This document shows positions 1 through 43,004 of a stretch of DNA of 43,004 nucleotides, in pieces. The DNA is from a virus, in the IMG/VR virus record IMGVR_UViG_3300025311_000367, positions 1 through 43,004 of that record; one strand, written 5' to 3'. Each line of letters opens with the position of its first letter. Position 1 is the first letter of the stretch. A program made the translations under genes and the position numbers. Below the pieces are notes generated by a model, which saw only the letters and a list, made by a program, of their open reading frames with translations, made no database searches and was not told where the DNA came from.

Positions 1-14
1 AGAATGCAAACCTT

Positions 15-34
15 TACTGTATAAATAAACAGGT
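15..34. promoter_or_regulatory. LexA (SOS) box candidate
   Basis: CTGTATAAATAAACAG at 17-32 fits the gammaproteobacterial LexA operator CTG-N10-CAG with an AT-rich spacer. The last rightmost-to-left gene (Rz) ends at 163, so the box most likely serves a leftward gene beyond the window edge. A purine-rich AAAGG lies leftward of it at 11-15 on the minus strand. Identity of the controlled gene is not visible. UmuD/ImuA-type SOS genes are common at prophage ends, but that is inference. Confidence 0.55.
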
Positions 35-37
35 GCT

Positions 38-73
38 AGGCTCTCGCCCGCTTCGTGCACGGAGTGGGAGCCT
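38..73. other. Hairpin at the left edge
   Basis: An inverted repeat with arms 38-47 and 64-73 (AGGCTCTCGC / GTGGGAGCCT, two G-U type pairs) encloses a 16-nt loop. It lies between the end of the Rz gene and the LexA box and could end leftward late transcription. No clear poly-U tract follows. The rest of 1-162 holds no gene I can support. Confidence 0.3.
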
Positions 74-162
74 TGGCTTGGCTTGCAGGAATGGCTGCGG
101 GTCGAGTGGCCGGGCTGGGTGCTGTAACACCTGGACCGGTCGCTCTTTTCTTGCTGGGGAAG

Positions 163-705
163 TTACGGCGTTGCGGCGGGCTGCCCGGTCAGAGTCCGGA
201 CGTAGCCTTGCAGGTACTCGAGTTTCTTCCGGTCGCGGATCATTCCGGCGCGGATATCCCAAACAGCTGATCCAGCGCGCTCACTGAGTTCGGCGATGGC
301 TCCATCGCCCAGGCCGCTGCTGCCGGTGGCCGCGGACACGATGCGGTCGGCTTCGGCAACTCGGACTTCGATGCGCAACCGCTTACGCTCATCATCAGCG
401 CCAGAGTAAAGCCGGCGCAGCCGCTCATTTTCATCTTGTGCATCTGTCAGTTCCTTGTGTTTTGTTGTGTCCAGATCAGCAAGGCGCTTCTCGAGCAGCA
501 CCCGGGCATCCAGTTGATCGCGCACCTGGTGGGCAGCCGCTCGGGCTATCTCACCCAGGGTGTCGCTGTGGGTTTTCTCAGCCTGAGCCAGCTGCTCACC
601 CATACGCCAGCCGTTGCCAGCCCAGCCAGCGGCAAACACCGCGACCAGCAATGCGCCAAACAACCAGGTGCGTGGTGAGCCGGGAATCAGGTCGGTCAGG
701 TTCAT
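163..705 (-). CDS. i-spanin Rz-like lysis protein
   Basis: 180 aa. Residues 14-32 form one N-terminal membrane segment (WLFGALLVAVFAAGWAG), followed by a long charged, Glu/Arg/Lys-rich helical region, the architecture of inner-membrane spanins (Rz, DUF2514-like). In the family, Rz pairs with the outer-membrane lipoprotein Rz1 to fuse the two membranes in the last step of lysis. Start overlaps the stop of the preceding gene by ATGA (702-705), and a putative Rz1 lies inside it in another frame. It is the last gene of the leftward lysis cassette. Confidence 0.8.
   Translation of the reverse strand: MNLTDLIPGSPRTWLFGALLVAVFAAGWAGNGWRMGEQLAQAEKTHSDTLGEIARAAAHQVRDQLDARVLLEKRLADLDTTKHKELTDAQDENERLRRLYSGADDERKRLRIEVRVAEADRIVSAATGSSGLGDGAIAELSERAGSAVWDIRAGMIRDRKKLEYLQGYVRTLTGQPAATP
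240..443 (-). CDS. Embedded o-spanin Rz1-like lipoprotein
   Basis: 67 aa, wholly inside the Rz gene in a different frame, as in lambda Rz/Rz1. The N-terminus is a lipoprotein signal: basic start, hydrophobic FTLALMMSV and lipobox VSGC, with Cys23 as the predicted lipidated residue. The mature part is short (about 45 aa) and Pro-rich (LPKPT, CPRPP), typical of Rz1. Translation could also begin at Met4 or Met6. Outer-membrane partner of Rz in host lysis by family knowledge. Confidence 0.75.
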   Translation of the reverse strand: MHKMKMSGCAGFTLALMMSVSGCASKSELPKPTASCPRPPAAAAWAMEPSPNSVSALDQLFGISAPE

Positions 706-1016
706 TCGTAGTCCTCCAGCAGAGGCAGATCAACCGTCTGGCCGGCGAGCGCGTGCGTGCAGTCACCCAGGAACTGGATGCGGCCATCGGTTACGAAGGA
801 ATGGCAAACGACCTGGTGCTGATCAGGCCCCCAGCGGTAACGAACTAGAACAGACGGCGTGAATGTCGGCTTGTCGACGCTGCCGTTCCAACCCCAACGC
901 GGCGGCCCATCGCGCTCGACATTCACGCCGTGCAGCATGTCGCAGCCAGGACACTTGAAGAACAGCTGGCTGTCAGCCTTCTCCAGCACCGCTGAAACTC
1001 TCGTGAAGGCGCTCAT
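702..1016 (-). CDS. DUF6527-like phage protein
   Basis: 104 aa. Contains a CPGC motif near residue 22, WGWNGSVDKPTFTPSV in the middle and CHSFVTDGRIQFLGDCTHALAG near the C-terminus, all features I recognise from a small phage family often listed as DUF6527. The Cys/His pattern suggests a bound metal. Function unknown. It sits between endolysin and Rz with ATGA overlaps on both sides (1013-1016 and 702-705), so it is translated as part of the lysis cassette. Confidence 0.7.
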   Translation of the reverse strand: MSAFTRVSAVLEKADSQLFFKCPGCDMLHGVNVERDGPPRWGWNGSVDKPTFTPSVLVRYRWGPDQHQVVCHSFVTDGRIQFLGDCTHALAGQTVDLPLLEDYE

Positions 1017-1564
1017 AAAATCACCTCACGCGCCCTACCCCACAGCTCCAGCCGATCCTTCAGGCCATTCAGGCCGCCGTTGATGCGGCGCGTTATCAGA
1101 TTGAACTGGCCCTGATCCGCCAGGGTGTTCAGCTCTTTCATCCACCAATACCAGCCAGCCGATTGCGCAGCCCACTCGGGTTGCTCCAGCAACTGCGGTT
1201 CACGCAGCAGGCGGTCATCGCCGAACAACGCTGCGCTGCACTTCAGGTAGTTGTAGCGGCCGGTGACCTGGATCAGCCCGCGCCCGCGGTAGAGCTGGCC
1301 GTCGCCATCGGCCTCGGGGGTGTTGCCCAGGCGCGCTGCCAGAGGGCCGGTGTCGTACTTGGCCAGGTAGGCGTTATTGCCCAGTTCCCGCGTGAACTGC
1401 AGCTGTCCGGACTCGTGGCCGATCTGCGCCAGGAACGCGGCCATGCGCTTGGGCCGGTCAAACTGCCAGCGCTTGGCAGCGGCGTTGATGGCAGGAACAA
1501 AAACGCCCGCTGAGCGGCGGGCGTTGGGCATGATATGGAGCAATTGCTGCTCGGTTATTTCCAT
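1013..1564 (-). CDS. Endolysin, glycoside hydrolase family 19 (chitinase-like)
   Basis: 183 aa from ATG 1564, chosen because GAGGA lies just upstream on the minus strand. The GH19-type lysin core is clear: AAFLAQIGHESGQLQFTREL with Glu51 and Glu60 as likely catalytic residues, then YRGRGLIQVTGRYNYLKCS and AAQSAGWYWW. Expected to cut the glycan backbone of peptidoglycan at lysis. No signal peptide, so it should depend on a holin; the holin candidates are 22 kb away near 24 kb. An intrinsic terminator hairpin sits 21 bp upstream of its start. Confidence 0.88.
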   Translation of the reverse strand: MEITEQQLLHIMPNARRSAGVFVPAINAAAKRWQFDRPKRMAAFLAQIGHESGQLQFTRELGNNAYLAKYDTGPLAARLGNTPEADGDGQLYRGRGLIQVTGRYNYLKCSAALFGDDRLLREPQLLEQPEWAAQSAGWYWWMKELNTLADQGQFNLITRRINGGLNGLKDRLELWGRAREVIL

Positions 1565-1584
1565 GTTTCCTCCGGGCGAAAAAA

Positions 1585-1603
1585 AGCCCGCTCTCGGCGG
1601 GCT
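1585..1603 (-). terminator. Leftward intrinsic terminator
   Basis: Arms AGCCCGC (1585-1591) and GCGGGCT (1597-1603) with a 5-nt loop; on the minus strand the hairpin is followed by a run of U (plus-strand A tract at 1579-1584). It ends leftward transcription immediately before the endolysin ribosome site, so the lysis genes need read-through, antitermination or their own promoter. Confidence 0.75.
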
Positions 1604-1693
1604 TATGAAGATCTGGAACAGCATCACTACTGGCGAACGACCTTAGCGTTCCACTATGCTTGGTTGCTCGCCTCAACAAAAAAGGACTTTTTT

Positions 1694-2131
1694 ATGCAAA
1701 CCATGAACTTCAAAGACGCTGACTCGGCCACTACTGAGCTAGCAAACCTCAAGAGAAAGTGGGTCAGAATTACCGACCGGTTTACCGGCTTGATTCAATA
1801 CTGGAGCGACGTTGCCACCACACATCTCGGCAAAATCGTTGCGATTGATCAAGTAGAGGAAGGGAGCAATCGTTTCACCGCTACAACGCTAGGAAAAAAC
1901 TTCACTGTTGAGATGACCTCGATCATTTTTAATGGCGAGCTATACGGAAGAATTCTTATCCACACTCCGACCCCTCTAAACAGCAGCCGCCTTCTGGCAG
2001 GTGAGGTTTTATTGAGTGATAGCGGAAAGATTCTGTCCCCGGAAGGAGCGGTACTCGCTGACAGCAATGCCGATAGCACTGCCGACTATCAGCTGCTCTG
2101 CGAAATCATTCGCGTAGCTATTGCGGACTGA
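1694..2131 (+). CDS. Hypothetical protein, moron-like, opposite strand to late genes
   Basis: 145 aa from ATG 1694, chosen over an upstream in-frame start because AAGGA (1682-1686) is correctly spaced. No family recognised. Sequence is soluble, mixed alpha/beta in character (IFNGELYGRILIHTP), without membrane segment. It is the only plus-strand gene among the leftward late genes and its base composition is clearly more AT-rich than its neighbours, both marks of a moron (a later cargo insertion, often lysogen-expressed). It ends 9 bp before the convergent stop at 2141. Confidence 0.65.
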   Translation: MQTMNFKDADSATTELANLKRKWVRITDRFTGLIQYWSDVATTHLGKIVAIDQVEEGSNRFTATTLGKNFTVEMTSIIFNGELYGRILIHTPTPLNSSRLLAGEVLLSDSGKILSPEGAVLADSNADSTADYQLLCEIIRVAIAD

Positions 2132-2140
2132 TCCAAGAAG

Positions 2141-2377
2141 CTAAACCTCTACGTCATACTGCGGCAGGCTCGGTGCCTGCCCAGTGATCTGGCCGTCGAT
2201 GATGAAGGCCTTTAGTCCCACCGCTACATCGACACCGCGCGCCGAGATCTGCACGCCGTTGCGTAGCTCGATGATGCTGGTACCGGTGGCGGTGCTGATA
2301 CTGATCACCTCGCCCACTGAGCGGCTGCCGCCTGGCAGCAGGGCTTTGAAGCGTGTCCATGGGTTTACCGTGGCCAT
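2141..2377 (-). CDS. Small phage tail-region protein
   Basis: 78 aa, starts with MATVNPWTRFKALLPGG and is rich in small beta-forming residues (VGEVISIS, GTSIIELRNGVQI). The start overlaps the stop of the 616-aa protein. I recognise no named domain. Similar short proteins follow the tip protein in siphophages of Pseudomonas, where they are presumed structural. Last gene of the tail module. Confidence 0.7.
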   Translation of the reverse strand: MATVNPWTRFKALLPGGSRSVGEVISISTATGTSIIELRNGVQISARGVDVAVGLKAFIIDGQITGQAPSLPQYDVEV

Positions 2378-4227
2378 CAGGCACCTCCGGCGTGGTGGCG
2401 CTCTAGGCGTAGCACCTGGCTGACGCGGCTGGCACCGATGCCGTCGGCGCTGATGTCGACGCCCAGGCAGAGGCCACGCCAGGTGTCGCCGGGGTCGCGC
2501 ACCTCGCAGAGCATGCCCGGCTCAACCAGCCCTGGCGCGCTGCCCACCGGGAACAGTGGGATGGTGCGGCTGGCGATTTCCTGATGGCCGCCCTTGCTGA
2601 TCTCGCTGATGCCGCGTGCTCGGGCCGCGTCGGTGGCGGTGATCAGGTCGTCGAACACATCCGGCGCGGGCTTGTTGCCCGCCGTGCCCTGGCGGCGCAC
2701 ATCCACCGCCACGCCGTGGCTGGTGCCGCTGACGTAGACGCTGTCCCATTCCGGCTGGGGTGACCATTCGCCGCTTGAGTCGGTGATGATCTCGGCCGGG
2801 ATGATGCGGTCCATGATCGCGCTGCTCCACCACCACACCGCCTCGCGGTAGCGCGGCAGCACGGTGAGCGCGTCACCTTCCCGCGCCGGCCGCACGAATG
2901 CGCCTGCGGCCTCGGCCACACGGGCGATCACCTGCATGGCGGTCTGGTCCTGGTAGGTCAGCGCGCCGGCCGGGATGGTCCAGTCGGGCGGGCCGATGCC
3001 GGTGGCGTCCCAACTCAGGGTGAAGCCGGTGAACAGCAGCTGATCCTCTGCCGCCTGGCGGGCGTTGATGTCTACTGCGTTGACCGCGCTGCGCATCGGG
3101 GCATACGGCGCGGCCAGCAGCTGGGTGCGGCTGTTGCCGCTGATGCTGAAACGCTCGGCCGGAAACTTGGCGGTGCTGCTGTAGCGCTCAACCAGGAAGG
3201 TCCAGACCCAGCCGTTGATAGTCAGCTCCAGGGTTTTCGGGCCGCTGGCACCCGGCCGCACAAGGTTGAGCGAGGTGCGGCCGAACAGATCGGCGCTGAG
3301 CTTCCAACTGAAGCTGTCGATATCCAGGCTGGCCTTGATGCCGGTGGCATCCACAGGCGTGCGGTCGGGCAACACCACCAGGCTGACGCTGTTGGCGATC
3401 ATGTAGGTCTCCAGTATGTCCGGTTCTACCGGCGGCTCGATGATGATCACCGGGCCGTTGTAGTCGGGGTATGTGATGCCAATCGGGTGCGTATCGACCG
3501 GCGTGCCCCAGCTCCAGGGCAGCGAGCGGCCCCAGTCGAGCTGTTGCGGTGTGCCGTGACGGATGCCGACACACTGATCGCGCGGCTGGGTTGGCCGTTC
3601 GCGCAGGCTGCGCCCGAGGCGGAAGTACACCGGCGGGTTGCGTGCCGGCTGGTAGCGGGTGCCGTTGAAGCGGAACGCCAGCGGCTGCGCCCCCGGGCGG
3701 TAAGGCGGCAACTGCTCGACATACACCCACTCGGGGCCGTAGCGATCCGTGTCGCGGTGGCGGCTACCCAGGCTGGCGTCCGTCGGGATACCTATCTGCC
3801 AACTCGAATGCAGGCTCAACCGATCAAGCGGAATTGCCCACTGCCAGGCATCAGCGGTACCGGAGTCACGCACGCCCGGGGTTGACCAAGGCGAGGCCGT
3901 GGCGGCAGCAGACAACGGCCGCGCAGCTGTCCAACCATCGCCCGCGCCACTGTCGGCTGGCACGCCCACGCCCCAGGCAGAGCCCATGGCGGCATCCTGG
4001 GCGGGTGCCTGCTGATGGCTGAGCACCACACGAACCTCGCACGGCGGCACCGAGCGAAACGCTGCCACTGTTTCAGCATCGGCAGCATCAGCCCGCGACC
4101 ACCCTGCCCGCGCTGACATGCGCAGGCGGGGCGGCTCCGGGTAGATCACATCGACATGGCGGGCACGCAGCACGAACACCAACGGCACCGGCGGCTGGTA
4201 AGGCCCGGTGAGGCGGAATCTCTGCAT
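2377..4227 (-). CDS. Large tail tip / baseplate protein
   Basis: 616 aa, GC-rich, Trp- and Pro-rich, no signal or membrane segment. N-terminal half is loop-rich (LTGPYQPPVPLVFVLRARHVDVIYPEPP); residues from about 300 on resemble phage hub-type folds (SWKLSADLFGRTSLNLVRPG, FSISGNSRTQLLAAPYAP). It lies in the usual slot for tip/host-contact proteins downstream of tape measure. Exact role not proven; a hub or receptor-contact subunit is the best reading. Confidence 0.65.
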   Translation of the reverse strand: MQRFRLTGPYQPPVPLVFVLRARHVDVIYPEPPRLRMSARAGWSRADAADAETVAAFRSVPPCEVRVVLSHQQAPAQDAAMGSAWGVGVPADSGAGDGWTAARPLSAAATASPWSTPGVRDSGTADAWQWAIPLDRLSLHSSWQIGIPTDASLGSRHRDTDRYGPEWVYVEQLPPYRPGAQPLAFRFNGTRYQPARNPPVYFRLGRSLRERPTQPRDQCVGIRHGTPQQLDWGRSLPWSWGTPVDTHPIGITYPDYNGPVIIIEPPVEPDILETYMIANSVSLVVLPDRTPVDATGIKASLDIDSFSWKLSADLFGRTSLNLVRPGASGPKTLELTINGWVWTFLVERYSSTAKFPAERFSISGNSRTQLLAAPYAPMRSAVNAVDINARQAAEDQLLFTGFTLSWDATGIGPPDWTIPAGALTYQDQTAMQVIARVAEAAGAFVRPAREGDALTVLPRYREAVWWWSSAIMDRIIPAEIITDSSGEWSPQPEWDSVYVSGTSHGVAVDVRRQGTAGNKPAPDVFDDLITATDAARARGISEISKGGHQEIASRTIPLFPVGSAPGLVEPGMLCEVRDPGDTWRGLCLGVDISADGIGASRVSQVLRLERHHAGGA

Positions 4228-4237
4228 GGGATAGGCT

Positions 4238-5848
4238 CTATTCGACGAAGGTCATCTTTAGCGGGCCATGGCCCACCGGCTGGTAGTACGGCCGGGCTTT
4301 TGCGGTCGCGGCACCGATGGCACCCTCGGTGCCGTCGCCGGCATCGGCCCACCAGGTTGGTTCGGTCGCGCCGGAGTTGCCCGGGGTGATGACCTCATAG
4401 ACGTAGCCGTTGTTTACGGTAGGTCGCAGGCGGGTACCAGTGCTCAACTCAAGCCCCGCCTGCCAGGCCACGCCGGGGAAGTCGGCAGCGAAGGCAAACA
4501 CATCGCCGCCACCATATACCTCGGTGTTTACGCGAAACTCGCCAACTGCGTTTGAGTAGGCACTCCCCATAACCACATAGCCTGTATCGCGCTTCTCGAA
4601 CACGGAAACTTCAGCATTTACCAACGCTCGTACCGTGCCGAGCAACGGGTGAATCTCCTCAACCACACCATCCAGGTAGGCGGGATCGCCATCTATAACC
4701 GGTCCGCCACCACCACCGCCAAGGCTTGCCGTATCAAAGGTGAACAGTTGCTGCGCACCACCGGTTTGGAGTGACGTTCTACTCGACGCCATTTCCGGAT
4801 AAACCGCCGAGGGGGTATAAGTCACCCCGTTTAGCACTACCGGACTTCCTCCAAACGTCACCCCGCTCAGCCCCACGATATGTCCAGCGGCTGACGCTAA
4901 GTAGCGATAGCTATCCCCTGAAGGCGGCAAGTAATACTTGTTCGCTGCAACATAATTCCCTTCTTGCAACCTATCTAGGCCAACGTCTTCTGATACTACA
5001 ACCCTAAACGTCAAACGCCGACGCACCCTCAGAGTTATATTTAAATGGCCAGAGGAATCAGTTTGCCCAAGACCGTAGTACCGCCCTCCCGCCTCATATA
5101 ACAACGGCCTGGCAGTCGGGACACCAAGCACCAGAGTGTCGATAACCAAGTTAATAAATTCTACAAAGTACGGGCGTGGAGCAGGCAGCGTTGCGTCATC
5201 GAACCAGCCAGCAGCAGTGAAGCGCCCCTCAAACAAGGCGTCCAAGCTGGCTAGCGTTGGTGCAGTAGTTGTCCGTGTGTACCAGCTCCCAATAGTTGAT
5301 GTCCACTTAACCACATCCGTGAATACCGTATCGCCTGGCGCACCAATATTCACGAAACGATCATAAGCACCCAAAAAACCACCGACAAAAACAACTCGAT
5401 TGAACTGCTTGGGCTCTAAAGAATAGAAAGCCGAGCCGTTATTCAGGAGTGAATTATTTGTCGAGGTAGTTGATGCGTTAACCAGACAATCGGTAAAGTA
5501 GCAATTAAAGAAAGGGACCGACACAGCTGTACTAGTTATCTGCAACATCTGCACCCGGAGATAGCAATTTAGCAGGGTGACACCCGCCATAATTGCCGCG
5601 CCAGCAGATGCGCTGTTTAAAACCATTGCAATAGCATACCCATCGGCATCAATAATTTTTGATTTATAGGTGCCCGCTTCCGAACTCGAAAGCCCCCCGC
5701 TCCCAGAGTACGAGCAGTCCATGGTCACTCTAAAATACCCCTCCCCAGCGGGATCACGCAGAACCGCACCAAGCGCTGCATCGCTGCTTATCAACCAAGG
5801 ATCTATTTTAGTTCCCTGGCCTATCAGCCCATCCGTAACAGCTGTCAT
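4238..5848 (-). CDS. Probable tail fibre / tail spike protein
   Basis: 536 aa. Begins with a short anchor-like stretch and continues in a Ser/Thr/Gly/Asn-rich, beta-strand-rich middle with repeated aromatic and turn motifs (NCYLRVQML, NCYFTDCLVNAS), a flexible Gly run (SLGGGGGGP) and a C-terminal region containing NNGYVYEVITPGNSGATEPTWW, a motif seen in phage carbohydrate-contact domains. Roughly 4700-5830 is noticeably more AT-rich than the flanks, which suggests exchange of the host-range module. Start overlaps the upstream stop by 1 nt. Receptor binding is inferred, not shown. Confidence 0.6.
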   Translation of the reverse strand: MTAVTDGLIGQGTKIDPWLISSDAALGAVLRDPAGEGYFRVTMDCSYSGSGGLSSSEAGTYKSKIIDADGYAIAMVLNSASAGAAIMAGVTLLNCYLRVQMLQITSTAVSVPFFNCYFTDCLVNASTTSTNNSLLNNGSAFYSLEPKQFNRVVFVGGFLGAYDRFVNIGAPGDTVFTDVVKWTSTIGSWYTRTTTAPTLASLDALFEGRFTAAGWFDDATLPAPRPYFVEFINLVIDTLVLGVPTARPLLYEAGGRYYGLGQTDSSGHLNITLRVRRRLTFRVVVSEDVGLDRLQEGNYVAANKYYLPPSGDSYRYLASAAGHIVGLSGVTFGGSPVVLNGVTYTPSAVYPEMASSRTSLQTGGAQQLFTFDTASLGGGGGGPVIDGDPAYLDGVVEEIHPLLGTVRALVNAEVSVFEKRDTGYVVMGSAYSNAVGEFRVNTEVYGGGDVFAFAADFPGVAWQAGLELSTGTRLRPTVNNGYVYEVITPGNSGATEPTWWADAGDGTEGAIGAATAKARPYYQPVGHGPLKMTFVE

Positions 5849-7395
5849 CAGTCTGCATCCCCTCTAACCTGAATCTGGAATTTGTCATCCTCAACCGTGC
5901 CCTGCCCCGCCAGTACGGTGCGGCAGATCCATAGCGGGCCGAGGCATGAATCAGTGTTGAAGCGAATCGCGTTACCCGCCGCCCAGCCGCTGCCCCAGCC
6001 ACCCGCCGCGATGGTGAAGTACGGCGCACTGTTGGCCGGGTTGATCGGCGCGCAATCCACACCGATGTTGCCGGTGGCGATGATGCCGAGCTGCTGCTCG
6101 ACCACCTGGAAGGCACTGCTGCTGGTAAACACCAGCGCCCACTTGCCGGCGATGCTGCCCTTGTTGGTGACAACGGGCGGGTAGTTGAGCTGGTCGTACT
6201 GGGCGGTGGTGCCGTCGCCCACCACGTTGTCGCTCCAGTTCGGCGCGCCGCTGTTCCAGGTCTTTTGCGCGAACCATTTGTACAGCCGCGCCTGCAAGTC
6301 GCCCCAGGCCACCGCGCTGGAGACCTTCGCTGTAGCCGGCGGCAGATCCCACGGCACAGGGCTGTTGATGCCCAGCACACCGCTGATCTGCACCTCTGTA
6401 CAGACCGTCATGTGCTCCACCAGGTCGCGCACGGTGAGCGGCGGTACCAGCGGTACGCCCTCGGCATCGTTGAGCACCAGCGGGTCCGCGAAGGTCACGC
6501 GGCCGAGCAGCTTGTCGACGGTGTAGGCCTGCGGGTCCAGCCCCACGCCGTTGGCATCCACCACCTCGATGTCGGCCTGGTGATCGCGCGCCAGACTCAC
6601 CACCAGGCCGGGCGTTGGCGTGCCGATGCCCGTCTCGGCGGTGTGGTGGATGACCAGCACCTCGCCATCGCGGTAGATGGGCACGCGGCCATCAGCCGGC
6701 AGGCGCACCGGGTCGAGGCCGATCAGCTCGGCATTCAGCGGCAGGCTGGTGTAGAGCACGGTGTTGTAGCGCAGCAGCAGCGGGATAACCGGGATCTCAC
6801 TGTTGCCGCTGGCGTCCGCCGGGTTGCTGGTGAAGCGCACGCGGATGATGCCGGTGGCGATATCGACAGTGCCATGCACCACCGGCCCGGTGAACTCGCC
6901 GTTGTTGTTGGCGGTGGCCACCACCACCGCGGCGGTGTCTGCGCGCACCACGGTGAGCTGCAGGCTGCCCGGGCGCAGTGGCGCGCCGGGGGTGCGCCAG
7001 GTGGCACCGGTAATGCTGAACCCGCTGTTGGTAGTCAGGCAGCCCTGCAGGCTGATGCTGGCACTCGCGCCGGCCGGGTAACTGTTGAGCCGCGCTTCGC
7101 CGGCGGCGTAATCCACGGTGCCGACTGCCACCCCGGCGTTGGTCTGGCTGCTGATGTTCTTGTAGAGCACGCCGTCGCGGTCGACGTAGGTTTCGCCGCC
7201 CCAGCTGAGGATGAGCGAGCCGGGCAGGATCGGCTCCTCAATGGCTGGCAGCAGGTCGAAGGTAAGCTCGGGCGCAGGCTGGCTGTCGGTTTGCGGGCCG
7301 TAGCTGGTACCGGCGGGCTGGGCACGCATCACCAGGGTGCCACCGAACTGCTCCTGCAGGGTGGTGGCGGTGCTGATCAGTTTGACATCGGACAT
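5848..7395 (-). CDS. Baseplate / tail structural protein with PGS-type beta repeats
   Basis: 515 aa. Residues about 57-116 and 141-220 hold two copies of a unit that begins LPGSL/RPGSL and contains a short G-x-V-D-x-A-x-G turn, the same unit found four times in the adjacent 669-aa protein. The C-terminal 170 residues (WGDLQARLYKWFAQKTW... and the Gly-rich AAGGWGSGWAAGN) are different. Virion location is inferred from the position between the fibre and the 669-aa protein. Confidence 0.65.
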   Translation of the reverse strand: MSDVKLISTATTLQEQFGGTLVMRAQPAGTSYGPQTDSQPAPELTFDLLPAIEEPILPGSLILSWGGETYVDRDGVLYKNISSQTNAGVAVGTVDYAAGEARLNSYPAGASASISLQGCLTTNSGFSITGATWRTPGAPLRPGSLQLTVVRADTAAVVVATANNNGEFTGPVVHGTVDIATGIIRVRFTSNPADASGNSEIPVIPLLLRYNTVLYTSLPLNAELIGLDPVRLPADGRVPIYRDGEVLVIHHTAETGIGTPTPGLVVSLARDHQADIEVVDANGVGLDPQAYTVDKLLGRVTFADPLVLNDAEGVPLVPPLTVRDLVEHMTVCTEVQISGVLGINSPVPWDLPPATAKVSSAVAWGDLQARLYKWFAQKTWNSGAPNWSDNVVGDGTTAQYDQLNYPPVVTNKGSIAGKWALVFTSSSAFQVVEQQLGIIATGNIGVDCAPINPANSAPYFTIAAGGWGSGWAAGNAIRFNTDSCLGPLWICRTVLAGQGTVEDDKFQIQVRGDAD

Positions 7396-7404
7396 GTGAG
7401 CCCC

Positions 7405-9414
7405 TTAGAGCGAGATGGACCAGTCGAGACGGCTGTCGTTCTGGTAGGTGTACTCGACGTATTCGTACCCGGCGCGCACGCGCAGGGTGAACACCCCGGT
7501 GCTGTAGTCGATGCTGCCGACATAGCCCACCCAGCCCCCTGCGCCGTCGTCGCGGGCGGTTTTCTCGACGGTGTAGGTCGAGTCATAGCTGGTCTGGTTT
7601 TTCACCGAGGGCACGGCGCGCTTGCGCACCACTGACCAACTGGCTTGCACCGAGCCGGGCTGCAAAGGCGCGCCAGTGATGGTGCCGTTAACGGTGCCCG
7701 CCCCATCTGGCGCGGGGGTCAGCACGGTGTCGCCTATAGCCCCTTGCTGATAGCTGTACTGAATGGCGCTGCCGGCATCCGGCGTGCTGGTCAGCTCCAT
7801 ATCCAGTTCGCCCGTGGCGTAGACGATGATGCCGCTGGCCTGGCCTGTGAGCGTGCCATTGCCTGCGTCAGTAATGGTTTTGCTGACGCCCCCAACCAGG
7901 TAGGTGGCCGTGAGGCTGCCGGGCTGGATGCCGTCGTGCGGCAAGCGGTGGCGGATGCGCGCCTTGGCCGGGATGCCCGCGCCGGTGCGCTGGGTAAATT
8001 CGGCATCGTTCTGCGACACGTAGCTGTAGATCACCGCACTGCCCACATCTGGCAGGGCATTGAGGGTGAACGACACGCTGCCGGTACCGAAGGCGATAGT
8101 GCCGCTGCCCTCGCCCACCAGCTCGCCGTCACCGGGGTCACGGATCTCCTGCCACTTGCCCAGCGCCATGTAGCTGATGCTGAGCGTGCCCGGCTTGGGT
8201 TTTGCCAGGGCCAGGGCCAGGGTGTAGGCAAAGCCGCGGTTGGCCAGGTCGATGACTATCTCGCCAGTGACGGTGGGGCCGGTAACGCCGGTGGCCGGGG
8301 TGTAGGTGACGCTGGCCGCGCCAGTGAAGGCCGTGGCGCGGTAGGCGTCGAGCTGGCCGGTTTGGTAGTCGACGGTGATTTTGCTGAAGCTGGCACTGCC
8401 GCTGACCGGGCGGAACTCGCCCTTGCCGTCGTCAACGTATACGCCGGAGCTGATGTTGAGGGTGATGCTGCCCGGCAGTGCGCCGGTACCGAGGAAGCTG
8501 CGCGACTGGCCAGCGGTGACCGAGGCAAAGGTCAGCGCAGGCGTGCGCGCCGCACCGGCGGCGATCATCTGCCGGCGGCTGTAACCGCCGAGCTGGTCGA
8601 TCAGCGGGGTTTCCTTGGTGTTGCTCGGCACCAGGGAGGCGTACACCGACGCCACCCGAACGCTCAAGTCGCCCTGAGCCACAGCGGCCGCCAGCGGGCT
8701 GATGCCGAAGTAGCGCGCCGCATCGGCCACCTGGGTGCCAAGCACGCTGGCTTTGCTCAAGCCTGCCCCGTTGGTGGCACTGGTGCCGCCCGGGGTTACC
8801 GAGCCGCCCGGGTAGGTTTGCAGCAGCGCGGCACTGATGCCGAGGTTAAGCCGGCGGCGCGGCAGGGTGAGGTAGCTGCCGCCGGCATATTCGTAGATGA
8901 AGTTCTCGACGATGGCCTCGACCTTGGTGATGCGCACGTACTGGTTGTTGCTGCCACTGACCAGCTGGTAGACCTCGCCAATCTCCGGCACGCGGTGTTC
9001 CTCGCGCTGCACGCAGGTGAGCGCGCGCTGGCCGCTGAGCTGGTTGCCGAGCAGCTCGAACTGCGCGGCAGTGCCGGGCACCACGTAGTTTTCGATGCTG
9101 TTGCGGGCGGCCAGACGTTCGTCGGTCTGGCTGCCGGTGTTGAACAGCACCACGCTCACGCGCGGGTCGCTCGGCCCTTGAGTGAGGATGGCATGGGCAC
9201 CGAGGTAGGCATCGGCGTTTTCCGCCACCACACCCGCGTACGCTTTGCGCAGGGCGATGCGGCCGAGGGTACGGTCAAGGCGGGAGATATCCGGGAACAG
9301 GTTGTTTTCCTGGCCATCTTCCACGGCCTGGCCGGTGGCGCGACCGCCGCCGTCGTCTTCGTCGGTGAGGCGCTGGGCTTTGAGCAGTTTTACGTCGAGG
9401 ACGTTGATCGTCAT
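7405..9414 (-). CDS. Large tail structural protein with four PGS-type repeats
   Basis: 669 aa, start ATG 9414 with GGAG 7 nt upstream. Residues 1-300 are a unique domain (FPDISRLDRTLGRIALRKAYAG, VVLFNTGSQTDERLAARNSIENY). Residues about 313-372, 406-465, 497-556 and 585-658 are related beta-rich units of the form PGS-hydrophobic strand-DxGxGxL-G-TG-strand-PDxGSA-YSY. Such repeats suggest an elongated baseplate or tail-tip component. A terminator hairpin lies 18 bp upstream of the start. Confidence 0.7.
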   Translation of the reverse strand: MTINVLDVKLLKAQRLTDEDDGGGRATGQAVEDGQENNLFPDISRLDRTLGRIALRKAYAGVVAENADAYLGAHAILTQGPSDPRVSVVLFNTGSQTDERLAARNSIENYVVPGTAAQFELLGNQLSGQRALTCVQREEHRVPEIGEVYQLVSGSNNQYVRITKVEAIVENFIYEYAGGSYLTLPRRRLNLGISAALLQTYPGGSVTPGGTSATNGAGLSKASVLGTQVADAARYFGISPLAAAVAQGDLSVRVASVYASLVPSNTKETPLIDQLGGYSRRQMIAAGAARTPALTFASVTAGQSRSFLGTGALPGSITLNISSGVYVDDGKGEFRPVSGSASFSKITVDYQTGQLDAYRATAFTGAASVTYTPATGVTGPTVTGEIVIDLANRGFAYTLALALAKPKPGTLSISYMALGKWQEIRDPGDGELVGEGSGTIAFGTGSVSFTLNALPDVGSAVIYSYVSQNDAEFTQRTGAGIPAKARIRHRLPHDGIQPGSLTATYLVGGVSKTITDAGNGTLTGQASGIIVYATGELDMELTSTPDAGSAIQYSYQQGAIGDTVLTPAPDGAGTVNGTITGAPLQPGSVQASWSVVRKRAVPSVKNQTSYDSTYTVEKTARDDGAGGWVGYVGSIDYSTGVFTLRVRAGYEYVEYTYQNDSRLDWSISL

Positions 9415-9435
9415 GCCAATCTCCGGGCATTAAAA

Positions 9436-9454
9436 AACCCGCACTTGGCGGGTT
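9436..9454 (-). terminator. Leftward intrinsic terminator
   Basis: AACCCGC (9436-9442), 5-nt loop, GCGGGTT (9448-9454); on the minus strand it is followed by a run of U (plus-strand A at 9432-9437). It separates the 142-aa tail protein (stop 9471) from the 669-aa protein (start 9414). Confidence 0.75.
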
Positions 9455-9470
9455 CGGGGATGGGTGCGGG

Positions 9471-9899
9471 TTATGGGTCGGGCGTTACGGGTGGCGCGAC
9501 GGTGAGCAGGCGCAGGGTTATTTCGTACAGCGCGTCCGCGCCCGGGTTTACTTGCCGCTCCACCGGCTTGGCCTCTAGTGCCGCGCCATTGATGCGGTTG
9601 AAGATGACCCAGAACTCGCGCCCATCGGGCAGCACCAACGGCATGACCCGGCCGGGTTGATCGCGCAGGATCTCCAGTTGCCGCACCAGGGCCAGCACAA
9701 ACCAGGCGGCACCGTTGCTGCTCAGGGTGATCGGGCGGCCGTGAATCTTGACGCCCTCCTGCACAATCAGGGTGCCGGCCAGCGAGCGCTCCTGCTCCTG
9801 GGCCACGGCGTCCCACTCGAATTCATCCGTCCATTCGAGCTGCTCGCCAGCCAGGTCAGGGTTTTCGTCCAGCTGGATGCTGTCCAGCATCATGGCCAT
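9471..9899 (-). CDS. Phage tail protein downstream of tape measure
   Basis: 142 aa; MAMMLDSIQLDENPDLAGEQLEWTDEFEW at the N-terminus and a beta-rich body (LAGTLIVQEGVKIHGRPITLSS, ALYEITLRLLTV). It begins one base after the tape-measure stop. The place and size match the small distal-tail proteins of Pseudomonas siphophages. No catalytic motif. Function as a tip/tail connector is inferred from position only. Confidence 0.65.
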   Translation of the reverse strand: MAMMLDSIQLDENPDLAGEQLEWTDEFEWDAVAQEQERSLAGTLIVQEGVKIHGRPITLSSNGAAWFVLALVRQLEILRDQPGRVMPLVLPDGREFWVIFNRINGAALEAKPVERQVNPGADALYEITLRLLTVAPPVTPDP

Positions 9900-12800
9900 T
9901 TACAGACTCCTCAGCCCGGCATCCTCAAGGATGCTGAGCAGGTTGGTTTCGTCGCTGTCGTTTTGCAGCGCCACGTTCACGGCCTGGCCACGCGCCGATA
10001 CCAGGCGGATGACTTTTGCCGGCTGCTGCGCTTGCGCGGGGGCAGGGCCGGCCTTGGCAGCCTCCTCTGTGCGCTTTTGCTGGGCTTCCTGCAGGCGCTT
10101 GTTGGCTGTGGCGGCCTCGATCTCATCCAGCGTTTGCAGCGCTTTGCGCAGGTTGCTGGCGGCAGCAGTGTCGCCAGCACTCTGCGCCTGAGCCTGCTGG
10201 CTCCGCAGCTCATCGCGGCGGCTGGCGAAGCGTGCACGCTCGATCTCCTCTTGGGTGCCCTGCAGTTGCAGCAGCTCCATTTGCAGGCTCTGCAGGGTGC
10301 CGCGCGTAGAGTCGCCGAGCTGCTCCATGCGCTGCTTGGCGGACTCCAGCGCGCTTTCCAGGCTGCTCAGGTCGGACTTATCGAGCAGGTTCAGGCTGTT
10401 GGTCGCGCCACCGGCACGGCGCACGAAGCTTTCGAGGGTGATGCTGCCGTCCTCGTAGCCTGCCATCAGCTGCTGCAGGCTGGCCTTTTGCGCCAGGTAC
10501 TGCACCTGCACCCGCTGGCTCTGCACCTGGGTCTCTGTCATCCAGCGGCCGAAGCCACTCATGCCCACCGTGTTGGCCTGGGCCTGCAGCTTGCCCAGTT
10601 CCTCACGGGCACGCTCAAGCGACTTGGTGGTTGCATCCAAGTCGCTGGTATCCATCGACAGATCGACGGTGGCCACGCCGCGCAGTTTGTCGTATGCCGC
10701 CAGGGCTGCCGCACTGAGAGCCGCGAGCGGCTCACGGGCACGGGAGATTACGCCGCCGAAGAAGTCGGAGAAGGCGGACATGTCGCGCTTGGTGTCTTCG
10801 CCATCCTTGCGGTTTCGCTCCAGCGCCTCGCCGGATGCGCGGCGCTCTTCCTCCATGCGCTTGCCGGATTCGCGGCGCAGATCCTCGGAGGTCTTGATCG
10901 CCTTGCGGTCGGAATCGTTCTTTTCGTCCTGGGCTTTCTTGCCCTGCTCCACCGCGGACTTAAGTTCCTTCTGGCGGTCGCTGGTTTTCTTCAGCTCCTC
11001 GTTGTACTGCTTGGCGGTGATCTCTCCGTCACCATAGAGTTTGCGCAAGGCTGTGCGGATGGCGTTGATATCGACATCGGTCTTGGCGTTGCTAATAGCA
11101 GCTTGCACCTGGGCAAGGTCACCGAGCTTTTCGTCCAGGTCGGAGACCAGGTCGGCGGCACCGCCAGCGGCCGAGCCGAGCGCCTTGAGCTTGTCGCCCA
11201 ACAAAGCAGTGGCCTGCTGATATTGCTCAAGGCTGAGCTTGCCGTCCTGGTAGGCCGTGAGCAGCGCCGCACGCAGGCCCTCGACCTGCTGCAACGCCTT
11301 GGCATTGCCGATCAGGTTGACCGCGTTGGCCATGTCAGTGATGGCTGTTTTGCCACTGGCAGCGGCGTCGACTATGCGCTGCTGATCAGCGATCAACTGA
11401 TCTGCGTGCGCCTGGTTGAGCATGCGCTGCTGCTCAAGCGCGGTCTTAACCGCCGCGGTTTTCTCGGCCTCGGCAGCGGTTTGCTTCTTGGTGCTACCGT
11501 CCTTCTTCTCGTCGAGGAAGTCCCACGCGCGGCCAATCTGATCCAGATCGGTCTTGGCCTGGGCGGCATAGCCAGTGCTTAGGTCACCGAGGAAGTTGTA
11601 CAGTCCCTCGGCCTTGGCCTTGATCTCGCTACCGCCGAAAAATCCAGCTATCTGCCCACCCGCAAGCAGCACCGACCCGAGCGTCAGCTGCACCGCTTTG
11701 GACAGTGCAGCCGCAGAACTGGTAACTAGGATGGAGAAGGTATTCCAAACCGTGGTCAGTGTGCCGGTTACGTACTGCCCGGCGGTCAGCGCCTGGTCAA
11801 TCGCCGGGCCGACCTTCCTGGCCATATCACTGGCTTTCTCAGCCAGCCCGTTTAGATCAATTTCGCCCAGCTTTTCGATGTACTTCTCGATGGACTCGGC
11901 ACCATTGACGAAGGTGTCCGACAACGACTGAGCCAGCTTGTCGAGCCGGCCGTCCTTGTCCATCTCGTCGATCTTGTCCGCTACTTCGCCCAGTTTCTGC
12001 TTGACGTAGTCCATCGCACCGGACTTGGAGATCCGGTCGAGGAAATCAGACCACACATCGCGCAGGTTGCTAACCCTGCCCGTCAGGGTGCTCATGTTCT
12101 CGGCAGCAGCACCCGTGGCGCTTTTGCCCATCTCATCGATGAGCGCCTTGATTACGTCGCGGCCCAGCCGGCCCTCAGTGGCCAGCTTGCTCAGCTGCGC
12201 AGCGTTCTTGCCGGTGATCTTTTCCAGCAGGCCCCATACCGGCACCCCGCGTTCTACCAGCTGCAGGATCTCCTCGGTCTGCAGCTTCTGCTTGGCATAG
12301 GCCTGGCCGAGCGCGGACGAAATACCCGTCAGCCGCTCCATGCCGCCGCCGAGCTGTTCGTTTTTATCAACTACGGCCTGCAGCGCACCGCCCATAGGGT
12401 CCAGCCCGTAGGACTTGAGCAGGGCAAAGGCGTTGGTAACGTCCGTGACTTCCAGCGGGGTGTTCTTGGCAAAGTCCCGAATCCAGGCGGTGGCCTGCTC
12501 ACCGCCGGCAATGCTGCCCATCAGCGAAGCCATGCGCTTGTCGAGCAGCTCGAACTGGTCGCCGGTTCCTAGCATTGAGTAGATGCCGTCGCGCACCAGG
12601 TTTAGCCCGCGCTGCACCAAGCCGAAAGCGGCGTTCAGGGAGATATAGGCAGCGGCGAAGGCCAACACTTGGCGCGCACCACGCGACATAGCCTCCCGGC
12701 CAGCAGCAATACGGGAGTTGTGTTCAGCCACCGAACGACTCGCGGCGGCCTGCTCGCGCTGCAATGCCTTGAGCTGCTGGCTGTTTTCAGCCAGCGCACC

Positions 12801-13250
12801 CTTGGCCTTATCAACCTCAGCAGCTAGGCGCTTTTCTTCGTCGGCCAGGTTGCTGGTGTCGATGCCGGCTGCCTTGGCGGCCTTCTCCTGGTCGGCCAAG
12901 CTGACATTCAGCGCATCCAGTTGTCGCTGCATGCGCCGCGCTTCGCGCTCAGCATCCTTCAAGGACTGCTGCAGGCCCGCGGCCTCAGGTGCTTTGTTAA
13001 GGGCGTCGCGCAGCTCTTTAACCTGCAGGTCCGCCTGCACCAGCGAACGCTCTGCCTGCTCTGCGGCGCGCTGGGTGCTTTCCAGCCCCTTGGCTAACCC
13101 GCGAGCATCCTTGGCAGCATCGAGCGCCTTGCCCAGCGACTCGGCTTCGGCACTGACAACGGCCAACGCCTCGGCGCTCTTCTTGGCCGCAGGCGACAGC
13201 TCATCCTTGCCGCGGAGCACGAACTGGATCAGGCGCTCTTTGATGCTCAT
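9900..13250 (-). CDS. Tail tape measure protein
   Basis: 1116 aa, the longest gene. Residues about 30-190 are coiled coil (Ala/Glu/Lys/Gln-rich), then the conserved tape-measure domain (LGTGDQFELLDKRMASLMGS, FAKNTPLEVTDVTNAFALLKSYGLDP, LVERGVPVWGLLEKITGKN, LTGRVSNLRDVWSDFL), a hydrophobic stretch near residues 490-530 and more coiled coil to the end. Length sets tail length in this family; by the usual 0.15 nm per residue rule the tail would be roughly 165 nm, an estimate only. No separate tail assembly chaperone lies upstream. Confidence 0.92.
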   Translation of the reverse strand: MSIKERLIQFVLRGKDELSPAAKKSAEALAVVSAEAESLGKALDAAKDARGLAKGLESTQRAAEQAERSLVQADLQVKELRDALNKAPEAAGLQQSLKDAEREARRMQRQLDALNVSLADQEKAAKAAGIDTSNLADEEKRLAAEVDKAKGALAENSQQLKALQREQAAASRSVAEHNSRIAAGREAMSRGARQVLAFAAAYISLNAAFGLVQRGLNLVRDGIYSMLGTGDQFELLDKRMASLMGSIAGGEQATAWIRDFAKNTPLEVTDVTNAFALLKSYGLDPMGGALQAVVDKNEQLGGGMERLTGISSALGQAYAKQKLQTEEILQLVERGVPVWGLLEKITGKNAAQLSKLATEGRLGRDVIKALIDEMGKSATGAAAENMSTLTGRVSNLRDVWSDFLDRISKSGAMDYVKQKLGEVADKIDEMDKDGRLDKLAQSLSDTFVNGAESIEKYIEKLGEIDLNGLAEKASDMARKVGPAIDQALTAGQYVTGTLTTVWNTFSILVTSSAAALSKAVQLTLGSVLLAGGQIAGFFGGSEIKAKAEGLYNFLGDLSTGYAAQAKTDLDQIGRAWDFLDEKKDGSTKKQTAAEAEKTAAVKTALEQQRMLNQAHADQLIADQQRIVDAAASGKTAITDMANAVNLIGNAKALQQVEGLRAALLTAYQDGKLSLEQYQQATALLGDKLKALGSAAGGAADLVSDLDEKLGDLAQVQAAISNAKTDVDINAIRTALRKLYGDGEITAKQYNEELKKTSDRQKELKSAVEQGKKAQDEKNDSDRKAIKTSEDLRRESGKRMEEERRASGEALERNRKDGEDTKRDMSAFSDFFGGVISRAREPLAALSAAALAAYDKLRGVATVDLSMDTSDLDATTKSLERAREELGKLQAQANTVGMSGFGRWMTETQVQSQRVQVQYLAQKASLQQLMAGYEDGSITLESFVRRAGGATNSLNLLDKSDLSSLESALESAKQRMEQLGDSTRGTLQSLQMELLQLQGTQEEIERARFASRRDELRSQQAQAQSAGDTAAASNLRKALQTLDEIEAATANKRLQEAQQKRTEEAAKAGPAPAQAQQPAKVIRLVSARGQAVNVALQNDSDETNLLSILEDAGLRSL

Positions 13251-13273
13251 GCACTTTTCTCCGGGTATAAAAA

Positions 13274-13291
13274 AACCCGCCGGAGCGGGTT
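13274..13291. terminator. Intrinsic terminator between moron and tape measure
   Basis: AACCCGC (13274-13280), loop of 4, GCGGGTT (13285-13291). An A run precedes it and CTTTT follows on the plus strand, so it can act in both directions; it ends leftward transcripts from the 174-aa gene. Confidence 0.75.
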
Positions 13292-13310
13292 CTTTTAAAA
13301 TTAACTGGGG

Positions 13311-13835
13311 TTACGGCGTACGCAAATAAGTTTGCATCAGCTCTTTAGCCTGATTCATTTCTCCAGCCGAGCGGATAATTGATCGCAACTCAGATTGGGC
13401 CATACCTACCTCTTCTGTAGTGAAGCTCGCCGCGCGTTCCATGGCCTGACTGTATACAGACCCTTCAATCATGTACGCCAATAAATCCATGCACTTATAC
13501 GTAGTCTTTTCAACTTTTAGCGCCCAGTCACAATCTCTAGCCTTGATAACACCAATATCAACAACCGCTTTAATTCGCCGTAGCTGTTGTTGGTAATCGC
13601 CTGTCAAATCGAGCGGTTCCACATACTTATCAGCACTTGGACCAACCCGCTCATTCGCCGAATTATTCATTCCATTTACAGGCTTTATTTTCACTACTTC
13701 ACCCGCCTGACCAGCTGGGCAAGCGCCTTGTGTAAACAACACCTTGCCGTCTGGAGAAATGCACTTATTAACCCCAGCAGCGGATGCGAGGTGCGACATC
13801 AATACCAACACCAGCACAGAAAAAAAGTAGTGCAT
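13311..13835 (-). CDS. Secreted DUF4124-like protein, moron between tail tube and tape measure
   Basis: 174 aa with a clear Sec signal peptide (MHYFFSVLVLVLMSHLASAAG, cleavage near residue 20). The mature N-terminus KCISPDGKVLFTQGACPAGQAG resembles the DUF4124 start. Start supported by GGGAGGG 7 nt upstream. It is AT-rich compared with its neighbours, is bounded by hairpins at 13901-13920 and 13274-13291, and occupies the place where tail assembly chaperones normally sit. A periplasmic cargo protein expressed in the lysogen is likely; its function is unknown. Confidence 0.75.
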   Translation of the reverse strand: MHYFFSVLVLVLMSHLASAAGVNKCISPDGKVLFTQGACPAGQAGEVVKIKPVNGMNNSANERVGPSADKYVEPLDLTGDYQQQLRRIKAVVDIGVIKARDCDWALKVEKTTYKCMDLLAYMIEGSVYSQAMERAASFTTEEVGMAQSELRSIIRSAGEMNQAKELMQTYLRTP

Positions 13836-13900
13836 GCAGAATCCCTCCCAATTGATTTAGAGAGGACTTTAGCCCAGGCCCGTATTAATTATCCAGCCGT

Positions 13901-13920
13901 GTGGGCCATCCCTGGCCCAC
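13901..13920 (-). terminator. Hairpin after the tail tube gene
   Basis: Perfect inverted repeat GTGGGCCA / TGGCCCAC (13901-13908 and 13913-13920) with a 4-nt loop, just beyond the tail tube stop at 13925. There is no strong U run, so it may be a weak terminator or an mRNA end stabiliser. Confidence 0.5.
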
Positions 13921-13924
13921 AGCA

Positions 13925-14677
13925 TCAAGCCGCTTTGTTGACGATCTGCATCTCGCAGAACTTGGAGATATCGTTGCTGATCACCAGCGGGTCGGCCAGC
14001 AGTTCGGCGTTGGCCTCCAGCTTGATGTATTCCTGGCCAAACACGTTGAGCTGGCTGATCAGGCCCAGCTTCGCGCGGCGCGGGCGCAGGCTGAACGGCT
14101 CGCCGGACTGGGCATCGTTGAGACCGGCGATGTAGAACTCCAGCTCCACCTGGCTGCCGTTGAGCAGCTGCAGGGCGTCGGCGGCCAGCTTAGTGTAGGT
14201 GGCTTTGATGCCTGCCACGGTGATCGCGCTGCTGCCAGTGACGATGATGCCGTGCGGGCTCAGCAGGTAGTCGGTGCCTGCGACCAGGGCCACATCCGCT
14301 GCCGTGGTAATCACCGGGGGAACAGTCAGGTCTGGCAGGTTCTTGAACGGGATCAGCTCCCCTTCAACACCGGCACAGGCCAGCACTTCGGCGCTAACCA
14401 CGCCAGCAGCCACCGCAGTGACAGTAGCGCGCGTTACGCGGGCGACGTTGGTAGCAGTGAGGTCGTACATGCCGATGGCGGCCGTCACGTCGGTGACCAC
14501 CTCGCGCACGTTGCGGTTACCGCCGCCGCCACGGTAGTTGGGCAGCTTGGTTTGGTTGGTGGTGAACGACAGGTTGAAGGTGTCGCAGTTGCCGATATCC
14601 AGCAGCGGGTCGGCGGATTGGTAGGCGCGGGCGTAGATGATGCCCTCGCCGGCGAAGGAACGGTCAATCTGGGCCAT
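13925..14677 (-). CDS. Major tail tube protein
   Basis: 250 aa; start ATG 14677 preceded by GAGGAG. Begins AQIDRSFAGEGIIYARAY and contains NCDTFNLSFTTNQTKLPNYRGGGGNRN near residue 30, then an Ig-like beta-rich insert and a C-terminal tube-type motif (PFSLRPRRAKLGLISQLNVFGQEYIKLEANAELL). Its position between neck proteins and tape measure and its size fit siphophage tail tube proteins, which polymerise as hexameric rings. Confidence 0.8.
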   Translation of the reverse strand: MAQIDRSFAGEGIIYARAYQSADPLLDIGNCDTFNLSFTTNQTKLPNYRGGGGNRNVREVVTDVTAAIGMYDLTATNVARVTRATVTAVAAGVVSAEVLACAGVEGELIPFKNLPDLTVPPVITTAADVALVAGTDYLLSPHGIIVTGSSAITVAGIKATYTKLAADALQLLNGSQVELEFYIAGLNDAQSGEPFSLRPRRAKLGLISQLNVFGQEYIKLEANAELLADPLVISNDISKFCEMQIVNKAA

Positions 14678-14767
14678 GTGGCTCTCCTCGGATTCGATGA
14701 TGTCCGGGGAGGCATGGCGAGCAGAGTGGCCTGACGGCGGGTCTGTTCAGCGTGCCCGGTGGGCGAT

Positions 14768-14872
14768 TTATTCGGGCTTGGCTTGCTCTTTGAGCCAGCT
14801 TTCCCAGGCGGTGACTGCCCCTTTTGCCAGGCGAATCAGCGCCTCATGCAGCTTGCGGGTGGCAGGGCTCAT
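14768..14872 (-). CDS. Small conserved-looking phage protein (34 aa)
   Basis: 34 aa: MSPATRKLHEALIRLAKG then AVTAWESWLKEQAKPE, predicted as one amphipathic helix. The start overlaps the stop of the 58-aa gene by ATGA (14869-14872), the coupling used all through this phage, which argues that it is translated. Similar very short proteins occur at this place in Pseudomonas siphophages, to my recollection. Function unknown. Confidence 0.6.
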   Translation of the reverse strand: MSPATRKLHEALIRLAKGAVTAWESWLKEQAKPE

Positions 14873-15045
14873 TGCTTGGCAGCCTCGGCCTTCGTGGCAG
14901 CCTCGGCCTTGGCCGGGGCGCTGAAGCCATGGGCCTCGGCGTGCGCGGCAACGGCCGGGGGCACGTCCTGCTCGCCCTTGGCGTAATGCTTTACGGTTGG
15001 GCCAATCGCGTAGTTGAACGGCTCGGTAACGGTGATCTTTGGCAT
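14869..15045 (-). CDS. Small phage structural-region protein (58 aa)
   Basis: 58 aa from ATG 15045: PKITVTEPFNYAIGPTVKHY followed by an Ala/Lys/Glu-rich C-terminus (APAKAEAATKAEAAKQ). A start further upstream would read through the tail-terminator gene, so the ATG inside the 10-bp gap after it is preferred. The sequence resembles the front part of the 80-aa protein at 15834 (short beta motif, then low-complexity tail). Function unknown, probably linked to head-tail assembly. Confidence 0.65.
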   Translation of the reverse strand: MPKITVTEPFNYAIGPTVKHYAKGEQDVPPAVAAHAEAHGFSAPAKAEAATKAEAAKQ

Positions 15046-15055
15046 TGCATGTTCC

Positions 15056-15493
15056 TCACTTGAAGGACTGAACGTAGGTGACCTGCATCGGCATGACATG
15101 AACGGCCCAGCGCCGGCCCTCGCCAGGTGGCATGGGGGTTTCCGTCTGGAAGCTGGCCAGCTGAACACCCTGCGCAACCAGGCCAGCCTTGGTGCCTGGC
15201 AGCGCCGCCTTGACGCCCAGCCGCGCAGCACGCAGCGGTGGGGCAAAGTCCCGGCGCTTGGTGATGACGGCGAGGGTCAGGGTCATGCGCTCGCGCACAC
15301 CACCCGTTCCGGCGCGCTCGATCTCCTCGGTCGCACCGGGCTGGATGACGATGAAGTCATCCGGCAGGTTCTCGTCGGCGGAGTCGAGCACGCGCAGCAC
15401 GCTGTCCTCGAACACCAGGCCGCCGAAGGAATCCACGGCAGCCAGGCGCGTGAGCAGCTCCGCAACGATGGCGGATTGCATGTCGATAGGCAT
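15056..15493 (-). CDS. Tail terminator / minor tail protein U-like
   Basis: 145 aa: MPIDMQSAIVAELLTRLAAV, then beta-rich FVIQPGATEEIERAG-type segments and a C-terminal VHVMPMQVTYVQSFK. Size, beta-rich fold and position between the FII-like neck protein and the tail tube fit the tail terminator group (lambda gpU, gp37/DUF3168-like), which caps the tail at its head-proximal end. Family assignment by resemblance, not by a diagnostic motif. Confidence 0.65.
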   Translation of the reverse strand: MPIDMQSAIVAELLTRLAAVDSFGGLVFEDSVLRVLDSADENLPDDFIVIQPGATEEIERAGTGGVRERMTLTLAVITKRRDFAPPLRAARLGVKAALPGTKAGLVAQGVQLASFQTETPMPPGEGRRWAVHVMPMQVTYVQSFK

Positions 15494-15495
15494 GG

Positions 15496-15831
15496 TCAGG
15501 GCACCACGTAGAAGGTGATCAGGTGGCCGTCATCATCGGCAATGCCGTCGATGTGCCAGGTTTTGCCATCTGCGCCCCAATCCTCGGGGGCGAGGCGGAA
15601 TGCAGCCGCGCGATCCAACGGCTGCAGCAAGTGGCGGCGCACGGTGATAGTCACCGCGCGGTCCACCATGCCGCTGACAACGTCCATGCGCTCGACGTCC
15701 TTGTCGAGAATCACCTCAAGGCCCTCGGCCAATACAGCACCGCTGGCGCTGAGGTAATCGGCGCTGCCGTCGTTGAGGCTGGCCATGATCGCGGCGTCCA
15801 TGTCGTCGATCAGATCGGCGAAGCCGGCCAT
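15496..15831 (-). CDS. Head-tail joining (neck) protein, FII/Gifsy-2-like
   Basis: 111 aa starting MAGFADLIDDMDAAIMASL and containing ITVRRHLLQPLDRAAAFRLAPED and WHIDGIADDDGHLITFYVV. This arrangement is that of the small proteins once misnamed ATP-binding sugar transporter-like (Gifsy-2 family), structurally related to lambda FII, which joins the tail to the filled head. Lies between the 80-aa protein and the tail terminator as in lambda-type gene order. Confidence 0.75.
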   Translation of the reverse strand: MAGFADLIDDMDAAIMASLNDGSADYLSASGAVLAEGLEVILDKDVERMDVVSGMVDRAVTITVRRHLLQPLDRAAAFRLAPEDWGADGKTWHIDGIADDDGHLITFYVVP

Positions 15832-15833
15832 GG

Positions 15834-16076
15834 TTACTCTTCCTGCTGGTTCAGCAGATCACCAGCACCGCCCGTTGCGGGTGCTGGTGGCGGCGGGGCT
15901 GCACGCATCAAGGCCTGTGCCACCGGGCTGCGAATGGGTGCAATGGTGCCTGCCTTGACCAGCTGCGCACCAATCTCGGCGTTGGGCGGCGTGTACTCCT
16001 CGCCCTTCACGTACACCTTCTTGCCTTCCTGGATGCAACCGTCGATCACGAGATGAGCTTCAGGTTTCTTGGCCAT
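15834..16076 (-). CDS. Small head-module protein with Pro-rich tail
   Basis: 80 aa from ATG 16076: MAKKPEAHLVIDGCIQEGKK, VYVKGEEYTPP, then a Pro/Ala-rich C-terminus (RAAPPPPAPATGG). An upstream in-frame start would overlap the capsid gene stop and adds a basic, unrelated stretch, so the MAKK start is preferred. Found between major capsid and neck protein, where lambda has FI, a DNA-packaging accessory factor; resemblance to FI is positional only. Confidence 0.65.
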   Translation of the reverse strand: MAKKPEAHLVIDGCIQEGKKVYVKGEEYTPPNAEIGAQLVKAGTIAPIRSPVAQALMRAAPPPPAPATGGAGDLLNQQEE

Positions 16077-16077
16077 A

Positions 16078-17106
16078 TCACACCACCTTCGCGTAAATGA
16101 ACGCGTCCGGCTCAAGCAGGCCAGCCAGTGGTGCAGCCTGCAGCTTCAGCCAGCGAGCGCTTGGCTCTTGGGTAACCCAGGACTTCGGGAAGCGCGCCGC
16201 TTCGACCAGGCCGCTCTCAATGGCTTCAAGATCCTGAATGGCACCGTAAAGCATGGCGTTACGGGTGTTGGTGGAGCCGAGGATCAGGCCACCTGCCGGA
16301 ATCATCGGCTGCTCGTCACCCGCAGCGTCGAGGAACCATTCGTCGTAGCCGTAGAGGTCGAGGCCCGGGTCATTGAGGTAGCCGAGGTAGGTCACGCCAT
16401 CCGGCAGCTCTTCCGGCTTGATGATGCCCATGTCCACCCGGCGGGTGTTGAGCTGCTTCATCACCATCTCGTCGCTCTGGAAGGCATCCAGCGCCTCACC
16501 GCTCAGCACGCCGGTGTTGGCAGTGCGCCCGGAGTCCTTGGCGATCTTGCGCTTCCACAAACGCATGTTGCCGATCGGGTCGGAGCCAGTGCCGCCCCAT
16601 TGGCCGGTAGAAAGGGTGATCTTGTGATCGGAGGCCATCATGAAGTCGATGGTGTCGTCCACGCCCTCACCGATCACACGCACCTGGCCAGTGGTCAGCG
16701 CCTGGGCGCACATCCACTCTTCACGACGGGTGATCTGATCGTCCAGGTCAGCAATGTCCTTGCCAAGCTGTTCACCCGCCCGCTGCATCGGCGGCCGGGA
16801 CGCATAGGGAGTCTCGCCAGCAGAGCGCTTGAGGATAAGGTCTGCCGTGGTTTCCATCTTCGGCTGGATGTACGGCGGCACATAGGTGTCGGTGCGGTAG
16901 CCTTCGCGGCTCACCAGGCTGCCAGGCAGGCGCGGGTGGACGAAGGGGGCCATCTTGCGCTGGCCCTTAACGATGTCGATGTCGACCGCCTTGGTGGCGA
17001 AGGTGCGCGGGGTATCACCATTGAAGAAGGTGGCCATCAGGAAGCGGCGCGCCAGCTTCATCTGCTCAACCGCGTCGAGCATAGTGCGGGTATCAAAAAT
17101 ATCCAT
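16078..17106 (-). CDS. Major capsid protein, lambda gpE type
   Basis: 342 aa, the size of lambda gpE (341). MDIFDTRTMLDAVEQMKLARRFLMATFF at the start, then KAVDIDIVKGQRKMAPFVHPRLPG and REGYRTDTYVPPYIQPK, the conserved N-arm of the phage_cap_E family, and LYGYDEWFLD-type motifs near the C-terminus. Forms the HK97-fold icosahedral shell, stabilised by the adjacent decoration protein. Confidence 0.92.
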   Translation of the reverse strand: MDIFDTRTMLDAVEQMKLARRFLMATFFNGDTPRTFATKAVDIDIVKGQRKMAPFVHPRLPGSLVSREGYRTDTYVPPYIQPKMETTADLILKRSAGETPYASRPPMQRAGEQLGKDIADLDDQITRREEWMCAQALTTGQVRVIGEGVDDTIDFMMASDHKITLSTGQWGGTGSDPIGNMRLWKRKIAKDSGRTANTGVLSGEALDAFQSDEMVMKQLNTRRVDMGIIKPEELPDGVTYLGYLNDPGLDLYGYDEWFLDAAGDEQPMIPAGGLILGSTNTRNAMLYGAIQDLEAIESGLVEAARFPKSWVTQEPSARWLKLQAAPLAGLLEPDAFIYAKVV

Positions 17107-17121
17107 CAGGTGTCGCTCCTA

Positions 17122-17472
17122 TCAGCGGACGAACAGGGAAAGGGGACGCAGCGCAGCTTTCACGCCCGCCAGGGTGTGGCCTGCGCCAAGGGTCAGCGCG
17201 GTACCGAGTACCTCGCCGGTAAGACGCAGCACACCAGGTGCCGCACCAGCCGTGGTGTCGATGGCCTGGTCGAGCACAACCGAGGGCGTTTGCGAGCCAT
17301 CGGCAGCCGCGCTGGCCGACAGCTTGTATTCGCCGCCCTCAGTGACTTGGCCGAGCACAGAGCCGGCGGCAAGCACTTGGCCGGCGGCGATGACTCCAGC
17401 CGCCTTGACGATGGGAAAGTCGCCGGCGCTGAGCTGCTCCGGGACATAGCTAGCGGTAGTTGGGTTCGGCAT
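17122..17472 (-). CDS. Head decoration protein, lambda gpD type
   Basis: 116 aa; contains the gpD-type core YVPEQLSAGDFPIVKAAGVIAAGQVLAAGSVLGQVT and ends SLFVR. In lambda the D trimer binds the expanded capsid and stabilises it against DNA pressure. Located between the protease/scaffold gene and the capsid gene, the same order as C-Nu3-D-E in lambda. Confidence 0.88.
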   Translation of the reverse strand: MPNPTTASYVPEQLSAGDFPIVKAAGVIAAGQVLAAGSVLGQVTEGGEYKLSASAAADGSQTPSVVLDQAIDTTAGAAPGVLRLTGEVLGTALTLGAGHTLAGVKAALRPLSLFVR

Positions 17473-17484
17473 GACAGCCTCCTG

Positions 17485-17892
17485 TTAACGGCGGTTAGCG
17501 CCAGCGACGATGGCGCTGACTGCGGTTTTCTGGGCAGCGGCTTCGACATCCGACTGAGCAGCTGGGGTAGTGGTATTTGCGCCTTGGCTATCAACCTTGA
17601 TGCCGGCCAGGCTGATGCCGCGATCCTGCGAGGCCTTGAACAGGGTCAGGGCAGTTGCCTCGACGCTGGAGCCGCCATCAATGGCCGCCTCGATTTCCTT
17701 CTCGAAGCCCTTGGCGGCCAGTTCGTTGATGCCCTTGATGCGGGCACGCTCGGCAGTAACAGCTTCTTCAGCGGCGGCGGTTTTGATGGCAGCGGTATCG
17801 ACTTGCTCGATGGCGGCGATTTGGATGGTTTGCGGGTCAGTGCCTGCAGCGATGGCCGCGTGCAGCTCCGCCGTGGTTTTCACGATGGTCAT
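17485..17892 (-). CDS. Nested scaffold protein (Nu3-like internal start)
   Basis: 135 aa, in frame with the S49 protease. Met276 of the long product (ATG ending at 17892) has a perfect GAGGA (17901-17905 on the opposite strand) with an 8-nt spacer. The product starts MTIVKTTAELHAAIAAG and is helical, Ala/Glu/Lys-rich, as capsid scaffolds are. Lambda uses the same arrangement for Nu3 inside C. The internal start is inferred from sequence only. Confidence 0.65.
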   Translation of the reverse strand: MTIVKTTAELHAAIAAGTDPQTIQIAAIEQVDTAAIKTAAAEEAVTAERARIKGINELAAKGFEKEIEAAIDGGSSVEATALTLFKASQDRGISLAGIKVDSQGANTTTPAAQSDVEAAAQKTAVSAIVAGANRR

Positions 17893-18717
17893 GCTGAGTT
17901 TCCTCGGGGTTGCGGCCGACTTGGCCATTTCTGTGATTAGCGACTCAAGCGAACCGAGCCGGTGCGCCAGGCCTGATGCAACGGCTGCTGCACCAACTTT
18001 CAAGCCGCCGTGGTCGCCCATGGCTGGAACTTGATCGGGATTTACGCCCAGGTTGCGGGCGACCTTGGCGACGAAGACTTCGCCAAGGGCGTTGATGCTT
18101 TTGGCGACCTCGGCGCGGCCCTCCTCGGTTTCGAGGTCGGGACGCTTGTTGGGGGCGTTGCTACTGGTGATGGTGTAACGCTTCTCGCCATCCGCCGCCT
18201 TGCGCAGGGCCACTTCCACCACTACGCCAATGCTGCCAACCAGGGCGGTGTCATCAATCACCACCTCATCCGCTGCGCTTGCCAGCCAGTAAGCGCCACT
18301 TGCAAGGCTGCCACCGGCATAGGCCTTGATCGGCTTTTTGCCGCGGGCGGCAAAGATCATGTCGCCCAGCTCGTTGATGCCGTTGGCCTCACCGCCGGGG
18401 CTGTCCATATTGAGCAGGATGCCCTTGACCTGAGGGTTATCCAGGGCGGCCTGCAGGTCGGTCGCCAGCTCTTGGGTGCTGGTCGCACCGCTGATCCGCG
18501 TGAACAGATTGGCGTAGCGCATGATCGGACCGGTCACCGGGATGATGGCGATGCCATCACGCATGGACACCGCACGGGTGTTATCCAGCGGCCGGCCAAG
18601 CCGTGCTTCCAGCGCCTCGGGGTCCCCCTGCCGATCAGCGATGGCCATCAGGTTATCGAGGTCAGCAGGAAGCATCAGCCAAGGCCGCGAGGCGGCCAGC
18701 TCGAATGCACGTGACAT
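17485..18717 (-). CDS. Head maturation protease, S49 family (lambda gpC type)
   Basis: 410 aa. Residues 55-250 are an S49/SppA-type protease domain: IPVTGPIM, GILLNMDSPGGEANG (105-113), AYAGGSLASGAYW with the probable nucleophile Ser140, and a candidate general-base Lys191. The last about 135 residues are Ala/Glu-rich and scaffold-like. A second ribosome site inside the gene would yield that C-terminal part separately, like lambda Nu3. Processes portal and scaffold during prohead maturation by family knowledge. Confidence 0.88.
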   Translation of the reverse strand: MSRAFELAASRPWLMLPADLDNLMAIADRQGDPEALEARLGRPLDNTRAVSMRDGIAIIPVTGPIMRYANLFTRISGATSTQELATDLQAALDNPQVKGILLNMDSPGGEANGINELGDMIFAARGKKPIKAYAGGSLASGAYWLASAADEVVIDDTALVGSIGVVVEVALRKAADGEKRYTITSSNAPNKRPDLETEEGRAEVAKSINALGEVFVAKVARNLGVNPDQVPAMGDHGGLKVGAAAVASGLAHRLGSLESLITEMAKSAATPRKLSMTIVKTTAELHAAIAAGTDPQTIQIAAIEQVDTAAIKTAAAEEAVTAERARIKGINELAAKGFEKEIEAAIDGGSSVEATALTLFKASQDRGISLAGIKVDSQGANTTTPAAQSDVEAAAQKTAVSAIVAGANRR

Positions 18718-18720
18718 GGG

Positions 18721-20331
18721 TTATTCCTCGTCGGGTTTTACTGGCTCAGCCTCAGGCGTTGCGCCTTTGGGCAGGGTGTAGAGGCCGTCCTGCCGGCGCT
18801 GGGTGACCTCGCGCACGCGCTGCCGGTAGACCTGCTGCCAGGGCTCGCCGGTCATTGCTGCGGTTTCCAGGGTTTCGTTGCTGATGCCGATATCGATACG
18901 CTTGCCAGCAGCGTTGGCTTCTTTCAGTTCGTCGATGGCACCGCGCGCAGGGCCGATCCACAGGGCCATGCAGTAGGCTTTGCGCTTGGCCGGGTCGGAA
19001 TACCCCGGCAGGTCAATCAGCCCACGGGCAACGGCCTCGTCGATAATCAGCTCGCGGCTCGGCTGACAGAAATCGCACGTCAGCCACCAGCGGCGCAGGC
19101 TGTAGAAACGCCAGGCCTGCAGCATTGCAGCACGCGCGGCGCTGTAGCTGGTGTTGTAGTGCAGCAGCAGTTCCTCGAACGGCACCTCCAGTGCTGCGCC
19201 GATCTGCTTGACCACGGAGACGAAGAACGGGTCGAACTGCGCATTAGGTCGGGCCGGGTTGGCGATGTTGGCCTTTTCGCCTTTGCCCAAGTCGACAATC
19301 GCACCCTCGCCCAACTGGATATCGTCGCTGCCAGACGCGTCATCAGTGCTGTACCCATCAGAACCCTGGGCCAGCGCCGCCAACGTCATCTTTCCATCGT
19401 CAAAGCCTTCACTCTTCTCGATGAAGACGGTGAACATGGCGGAGATTACGGCGGCCATCAGCTCGGCACTGCTGTACCGCTCCAACTTCTGCAGCGGCTC
19501 AAGCACTGGTGCCAGGTACGGTGCGCCGCGCTTCTGGCCAGGGCGCTCTTTGTCAGCCATCACATGCATCACACGGCGGCGACCGGTGACGGGGCCGAAG
19601 ACTTGCAGCGCCTGCCACTTGATGGTGACGCCACGGCCAAGCTCGTTGGGGTAACCGCTGCAAACGTGATACCGCTCCGGCGCGCCCAGGTCGTTGAACT
19701 CAACACCATCAACCAAGCGAGCGCTGTCGAGTATGTTGCTTGGGTTGCATACGCGATCGGTCTCGATCAATTGCAGACGCGTACTGAACAGGCAGCCAGG
19801 GCGCTCTTCATCGGGTGTGGCAATGAACACGTCACCACCCACCATGGCCGACACAAGCACCAATGCCTGCAGCTGGTAATGGTTGAGAGTTGCCTCGGCA
19901 TCGCACTCGCGAGCATCGTCGGCATACAGCGACCAGAGCCGGTCCAGCTCGCCATTGAGCTTTTCGGCCCGGGCCTCATCAATGCCCAGCACTTCGTAAT
20001 CAACCTGGGCGCGGCAAACCAGTCCGGTGCCGACCACGTTGGTACGGATGCGCATGATGGCCGCGCGGGCAATGAGGTGGTTGCGCATTGCATCGCGAGA
20101 GCGAGCCACCAGCATGTTGCGCTCATTGGTGTTGAGGTCTCGCCGAGGGCTACCCAGACCAGGTATCCAACTGGCCATGCTGCGCAGAATGCGCGAGGCA
20201 CCCCGCCAGCGCGTTTCCACGCCACCGCCACCACCCTGGGCAACCACCTTGGTTTCGACCGCAGCAGCTTGCGCGAGCTTGATGGCTTCGCGCATCAGCA
20301 GCTCTTCTGGCTTCTTGCGGAAAAAACCCAT
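18721..20331 (-). CDS. Portal protein, lambda gpB type
   Basis: 536 aa, the length of lambda B (533). Shows the family pattern: NERNMLVARSRDAMRNHLIARAAIMRIRTNVVGTGL near residue 75, MVGGDVFIATPDEE in the middle, RGAPYLAPVLEPLQKLERYSSAELMAAVISAMFTVFIE and LEVPFEELLLHYNTSYSAARAAMLQAWRFY. Twelve copies form the DNA entry channel at one capsid vertex. Ends 4 bp before the protease gene start. Confidence 0.93.
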   Translation of the reverse strand: MGFFRKKPEELLMREAIKLAQAAAVETKVVAQGGGGGVETRWRGASRILRSMASWIPGLGSPRRDLNTNERNMLVARSRDAMRNHLIARAAIMRIRTNVVGTGLVCRAQVDYEVLGIDEARAEKLNGELDRLWSLYADDARECDAEATLNHYQLQALVLVSAMVGGDVFIATPDEERPGCLFSTRLQLIETDRVCNPSNILDSARLVDGVEFNDLGAPERYHVCSGYPNELGRGVTIKWQALQVFGPVTGRRRVMHVMADKERPGQKRGAPYLAPVLEPLQKLERYSSAELMAAVISAMFTVFIEKSEGFDDGKMTLAALAQGSDGYSTDDASGSDDIQLGEGAIVDLGKGEKANIANPARPNAQFDPFFVSVVKQIGAALEVPFEELLLHYNTSYSAARAAMLQAWRFYSLRRWWLTCDFCQPSRELIIDEAVARGLIDLPGYSDPAKRKAYCMALWIGPARGAIDELKEANAAGKRIDIGISNETLETAAMTGEPWQQVYRQRVREVTQRRQDGLYTLPKGATPEAEPVKPDEE

Positions 20332-20333
20332 GG

Positions 20334-20549
20334 TCAGATACTCGGGTAAGAAATACGGCTTCGGCCGCGGCCAAGTAAGGCCGCACTTTCGTTGGCAACC
20401 TCTTTGGCGACTTGGGCCTCCAGGATGCGCAGGCTGGCCAGCTCGGCCCGCTGCACTTCGCGGTCGCCGCGACGCACCCGCTGGCCTTTTTCGAGGATGG
20501 CCTTGATCGACGCTCTGACTTCCGCCAGGCGTTGTTGTGCTTCAGTCAT
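20334..20549 (-). CDS. gpW-like head completion protein
   Basis: 71 aa, close to lambda W (68 aa): MTEAQQRLAEVRASIKAILEKGQRVRRGDREVQRAE, two helices around a short basic turn, ending in a Ser/Arg-rich tail (GRGRSRISYPSI). Sits between terminase and portal exactly as W does in lambda. Attaches to the portal after packaging so that the tail can join. Confidence 0.85.
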   Translation of the reverse strand: MTEAQQRLAEVRASIKAILEKGQRVRRGDREVQRAELASLRILEAQVAKEVANESAALLGRGRSRISYPSI

Positions 20550-20557
20550 GGGTTACC

Positions 20558-22573
20558 TCAGTGGCCGCCGCGACTGCGTACACCACGCCCACGGCCAGTG
20601 GCCCGACGCGGCACAGCAGAGACGGGCTGGTCGTTGTTGAACAGGGTGGGTTGCATCAGCTGCTGTTCGATCTGATCCCACTCGGGATCTCGCAGCAGAT
20701 GCGTCTTCAAACTGCGGGCGGCATGCAGGGCATACACCTCACAGTCCAAGGCTTCGTTGCGCCGGCCGGCCTTCTTCTGCCAAACCATCTTGCTGGGGAT
20801 GCGCGGGTGCGGTGCCAGCACTTCGTTGGTCAGTTGCTCGTAGTAGTCCGGACGAATCTCGGCATACCAGTGCATGCGGCCTGGGCCGGAACCCTTCAAG
20901 CGCAGCCGCGAGTCGATCAGGGTTTTAGCCTTGTGGGTGCCGACGATGTGAACACGCAGCCCGTACTTGGCAGCCTTGGTGTTGCTCTGGTTGGTGTCCT
21001 GCGACTGCGGCGGCTTGGAGTAGATTTCCCTGTCGCGGCTATCTACCGAAGCGCCCTTGATCGCGTGAATGTTGAAACGCTGGCGGTCACGGACGTAGGT
21101 GTAAACCGCGTCGTTGGTATTACCGTCCGAGCTGTCAATGCTGGCGGCGGAAACAACCAACTGGCAGCCATGCTCACTCTGGATAGGTGTGGCCAGAAGC
21201 TTGTCCAGTTCTGTCCATACACCATCATTTGGATCAATCGGGTTGCCTTCCAACTCACCCCAGTAAAGGCGCCACGATTCCTCGCCACGCCCCCACCCAG
21301 TAATGACCACAGCCAGTCGGTTACCTTGAACATCCACACCAGCAGTGATCAGCAGCACGCCCCTGGGCGCTGTCATCTGAGCATAGGGCTCGGCACGACG
21401 TTCCAATTCATCAGTTTTCGGCGCATCGCTCTGGTACTCATAGCTAGTACCTTTCGAGCTGTTGACGAAGGCAATCATCGGGCCGATGTTGCCGCGCTCG
21501 GCGGCATGCTCGGCCTGGAGTTTTTTCTCCATCAACACCTGAAAGCGCGAACCCCAGAACGTGGCGTAAAGCTCGTTGAGGTCGTAGCCGGCAATGCCGC
21601 GGAACTCAGCCGTAGCAACCCAGCGCCCGCGCTTGAGGTTGGCGTTCTTCTGGTTGTCGTCCCATATCGAGCCGCAGTGTGGGCAGCTGTAAAAGCTCGC
21701 CTCCGGCCGGCAATGGCCGTAAACCTCGTGCTTATACTCGGGGTCTTCATCGCAGTGCAGGTTGTCGAAGCTCAGCGCGTGCTCTTGCCCGCAGTCGTGG
21801 CAAGGCACCAGGCCACGGCGCTTATCAGAAAGCTCCATTTCGGCATCAATGGCCGAGAGCCCTTTGATTGTTGGGGTACCGCCGATGATGAGCTTCGAGC
21901 GGCGGAAGGTTTTCATCCGCTCTTTTGCGAGCTTTATGCTGTCGCCCTGCCCGCGCAGGTTGAGGTTACAGTCGTCAGGTTCCTCGACCGCCACGCGCGG
22001 AACCGGGGTGGACTTCACACTGGCCGGGCTGTTCGAGCCGACCATCTTGAGGAAGCCACCGGGAAACTTCTTGAAGTCCTGCCGCTGCTGCAGCTTGCGG
22101 CTGCGCAGGTCGACCTTCTTCCGCAGGCGTGGCGTGGCCTCAATCATCGGCTCCAGCTTCTCGCCAACGTACTGCTTTACCGATTCGGCCTTGGGGAACA
22201 GGATCAGGATCGGTGAAGGGTCGATGTCGATCCACTTGCACAGCGCGTTGCCCAGTACGCCAGATGTCCACGCTACCTGTGCCGATTTGCGGCAGACCAC
22301 CTCGGAAACGTTAGGATCATCCAGCGCTTCCAGCGGGCCACCGGGCCAGGTCAGGTGCGGCGTGACATCGAAGCGGTACTTACCGGGGCGCGCTGCCTCT
22401 TCGGGGGCAAGCCAGCGGTACTTGGCCGCCCACTCGATGATCGACATGCGCGGCGGCGGGGCCCATTTGCGGAAGGCTTGCCGCAGCGCCTTGGTGGCGC
22501 TATTCCTCAGCTTCCTCCGGATCGTCCGGTTCGTCAGAATCCCCGTCTGACGGGTCATCGTCATCAGGGTCAT
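20558..22573 (-). CDS. Terminase large subunit, GpA type
   Basis: 671 aa. ATPase part: VVCRKSAQVAWTSGVLG (variant Walker A region near residue 95) and VPRVAVEEPDDC (acidic Walker B region). A Cys-rich insertion (CHDCGQEH and CPHCGSIW) and the nuclease part with VDVQGNRLAVVITGWG follow; this is the lambda gpA/GpA terminase layout. Cuts DNA at cos and drives packaging with the small subunit. Several start codons lie close together (residues 1, 4, 6), so the N-terminus is uncertain; the gene overlaps the small subunit by about 70 bp. Confidence 0.93.
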   Translation of the reverse strand: MTLMTMTRQTGILTNRTIRRKLRNSATKALRQAFRKWAPPPRMSIIEWAAKYRWLAPEEAARPGKYRFDVTPHLTWPGGPLEALDDPNVSEVVCRKSAQVAWTSGVLGNALCKWIDIDPSPILILFPKAESVKQYVGEKLEPMIEATPRLRKKVDLRSRKLQQRQDFKKFPGGFLKMVGSNSPASVKSTPVPRVAVEEPDDCNLNLRGQGDSIKLAKERMKTFRRSKLIIGGTPTIKGLSAIDAEMELSDKRRGLVPCHDCGQEHALSFDNLHCDEDPEYKHEVYGHCRPEASFYSCPHCGSIWDDNQKNANLKRGRWVATAEFRGIAGYDLNELYATFWGSRFQVLMEKKLQAEHAAERGNIGPMIAFVNSSKGTSYEYQSDAPKTDELERRAEPYAQMTAPRGVLLITAGVDVQGNRLAVVITGWGRGEESWRLYWGELEGNPIDPNDGVWTELDKLLATPIQSEHGCQLVVSAASIDSSDGNTNDAVYTYVRDRQRFNIHAIKGASVDSRDREIYSKPPQSQDTNQSNTKAAKYGLRVHIVGTHKAKTLIDSRLRLKGSGPGRMHWYAEIRPDYYEQLTNEVLAPHPRIPSKMVWQKKAGRRNEALDCEVYALHAARSLKTHLLRDPEWDQIEQQLMQPTLFNNDQPVSAVPRRATGRGRGVRSRGGH

Positions 22574-23018
22574 AGTTTGATAGCTCTATCAGAATGGCCT
22601 CTAGGGGCTCGCGGATCAGCTGGTCATCAACGTCAATGCCGTAACGCGCCGATAGCACGCTGGCCAGGTTCTCAGGGAAGGTGTTGAGCAACTCAACCTT
22701 GGCAGCGGTAATCGCCGCTTCGAAGCGTTCAAGCAGATCAGCAGCGAACACCACCTCTTCCAGGTCTTTCGCCAGGGCTAGTTCTTCCCGGTCACCCTTG
22801 ATGCGGTCAAGGCGGTCACGCACGCTCTCTTTCTCGCCGCGCTGTTGTGCAATCTGCACCAGCCATTCGATAACGGCCTGGGTGTCGTACTCGTTTTCAT
22901 TGCCGCGCCCCACACCAGTCTCAAGCACCGGCATACCGCTGTTCTGCCAGCGGCTGAGGGTGCGTTCATCACGCCCGACAATCTCACTCAGCTGAGCCTT
23001 GCTAACTCGCTGACCCAT
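22500..23018 (-). CDS. Terminase small subunit, Nu1 type
   Basis: 172 aa from ATG 23018 (an upstream GTG at 23030 lacks a ribosome site). N-terminal winged-helix DNA-binding motif: VSKAQLSEIVGRDERTLSRWQNSGMPV, then a long helical part and a strongly acidic tail (NYDPDDDDPSDGDSDEPDD). Binds cos and hands it to the large subunit. The acidic C-terminus is longer than in lambda Nu1. Confidence 0.88.
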   Translation of the reverse strand: MGQRVSKAQLSEIVGRDERTLSRWQNSGMPVLETGVGRGNENEYDTQAVIEWLVQIAQQRGEKESVRDRLDRIKGDREELALAKDLEEVVFAADLLERFEAAITAAKVELLNTFPENLASVLSARYGIDVDDQLIREPLEAILIELSNYDPDDDDPSDGDSDEPDDPEEAEE

Positions 23019-23030
23019 AGCCAACCCCAC

Positions 23031-23178
23031 TAAAGACGGACATCCCTGGCCAGATTTCAGCTAGAGAGAAAACATGGCTTGAATTACCCGTATAGGGTGG
23101 CGGGGCCCAGGGAGGACCCAAAAAGTGGGGCCCCGCCCTCACCCGACAAAACCGCTTGTGGCACGCCACTGGCACCGC
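23031..23178. other. Noncoding region upstream of terminase, cos candidate
   Basis: This gap of about 150 bp is the position of cos in phages with Nu1/GpA terminases. It holds a perfect 10-bp inverted repeat, GGCGGGGCCC (23099-23108) with GGGCCCCGCC (23128-23137), and a G-rich tract GGGTGGCGGGGCCC that loosely resembles the lambda cosN surroundings. No gene is visible here. The exact nick site cannot be read from sequence alone. Confidence 0.35.
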
Positions 23179-23946
23179 CTACCGCCGCCGGCTGGCCAGC
23201 TTCGGCAGACGACCTGACAGCGCATCGGCGATGGCCTTGTCGATGTTTGCTTCGAGCTGTCCATCGTTCTCGGCAGCGCGCCTGGCCACGTCATGGAACT
23301 TGAAGCGCTCGCGGTACTGAGGCTGGCGCACGAAGGCAAGCACCATCACCACGTTCTTACCGCGTCGCTCAGCAATCCCGATGGGCGTCTTGCCGCGCTT
23401 CAGCACGAAGAACGCCAGCGCGTGCCCTTTGCGCAGCGAGCGCCGGCTATCCGTCGCGGCATTGTCCGAGCCGGACAGCTTCATCGCCTTGAGGCCAGAC
23501 AGGATCTGCATCAGATGACCGCGCTGGATATTCCCATAGCCGTCCAGCCGCGCACCGGCAGCAGGAACAACGAAACGGCCAGCAGGCAGAATCCCAGATT
23601 CACGCAGGTAACCCTCACTGCGCCGTTGAATGCGCTCGCCCCCTTCAACCTGAGGCATCAGATAGTCCTCGGCACTAAACGGGTTCTTACCGCCTGATAC
23701 GTCCTGGACCCAAAGCGCCGCCTCAGGTGCTGCCGAAGGCTTGGCATGCAGGATGCGCACCGAGTTCAGCGTCCAAGGCGTAGGCCGATCAAACACGCTG
23801 GCCATTTCCACCTGTAAAGCCTTCCGGCCCTGGTTGGCGGTATGGTTCAGCGCATCGGCCAGAGCCCGCGGGGCCAAGCCATCACCCAATCGGGCGAGCG
23901 CGGCCAGTGCATCGTCCAGACCATCAGCAGTGATAGACCCTCTCAT
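23179..23946 (-). CDS. Minor tail protein Z-like
   Basis: 255 aa from ATG 23946, which overlaps the upstream holin stop by ATGA. N-terminal helical part (GLDDALAALARLGDGLAPRALADALNHTANQGRKALQVEMASVFDRPTPWTLNSV) is of the kind seen in lambda gpZ/HK97-gp10-like neck proteins, followed by a basic body rich in Arg/Lys. Located upstream of terminase, unlike lambda where Z lies among tail genes. Virion assembly role inferred from weak resemblance. Confidence 0.55.
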   Translation of the reverse strand: MRGSITADGLDDALAALARLGDGLAPRALADALNHTANQGRKALQVEMASVFDRPTPWTLNSVRILHAKPSAAPEAALWVQDVSGGKNPFSAEDYLMPQVEGGERIQRRSEGYLRESGILPAGRFVVPAAGARLDGYGNIQRGHLMQILSGLKAMKLSGSDNAATDSRRSLRKGHALAFFVLKRGKTPIGIAERRGKNVVMVLAFVRQPQYRERFKFHDVARRAAENDGQLEANIDKAIADALSGRLPKLASRRR

Positions 23947-24257
23947 ACACGCCGGCTCGCCCGCCGATCCTGCCAATCCAGCTGGATAATCCGCGCCACG
24001 TTTCCGCGCGCCCGATACACCAGCAGCAGCACGTCACCCAAGACGATCAGCAGGAATGGGGATATCGACGGCAATGCCTGCCGACCGAACACTGCCAGGC
24101 AAACCGACAGCGCATAGCAACCCGTACCCACAGCCAGCACCCAGGCCAGCAGCGATACGCCAGGCCGATAGCGCGCCGGCCCACGCTGGTACGACACAAT
24201 GCGCAGGCAGATAGCCCCACACATCACCGCCGCCGCCAGAGTCCAAGGGTCAACCAT
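23943..24257 (-). CDS. Holin candidate 1 (three membrane segments)
   Basis: 104 aa from ATG 24257, preceded by GGGAGG. Three hydrophobic segments (WTLAAAVMCGAICLRIVSY, VSLLAWVLAVGTGCYALSVCLAVF, ISPFLLIVLGDVLLLVY) and a basic C-terminus (QDRRASRRV), the layout of class I/III phage holins of the 3TM group. Overlaps the second candidate by 8 bp. Either could be holin or antiholin. Confidence 0.7.
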   Translation of the reverse strand: MVDPWTLAAAVMCGAICLRIVSYQRGPARYRPGVSLLAWVLAVGTGCYALSVCLAVFGRQALPSISPFLLIVLGDVLLLVYRARGNVARIIQLDWQDRRASRRV

Positions 24258-24642
24258 TGCGGCCTCCCGATGCGCCAAAGGCTGCGCGCACCACGTTAAT
24301 CACATAGCCCAGCCACCCTGGCAACTTGCCGCCCTGAATCCATTCCAGCAGGCTCACGCAAATCACCACGGTAAACAGCGCCCCGAAGAACGCCACCAAG
24401 CCAGAGGTCTTGGCCCAGGCCTGGCCGATGACTTCACCCGCCACGTAGTAGCCAACAATCCAGCTCGCCACGAAGTAGCCGAGGCGTTCCCACGCCGACC
24501 GATCCTTGGCAAACACCATGAAGAACAGCGCACCGGCAAACGCACCGATCACCGCATTGGTATCCACACCCGGCACCAGGCTCGCTGTGGTCAGCCCAAC
24601 CACACCGCCAGCAGCAACCAACGCGGTAGTGGCATCAGCCAT
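24250..24642 (-). CDS. Holin candidate 2 (putative phage holin family)
   Basis: 130 aa from ATG 24642 with GGGAG upstream. Starts MADATTALVAAGGVVGLTTASLVPGVDTNAVIGAFAGALFFMVFAKD, then YFVASWIVGYYVAGEVIGQAW and VAFFGALFTVVICVSLLEWIQGG: four hydrophobic stretches, as in a family of putative holins in Pseudomonas and Burkholderia phages. First gene of the leftward late operon after the regulatory gap. Confidence 0.75.
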   Translation of the reverse strand: MADATTALVAAGGVVGLTTASLVPGVDTNAVIGAFAGALFFMVFAKDRSAWERLGYFVASWIVGYYVAGEVIGQAWAKTSGLVAFFGALFTVVICVSLLEWIQGGKLPGWLGYVINVVRAAFGASGGRNG

Positions 24643-24670
24643 AGCAAAACTCCCAGGCCGGAATGAAAAA

Positions 24671-24690
24671 GCCCCGCCGAGTGGCGAGGC
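24671..24690 (-). terminator. Leftward intrinsic terminator before holin
   Basis: GCCCCGCC (24671-24678), loop GAGT, GGCGAGGC (24683-24690), one mismatch in an 8-bp stem, followed on the minus strand by a U run (plus-strand A at 24666-24670). Placed 29 bp before the holin start, so late transcription must read through it; this fits control by the Q-like factor just upstream. Confidence 0.7.
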
Positions 24691-24920
24691 CTTTGAAGAG
24701 ATGCCCCTTTCGGGGCGGTGACCGGAGCAGGGACCGGTCGGGGTGCACAGCACGTGCGAGGTGTTTGTTGCTGACGCAGCAATCAAACCTGGCTGCTTTG
24801 TACCCCTTGACATGCAACGCCAGCAACCGGGAAAAATCAGCACCGTGTGCGAACCCTGCGCGAACCGATAACGAACAGGGTTGAACCCTGTTCACGACAA
24901 CACGCGCCGACGAACGGTAG
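24691..24920. promoter_or_regulatory. Late regulatory gap between Q-like gene and holins
   Basis: No convincing gene. It contains GACCGG-N8-CCGGTC (about 24720-24739), a near-perfect 21-bp palindrome GAACAGGGTT-G-AACCCTGTTC (24873-24893) and a related half site GAACCCTG at 24851. In lambdoid phages the late promoter and its Q binding site lie in this position, so the palindrome is a candidate operator. I could not identify a clear leftward -35/-10 pair. Confidence 0.4.
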
Positions 24921-25463
24921 TTAGGACGCATCCTTCAGCAACCACCGCGCCACTCGCCGCTCCAGCACCCGCTGCTCAACCCGCGACACCTTAGCCGCCT
25001 GGCGCACCCGCTCAACCCGCGCCACATTGGCCGGCAACTGCTGCTCAGCCTGGCCTAACCCAGCGACCACGCCTGGCAGCACCTCAGCCAGGGCAACGTG
25101 CAGCGCATCCACCCGGGTGCGATACGTGCGCACCGACACGCCCAACCGCCTCGCCTGCTCCACCACCAGCAGCGGCCGGGGCTGGCAGTAACGCACCAGC
25201 GCCAGCTGCACCATTGTGCGGCCAACTGTGCCCAGGCCCGGCGGCACATCCAAAGCCAAGCCATGCAGGGCTTTGTCCACCGCCTGCGCCGCACGGCTCA
25301 TCGCAACCCAGCACTCCACCGTCGACAAACACCGGCTGCCGCCCTGCCCGCTTGGCGCGTCCTCATCCATCCGGCCAAGCGGTGAGGCAATGCTCACATC
25401 GATAGCAGGGCTCACCGCCTCACGGCCCCAGGCGCAAAGCAGCACCTCAATTGCCTTAATCAT
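24921..25463 (-). CDS. Q-like late gene regulator (putative antiterminator)
   Basis: 180 aa from ATG 25463, preceded by a G-rich tract. MIKAIEVLLCAWGREAV at the N-terminus and a C-terminal helix-turn-helix-like part (LLVVEQARRLGVSVRTYRTRVDALHVALAEVLPG) resemble antitermination/late regulators of Pseudomonas phages. Located directly upstream of the late operon whose first element is a terminator, as expected for a Q factor. Translation coupled to the upstream ORF by ATGA. Could instead be a sigma-like activator. Confidence 0.6.
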   Translation of the reverse strand: MIKAIEVLLCAWGREAVSPAIDVSIASPLGRMDEDAPSGQGGSRCLSTVECWVAMSRAAQAVDKALHGLALDVPPGLGTVGRTMVQLALVRYCQPRPLLVVEQARRLGVSVRTYRTRVDALHVALAEVLPGVVAGLGQAEQQLPANVARVERVRQAAKVSRVEQRVLERRVARWLLKDAS

Positions 25464-25807
25464 CGCAACACCCCCGCTATCAACAGCAACCCAACACAAA
25501 ACGGCCAACCCAACACAAACCCAACACACTTAAAACCCTTATAAATCAACATCTTCAAGATATCTGCGTTGGGTGTGTTGGGTGTGTTGGGTTTTTCAGT
25601 CCTCGCGTAGAGTTTTTTTATCCGTTGCGCTGTTGTTTCTTCGGTTCCTTCGCAAATGCATGCGCATGCGTGCGCGCGCGTACAAACCCAACACACCCAA
25701 CACACACCAAGCAAAGCCCCGCCATTGACGGCCTGAACCTGTGTCGGGTTGGCAAAACCTACCCAACACAACCCAGCACAACCCAACACACTTTTAGCCG
25801 CATTCAT
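25460..25807 (-). CDS. Repeat-rich Cys/Trp/Val hypothetical protein
   Basis: 115 aa, no family recognised. Composition is odd: SVLGCAGLCWVGF, LLGVCWVCWVCTRAHACACIC, NTPNTPN and CVGFVLGWPFCVGLLL, produced by DNA repeats of CCCAACACA on both strands. Evidence that it is a gene is the ATGA overlap at both ends: its start (25807) overlaps the primase stop and its stop (25460) overlaps the start of the Q-like gene. I have a recollection of similar ORFs after primases in Pseudomonas prophages. It could instead be a passive spacer that keeps a DNA element in frame. Confidence 0.5.
   Translation of the reverse strand: MNAAKSVLGCAGLCWVGFANPTQVQAVNGGALLGVCWVCWVCTRAHACACICEGTEETTAQRIKKLYARTEKPNTPNTPNADILKMLIYKGFKCVGFVLGWPFCVGLLLIAGVLR
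25487..25795. repeat. Cluster of CCCAACACA repeats with a Z-DNA-prone tract
   Basis: Perfect CCCAACACA at 25490, 25509, 25520, 25687, 25696, 25762 and 25782, a one-base variant at 25772, and two inverted copies (TGTGTTGGG) at 25574 and 25583. Between them, 25656-25684 is 29 nt of strictly alternating purine-pyrimidine. The pattern resembles iterons of a replication origin, next to the primase-helicase gene, or a long stem-forming RNA. Confidence 0.6.
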
Positions 25808-28581
25808 GCTGCCACCGCCTTGACGTGATCCCACGCGCCAACGTTCCAGCCCGCAGCACGCGCCGAGTCGCGCCACTTTTCGACCATCCTGCCCAACTGG
25901 GCTGCATTCAAGGATGGGGCCGGGGAAGGCTCAAGGTCAGCCGGGAAGAAGAACGCCCCAAAGCGCCGGCTAGTGCCCTCGTTCCAGGGAATGCTGCGCG
26001 TCTTCTCAACCTCCGCACTCACAAACAGGCTGAACTTCGTGTGGCTCAGCGCATGTTCCTTGTTGCGCTGGCACCACTCGGTAAACAACGCATACAGATC
26101 AGTGCTCAAGCAGCCGCCCCATAAACAAGGGCCCAGCTCGCCCACCCTCCACAAATGCACAAAGGTCTGCCAAGCCGCCCGGCTCAGCGCCACCAGCCGC
26201 TCCCGCGCATCAGTCTTCGGCGGCCTGGTGCGCTGGTCGAACTCGCCCAGGTCAACCGCCAGCAGCCAGCCATACAGCGCCGCCACCCCGCCATTACGCA
26301 ACTCCGCACCTATGGCCTTCTGCCGTTCGGCCGGCAGCGTCTCGAGCGGCCACATCACCAGCATCCGCCGGTCACTCTCACTGATAGGCCACGGCAGGAT
26401 TTCGTTCGAAAGAAACACCGCATTCATATGGTTGGCTTCCTCCCAACCATTGATGAATTTGCTCTCCATCCGCACCGTCTTGCCCGTGATCAGATGCTTG
26501 ATCTTGCCCACCTGGTTGTAACGCTGGTCACGGCTCACAACCTCCTCGAACACCGACCATAGCTTGCGGCTCTGCCACGCGTTGAAGTTGCTCTCCAGCT
26601 GCGTCTGCCCAACCGTTGCCGCGTACTGGCCGTAAAGCGCGCCCAGCGCATCCGCAAACAGCAGGCTCTTACCCGAGCCCTCCATAATCGAATGCATCAG
26701 CACCGCGGTATCCATCTTCGCGCCCGGGTGCTGCAACGGGTACGCCAACCAGCGCACCAACCAATCCCGCGACGCCTCATCATGGTTGCAGAGGAAGCTG
26801 ATCAGCCACACCAGGTTCTCGCAGGCAGCGTCATCGCGCACCGGCTCGAGGGGCAGGCCGTCATAGGTGTTGATGTAAACGCTGGGGTCTTTCGTCATCG
26901 TCGGATCGAAAACAATGTGGTCAACATCCACCACCCGCCGTTCGGCGCTGTTCAGCCACAGCGCATAGGCATCGCCCAGCGCCATCTTTACCGCGCCCTC
27001 GGGCACGCGCCGCTTCTTCTGTCGGTCCCACACATCCTTGGTCCCATCGATATACACATACCGCTCAACCGGCGGCATGCCCAACGCCCCGCCCTTCTTG
27101 CCGGTCAGGCGCTTGGCCTGCTGGATATCGCGCACCTGGTCGGCGCTCACCGTCCGCCGCGTGTCATCGATCAACGCCAGCCATTCCTTCGCCAGTGGCT
27201 TACCCACCAGGGCCTCAAACGCCGCCTTCTTCATCAGCAGGCCTTTATCGATATCCCACACCTGCGTAGTGCCTTCCACCAACGCATAGCGCCTTACCAC
27301 CTGGGCAAGCGTCAGCGCCTCCCCCGCCCCCCCGGTAGTGCTGGCCGCGGAATTTTCGGCGGCGCAGTCATCAGATGGGGCGCGGGGAAGATCACCAGAG
27401 ATAAGAGCGTCAAGCTCCTCGAGCGCTACCCGCATATCAGACTTAGGCTTGCCCGTCGGCTCCAGCAGCAAAGCCGCCAGCAACTGCTCGCGCACTGCGT
27501 CCAGCCCCTGGGCAACATGCATGTCATTCCAATCCTTGCCATCAGCCCCCTGCGGAAATACCGCCACGCCAGCGCACTGCTGCGCTGCCTGCTCGGCTTT
27601 GGTCCGGCCTGGGTTGCCTGGCTTGGTCGGGTCATCATCACCACACAGCACCAACCGCGCTGCCGGATAAAGCCCGCGCAACGCAGCGGCAACCTTCGGC
27701 AAGTTGCCCGAATCAATACCCGCCACCATCGCCCAGCCCGTTGCCATCTGGCAGCTCGCCGCCGTGGCATAGCCCTCGGCCAGGCCAATCACCCCAACCT
27801 GGGCTAGCTCTGCATCACTCAACCGAGCCAGCACATGAAAACAGCCGCTTTTGCGGCCGTACTTCGGGAACAGCTTCTTGCCGGTGCTGCTCACCTGCTG
27901 CAGGCTGTGCAGCCGCCCGGCCTCATCGAGCAGGGGCATAACCATATCGCCGCGGCGCAACACCAGCATCGACAAATGCGCCGGGCGCGGGCTGGGCACA
28001 CTCTTCAAATACCGCTGCGCATCCTCACCCACCCACAGCTGACAGCGCTCGGCCTGGTCATCAATCTCCAGCACAACCGTGTGGCGCATAAAGCCAATAC
28101 CAAAAGCGCCCACCTGTTTTTTATCCAGGTAGGCGCTCTTGCCTTCGGTCGTAGTGTGCTGCGCCCAAATAACCGCGCACTCAGTGGCAACCTTGGCCCG
28201 CATGCGCTCGAGCAACGCTTCGTCGGCCTCTACTTCAGCCTGCCTGGCAATGCGCCTGGCTTCGTGCTCACGGGCAAAGCGCCGCTTATCCTCGGCAGAC
28301 AGCTCGGTTTTATCCGGCGTCCAACCGTTATCCATCGCCAGCTTAATCACCGTGCCCAGCCCGGTACCGGCCTTGCGAAAGCTCTTCCACACCGCCTTCG
28401 CATCACTCAGCTTGTACCCGGTACCGGACTGGCTCCAGGTGTCCCAAGCATCCCAACCGCTGGTACCAAACTCGGCCTTGATGCCCATACCAACCTGCAC
28501 CCAGATTTCGCGGTCCGTCGCCGGGATGAAGCGCAGTAGTACCCGCAGGTCTTCAAGTGAAACAGAGATCTGCTCAGCCAC
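25804..28581 (-). CDS. Primase-helicase (PriCT-2, TOPRIM, D5-like helicase)
   Basis: 925 aa, GTG start 28581 with GGGAG 7 nt upstream. Residues 10-80 match PriCT_2 (FIPATDREIWVQVGMGIKAEFG, WSQSGTGYKLSDAKAVWKSF). TOPRIM part at 262-350 with Glu269 (GLAEGYATAA) and the acidic CGDDD at 313-317. C-terminal SF3/D5-like ATPase with Walker A-type MEGSGKSLL near 633 and WSVFEEV as the acidic strand. Makes primers and unwinds phage DNA at replication. Overlaps the DksA-like gene by 8 bp. Confidence 0.88.
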   Translation of the reverse strand: MAEQISVSLEDLRVLLRFIPATDREIWVQVGMGIKAEFGTSGWDAWDTWSQSGTGYKLSDAKAVWKSFRKAGTGLGTVIKLAMDNGWTPDKTELSAEDKRRFAREHEARRIARQAEVEADEALLERMRAKVATECAVIWAQHTTTEGKSAYLDKKQVGAFGIGFMRHTVVLEIDDQAERCQLWVGEDAQRYLKSVPSPRPAHLSMLVLRRGDMVMPLLDEAGRLHSLQQVSSTGKKLFPKYGRKSGCFHVLARLSDAELAQVGVIGLAEGYATAASCQMATGWAMVAGIDSGNLPKVAAALRGLYPAARLVLCGDDDPTKPGNPGRTKAEQAAQQCAGVAVFPQGADGKDWNDMHVAQGLDAVREQLLAALLLEPTGKPKSDMRVALEELDALISGDLPRAPSDDCAAENSAASTTGGAGEALTLAQVVRRYALVEGTTQVWDIDKGLLMKKAAFEALVGKPLAKEWLALIDDTRRTVSADQVRDIQQAKRLTGKKGGALGMPPVERYVYIDGTKDVWDRQKKRRVPEGAVKMALGDAYALWLNSAERRVVDVDHIVFDPTMTKDPSVYINTYDGLPLEPVRDDAACENLVWLISFLCNHDEASRDWLVRWLAYPLQHPGAKMDTAVLMHSIMEGSGKSLLFADALGALYGQYAATVGQTQLESNFNAWQSRKLWSVFEEVVSRDQRYNQVGKIKHLITGKTVRMESKFINGWEEANHMNAVFLSNEILPWPISESDRRMLVMWPLETLPAERQKAIGAELRNGGVAALYGWLLAVDLGEFDQRTRPPKTDARERLVALSRAAWQTFVHLWRVGELGPCLWGGCLSTDLYALFTEWCQRNKEHALSHTKFSLFVSAEVEKTRSIPWNEGTSRRFGAFFFPADLEPSPAPSLNAAQLGRMVEKWRDSARAAGWNVGAWDHVKAVAA

Positions 28582-28786
28582 GTTTCAACTCCCGCAACTG
28601 CTGGCAATCAATGCAGCACTGGCAACCCAGTACCGCAACGCGGCGCGCCGCAGGTATTGCCTCACCGCAGCTGTCACACCACTCGGCGCTGGTGGCCTGG
28701 CCACCCGCGCGGCGCTGGTGTTGCGCCAGGGCCTGCTGCAGCAGGTGCTCGGCATGGTCGTTGGCGTTATCAATGATGTCAGCCAT
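28574..28786 (-). CDS. TraR/DksA-family C4 zinc finger protein
   Basis: 70 aa: an N-terminal helix (NANDHAEHLLQQALAQHQRR) and a four-Cys zinc finger CDSCGEAIPAARR...CQCCIDCQ. This is the short TraR/DksA type, which binds the secondary channel of RNA polymerase and alters promoter use without ppGpp. Probably helps shift host transcription. Overlaps the CII-like gene (8 bp) and the primase start. Confidence 0.85.
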   Translation of the reverse strand: MADIIDNANDHAEHLLQQALAQHQRRAGGQATSAEWCDSCGEAIPAARRVAVLGCQCCIDCQQLRELKRG

Positions 28787-29267
28787 GGGTGCGGCCCTCC
28801 ATCGCCTGGCGCGCGCCGGCCATAATGCCCAGCAGCTTGCCGATCAACTCATAACCATGCGCCTCCAGCTCAGCCACCTCGGCACGCTCCCAGCGGCTGT
28901 CGGCGGCACCGCTGGCCAAGCTGGCAACAAACTCACCCTCTTTCGCCAGCAGCACGCCCAGCGCCTGCATCGCATCGCGCGTGGCCGGTACCGGCACCGG
29001 CTGATAACTCACCACCCCATACACCTGCTCGAACCAGGCACGCACGGCCGGGCCACGCACAAGCTCTACAACGCGCGAGAGGTCGTCTGGTCTCAAATGG
29101 TGGTCAGGGTAGGCACCCGAAAGGCGCTTTTGAAACGGGCCATACGGCTCGCCAAGGATCGCGCAAACGGCCTTATGGCCGCCACGGAACTCCCGGCAAT
29201 CATTGTCGATTGCCACATCCAGCGGCACCGAAGGGCCGCCCGTATCTACATCGTGCAAATGCGTCAT
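28779..29267 (-). CDS. Phage regulatory protein, CII/CP76 type
   Basis: 162 aa from ATG 29267 with AGGA upstream. HKAVCAILGEPYGPFQKRLSGAYPDHHLRPDDLSRVVELV is the helix-turn-helix core of the phage regulatory CII (Phage_CP76) family, followed by a helical C-terminus that should oligomerise. Acts as a transcriptional activator in the lysis-lysogeny decision by family knowledge; its DNA target is not evident. Confidence 0.75.
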   Translation of the reverse strand: MTHLHDVDTGGPSVPLDVAIDNDCREFRGGHKAVCAILGEPYGPFQKRLSGAYPDHHLRPDDLSRVVELVRGPAVRAWFEQVYGVVSYQPVPVPATRDAMQALGVLLAKEGEFVASLASGAADSRWERAEVAELEAHGYELIGKLLGIMAGARQAMEGRTHG

Positions 29268-29285
29268 GGTAGTAAATCCTGCCAA

Positions 29286-29625
29286 CTACCATAGCCATGG
29301 GCAGGGCTGCGCCCTATCCTATGTCTACAGCAGCCGCCAAACCCCTGATACGTGCTGTGTCCCTGGGGTGAGGCGTTGTTGAGGAAATCAGGGGTGGTAC
29401 CCGTTTTCCGGACCGCCGCGACCAGGGCTGAATCTTTTGCGAGTGAACGCCCTGTGTCCCGGCCTCTATTGCACCTGCCGCCGAGGCGTCAGGTTTGTTG
29501 CTCTTGGGCTACTTGCCCTGCGCCGGCCCGATGGCGCTGGTAAGGCTCTCGGGCCGGCCCGCTGCTACTTTTATCTGCTGTGACCGCAGCGGGTGTTGCT
29601 CTATCAAGGAACGATCGTAATGCCT
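29286..29625. other. Structured noncoding region between cro and cII
   Basis: About 340 bp with no supportable gene. It holds three inverted repeats: ACCCCTGAT / ATCAGGGGT (29341-29349, 29387-29395), a perfect 10-bp GCCGGCCCGA / TCGGGCCGGC (29522-29531, 29549-29558) and CCCGCTGC / GCAGCGGG (29558-29565, 29586-29593). No poly-U follows. It may be a leftward attenuator (tR1-like) or a structured RNA. Confidence 0.45.
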
Positions 29626-29778
29626 TCAACCGCCCCCGCTGTCCTGCGGCCCGCTCACGCCGGCCTCTACCTCCCCCCGCAAGCCTTGCACCACACCGAG
29701 CAAGGTAATCAACATCTGCTCGGCCAGCGCCAGGCGCTGTTCCAGGCTGAGCGCCGCAGCGTCAACCTGTTCAACCAT
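29626..29778 (-). CDS. Small hypothetical protein downstream of cro
   Basis: 50 aa from ATG 29778 (G-rich tract upstream); an ATG at 29802, 5 bp after the cro stop, would add MHRGGPAA. Sequence MVEQVDAAALSLEQRLALAE followed by QMLITLLGVVQGLRGEVEAG is one long amphipathic helix, then a Gly-rich tail. No family recognised. Position in the cro transcript argues for a real gene; the evidence is modest. Confidence 0.45.
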   Translation of the reverse strand: MVEQVDAAALSLEQRLALAEQMLITLLGVVQGLRGEVEAGVSGPQDSGGG

Positions 29779-29807
29779 TGCAGCCGGCCCGCCCCTGTGC
29801 ATCCAGC

Positions 29808-30056
29808 TCAGGCCGCTTGCTTTGATGCCGCGCTGCCAGGCTGGCCGCGCAGGTACTGCCAATCGATATCAGGGCGCAGCGCTTCACAGGTAACAGCAGC
29901 CATCGTTTCTCGATCAATGCAAACAGCCAGGCCAGCGCTCGCCCTTCGATTGCCATAGGCAACCTGTTTGATCTGCCCAACTGATGTTTGGCAGCGCGCC
30001 GCCAAGCTCTCTAGGGCCTCCTTATCAAGATCCTTAATGTATGCATGCAAATTCAT
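29808..30056 (-). CDS. Cro-like / YdaS-type helix-turn-helix regulator
   Basis: 82 aa from ATG 30056 with a perfect GGAGGT site. MNLHAYIKDLDKEALESLAARCQTSVGQIKQVAYGNRRASAGLAVCIDRET is a compact HTH in which the recognition helix follows TSVGQIKQ. Such YdaS/Cro proteins bind the cI-cro operator and favour lytic growth. Divergent from cI across a 97-bp operator region. Confidence 0.8.
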   Translation of the reverse strand: MNLHAYIKDLDKEALESLAARCQTSVGQIKQVAYGNRRASAGLAVCIDRETMAAVTCEALRPDIDWQYLRGQPGSAASKQAA

Positions 30057-30076
30057 ATGCACCTCCAGTTGCGCCG

Positions 30077-30105
30077 AGATTAGCAACTGCTAACCGCTAC
30101 CGCAA
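30077..30105 (-). promoter_or_regulatory. Leftward cro promoter with repressor operator
   Basis: On the minus strand: -35 TTGCGG (30100-30105), 17-bp spacer, -10 TAATCT (30077-30082). The operator TTAGCAACTGCTAA (30080-30093; arms TTAGCA/TGCTAA, 2-nt gap) covers the -10 and spacer. A weaker copy is at 30105-30118 and a half site TGCTAA at 30128-30133, so up to three operators line the cI-cro gap. Confidence 0.65.
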
Positions 30106-30153
30106 TAGCAAAGCGTAATTTACTGTTTGCTAACTGGAGGCCACCATTCGGCT

Positions 30154-30816
30154 ATGGACATAAACCAGCTACGCATAGATGCCTTGAAACGCCTGATCGG
30201 CGGCCGAAAGACGAAAGACTTCGCCGATCAGCACGACCTCGACGCTTCTTATCTATCCCAGTTGCTCAACGGCCACAGGCCCATGGGCGAGAAAGCGGCG
30301 CGCAACCTAGAAGCAAAAGCAGGCCTGCCTGCCGGCTATCTAACAGCCCCATCAGCGGCTGGCGAACTAGCTACCCATGCAATTGCAGAAACCAGGCTAG
30401 AGCCAGGCCCCGACCTGACCCGTCCATTCAACCGGACAAAAATTCTAGGGATAGCTCAATTGGGCCCAGAAGGATATTGGGATGCCCTGGCCGTCGCAGA
30501 CGGCTGGCTCGATGTACCCACCACAGATCCGGACGCCTATTCTCTGCGCGTGAAAGGCGACTCTATGGCCCCAGCCATCCGCAGCGGCTGGGTGGTGTGG
30601 TGCGAGCCCAACCACCAGCTAATCCCCGGTGAGTACGTGATGGTGCGCTGCGTAGATGGCCAGAGCATGGTCAAGGAACTGCTCTACGAGAACGCCGAAG
30701 AAGTCAGCCTGATGGCCGTGAACGATGGCTATGGCCGGCTGACTATTACCCGCAGCGATATCGAACAGATCCACTACGTGGGCGGCATCGTGCCACCCAG
30801 CAAGATCAAGTACTAA
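30154..30816 (+). CDS. CI-like repressor with S24 peptidase domain
   Basis: 220 aa from ATG 30154. HTH at about 18-60 (TKDFADQHDLDASYLSQLLNGHRPMGEKAARNLE). C-terminal LexA/S24 fold: VKGDSMAP with nucleophile Ser137 and GQSMVKEL with Lys174, the Ser-Lys dyad of RecA-stimulated autocleavage. Maintains lysogeny by binding the TTAGCA-NN-TGCTAA sites on both sides of the gene and should be inactivated in the SOS response. Confidence 0.9.
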   Translation: MDINQLRIDALKRLIGGRKTKDFADQHDLDASYLSQLLNGHRPMGEKAARNLEAKAGLPAGYLTAPSAAGELATHAIAETRLEPGPDLTRPFNRTKILGIAQLGPEGYWDALAVADGWLDVPTTDPDAYSLRVKGDSMAPAIRSGWVVWCEPNHQLIPGEYVMVRCVDGQSMVKELLYENAEEVSLMAVNDGYGRLTITRSDIEQIHYVGGIVPPSKIKY

Positions 30817-30828
30817 AGGCTGAGCAAA

Positions 30829-31056
30829 ATGGACGACAGCAAGAGGCTGGAAAAAATACTAGCCGGGATAATCAAGCTTGGGATATCCCAGACTAAGGCC
30901 ATAATGCACATCACCGCAGCCGTAGACGGCACGCCGAGCGCCAGCCCGGAGCTGAGGAAGGAGGTAGCTCTGGCCAGGGCAGAAATCGACAACATGATTG
31001 AATCAATCGACCGCCTAGCAAAACAGTATTCCGGCGAAGGTGACGCCAATGAGTGA
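30829..31056 (+). CDS. Hypothetical protein, lysogeny operon
   Basis: 75 aa: MDDSKRLEKILAGIIKLGIS with two short helices rich in Lys/Glu/Ile and no membrane segment. Starts 12 bp after the cI stop and overlaps the next gene, so it should be made from the same transcript in the lysogen. No family recognised. Genes in this position often serve immunity or superinfection exclusion. Confidence 0.65.
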   Translation: MDDSKRLEKILAGIIKLGISQTKAIMHITAAVDGTPSASPELRKEVALARAEIDNMIESIDRLAKQYSGEGDANE

Positions 31057-31363
31057 GAATGTTGACCTGCGCTTACTCCAGCGCCAAGTGGTCGAACTTA
31101 AGGCCGAAAGTGACAGACTAAAGAAAGGCAGTGATACTGGTAACGGTAACCCACCTGGAGGTGACAACGTGGAAGCCCGCGTAGCCCGGCTAGAAACACA
31201 TATCGAATACATTCGCCGCGACCTTGATGAGGTAATGGTGGATGTAAAATCGATCAAGAGCCGCTTGGCATACCTGGCAGGCGCAGGCTTTGTTCTGCTC
31301 GCCATTTTTGCCTGGGTGGCTAACAACCGCTTCGATCAAGTGCTCGACCTACTCGCCAAGTAA
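31049..31363 (+). CDS. XhlA-like coiled-coil membrane protein
   Basis: 104 aa from ATG 31049 (GAAGG upstream). Coiled coil over residues 1-75 (RLETHIEYIRRDLDEVMVDVKSIKSRLAYL) and a single C-terminal membrane segment (LAGAGFVLLAIFAWVANN): the XhlA (hemolysin-like) topology. Last gene of the cI transcript, before a strong terminator. Location in the lysogenic operon rather than the lysis cassette suggests superinfection exclusion rather than holin support; this is inference. Confidence 0.7.
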   Translation: MSENVDLRLLQRQVVELKAESDRLKKGSDTGNGNPPGGDNVEARVARLETHIEYIRRDLDEVMVDVKSIKSRLAYLAGAGFVLLAIFAWVANNRFDQVLDLLAK

Positions 31364-31378
31364 ACCGAAAAATTCAAG

Positions 31379-31402
31379 AACCCCGCCAAACGCGGGGTTT
31401 TT
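31379..31402 (+). terminator. Rightward intrinsic terminator after the cI operon
   Basis: AACCCCGC (31379-31386), loop CAAAC, GCGGGGTT (31392-31399), followed by TTT. Ends the cI transcript ahead of the rightward early promoter. Confidence 0.9.
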
Positions 31403-31422
31403 ATTGCCCGCCTAACAATTAT

Positions 31423-31464
31423 TTAGCATCTGCTATTGCATAAATAATTAGCGCTTGCTAATTT
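31423..31464 (+). promoter_or_regulatory. Early rightward promoter with two repressor operators
   Basis: -35 TTGCAT (31436-31441), 17-bp spacer, -10 TAATTT (31459-31464). Two operators overlap it: TTAGCATCTGCTAT (31423-31436) and TTAGCGCTTGCTAA (31448-31461), 25 bp apart, of the same TTAGCA-NN-TGCTAA type as in front of cro. It drives the 31501-41159 operon, including the DGR, and should be silent in the lysogen. Confidence 0.75.
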
Positions 31465-31500
31465 GCATCCGTACCCCTCACCAAGGTCACGGAGCAACCC

Positions 31501-31698
31501 ATGGACACAGCACAGCACGCAACACCCCGCTGCCCGGTGTATCTGCACCCGGCATCCGCCTCTAACCCTGCCACAGTTCGCAGCATCCAGCAGGCCACCG
31601 GCCAGCTGGTGGTCATCACCTGCGGCCGCACCCTACTCAAGCCAGCAACCACCCCCGCCGATCCGTTCGGCCCCCGGGATGGAGGGGCGGCAGCATGA
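31501..31698 (+). CDS. Small hypothetical early protein
   Basis: 65 aa: MDTAQHATPRCPVYLHPASAS, then a beta-like stretch TGQLVVITCGRTLLKP and a Gly/Asp tail. Ribosome site GGAG 6 nt upstream, stop overlaps the next start (ATGA). First gene after the early promoter. No family recognised. Confidence 0.7.
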   Translation: MDTAQHATPRCPVYLHPASASNPATVRSIQQATGQLVVITCGRTLLKPATTPADPFGPRDGGAAA

Positions 31699-32228
31699 GC
31701 GGCTACGCAATCCATCTCGCCAAGCAAGAGCTGCTCAACCATATGCTGCAAGTGGGTGGCAGAGCCGCCGTGCACCTGCACAGCCCGGAGCAGGTGATTG
31801 AGGCCTCGTTCGAAATCGAACTGACCGACACCCACGCCCGCTGCACTGTTGAGCTGGGCGGCCACACCGGCCAGCTCACCCTGCGCCGCACCGACCGCGC
31901 CAACCACCTGCACCTGCGCGATTTCATCCAGGACATGGCCAACGGCCGGCACGAAAACGCAGCCCTGGCCCCGGCCCATGCCACAACCGCAGGGCCGGCG
32001 GAAAAGCCCGCTCTGTGCGACGAAGATGAAAGCACCCTGCGCCTTATCTGCCGCCACGGCGGTGGCCGCAAGCTGGCGTGCCAGGCGCAGGTCAGCGTGC
32101 ATATCGCCGGCAGCTACCATGCGCTGCTGAGCCTGGACAGCGCCACTGAACACCTGACGGCAGCCAGCGCTGGCTTGCTCTACGCCTGCCTGGCAGGCCG
32201 CATCGAGCATCTGCTCGAGCACGCCTGA
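31695..32228 (+). CDS. Hypothetical early protein (177 aa)
   Basis: MSGYAIHLAKQELLNHMLQV, a mixed alpha/beta first half (FEIELTDTHARCTVELGGHTGQLTLRR) and a Cys/His-containing second half (ALCDEDESTLRLICRHGGG). No diagnostic motif. Coupled to its upstream neighbour by ATGA; the next gene starts 10 bp downstream. Function unknown. Confidence 0.7.
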   Translation: MSGYAIHLAKQELLNHMLQVGGRAAVHLHSPEQVIEASFEIELTDTHARCTVELGGHTGQLTLRRTDRANHLHLRDFIQDMANGRHENAALAPAHATTAGPAEKPALCDEDESTLRLICRHGGGRKLACQAQVSVHIAGSYHALLSLDSATEHLTAASAGLLYACLAGRIEHLLEHA

Positions 32229-32238
32229 GGCCACGCCC

Positions 32239-32514
32239 ATGAACCGCGACCTCAACCAGGCTGCCGCCGTGCTCGGAATTGGCCCGCGCAAGCTGCGCGA
32301 CCAGCTGCGCGAGCGCGGCATCATCAACCACCAGGGCGAGCTGGCGTGCCGCTACCGCGACAAAGGCCACCTCTACACCGAGACCCGCAGCCGCTGGAAC
32401 AAAGCCATCAACGGCTGGAGCCACTACGGCGCGGTCATGGTCACCGAGGCCGGCATTGCCTGGCTGGCCGAGCAGCTCGCCAAGCCCGTTGTAAAGAAGG
32501 ATGCCGCCGCATGA
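32239..32514 (+). CDS. KilA-C-like phage antirepressor domain protein
   Basis: 91 aa: LNQAAAVLGIGPRKLRDQLRERGIIN, YRDKGHLYTETRSRW and GAVMVTEAGIAWLAEQL follow the KilA-C/ANT domain pattern (winged HTH then a second short helical part) found at the C-terminus of phage antirepressors. Here the domain stands alone. Expected to bind DNA or other regulators early in infection. Next start overlaps by ATGA. Confidence 0.6.
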   Translation: MNRDLNQAAAVLGIGPRKLRDQLRERGIINHQGELACRYRDKGHLYTETRSRWNKAINGWSHYGAVMVTEAGIAWLAEQLAKPVVKKDAAA

Positions 32515-32873
32515 CCAGCCCTGCCAACCACGCCATCGGCGCGCTCAAACTGGCCGCGCTGAACATCGACCACCCCGGCGTTGTTACCCGCACGATCGTG
32601 CAAAACGCCTGCGTGGAAGCCATCGGCCGCCTGCAAAGCAACCTGCCGCACGCGGATGACTTGGTGCGCCTCTACACCCAGCTGCTGAACGTAACCCCGG
32701 CGGGCTATCTGCCGCACGTCACGCTCACGCATACCGCCCCCGCGCACTTCGGCTGCGTGATTACCGACGCCGCCGGCAACGTGGTCGACCGCCAAGTGGG
32801 CAAAACCACCGAGGGCATTGCCGAGATCATCCGCCTGCGCTTCACGCGCCCCAACGCGGAGGCCACACCGTGA
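32511..32873 (+). CDS. Hypothetical early protein (120 aa)
   Basis: From ATG 32511, which overlaps the preceding stop (an upstream in-frame start would only add shadow sequence). MTSPANHAIGALKLAALNID, helical first half, then PHVTLTHTAPAHFGCVITDAAGNVVDRQ with a beta-hairpin look. No family recognised. Its stop overlaps the GTG of the next gene. Confidence 0.65.
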   Translation: MTSPANHAIGALKLAALNIDHPGVVTRTIVQNACVEAIGRLQSNLPHADDLVRLYTQLLNVTPAGYLPHVTLTHTAPAHFGCVITDAAGNVVDRQVGKTTEGIAEIIRLRFTRPNAEATP

Positions 32874-33118
32874 GAACCACCCTCGATCAGCTGCGCGAGC
32901 AGTACGCCAGCAGCTACATCAGCGCCGAGCAGCTGCTGGCCGACCACCTGCCGCACATCGGCAGCGTGAACCACCTGCGCCGCAAGATCCGCGCCGGGCA
33001 CCTCGACATCAAGCTGCAGCAGATAGACCCAAGCTCCAACCGCAGCCCCTGGATCATCTACCTGACCAACCTAGCCGACTGGCTAGACAAACAAGCCGCC
33101 GCATCCGCAGCGGCCTAA
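32870..33118 (+). CDS. PrtN-like (pyocin activator family) protein
   Basis: 82 aa, GTG start overlapping the upstream stop (GTGA). TTLDQLREQYASSYISAEQLLADHL, LRRKIRAGHLDIKLQQIDPS and WIIYLTNLADWLDKQ follow the PyocinActivator/PrtN fold, a small MerR/Xis-like winged-helix protein. In pyocin loci PrtN activates transcription. Here it could be an excisionase-like or activator protein of the phage. Confidence 0.65.
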   Translation: MRTTLDQLREQYASSYISAEQLLADHLPHIGSVNHLRRKIRAGHLDIKLQQIDPSSNRSPWIIYLTNLADWLDKQAAASAAA

Positions 33119-33156
33119 CCGGCCCCACCAGGGCCAACCGCAAAGAGGCACAGCAC

Positions 33157-33504
33157 ATGAAAGCAACCGACATCACTGAGTTTCTCAACTCTTGCAACAG
33201 CGGCGTGTTTGCCGCCCAGGTAGGCCGCGCCCTGTCCGATGTGGCCGCTGGCGTGATCGACCACGGCAAAAAAGGCAAGGTCGTACTCACCTTCGAGCTG
33301 AGCCAAATCGGCGAAAGCAACCAGGTGAAGATCAACCACAAGCTGGACTTCGCCCAGCCCACCAAACGCGGCACCAAGCGCGAAGACACCGCGGTGGATA
33401 CGCCCATGTACGTCGGCCCCAACGGCATCGAGCTGTTCCAGAACGACCCCACGGCCCAGCTGTTCAACAAGCAGGACACCCCGGTGCGGGCCCAAGAGGT
33501 TTAA
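33157..33504 (+). CDS. Hypothetical early protein (115 aa)
   Basis: From ATG 33157. MKATDITEFLNSCNSGVFAA, then VVLTFELSQIGESNQVKINHKLDF and GPNGIELFQNDPTAQLF. Mixed alpha/beta without membrane segment, not recognised. Preceded by AAGAGGCACAGCAC, a leader that recurs in front of two other genes of this operon. Followed closely by the DUF2303 gene. Confidence 0.7.
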   Translation: MKATDITEFLNSCNSGVFAAQVGRALSDVAAGVIDHGKKGKVVLTFELSQIGESNQVKINHKLDFAQPTKRGTKREDTAVDTPMYVGPNGIELFQNDPTAQLFNKQDTPVRAQEV

Positions 33505-33552
33505 CCGCCCCGCTCGCCCGCAAACCAAGCCACCCATCAAAAGGAAGCATCC

Positions 33553-34368
33553 ATGTCATTGAACAAAGACACCCTCGAACTGATCATCGCCAACGCCGTA
33601 GCGCTGGGCGGCACAGTGTCGACGGATACCCCCACCGCCGCCCTGCCGGACAACATCAAACTGCACAACCTGGAGAAGCTCCAGGCGATGCGCTCGCGCT
33701 TTCGCGGGGCACTGAACACCAACAGCCTGACCGACTTCGCCAACTACGTGACTAACCGCAACGGCAAGGCCGCAAAGGGCTTCATCGATCAGGACGCCAT
33801 GGCCTGCTCGGTGTTCTTCAACTTGGGCGACGAAACCGCACCCGGCCACGCCGACGACACCGCCACCCTCAAGCTCAAGCCAACCGCCGCCTATACCGCC
33901 CTTTGCCAACTGGCTGGCAAAAAATTGACCCAGAAAGAACTGGCCGAGTGGATGGAAGACTGGCGCGCCAACATCACCGCTGTCGACCCAGCCGACAACA
34001 CCATGAGCATCGTTCAGGCCATCGCCGCGGTGCGCAACATCACCATCAAGGCCAGCGCCGAGCGCACCACTGTACAGGGCAACTTCAGCGCCAACACCAG
34101 CGCCATGGATGCCATCGAAGCCGCCAGCCAGGACACCCTGCCGGCCAAGCTGCACTTCAACATCGTGCCCTACGAGGGCCTCGGCCAGCGCGTGTTCACC
34201 CTGGCTCTGAGCGTACTCACCGGTGAAGACAAGCCCGTGCTCAAGCCGCGCTGGGTAGGTGAAGAGCTGCAGCGCGAAGAAATCGCCAAGGAGTTCAAAA
34301 CCGTGCTCGCCAAAGAAGTCGGCGGCAGCGCCACCCTGTTGCTGGGCAGCTTCAACGCTGGCAGCTAA
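33553..34368 (+). CDS. DUF2303 (YfdQ-like) protein
   Basis: 271 aa. VALGGTVSTDTPTAALPDNIKLHNLEKLQAMRSRFRGAL, then QDAMACSVFFNLGDETAPGHADD and FNIVPYEGLGQRVFTLALSVLTGEDKPVLKPRWVG, features of the DUF2303 family (E. coli prophage YfdQ). A YfdR homologue lies 0.8 kb downstream, as yfdQ-yfdR are neighbours in E. coli CPS-53. Biochemical role unknown. Confidence 0.8.
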   Translation: MSLNKDTLELIIANAVALGGTVSTDTPTAALPDNIKLHNLEKLQAMRSRFRGALNTNSLTDFANYVTNRNGKAAKGFIDQDAMACSVFFNLGDETAPGHADDTATLKLKPTAAYTALCQLAGKKLTQKELAEWMEDWRANITAVDPADNTMSIVQAIAAVRNITIKASAERTTVQGNFSANTSAMDAIEAASQDTLPAKLHFNIVPYEGLGQRVFTLALSVLTGEDKPVLKPRWVGEELQREEIAKEFKTVLAKEVGGSATLLLGSFNAGS

Positions 34369-34423
34369 CCACCACCCACACCTGCCGGCCTAACCACCCG
34401 GCAGCAACCAAGAGGCACAGCAC

Positions 34424-34963
34424 ATGACCGCTTCCGCTACCTACCTCGATAGTTTCAGCATCAACATCATCTTTATCGCACTGTTCGTCTGCTCGATCGC
34501 CGCGCTGATTGCCTACCGCGTAGGGCTCAGCACTGGTGCCCAGGCACAGCAGCAGCGCGACAAAGTCACCAGCAACCTGCAGGCCCGCAATCTGCGCGAA
34601 GCCCACAAAGCCACAGAGCTGATGCGCACCCGCCTCACCGCGCTACAGGTCAAGCAGCAACACCACCAGGCGCAGCTCGAAGCCATCATGCAAGACGCCG
34701 ATACCCGCATCGCCATCTACGCCAGGCGCGCCAACCCATTCAGCCATGATGACCGCATCACCCTGCAAGCCGCCGCCAACCAGCTGGATCTGGCCGCCAA
34801 CACCTACTCCGGCCTACTGCTCGGTGATCAGGTGCGGTTCGCCCGCCAAATGCAGCAGCGCGTACTCAATCTGGTGGAACAGCTGGATGCAGCCCTGAAG
34901 GCTCAAGCCCAACAAGTGAACAGCCCGGATGACGAGACGGCCGCTGCAAAGGAAGTTGCGTAA
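34424..34963 (+). CDS. Membrane-anchored coiled-coil protein
   Basis: 179 aa. Residues about 14-36 form one membrane segment (NIIFIALFVCSIAALIAYRVGL), followed by a long Gln/Lys/Arg-rich coiled coil (QQQRDKVTSNLQARNLREAH). Topology suggests a cytoplasmic coil tethered to the inner membrane. Ribosome leader AAGAGGCACAGCAC. Its stop overlaps the next start (TAATG). Function unknown. Confidence 0.65.
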   Translation: MTASATYLDSFSINIIFIALFVCSIAALIAYRVGLSTGAQAQQQRDKVTSNLQARNLREAHKATELMRTRLTALQVKQQHHQAQLEAIMQDADTRIAIYARRANPFSHDDRITLQAAANQLDLAANTYSGLLLGDQVRFARQMQQRVLNLVEQLDAALKAQAQQVNSPDDETAAAKEVA

Positions 34964-35178
34964 TGGACGCCGCCACCGCTACACCCAACGACCTGCTGCG
35001 CACCCGCGCAGCACACATGGACAACCTGCAACGCCTGCGGCGTTACCTGCCAATCCTCAAGCCGCAGGCCGCAGCGCGCGCAGAAAACACCATGGCCAAC
35101 CTCATGCAGCAGGTCTACGTCATCGACGAGCAGCTGCGCATCAAAGGCAAGCAACCTGCCCAGTGGGGTGAAGCATGA
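34963..35178 (+). CDS. Small helical hypothetical protein (71 aa)
   Basis: MDAATATPNDLLRTRAAHMD then NLQRLRRYLPILKPQAAARAENTMANLMQQVYVI, basic and helical. Overlaps the upstream stop (TAATG) and the downstream start (ATGA). No family recognised. Confidence 0.6.
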   Translation: MDAATATPNDLLRTRAAHMDNLQRLRRYLPILKPQAAARAENTMANLMQQVYVIDEQLRIKGKQPAQWGEA

Positions 35179-35723
35179 CCTGGATACTCACCCGCTCCGG
35201 CAAGCGCATGGATCTGTTCGATCCAAAGCCAGCAATGGTCGACCCGGCCGATATCGCCCACGCCCTCAGCATGCTCTGCCGCTTCAACGGCCACACCAGC
35301 AGCTTCTACTCGGTCGCTCAGCACAGTTGCATCGTCGCCGACCTAGTACCGCACGAACTGGCGCTGACAGCACTGCTGCACGACGCCACCGAGGCCTATG
35401 TGGGCGACATGGTGCGCCCGCTCAAGCAGCACCCGAGCATGCACGACTACCGCGAGATCGAGTACGGCGTCTGGATAGCCATCTGCGACCGTTTCGCCAT
35501 CGACTACACGCTGCCCCAGGCCGTGCACGAGGCGGACATGATTGCCTTGGCCACCGAGCGCCGCGACCTGATGCCCGACCACCCCGAAGTATGGGAATGC
35601 CTGCGAGGCGTTGAGCCGCGGCCTGAGCCAATCAAGCCCCTGCCACCAAGCGAAGCATCGATTCACTACTTCAACCGTTTGCTGCAACTGATGGCTACCA
35701 CCCATCGCGGCGCAGCAGCCTAA
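35175..35723 (+). CDS. HD-domain phosphohydrolase, YfdR-like
   Basis: 182 aa. Metal-site residues of the HD superfamily: SVAQHS with His50, LLHDATEAYVGD with His69-Asp70, and a later Asp (EADMIALATERRDL). Related to E. coli YfdR and YfbR-type nucleotidases, which hydrolyse nucleoside phosphates. A role in nucleotide pool control during replication is plausible. Overlaps the preceding gene by ATGA. Confidence 0.8.
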   Translation: MTWILTRSGKRMDLFDPKPAMVDPADIAHALSMLCRFNGHTSSFYSVAQHSCIVADLVPHELALTALLHDATEAYVGDMVRPLKQHPSMHDYREIEYGVWIAICDRFAIDYTLPQAVHEADMIALATERRDLMPDHPEVWECLRGVEPRPEPIKPLPPSEASIHYFNRLLQLMATTHRGAAA

Positions 35724-35751
35724 ACCACCCCAAAACCAAGAGGCACAGCAC

Positions 35752-36363
35752 ATGACCACTATCAACCGCACCACTCTCCCCGCCATCGGCAGCCCCTTCG
35801 AGGGCGGCTTCTACATGGGGCTCTACCTGCTCGCCGGCCAGCTGCAGGCGCTGATCCGCGCACCGGCCGCAGAAGGCTTCAATGCCCCGCAACCCTGGGG
35901 CCAATGCGGCACCATGATTGCCGGTGCTAACAGCTTCAACGATGGCCAGGCCAACACACGCGCCATGGCCGAGGCCGAATGCCCACACGCCACCTGGGCG
36001 CTGAGCCTGTCGATAGGCGGCCATCAGGACTGGTTCATCCCATCCCGCGACGAAACCGAAATCGTCTACCGCGTTTGCAAGCCAACAACTGAAGAGAACT
36101 ACTGCAGCTTCCGCGACGGCGACAACCCCAGCAGCGTTCCGGCTGGCTACCCCTACACAGCAGAGTCACCGGCCCAGAGCAGCATCGCAGCCTTCTGCCA
36201 GGGCGGCGCAGAAGCGCTGGAGGATTGCAGCTACTGGACCAGCACGCAGAACGGCCCGTACGGCGCGTGGATTCAGTACTTCGACGGTGGCACCCAGAAC
36301 GGCGTAGGCAAGGTCAACGCCCGGCCCGCTTTCGCCGTCCGCAGAATCACCGTCACCCCTTAA
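35752..36363 (+). CDS. DGR target protein 1 (C-type-lectin-like, DUF1566-like)
   Basis: 203 aa. Leader AAGAGGCACAGCAC before ATG 35752. The body is the formylglycine/C-type-lectin-like fold often called DUF1566: FYMGLYLLAGQLQALI, ECPHATWALSLSIGGHQDWFIPSRDE, CSYWTSTQ and the C-terminal ARPAFAVRRI. The final 38 residues (from Ser-Tyr-Trp on) contain the variable repeat at residues 165-198. No signal peptide or membrane segment. By DGR analogy (Mtd, TvpA) this is a ligand-binding surface made diverse by mutagenic retrohoming; its ligand is unknown. Paralogue of the next gene. Confidence 0.88.
   Translation: MTTINRTTLPAIGSPFEGGFYMGLYLLAGQLQALIRAPAAEGFNAPQPWGQCGTMIAGANSFNDGQANTRAMAEAECPHATWALSLSIGGHQDWFIPSRDETEIVYRVCKPTTEENYCSFRDGDNPSSVPAGYPYTAESPAQSSIAAFCQGGAEALEDCSYWTSTQNGPYGAWIQYFDGGTQNGVGKVNARPAFAVRRITVTP
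36245..36344 (+). repeat. DGR variable repeat 1 (VR1)
   Basis: 100 nt aligned without gaps to the template repeat (37635-37734, offset 1390). Eleven differences, all at template adenines (to G, T or C); the remaining 89 positions are identical, including GCCCGGCCCGCTTTCGCC and GTCCGCAG at the 3' end. The base just after is A where the template has C. Affected codons include the template AAC, GAA, GAC and GAT codons. Confidence 0.92.
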
Positions 36364-36383
36364 CCACTTCCAGGCTTTACCGC

Positions 36384-36400
36384 CGCGCGCGCAGCGCGCG
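36384..36400. repeat. GC hairpin downstream of VR1
   Basis: CGCGCGC (36384-36390), loop GCA, GCGCGCG (36394-36400), 40 nt after the end of VR1 and beyond the stop codon. A matching hairpin follows VR2. Such structures next to the variable repeat are needed for efficient homing in the Bordetella phage DGR. Confidence 0.65.
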
Positions 36401-36428
36401 TTCGGCTCCAAATTTTGAGGACATGACC

Positions 36429-37052
36429 ATGCAACAGATCACCCTGGAAGTAGGCGGCACCACGCTCCGCACCCAAAACGCCCTGCTCGCACGCCACGTG
36501 CTCGAGCAGGAAGCGGGCCTGGCGATGGTCGGCACCGCGTTCATCACCGGCGAACTCACCAGCACCCTGACACCGCCCGCCATCGGGCAGCACTGGCACG
36601 GCCAGGGCGGCACCTATGTCGGCGTGATGCGCGGCGTTGACGGCCAGCCGGACTACCACCTGATCGCCCCCAAGCACGCGCAAATCGCCGAAATCACCTA
36701 CGGCGCACGCGGTAAGAAGATCGAGGGTGCTGGCTGCGCGCGTGACGGTTTGGCCAACACCAGCGCCCTGCTCGCCTCCGGCACCGAACACCCAGCGGCG
36801 CAGTGGGCAGCCGACCAAGAAGCCGACGGCCACCGCGACCTGTACCTCCCCGCCCGCGCCGAGGCGTTCCTCTGCTGGGCCAACATACCCGAGCAGTTCA
36901 CAGACAAAGGCTGGCGGCTCACCAGCACGCAGGGCGGCCCGTACGACGCGTGGGTTCAGCACTTCGGCGATGGCTACCAGTACGGCGGAGTCAAGGTCAC
37001 CGCCCGGCCCGCTTTCGCCGTCCGCAGAATCCTTATCACTTCACCAATTTAA
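36429..37052 (+). CDS. DGR target protein 2 (C-type-lectin-like)
   Basis: 207 aa from ATG 36429 (GAGG 8 nt upstream; ATG 36423 would sit too close to it). MQQITLEVGGTTLRTQNALL is a distinct N-terminus, then PAIGQHWHGQGGTYVGVMRGVDGQPDYHLIAPKHA, DGHRDLYLPARAEAFLCWANIPEQF and GWRLTSTQ, the same lectin-like scaffold as target 1. Variable repeat at residues 167-200. No signal peptide. Two targets fed by one template are seen in some DGRs; here they may be separate binding proteins or partners of one complex. Confidence 0.87.
   Translation: MQQITLEVGGTTLRTQNALLARHVLEQEAGLAMVGTAFITGELTSTLTPPAIGQHWHGQGGTYVGVMRGVDGQPDYHLIAPKHAQIAEITYGARGKKIEGAGCARDGLANTSALLASGTEHPAAQWAADQEADGHRDLYLPARAEAFLCWANIPEQFTDKGWRLTSTQGGPYDAWVQHFGDGYQYGGVKVTARPAFAVRRILITSPI
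36928..37027 (+). repeat. DGR variable repeat 2 (VR2)
   Basis: 100 nt aligned without gaps to the template repeat (offset 707). Fifteen differences, all at template adenines, none at other bases. VR1 and VR2 differ from each other at 13 positions, so each was diversified on its own. Both continue with AGAATC after the shared GTCCGCAG core where the template has AGCATC. Confidence 0.92.
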
Positions 37053-37062
37053 GCCCTTAACA

Positions 37063-37081
37063 CCGCGCGCGTAGCGCGCGG
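37063..37081. repeat. GC hairpin downstream of VR2
   Basis: CCGCGCGC (37063-37070), loop GTA, GCGCGCGG (37074-37081): 8 bp plus a flanking A-T pair, 36 nt after VR2. Same core as the hairpin behind VR1 but a different loop (GTA against GCA). Absent in this form next to the template. Confidence 0.65.
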
Positions 37082-37099
37082 TTAGCGAGTTTTCTCAGC

Positions 37100-37462
37100 A
37101 TGGCCATAGCCCAACACCTGCCGATCTATAAGCGCTCTGGCGACCTCGCCAAGCTCGTGGCGGACCTTGTTAAAAACTGGAGGCGCGACTTTAAACGCAC
37201 CCTCGGTGACAAGGTGCTCAACGAATGCTTTGACGTGTCGATCCTGATCTTTCGCGCCAACACCGCGAGCGGCCAGCAGCGAGTCGCCTTCATTCAGCAA
37301 ACCCTGGAACGCATCCAGGTTGTAGAGCTGATGCTGCGCCTGGCCGCCGACCTGCACCTGGTAACCCCCGAGCAACATGGGTCCGCCATCAAGATCACAG
37401 ACGAAATAGGCCGGCAGGCCACAGGGTGGAAACGAAATGCCGCCGCATCGCCAGCCGTATGA
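37100..37462 (+). CDS. avd: DGR accessory protein Avd
   Basis: 120 aa, helical, basic: MAIAQHLPIYKRSGDLAKLVADLVKNWRRDFKRTLGDKVLNECFDV and ERIQVVELMLRLAADLHLVT. This is the Avd four-helix bundle (S23-like), which forms a pentamer and binds the DGR reverse transcriptase and template RNA. Lies between target 2 and the template repeat as in Bordetella phage BPP-1. Only weak ribosome-site signal upstream, so translation may be coupled to the target gene or driven from a weak site. Confidence 0.85.
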   Translation: MAIAQHLPIYKRSGDLAKLVADLVKNWRRDFKRTLGDKVLNECFDVSILIFRANTASGQQRVAFIQQTLERIQVVELMLRLAADLHLVTPEQHGSAIKITDEIGRQATGWKRNAAASPAV

Positions 37463-37634
37463 GCGCCACGGCCCTCATACCATAGCGATTTTGATTCTGG
37501 TCGTGCCGCTGGCTCACAAGGCCACCGCTATGCGCACCAGAGGCACCACCTGGCATTGTCCCGGCAGGCCTCGCGCAGTTCCGCTACTGATCGGCCTCGG
37601 CCTTTGGCAGCGTGACGTAAATAGCACGACCTGG

Positions 37635-37734
37635 CGCAGAACGGCCCGAACAACGCGTGGATTCAGAACTTCGACGATGGCAACCAGAACAACGAAGACA
37701 AGGACAACGCCCGGCCCGCTTTCGCCGTCCGCAG
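37635..37734 (+). repeat. DGR template repeat (TR)
   Basis: 100 nt source copy for both variable repeats, lying between avd and the RT. The 72 nt from 37637 hold 28 adenines, arranged as many AAC codons (eight in the target frame), which give amino-acid change without stop codons when A is replaced. The 3' part from 37709 (GCCCGGCCCGCTTTCGCC...) is invariant and ends AGC where the VRs have AGA, the IMH*/IMH difference that directs one-way transfer. Confidence 0.92.
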
Positions 37735-37784
37735 CATCGAACGGTATTACTGGCGGCCATGCTGATTTTTCTATTGAGCAACTC

Positions 37785-38855
37785 ATGCGGGCCTACTACG
37801 ACTGCCGGCGCAACAAACGCAGCAGCGGGTCAGCCCTGGCATTCGAGTTCCAGCTGGAGCGCAACATCATGCAACTGCTTAGCGAGCTGAACAGCGGCAC
37901 CTATCAGCCCGGCCCCTCGATCTGCTTTGTGGTTACCCACCCAAAGCCGCGCGAAGTGTGGGCCGCTGACTTCCGTGACCGCATCGTCCACCACATGCTC
38001 TACAACCACATCGGCGCGCGCATCGAGCGTAGCTTTATCGCTGATTCCTGCGCCTGCATCGAGGGCCGCGGCACCCTGTACGCCGCGCAACGCCTGGAAC
38101 AAAAAGTGCGCAGCATCACCCAGAACTGGAGCCGCCCAGCCCACTACCTCAAGTGCGACTTGGCCAACTTCTTTGTCAGCATCGACAAGCACGTGCTCGC
38201 CCAGCAGCTAACTGCCCGCATACCCGAGGCCAATTGGCGCGCTCTGGCCCTGCTGATCCTCTGGCACGACCCGCGTGACAACTACCAGCTGCGCAGCTCA
38301 CCGCGCCTGCTCAACCGCGTACCCCAGCACAAACGCCTGACCTGCCAGCCAGCACACCTCGGCCTGCCGATTGGCAACCTAAGCAGCCAGTTCTTCGCAA
38401 ACGTCTACCTCGATGCCCTGGACCAGTTCGCCAAGCACACCCTGCAGGCCAAGCATTACATCCGCTATGTGGATGACTTCGTGCTGCTGCACCACAGCCC
38501 ACAACAGCTCAACACCTGGCACGCCCAGATAGAAACCTTCCTGGCCGAGCGCCTGCACGCCCGCCTCAACCCCAGCAAAACCATTCTGCAACCCGTCAGC
38601 CGCGGCGTGGACTTCGTCGGCCAGGTCATCAAACCCTGGCACCGCACCACCCGCCGCAAAACCGTAGCCCACGCCATCAAGCGCATCAGTTCGGTGCCGC
38701 TCCCGGCACTGCGCGAAACCGCCAACAGCTACTTCGGCCTGCTCACCCAAGCCACCCACAGCCATACCGACCGCCGCAAAGTGGCCAAGGCCATCCTGCT
38801 GCGCGGCAAGGCCGTGAATGCAGGGCTGACCAAGACGTACAAGGGGGCCGCATGA
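37785..38855 (+). CDS. DGR reverse transcriptase
   Basis: 356 aa from ATG 37785; the frame is open upstream through the template (to 37437), so an earlier non-ATG start (ATT 37773 or 37746) that adds FSIEQL is possible and would fit the family N-terminus better. RT motifs: EVWAADFRDRIVHHMLYN, YLKCDLANFFVSIDKH with the first catalytic Asp, GLPIGNLSSQFFANVYLDALD (the DGR/group II-type motif 4) and YVDD at residues 228-231 with YIRYVDDFVLL. Its stop overlaps the methyltransferase start by ATGA. Copies template RNA with adenine-specific errors. Confidence 0.93.
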   Translation: MRAYYDCRRNKRSSGSALAFEFQLERNIMQLLSELNSGTYQPGPSICFVVTHPKPREVWAADFRDRIVHHMLYNHIGARIERSFIADSCACIEGRGTLYAAQRLEQKVRSITQNWSRPAHYLKCDLANFFVSIDKHVLAQQLTARIPEANWRALALLILWHDPRDNYQLRSSPRLLNRVPQHKRLTCQPAHLGLPIGNLSSQFFANVYLDALDQFAKHTLQAKHYIRYVDDFVLLHHSPQQLNTWHAQIETFLAERLHARLNPSKTILQPVSRGVDFVGQVIKPWHRTTRRKTVAHAIKRISSVPLPALRETANSYFGLLTQATHSHTDRRKVAKAILLRGKAVNAGLTKTYKGAA

Positions 38856-40594
38856 CCGCTTTCAACGATCATCTAAAGCATGCTGCACAGCAAGCCCTAC
38901 CCCTCAACCGCGAACTGTACGTTGACCTGTTCGCCGGCGCTGGCGGCGCAAGCAGTGGCGGGGCCCGGGTCTACCGCGACCCGGACGTGGCCATCAACCA
39001 CAACCCCATCGCCATCGCCGTGCACCGCGCCAACCACCCCAGCACCCGCCACTACATCAGCGACGTGTTCGAGGTGGACCCACTCGAAGCAACAGGCGGG
39101 CAGCCGGTAGGCATCTTGTGGGCCTCACCGGACTGCCGCCACTTCAGCCGCGCCAAGGGTGCCGCCCCGCGCAGCGCGCGAGTGCGCATGCTGGCCTGGG
39201 TGATTGTGCATTGGGTTTACGCCACCCGCCCGCGCCTGCTCTTTATGGAGAACGTGCCGGAGTTCATGACCTGGGGCCCGCTCGACGACGCTGGCCACCC
39301 TATCAAGGCCCTGGCTGGCCGCACCTTCGCTGCGTTCGTTGCCTGCCTCAGCACCGGCCTGACCGAAGACCACCCCGACTTCCCAGAAATCATGGATGCG
39401 GTCGGCCAATGGGTGCCCAAAGCCGCCCTGGTACGCGGCCTGGGCGTTAACTTCGAGCACCGTATTCGCCGCGCAGCTAACGCTGGCGTGCCCACTATCC
39501 GCACACGCTGGTTCGGTATAGGCCGCACCGATCGCAGGCCCGTGGTCTGGCCGGAGCCCAGCCACCACGAACACCCCAAGCGCAACCAGCAGCCTTGGCG
39601 GCAAGCCGCCGAGTGCATCGACTTCAGCGACCTCGGTACATCGATCATTGATGAGCGACTGGTGGAGAACACCAACGTCCGGGTAGCGAAAGGCTTCTGG
39701 AGGCACACCGTCATGGCAGAGTCGCCCTTTTGCGTCCCGCTGGATGACCAGGCGCTGGCGGCAGCGCATCTCACCGAGTTCGCCAATGCCAGCAGCCAAC
39801 GCACCTTCGCCGCAGACGAGCCACTGCGCACCCAGGTGGCGCAGGTAAAAGGCGGACACTTCGCCATGGCCAGCGCGCACCTGGCGAAACCTCAGCGCCA
39901 GTTGACCGCAGCCATGGTTACCCTGCGCAAAGGCAGCGTCGGCTCAGCCCTGTACGCGCCGCTGGGCACAGCCACCTGCAGCAGCGGGCACCACGCCCTG
40001 GCTGCCTGCCACTTCGAACAGGCCAACGGTGGGTTCTACCAAGGCGACGGGCGCGCTGCATCGGCCCCAGTCAGCACCATTTGCGGCAAGAGCAACCAGC
40101 GCCTGGCCACCGCCTACCTGATCAAATACTACGGCACCGGCGGCCAGTGGCAGAGCTGCAACGAACCTGCGCACACCCTACCAACCAAGGCCCGTCTTGG
40201 CCTGGTAACCGTGCACCAGGTGCCGGCCGACCTACTGCCACCCAACCTGATGGCGAAAGCCAAGCTCTGCGCCCACTTCCTCCACAAGTACCTGCCGGAG
40301 CACTTCCCTGAGCCGGTAGACCTGGTGGTGCTGGGCGACTACGTGCTGGTGGATATCAGCCTACGCATGCTCAAGCCCCAGGAATTGAAGCTCGCCCAGG
40401 GCTTTGCACCCGACTACATCGTCGACCGCGGCCTTTTCCTCAACGAAGCCACCGGCCAGGCCGAATGGAAGGCCCTCACCATCGCCCAGCAGATCAAGTT
40501 GATCGGCAACAGCGTCTGCCCGGGCGAGGCCGAAGCGCTGATCGCCGCGAACGACGCAGACATGATCGAGCTGTACCGCAAGGAGGCAGCATGA
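38852..40594 (+). CDS. DNA cytosine-5 methyltransferase
   Basis: 580 aa. SAM motif I DLFAGAGGAS (25-34); catalytic Cys in SPDCRHFSRAKG (92-95), a variant of the usual PPC motif; ENVPEF (133-138, motif VI); RRAANAGVPTIRTRWFGIG (motif VIII); GNSVCPGEA near the C-terminus (motif X). No restriction enzyme gene beside it, so it is probably an orphan methylase protecting phage DNA or marking the genome. Translation overlaps the RT stop, so its level is tied to RT expression. Confidence 0.9.
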   Translation: MTAFNDHLKHAAQQALPLNRELYVDLFAGAGGASSGGARVYRDPDVAINHNPIAIAVHRANHPSTRHYISDVFEVDPLEATGGQPVGILWASPDCRHFSRAKGAAPRSARVRMLAWVIVHWVYATRPRLLFMENVPEFMTWGPLDDAGHPIKALAGRTFAAFVACLSTGLTEDHPDFPEIMDAVGQWVPKAALVRGLGVNFEHRIRRAANAGVPTIRTRWFGIGRTDRRPVVWPEPSHHEHPKRNQQPWRQAAECIDFSDLGTSIIDERLVENTNVRVAKGFWRHTVMAESPFCVPLDDQALAAAHLTEFANASSQRTFAADEPLRTQVAQVKGGHFAMASAHLAKPQRQLTAAMVTLRKGSVGSALYAPLGTATCSSGHHALAACHFEQANGGFYQGDGRAASAPVSTICGKSNQRLATAYLIKYYGTGGQWQSCNEPAHTLPTKARLGLVTVHQVPADLLPPNLMAKAKLCAHFLHKYLPEHFPEPVDLVVLGDYVLVDISLRMLKPQELKLAQGFAPDYIVDRGLFLNEATGQAEWKALTIAQQIKLIGNSVCPGEAEALIAANDADMIELYRKEAA

Positions 40595-40890
40595 CCTGCA
40601 CCATCTTCCACAGCACCGAGCTACCCGAAGGCCGCGGCGCACAGGTCACCGGCTCGCTGCCCAAGAAGCGCATGCGCTGGGCAGTCGAGTACCTGATCAA
40701 AACCCCAGACGGCCGCACGCTGGTTGAGTCCACCAAAACCATCCAGTCCGCGAGCTATGAAGAACTGTACCCAATCATGGACGCCACCATCGACGCCCTG
40801 GGCAACGAGGCCGGCGGCCAGGCCACCTTCGTCAGCTGGCGGGCAACCGCCCATGGCGGCAAGAAGAATCGCAAGGGAGGAAAGCGCTGA
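40591..40890 (+). CDS. Hypothetical early protein (99 aa)
   Basis: From ATG 40591 (AAGGAGG upstream; overlaps the methylase stop). MTCTIFHSTELPEGRGAQVT then LPKKRMRWAVEYLIKTPDGRTLVESTK, and a basic C-terminus (GGKKNRKGGKR). Possibly nucleic-acid binding; no family recognised. Confidence 0.7.
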   Translation: MTCTIFHSTELPEGRGAQVTGSLPKKRMRWAVEYLIKTPDGRTLVESTKTIQSASYEELYPIMDATIDALGNEAGGQATFVSWRATAHGGKKNRKGGKR

Positions 40891-41159
40891 TGATCGGCAT
40901 ACCCGAAACCGATACCCTGGAGCAGGCGCGCATCAGCGCCAACATCAACACTGGCTACCAGGTCACCACCGCAGACGGCCGCGCCGCTCGCCTGGCAATC
41001 ATCGACGCAGACGGCAACGTCATCGAGGCAGGCCCTGCTGTCGCCCGCGAAGCCTGGAACGTATGCATCGCCGTGCAGAAGAACTTCTGGATTGGCCAGG
41101 GCCACCTAGTGATACACAGCTCACCGCCCGGGCAGCGCATCGCCTCCGAGGCGGCCTGA
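40890..41159 (+). CDS. Hypothetical early protein (89 aa)
   Basis: MIGIPETDTLEQARISANIN, TGYQVTTADGRAARLAIIDADGNVIEAGPAVARE, then WIGQGHLVIHSS. Small alpha/beta protein. Start shares one base with the preceding stop (TGATG). Last gene of the rightward early operon, before a strong terminator. Function unknown. Confidence 0.65.
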   Translation: MIGIPETDTLEQARISANINTGYQVTTADGRAARLAIIDADGNVIEAGPAVAREAWNVCIAVQKNFWIGQGHLVIHSSPPGQRIASEAA

Positions 41160-41161
41160 CC

Positions 41162-41184
41162 AAAGCCGGCCTTGTGCCGGCTTT
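41162..41184. terminator. Bidirectional intrinsic terminator
   Basis: AAAGCCGGC (41162-41170), loop CTTGT, GCCGGCTTT (41176-41184), 9-bp stem with T on one side and A on the other. Closes the early operon and the convergent recombinase gene. Confidence 0.9.
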
Positions 41185-41190
41185 TACTTG

Positions 41191-42813
41191 TCAGCCTGTA
41201 ATGTCTTCACTTGACACCCAGGCCCCGCTACGTCGATCAACCCGCAGTAGCAGCGGCCGCCCGGCCTTCGGCACCAACATCACATCAATGCTCTTGCCCT
41301 GCCGCCCTTCCTCACCAATGCCACGCATATAAATGACGATGCGCTCGAAGGTATCCATCACCAGCTGCCGCACCTGCTCCCGCGCGGCATAATCATTGGC
41401 CTCAACTTTGCTGGCGAGCGCTGCCCAACGCGCCGCCTGCTCCGGCTGCACATTTGAAGAGCGGGCGGCCAGCAAGCGTTCAAGCTGCTGCACTTCACCC
41501 TGCGCTTCGCCCAACTGCTGCTCCACTTCACGGGCCCGCCGCACAAACGCCAACGGCGCAGCACCACTGTCATCGGCCATCACCGCATCCGTAATTTTGC
41601 CCAGCTGACGCTCAAGCTCCGTGGCAGTTCGCCGCGCGGTCGCCAGCTGCTCGCGGAGGCCCCTGCCATCATCTGGCGTCTCATGCAGTCGCTGCAGGTT
41701 GATTTGCTCACCGCAGTAATTGAGTATCGCCCGCTCGATGGGCACCACGCTGCAGCTACCACCCGCCGCGCAACCACCATTTTTGCTGTACGACACACAA
41801 TGCAATCGCCGGTGGCCATCCAACAGGCTGCCGTCCGCTTTAGCTCGGCCCATAAGATTCTGAGCCACCAACGCTGTGCCGCAATACCCGCAGAACGTCC
41901 GGCCGATGCCGGTGATAATCCCAGGAATCTCGCCAGCGCCACGCCGCCGGTGCCGCTGCCCGGCCAGCAACTGCAGGTCGTCGTATTCGGCATCAGTCAG
42001 CAGCGCAGGGTAGTAACCCTCAAGTAAATAGTCCTCGCCACCGACACTGATCCGCTTGGCCCCGCGCAATGCCGGCAGCTTAATCAGCCTGTAAATCTGC
42101 TGGCCGGCGATGCCCCAGTCGGTCAGCGCATAACCCTCATCGTGCATCAGCTTTGATGCCCTGCCAGCACCAAGCCCCTGCTTGTACAGCTCAAGCGCCC
42201 TGCGCACCGCCGTTACACGCTCTGGCACAAGCCGCCATTCGCTGCCCGTCCATTCCAGCCACGCCGGATCGTTGCCATTGCGCACCAGGCCGCGATAAGT
42301 GCCAGCCTGCCAGCCCTCGCACAGCCGCCGAATGCTCGCCTTAACCCGCTTGCTCTTGGTGTCGGATTCTTCGTGCGCACGGATCATCACCAGCAGGCTA
42401 TACACGAGGTCCATCGGCTGTGCCTTCAGACCGGCACGGTTGTACTCCCTACCGTCGCTGGCTGTCACCACCGTGATGCCGCCATTGATGATCTGCGCCA
42501 ACTGCGCTTGCGCCTGGATGGGCTCAGCACGGCTCAAACGATCAAGCCCCTCAACAATCAGCACAGACCCATCAGGAATGCGGCCCTCGCTCACCGCCAG
42601 CAGAAATGCACCCAGCGCCCCCTGCTTGACGTGCTGCTGGTGGTAAGCAGACAGCCCCTCATCGCGCAGCGACAACGACTCATCCAACACCAACCCCCGC
42701 GCGGCCGCCCACGTCTGCGCGTAAAGCAACTGACGATCTACACTGCTACCCGTCGACTGCCGTGGATCAGAAAACCGCAGATAGCTGTATACTCGCGCGC
42801 TATTTTTTGTCAT
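41191..42813 (-). CDS. Large serine recombinase (phage integrase)
   Basis: 540 aa. Catalytic domain: YLRFSDPRQ with nucleophile Ser15, VDRQ with Arg27, and [13 protein letters not shown] (about 87-98); long E helix [16 protein letters not shown]. Recombinase domain, zinc ribbon [10 protein letters not shown]...[12 protein letters not shown], then coiled coil (LEQQLGKI..., [19 protein letters not shown]). Integrates and excises the prophage between attP and attB. It is divergent from rimO with only 23 bp between start codons, so one attachment site must lie at or near its 5' end. Confidence 0.93.
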
Positions 42814-42836
42814 GCCCAGCCCCGAGGAAAACCACG
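42814..42836. other. Recombinase-rimO intergenic gap, likely attachment region
   Basis: 23 bp containing the rimO ribosome site GAGGA (42824-42828, 8 nt before the ATG). No promoter fits here, so the signals for both divergent genes must lie in the coding sequences beside it. The prophage-host junction is expected in or near this gap; the matching left junction is not in view. Confidence 0.4.
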
Positions 42837-43004
42837 ATGTCGAAGAAAGCAGGAAGTATAGGGTTTATATCCCTCGGGTGCCCCAAGGCTTTGGTCGATT
42901 CCGAACGTATCCTGACCCAGTTGCGTATGGAAGGTTATGAAGTGGTGCCGACCTATCAGGACGCCGATGTGGTGGTGGTCAATACCTGTGGTTTTATCGA
43001 CAGC
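42837..43004 (+). CDS. rimO: RimO, ribosomal protein S12 methylthiotransferase (5' part, partial)
   Basis: First 56 residues, running off the window: [41 protein letters not shown] and [15 protein letters not shown]. The Cys residues of GCPK and NTCGF are two of the three N-terminal UPF0004 iron-sulfur ligands. RimO is a radical-SAM enzyme that methylthiolates an Asp of S12. This is host DNA and identifies the genus as Pseudomonas. Its native upstream region has been displaced by the prophage. Confidence 0.95.

Follow-up and report, generated by a model that had tools for sequence, protein, structure and literature searches.

A Complete Two-Target Retroelement

The window analysed here, virus record IMGVR_UViG_3300025311_000367 over its full 43,004 nucleotides, in all likelihood carries an intact, evolutionarily active two-target diversity-generating retroelement (DGR) of a temperate Pseudomonas phage. 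The complete cassette occupies positions 35752–38855 of the + strand, in the order target 1, target 2, avd, template repeat (TR), and reverse transcriptase (RT), which is the order of Bordetella phage BPP-1. A preliminary description had listed these parts and this order and had judged the parts to be intact; each was recovered in its place, with the ORFs and motifs of the window unbroken.

Target 1, which we refer to as type B (35752–36363, 203 aa), encodes a stand-alone, Lcl_C/DUF1566-like protein with a predicted C-type-lectin fold, and its final codons hold the 100-nt core of the first variable repeat (VR1, 36245–36344). Target 2, of type A (36423–37052), also has a predicted lectin fold; it starts at an ATG at either 36423 or 36429, encodes 207–209 aa, and contains the 100-nt core of VR2 at its 3′ end (36928–37027). 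The gene of the accessory variability determinant, avd (37100–37462, 120 aa), the TR core (37635–37734), and the RT gene (37785–38855, 356 aa) follow. A fusion of the TR to the RT frame, suggested by a 472-aa ORF from 37437, was rejected because the TR is read there in a different frame and relatives begin their RT near the position that matches 37785.

Judged by their sequences, the RT and Avd belong to DGR families. The RT matched Pfam RVT_1 (E 1.6e-15) and PHROG 1423 (E 3.9e-113), its best PDB match was 8ub7 (“Reverse transcriptase”, E 1.3e-39), which we take to be the BPP-1 RT, and BPP-1 brt was matched by tblastn at 31% identity. Its YVDD and IGNLSSQ motifs are invariant in the RT family alignment and agree with the DGR patterns YxDD and [LIV]GxxxSQ, while the residues aligned with KPR74 and I181 of 8ub7 are conserved. 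The alignment thus revealed none of the inactivating changes that had been named in advance as evidence against the system. Avd matched Pfam bAvd above the cutoff (E 2e-10) and PHROG 3206, “Avd protein of DGR” (E 3.7e-26); a search of solved structures with the Avd sequence gave a chance match only (E 0.11).

Adenine-Specific Divergence of the Repeats

A repeat finder independently detected a three-copy repeat family at 36238, 36921, and 37628. Within the 37635–37734 core, the mismatches fell exclusively at TR adenines, 12/12 in VR1 and 16/16 in VR2, even though adenines make up only ~28% of the repeat (31/111 bases); on both sides of the core, similarity ends or non-adenine differences start. 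The expectation that two VRs of about 100 nt match a single TR was therefore confirmed, as was the AAC-rich character of the TR: in the target reading frame AAC codons are abundant, and a single codon (AAG) is able to mutate to a stop.

We compared the window with about 90 relatives. The adenine-only TR/VR pattern was present in every relative examined, and a chance repeat was rejected on this ground. Over 188 VRs, 2454/2482 core substitutions were at adenines, a figure that is partly ascertained, as the scan demanded few non-adenine mismatches; the comparisons within the window and within individual relatives are free of this effect. Among these 188 VRs there were 176 different sequences; the TR showed 0–4 changes in the closest group. 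Variable columns inside the VR tip amounted to 16/25 in type B and 14/22 in type A, the targets being entirely different within the VR and nearly identical elsewhere. Comparison of VRs among relatives, proposed beforehand as a check, thus uncovered the adenine-specific variation whose absence would have spoken against activity. Since the TR is nearly constant while the VRs differ at adenines, these sequences indicate that the DGR lineage is active in nature, and we infer the same for the copy in the window.

A decayed or inactive remnant is a very improbable description of the window. In its favour, the type B gene of one relative (L011) is interrupted by a stop codon, and some relatives have lost the RT, Avd, and TR; in the window, however, ORFs and motifs are all intact, and VR/TR divergence is confined to adenines.

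The 3′ Element and Its Hairpins

The adenine-poor 3′ stretch is identical in the TR and both VRs, in agreement with the invariant 3′ cores noted earlier. It is followed at 37735 by a C in the TR and an A in both VRs, and this C-versus-A difference, of the IMH/IMH* type, was likewise found in relatives, with the TR on the IMH* side. A GC-rich hairpin lies 3′ of each VR, with a 7-bp stem and a GCA triloop after VR1 (36384–36400) and a 9-bp stem and a GTA triloop after VR2 (37062–37082); no hairpin was found behind the window TR. In a shuffle test the VR2 hairpin gave a z of −2.8, and the VR1 hairpin by itself was not significant (z −0.95), its region being GC-rich. Across the relatives, hairpins were found behind 129/188 VRs, as compared to 0/95 TRs and 48/475 random stretches. 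Hairpins of phage DGRs are reported to be GC-rich, 7–10 bp long, located behind the VR and not the TR, and closed by a 4-nt 5′-GRNA loop (PMC3240598). Both window stems fit this length; their loops are 3-nt GNA rather than 4-nt GRNA.

By analogy with BPP-1 biochemistry, an RNA spanning the TR would be reverse-transcribed by an RT–Avd complex with errors at adenines, and the cDNA would replace VR1 and VR2 through homing at the common 3′ element and the downstream hairpin. The TR, being without a hairpin, would stay unchanged. The products would be two lectin-fold proteins, one of type B and one of type A, with randomised ligand-binding tips.

Two Ancient Target Types Kept as a Pair

Both target proteins are predicted to adopt a C-type-lectin fold, as the preliminary description had anticipated for these genes with 3′-terminal VRs. 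Target 1 matched Pfam Lcl_C with an E of 4.6e-6, under the curated cutoff, and its AF2 model (pLDDT 93) had as best PDB match 8q4e, the C-terminal domain of Legionella Lcl (Z 12.6). The model of target 2 (pLDDT 84), a protein assigned to PHROG 4245, matched 8q4e over residues 43–201 (Z 12.7); its N-terminus forms a β-hairpin plus a helix. Mtd and TvpA were absent among the matches listed by Foldseek and VIA, from which we draw no conclusion. In neither window target was a convincing hydrophobic segment of a membrane or secreted protein found (maximal 19-residue Kyte–Doolittle values 1.15 and 1.01), and PADLOC matched neither to known defence systems. The PADLOC matches of the window RT were generic RT matches.

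The targets had been described as a duplicated gene. They are indeed paralogues, but this wording understates their divergence: they are ~33% identical and represent old separate lineages, with 72/73 type A proteins in one fully supported split. A recent tandem duplication of one target was rejected on account of this depth. At least two VRs were present in 84/85 loci with at least 3.5 kb of upstream sequence, and A and B occurred together in 90 loci, A preceding B in 47 of them and following it in 43; their order changed about 5–6 times on the RT tree. On this sequence evidence, A and B are two ancient paralogue types, almost always kept as a pair. As they have been kept together across the whole RT clade despite the order switches, they are probably two parts of one system, and we consider it rather likely from the anatomy that they act as partners, for example as a hetero-oligomer or as two ligand-binding subunits.

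It is also quite conceivable that the two targets are independent and that a second copy simply makes a useful binder twice as likely, with no physical partnership. Multiple targets are found in further DGRs of phages and cells, where they are interpreted as duplications (PMC3521204, PMC11792537, PMC10743442); a third target is present at a few loci, and PAN70 has type A only. If the second copy were redundant, however, AA or BB combinations and repeated losses would be expected rather than A with B in changing order, and the A+B pair, with adenine-scarred VRs, is retained in some phages that lack the RT, such as Aurca01.

The branch is common. An alignment-profile scan found at least 565 loci in IMG/VR, where a scan with the window RT alone had returned only two, and the branch was present in 23/299 sampled genomes of the genus of the Pseudomonas metagenome-assembled genome (MAG) that contains the closest RT.

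Genomic Context and Possible Role

The phage was expected to be temperate and to infect Pseudomonas; the former is supported, and Pseudomonas is its probable host. The window encodes a CI-like repressor (30154–30816) and a serine-type integrase (41191–42690), and a host-like rimO start can be read at its right end; no direct repeat (att core) was found between the two window ends. The closest RT, 97% identical, lies in the Pseudomonas MAG, and the nearest phages infect Pseudomonas.

Across the relatives, the cassette lies in an early/integration module, next to integrase, repressor, recombination, and cytosine-methyltransferase genes and not to tail genes. In 41/43 large contigs its transcription points to the nearer contig end. 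Given this location, synthesis of the targets probably takes place in early infection or in the lysogenic state.

Phage DGRs are usually viewed as host-tropism switches on tail fibres, and both targets could be tail-tip adhesins of the virion encoded apart from the tail genes, with the DGR switching host tropism. We regard this as doubtful. It is favoured by the tail protein Mtd of BPP-1, diversified by the sole phage DGR with proven function, by target 2 structural neighbours in BFVD, which include predicted tail-fibre and S74-peptidase proteins with the same fold, and by clades 1, 4, and 6 of viral DGRs, most targets of which are predicted tail proteins (PMC8144416). On the other hand, the targets are stand-alone proteins of ~200 aa that lack a domain of the fibre or tail-attachment kind, they belong to a + strand early module opposite a − strand head–tail operon, and no virion Pfam family appeared among the neighbours listed for 26 representative loci. 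With neither tail-gene neighbours nor a fused tail-attachment domain of the Mtd kind, gene context lends no support to a tail-fibre role by analogy with Mtd, and such a role should not be assumed. A non-virion role is, from the anatomy, the likely one; incorporation into the virion would also be compatible with the gene context.

More speculatively, this widespread branch might diversify an obligate A+B hypervariable lectin rather than tail adhesins, produced within the host cell early in infection or in lysogeny and, for example, binding and countering variable proteins of the host or of rival phages; in RT-less phages, a DGR prophage residing in the same cell may diversify the pair in trans. 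As a retroelement the system belongs to a known kind and is to that extent unsurprising, yet the targets of this common branch adjoin genes of integration, repression, recombination, and DNA methylation, and nearly always form a heterotypic pair. Should the two proteins work inside the cell and not on the virion, phages would have in DGRs a general means of evolving binders that act intracellularly or at the envelope. The choice between the two roles is directly testable in isolated phages of P. aeruginosa and P. syringae.

Comparison with Known Systems

Two-target DGRs have been described before, and the window copy is a further member. It shares with BPP-1 (mtd-avd-TR-brt) the gene order, Avd, the RT family, adenine-specific TR/VR changes, a VR at the 3′ end, the C-type-lectin fold, and a hairpin behind the VR. 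It differs in having two targets, both of them small stand-alone proteins encoded in an early/integration module, where BPP-1 has a single tail-fibre target, and in the GNA triloops of its hairpins, where BPP-1 has a 4-nt loop.

One TR also serves two VRs in two lectin-fold targets in gut phages nd4/nd12 with tentaclins (PMC10743442) and in Faecalibacterium Lelie/Lagaffe_CP/CP11 (PMC11792537). There, in contrast, the partners are tail-/Mtd-like or of other topology, and the tentaclin VR is near the N-terminus, whereas the window has C-terminal VRs in both of its targets, the A and B paralogues of a single family. The multi-VR Proteobacterial clade with G2/G4 cassettes (PMC6642488) and the 2-VR DGR of Pseudomonas fluorescens WH6 (PMC3521204) may represent the same lineage as the window, with multiple VRs, Proteobacterial origin, enrichment in Pseudomonas and Burkholderia, and DUF1566-type targets as a common feature; the passages considered make no mention of A/B composition, switching order, or early-module location.

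Pseudomonas phage LPPA56 (OR188718), whose DGR genes are annotated merely as hypothetical proteins, has the same parts in the same order and two VRs with adenine-only changes. Its targets are 65–68%, its Avd 81%, and its RT 75% identical to those of the window, in a different phage backbone and with a different gene downstream of the RT.

Anatomy of the Two-Target DGR

To locate the elements of the diversity-generating retroelement (DGR) in the window, which covers the complete 43,004-nt IMG/VR virus record, ORFs were listed, genes were called by simple codon usage, and repeats were searched for. All parts named in the preliminary description were recovered on the plus strand in the order proposed there. 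They are target 1 (35752-36363), target 2 (36423/36429-37052), avd (37100-37462), the TR core (37635-37734), and RT (37785-38855). The repeat search revealed a 111-nt repeat family with three copies, at the end of target 1, the end of target 2, and in the avd-RT interval; no fourth copy was found across the 43,004-nt record.

Within the 100-nt core, all mismatches to the TR fall at TR adenines, both in VR1 (12/12) and in VR2 (16/16). The adenine-poor 3' part is identical in the TR, VR1, and VR2, so that the 3' cores are indeed invariant, as had been described. The first difference past it (37735, C in the TR versus A in both VRs) is as expected for IMH* versus IMH. The reading frame of the TR is common to both targets; AAC codons are abundant in this frame, in agreement with the AAC-rich TR noted earlier, and only one TR codon (AAG) can mutate to a stop codon. 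Randomization of the TR adenines was computed to yield ~10^16 protein variants per target.

The RT matches RVT_1 and PHROG 1423, with 8ub7 as the best PDB match, and tblastn matched it to BPP-1 brt and further phage DGR RTs. Avd matches Pfam bAvd above the cutoff, and PHROG 3206. PHROG 4245 is matched by both targets, and Pfam Lcl_C, weakly, by target 1. The best structural match of both AlphaFold2 models (pLDDT 93 for target 1 and 84 for target 2) is the C-terminal domain of Legionella Lcl (Z 12.6 and 12.7, respectively), followed by many C-type lectins; the target 2 model has an extra N-terminal beta-hairpin and helix. Hydropathy made no signal peptide or membrane segment evident in either target. 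The DGR of the window is real and intact, and its diversification mechanism is well supported by homology.

Variation among Relatives

An RT profile search of IMG/VR returned at least 565 relatives, 80 of which were kept; RT profile matches were also present in 23 of 299 genomes sampled from the genus to which the closest MAG belongs. Relatives were found in Pseudomonas phages LPPA56, Cruim01, SC_8_H2H8_2017, Haboob, and phPA-G, and outside this group in Burkholderia phage Magia and Shewanella phage QDWS. The complete two-target DGR of LPPA56 (OR188718.1) is annotated merely as hypothetical proteins.

One related locus, L005, is an identical copy. In the rest of the closest group the TR carries 1-4 changes and all VRs are different, at adenines; in the more distant L016 the TR differs more. 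In near-identical prophages, the VR tip holds 16 of the 25 variable amino-acid columns of target 1 and 14 of the 22 of target 2. Distinct VRs make up 176 of the 188 in the clade, and 2454 of 2482 clade-wide substitutions are at A, a figure that is partly ascertained because a pair entered the scan only if it had few non-A mismatches. The comparison of VRs across related loci, which had been suggested as a check of activity, thus revealed adenine-specific variation beside an almost constant TR, and the RT, earlier judged intact, showed no inactivating change when aligned to its family. Together, these observations show that the DGR lineage is active in nature; the window copy is probably active as well.

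Two Paired Target Types

In 85 distinct loci that extend 3.5 kb or more beyond the RT on its upstream side, the number of VRs is exactly two in 80, three in 4, and one in 1. In loci L033, L059, L073, and L097, a third VR-bearing ORF lies ~2-3 kb further upstream, and several more loci carry an additional target gene of type A or B (defined below) 4-6 kb upstream. Types A (as window target 2) and B (as window target 1) were assigned with HMMs from the window targets. Both lie beside the RT in 90 loci, including a few RT-less or near-duplicate ones (86 with RT, 73 dereplicated); A precedes B in 47 of them and follows it in 43. These counts include related loci, which are not independent, and the type assignment is marginal in the most distant members, L024, L025, and L091. 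The order switches ~5-6 times on the RT tree; one of the switches, at L044, results from an extra B gene and could be an artefact of labelling. A quick-method tree of the targets, from which VRs were excluded and in which some long branches were flagged, places 72 of the 73 A proteins in a single, fully supported group. This group and the order switches indicate that the A/B duplication is old and that the two types stayed together while the loci were rearranged, an argument for a joint function. In another locus, the type B target (L011:5318-5929) has a stop at codon 50, outside the VR, in an otherwise intact two-target DGR.

The A+B pair is also present in Aurca01 (L020; 6489, 7177), Medea1 (L021; 6489, 7177), and vB_Pae_U9 (L022; 5761, 6469), at loci without RT, Avd, or TR: tblastn at 1e-20 detected no RT in these phages, and no avd or RT annotation adjoins the pair. 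The VRs of Aurca01 and Medea1 have few non-A and many A mismatches to the Cruim01 TR, and so do those of vB_Pae_U9 to the Haboob TR. Judged by sequence, these genes are orphaned DGR targets, possibly through recent loss of the machinery or with diversification in trans. Aurca01 was isolated on the same host as Cruim01.

Genomic Context

The minus strand of the window carries a head-tail operon (terminase, portal, capsid, major tail, tape measure, and tail protein). The DGR lies within a plus-strand operon that begins at a CI-like repressor (30154) and also holds a DUF2303 gene. Genes for a deoxynucleotide phosphohydrolase (35175-35723) and a C5-cytosine methyltransferase (38852-40594) belong to this operon too and lie ahead of the DGR and behind the RT, respectively. 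In Lodos (L027, 5013-7708), a DGR-less relative, the methyltransferase gene directly follows the phosphohydrolase gene; this junction is a candidate empty site, and the cassette therefore behaves as one unit set between the two genes. A serine-type integrase (41191-42690) faces the DGR operon, and beyond it, before the window ends at 43004, a host rimO-like gene begins. The right prophage junction is upstream of rimO; no att repeat was found in the 43,004-nt record.

In 41 of 43 contigs >35 kb, RT transcription points to the nearer contig end, at a median distance of 5.4 kb. Neighbour ORFs of 26 representative loci match integrases, S24/CI repressors, and C5 and N6/N4 methyltransferases, as well as ERF, RecT, YqaJ/RecE, and DUF2303; the PHROG lists covered the top 25 entries, and no virion family was among the listed Pfam families (the best 25 of 30, and 24 of 24). 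C5-cytosine methyltransferase recurs among the neighbours (8 of 112 ORFs from 15 loci).

Comparison with Known DGRs

GC-rich hairpins lie behind VR1 (36384-36400, 7-bp stem, loop GCA) and VR2 (37062-37082, 9-bp stem, loop GTA); none was found behind the window TR. Across the clade, a stem-loop of 6 bp or more lies behind 129 of 188 VRs, compared with 48 of 475 random stretches and none of the 95 TRs. The window loops are GNA triloops, whereas in phage DGRs the loop consensus is a 4-nt GRNA, according to Guo et al. (PMC3240598).

Multi-VR DGRs are already well documented. Published surveys put them at about a seventh of DGRs, with duplication as the explanation and P. fluorescens WH6 included (PMC3521204), or at 28.6%, Proteobacteria being enriched in a multi-VR clade (PMC6642488); two-target cassettes are cited at 13% (PMC10743442), and Faecalibacterium prophages also have multi-VR DGRs (PMC11792537). 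Viral DGR targets are described mostly as tail proteins, some being without assignment, by Roux et al. (PMC8144416). Among the open-licence papers searched, none was found to describe an obligate A/B pair or to place one in an early module. The window DGR belongs to a known kind of element, of which its branch is a variant distinguished by a conserved heterotypic target pair and an early-module site, and these two features make the branch worth study.

Follow-up and report, generated by a model that had tools for sequence, protein, structure and literature searches.

The locus described here is best explained as a working diversity-generating retroelement (DGR) carried by a temperate siphophage whose host is Pseudomonas-like, a reading to which we give a probability of about 0.9; in it, the template repeat (TR) would also code for part of the reverse transcriptase (RT), and the structured RNA RT-15 probably stands in for a 3′ spacer. 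It lies in a window of 43,004 bases, which is the whole of the IMG/VR virus record IMGVR_UViG_3300025311_000367. The features by which a DGR is recognized in sequence are found in it, namely TR/VR differences confined to adenines, an RT with an SQ motif, an Avd protein, VRs at the 3′ end of target genes of predicted lectin fold, and hairpins present at the VRs and absent at the TR. The adenine-specific pattern, its recurrence and recent change in related loci, the independence of the two VRs, the target hairpins and the gene set are directly supported by the data. The steps that connect them are modelled on the DGR of Bordetella phage BPP-1: the RT, together with Avd, would copy the TR RNA into cDNA with errors at adenines, and each cDNA would then replace the 3′ end of one of the two lectin-like target genes, in separate events. 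Homing and the roles proposed for Avd and for the hairpin are likewise taken by analogy from BPP-1, and the folded RT-15 on the 5′ side of the TR is for this RT the probable functional counterpart of the 3′ spacer RNA that serves the RT of BPP-1.

As a DGR the locus is ordinary, and the adenine-only TR/VR signature is in itself a textbook case of an already known kind. What goes beyond this earlier observation is the overlap of the RT frame with the TR, the presence of a structured RNA on the 5′ side of the TR, and the wide spread of the arrangement. The family is large, active, and partly carried by culturable Pseudomonas and Burkholderia phages; it has no visible 3′ spacer RNA, the basis of the best-studied mechanism, and thus makes it possible to test directly how generally that priming mechanism applies. 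It also offers a test of a template that encodes its own polymerase. The architecture is informative and deserves experiment.

Gene content and adenine differences in the window

The record encodes a terminase, a portal protein, a tape measure protein, tail proteins, a primase, a CI-like repressor, and a serine integrase. Because its right end (42762–43004) encodes the start of RimO, a host protein, the record is a prophage; the rimO start adjoins the serine integrase gene, and the insertion site is probably beside or in rimO. Among the matches listed, the closest RT from a named genome shares 96% identity and belongs to a Pseudomonas MAG, and a temperate siphophage of a Pseudomonas-like host is the best explanation for the record as a whole. 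The only close copy of this phage record, L004, is identical to it over 4406 bases. The cassette genes lie on one strand, in the order target 1, target 2, avd, TR, RT, and then a C5-cytosine DNA methyltransferase (table 1). The latter is a neighbour, outside the DGR mechanism; Haboob, Cruim01, and QDWS likewise have methylase genes downstream of the RT.

Table 1. Features of the DGR cassette and neighbouring genes, in positions of the window.
Feature	Position	Strand	Basis and remarks
Target gene 1	35752..36363	+	ORF, 203 aa; C-type-lectin-like, VR1 at 3′ end
VR1	36245..36344	+	11 differences from TR, all at template A
Hairpin 3′ of VR1	36384..36400		DNA fold; GC-rich, 7-bp stem, GCA loop; whole-stretch z-score only −1.6
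Target gene 2	36423..37052	+	ORF, 209 aa; lectin-like by sequence profile, VR2 at 3′ end
VR2	36928..37027	+	15 differences from TR, all at template A
Hairpin 3′ of VR2	37062..37082		DNA fold; GC-rich, 9-bp stem, GTA loop; z −4.7
avd, accessory variability determinant	37100..37462	+	Pfam bAvd, 41.5 bits (cut-off 40)
Structured RNA, Rfam RT-15 (RF03018)	37446..37636	+	160.4 bits, E 1e-39, gathering 82; ends at first TR bases
TR (template repeat)	37635..37734	+	100 nt, 29 A
In-TR ATG, in frame with RT	37677..37679	+	One of four in-frame ATGs as far as the RT core
Reverse transcriptase	37677..38855	+	Start drawn at in-TR ATG, a candidate start; IGNLSSQ and YVDD motifs
C5-cytosine DNA methyltransferase	38852..40594	+	Gene after RT, overlaps RT stop
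Serine integrase of prophage	41191..42813	−	Context gene

A first-pass annotation of the window, made by eye, had claimed that every VR–TR difference falls on a template adenine and that the two VRs differ from one another at 13 positions. Gapless comparison of the three 100-nt stretches by program gives the same result: all 26 of the 26 differences lie at TR adenines, none at a C, G, or T of the template, and VR1 and VR2 differ at 13 positions. Under random placement, the chance of all differences falling on A is 2.4e-7 for VR1 and 3.1e-10 for VR2 (7.5e-17 jointly), and in controls in which a VR was taken as the template, or C, G, or T as the permitted base, 5 to 11 mismatches lay off the permitted base. 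Among the 29 template adenines, 18 are altered in at least one VR and 8 in both, 5 of these 8 to the same base. Strict A-specificity stops exactly at the end of the 100-nt stretch, because base 37735, directly 3′ of it, is a C in the TR and an A in both VRs; three matching bases follow, after which VR/TR homology ends. The first bases 3′ of the TR also differ among related loci, following no rule. We looked for a VR/TR difference in the GC-rich 3′ end, as in BPP-1, and discarded it, positions 77–100 being identical in the window. No additional copy of the TR was found anywhere in the 43,004-base record. The annotation had further read the pattern as the product of error-prone copying at template adenines, with past activity on both targets. 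This reading is supported by the avd and RT genes, by the hairpins that lie downstream of both targets, without one at the TR, and by the VR changes among near-identical relatives, which are almost confined to template adenines (see below).

The RT gene product matches Pfam RVT_1 and PHROG 1423 (E-value 4.7e-113), and its best PDB sequence match is 8ub7 (E-value 1.7e-39), whose IGSLTSQ aligns with the IGNLSSQ of the window RT. An SQ motif is named for DGR RTs in the accessible part of PMC3521204, and by this motif the predicted protein belongs to the DGR group of RTs with an SQ-type motif. The avd product is similar to PHROG 3206, “Avd protein of DGR” (E-value 3.7e-26), and scores 48.2 bits with the NCBIfam Avd model, under the 80-bit cut-off of that model.

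Target 1 is similar to PHROG 4245 (E-value 4.8e-27) and to Pfam Lcl_C, with an E-value of 4.6e-6 that falls under the curated cut-off of that family; its AF2 model (pLDDT 96.1) has as best PDB match 8q4e, the C-terminal domain of Legionella Lcl (E-value 1.5e-4), so that the modelled structure matches a C-type-lectin-like fold. Target 2 is similar to the same PHROG 4245 (E-value 4.9e-25) and its family profile matches 8q4e (E-value 4.5e-8), a profile match by which we call it putatively lectin-like; its AF2 model is weak within the VR, and a fold search with this model gave no match. Because both targets align solely to the C-terminal part of PHROG 4245 (about 409–581 of 583), they are predicted to be lectin domains devoid of the long N-terminal part of that family. 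DNA folding of the sequence downstream of the TR in the window revealed no hairpin such as those found 3′ of VR1 and VR2. Among relatives, a stem of length at least 6 is present in 191/387 VR flanks, versus 27/387 shuffled flanks and 46/237 TR flanks. The loops have three bases here, in contrast to the four-base loops of the phage DGRs described in the part of PMC3240598 available to us.

Adenine-specific change in related loci

We assembled 273 loci or records, 266 of them from sequence scans (two scans contributed the best 80 of 211 and the best 80 of 528, respectively) and 7 from phage records, which together with the window gave 274 sources. A recognizable RT core and an A-biased template were present in 243 of these, after exclusion of 21 sources without RT core and 10 without template. 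Two in which the TR lies far from the RT were set aside, leaving 241, and four more had no registered TR end, leaving 237. The cassette arrangement is widespread in Pseudomonas and Burkholderia-type phages: Burkholderia phage Magia and Pseudomonas phages LPPA56, Cruim01, and Haboob belong to the same family, with a TR, two A-diversified VRs, Avd, and RTs at 63 to 75% identity.

In 405 unique TR/VR pairs, 5297 of 12036 template adenines were changed (44%), versus 797 of 28464 other bases (2.8%), a ratio that is inflated by the A-favouring score used to pick the pairs. The non-A changes are mostly found in the first 13 positions, and the adenines changed to G (2575), T (1779), or C (943). A less biased comparison is provided by 44 locus pairs with RTs at least 97% identical and the same TR, whose VRs differ at 456/2478 template-A sites versus 7/5090 other sites. 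Many of these pairs are one phage represented twice, unchanged; where differences occur, they mostly number 9 to 21 A sites per VR. For instance, the RTs of L199 and L200 are identical and their VRs differ at 14 and 10 A sites. In another pair (L054/L113), one VR is identical and only the other differs, at 19 A sites, and the two targets are thus written separately. Moreover, the VRs of one genome mutate independently: in 173 unique two-VR loci, VR1 and VR2 agree at 462 of the 1150 sites mutated in both (40.2%) within a genome, the same proportion as between genomes (40.3%), which rules out a correlated mutation of both VRs by one shared cDNA. Some template adenines are rarely changed (position 99 in 0/405, position 52 in 1/326, and position 67 in 4/396), for which protein selection and enzyme bias cannot be separated in these data. 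An AAC context raises the mutation rate of A, according to the accessible part of PMC12875486. In L052, L071, L072, L077, L082, and L007, one VR is found several kb away on the upstream side, in most cases within additional small genes of lectin-like type, and differs from the same TR almost exclusively at A.

These data bear on two explanations that would dispense with a working DGR in this phage. In one, the two VRs result from gene duplication and diversifying selection at ligand-contacting codons, with no RT-driven process, in line with the membership of both targets in one protein family and with the nature of the changed codons, which are of the AAC type and likely lie in surface loops. 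However, the changes follow a single base of a third copy that is not a target, the bases in between are identical, and phages with identical RTs (L199/L200, L156/L085, L014/L084) display 10 to 21 template-A differences per VR and no others, so that we give this explanation practically no credence. In the other, the DGR is real but dead, and its VRs are fossils of earlier activity; such a state would be hidden in a single record, whose identity to its sole close copy means that change in the lineage cannot show. We nevertheless consider it quite improbable, given that the RT frame, the YVDD and IGNLSSQ motifs, Avd, the TR, RT-15, and the hairpins are all intact and that close relatives in the family are changing. 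A working DGR therefore remains our preferred reading.

The RT frame across the TR and the RT-15 RNA

In the window, the RT frame has in-frame ATGs at 37437, 37530, 37677 (inside the TR), and 37785 (at the RT core), and is open from the first of them. All four are candidate RT starts: no clear Shine–Dalgarno sequence was seen upstream of the ATG at 37677, and other in-frame ATGs lie up- and downstream. Translation appears to be already under way at the TR end, because the phase between TR and RT is kept and the linker evolves as RT-frame codons. Indeed, the distance from the TR end to the RT core is 2 mod 3 in 237/237 loci, with ten different lengths from 11 to 56, and linker substitutions, counted in 75 disjoint pairs of related loci, favour the third position of RT codons (37/32/107 for positions 1/2/3, P 5e-13). 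Where the TR contains an in-frame stop, the 20 nt that follow the TR give 4/8/24 substitutions in the same order. The sequence ahead of 37785 thus shows codon-like evolution that sets in directly at the TR end. No third-position excess in the RT frame is seen inside the TR (29/46/28 by RT codon position), where the target frame dominates the substitution pattern, and no coding signal was detected in the 92 nt before the TR in the upstream-start class (19/16/19 by position 1/2/3, 11 pairs). From these sequence comparisons, it is well supported but not proven that the TR doubles as RT coding sequence, with an RT frame that reaches the 3′ half of the TR, if not further.

The predicted RT start varies in the family, lying inside the TR, ahead of it as in some Magia relatives, or shortly behind it as in Haboob. 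An in-frame ATG lies inside the TR in 185 of the 241 loci having the TR adjoining the RT, and 111 of the 241 have this ATG and no ATG, GTG, or TTG between the TR end and the RT core. An in-frame stop is present inside the TR in 81 loci, all of which have an ATG behind the stop, located in the TR in 80 of them and beyond it in L160. The in-TR ATG cannot be the start of every RT, as it is absent in 56/241 loci. In nine of these 56, including Haboob, an ATG directly follows the TR; the remaining 47 lack this one too, and their frame is open through the whole TR and far upstream. Counting unique sequences, the frame of this upstream-open class stays open over 210 nt or more ahead of the TR in 43/43, with an in-frame ATG at −110 to −60 in 36/43, and the frame is closed before the TR in 85 of the 133 sequences with an in-TR ATG. 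The in-TR ATG exists only if one target codon ends in T, as it does in 124/131 cases versus 147/1393 other Asp/Asn codons, which mostly end in C (Fisher 2e-95, a value that ignores kinship and concerns a class partly defined by the ATG itself). In raw counts, a missing in-TR ATG is associated with an open frame (closed in 0/33 versus 45/70, P 3e-11), but a phylogenetic test of this link, with only 3 independent pairs, was not significant. A 103-RT tree requires 20 changes of start class and, on its well-supported branches, a minimum of 4 changes of the TR-stop label. One locus provides a natural case of TR and RT separation: in L031, an insertion of ~1 kb (5002–6000) separates the two and carries an ORF that by eye resembles a cytosine methylase, and the RT has its own ATGs after the insertion. 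L032, at first taken as another such insertion, was dropped because its TR was mis-called; its RT-15 ends 110 bases before the RT match.

RT-15 was found in 13 of the 15 related loci searched, the exceptions being L041, which is cut off upstream of its RT, and L081. Nineteen of its 37 predicted pairs show compensatory changes in an alignment of 36 sequences. In BPP-1, the spacer RNA recruits RT and Avd and primes cDNA synthesis (PMC12875486, in the part accessible to us), and by analogy RT-15 is probably an RT/Avd-binding domain, the counterpart of that 3′ spacer. On the 3′ side of the TR in the window, Rfam families gave only a chance-level match, on the other strand; same-codon conservation, about 2.5 times expectation in the TR, drops to background (1.2) as soon as the TR ends; and no stable fold was obtained in 37735–37810 with DNA parameters. 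A conserved RNA within the RT gene 3′ of the TR was thus not found by Rfam search, synonymous conservation, or folding. No 3′ spacer is visible, and the RT frame appears to begin before the TR end. We tentatively propose, as a possibility somewhat short of even odds, a permuted template RNA, with RT-15 as the RT-binding domain 5′ of the template, no priming spacer on the 3′ side, and a template that itself codes for an early part of the RT that copies it. If so, priming must differ from that of BPP-1 (through a 5′ domain folded back, or a nicked target), and translation of the RT would compete with the use of the same RNA as template, a built-in feedback.

Two other accounts would deprive the overlap or RT-15 of the roles suggested here. 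The RT frame might be open across the TR by composition only, stops being scarce in it because of AAC-type codons, and the RT might start elsewhere, at 37785 or at a non-canonical codon after the TR, which would make the overlap meaningless. The ATG available at 37785 in the window, whose equivalent was used as RT start by the annotators of LPPA56, and the absent third-position signal inside the TR are in agreement with this scenario; on the other hand, it is hard to reconcile with the codon-like evolution of the residues before 37785 from the TR end onward, with a phase conserved over all ten linker lengths, and with the many loci in which the in-TR ATG is the last possible start before the core, and we hold it to be unlikely. 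More serious, although still doubtful, is the alternative that a BPP-1-type 3′ spacer does exist but is hidden inside the RT coding sequence, too variable to be seen, RT-15 being a regulatory leader only. Pseudoalteromonas phage ACA1 indicates that spacer RNA can be coding, as a sub-threshold RT-14 match lies 3′ of its TR inside the RT gene. Against such a hidden spacer in the window stand the Rfam result, the drop in same-codon ratio right after the TR, and the lack of a stable fold over 37735–37810. We therefore retain the reading in which the TR is probably part of the RT coding sequence and RT-15 probably takes the place of the 3′ spacer.

Comparison with known DGRs

The BPP-1 DGR shares with the present one a TR, VR changes directed to A at the 3′ end of the target gene, Avd, a DGR-type RT with 8ub7 as the best PDB sequence match, and a hairpin after the VR (PMC3240598, in the part consulted). 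It differs in having one target instead of two, a TR that ends 144 nt before the RT gene where the RT frame overlaps the TR here, and the Rfam Phage_DGR RNA, which in BPP-1 lies 3′ of the TR and before the RT gene whereas RT-15 lies 5′ of the TR here; no Phage_DGR RNA was found 3′ of the TR, between TR and RT, in the window. BalMu-1 similarly has an RT-14 RNA 3′ of its TR, before the RT gene, and no Rfam RNA match was obtained for the DGRs of VP58.5 and Bacteroides F2.

An overlap of TR and RT was listed as an arrangement as early as 2012, along with DGRs that have two VRs, such as that of Pseudomonas fluorescens WH6 (PMC3521204, from the accessible text). In that accessible text, the overlap group is set by annotation, with neither a translation test nor an RNA 5′ of the TR. 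Going by its predicted RT frame, the window would fall into DiGReF group 3, in which the TR overlaps an end of the RT ORF. In the partly accessible literature that we searched, outside the main RT-15 and DGR survey papers, we found no translation test of the overlap and no structured RNA 5′ of the TR. Closest in arrangement are Vibrio phage VP58.5 and ACA1, in which the annotated RT gene also starts upstream and the TR lies inside the RT ORF; unlike here, the TR is apparently read in the target frame. The RTs of VP58.5 and ACA1 (L279 and L281) would thus carry a lectin-like N-terminal stretch.
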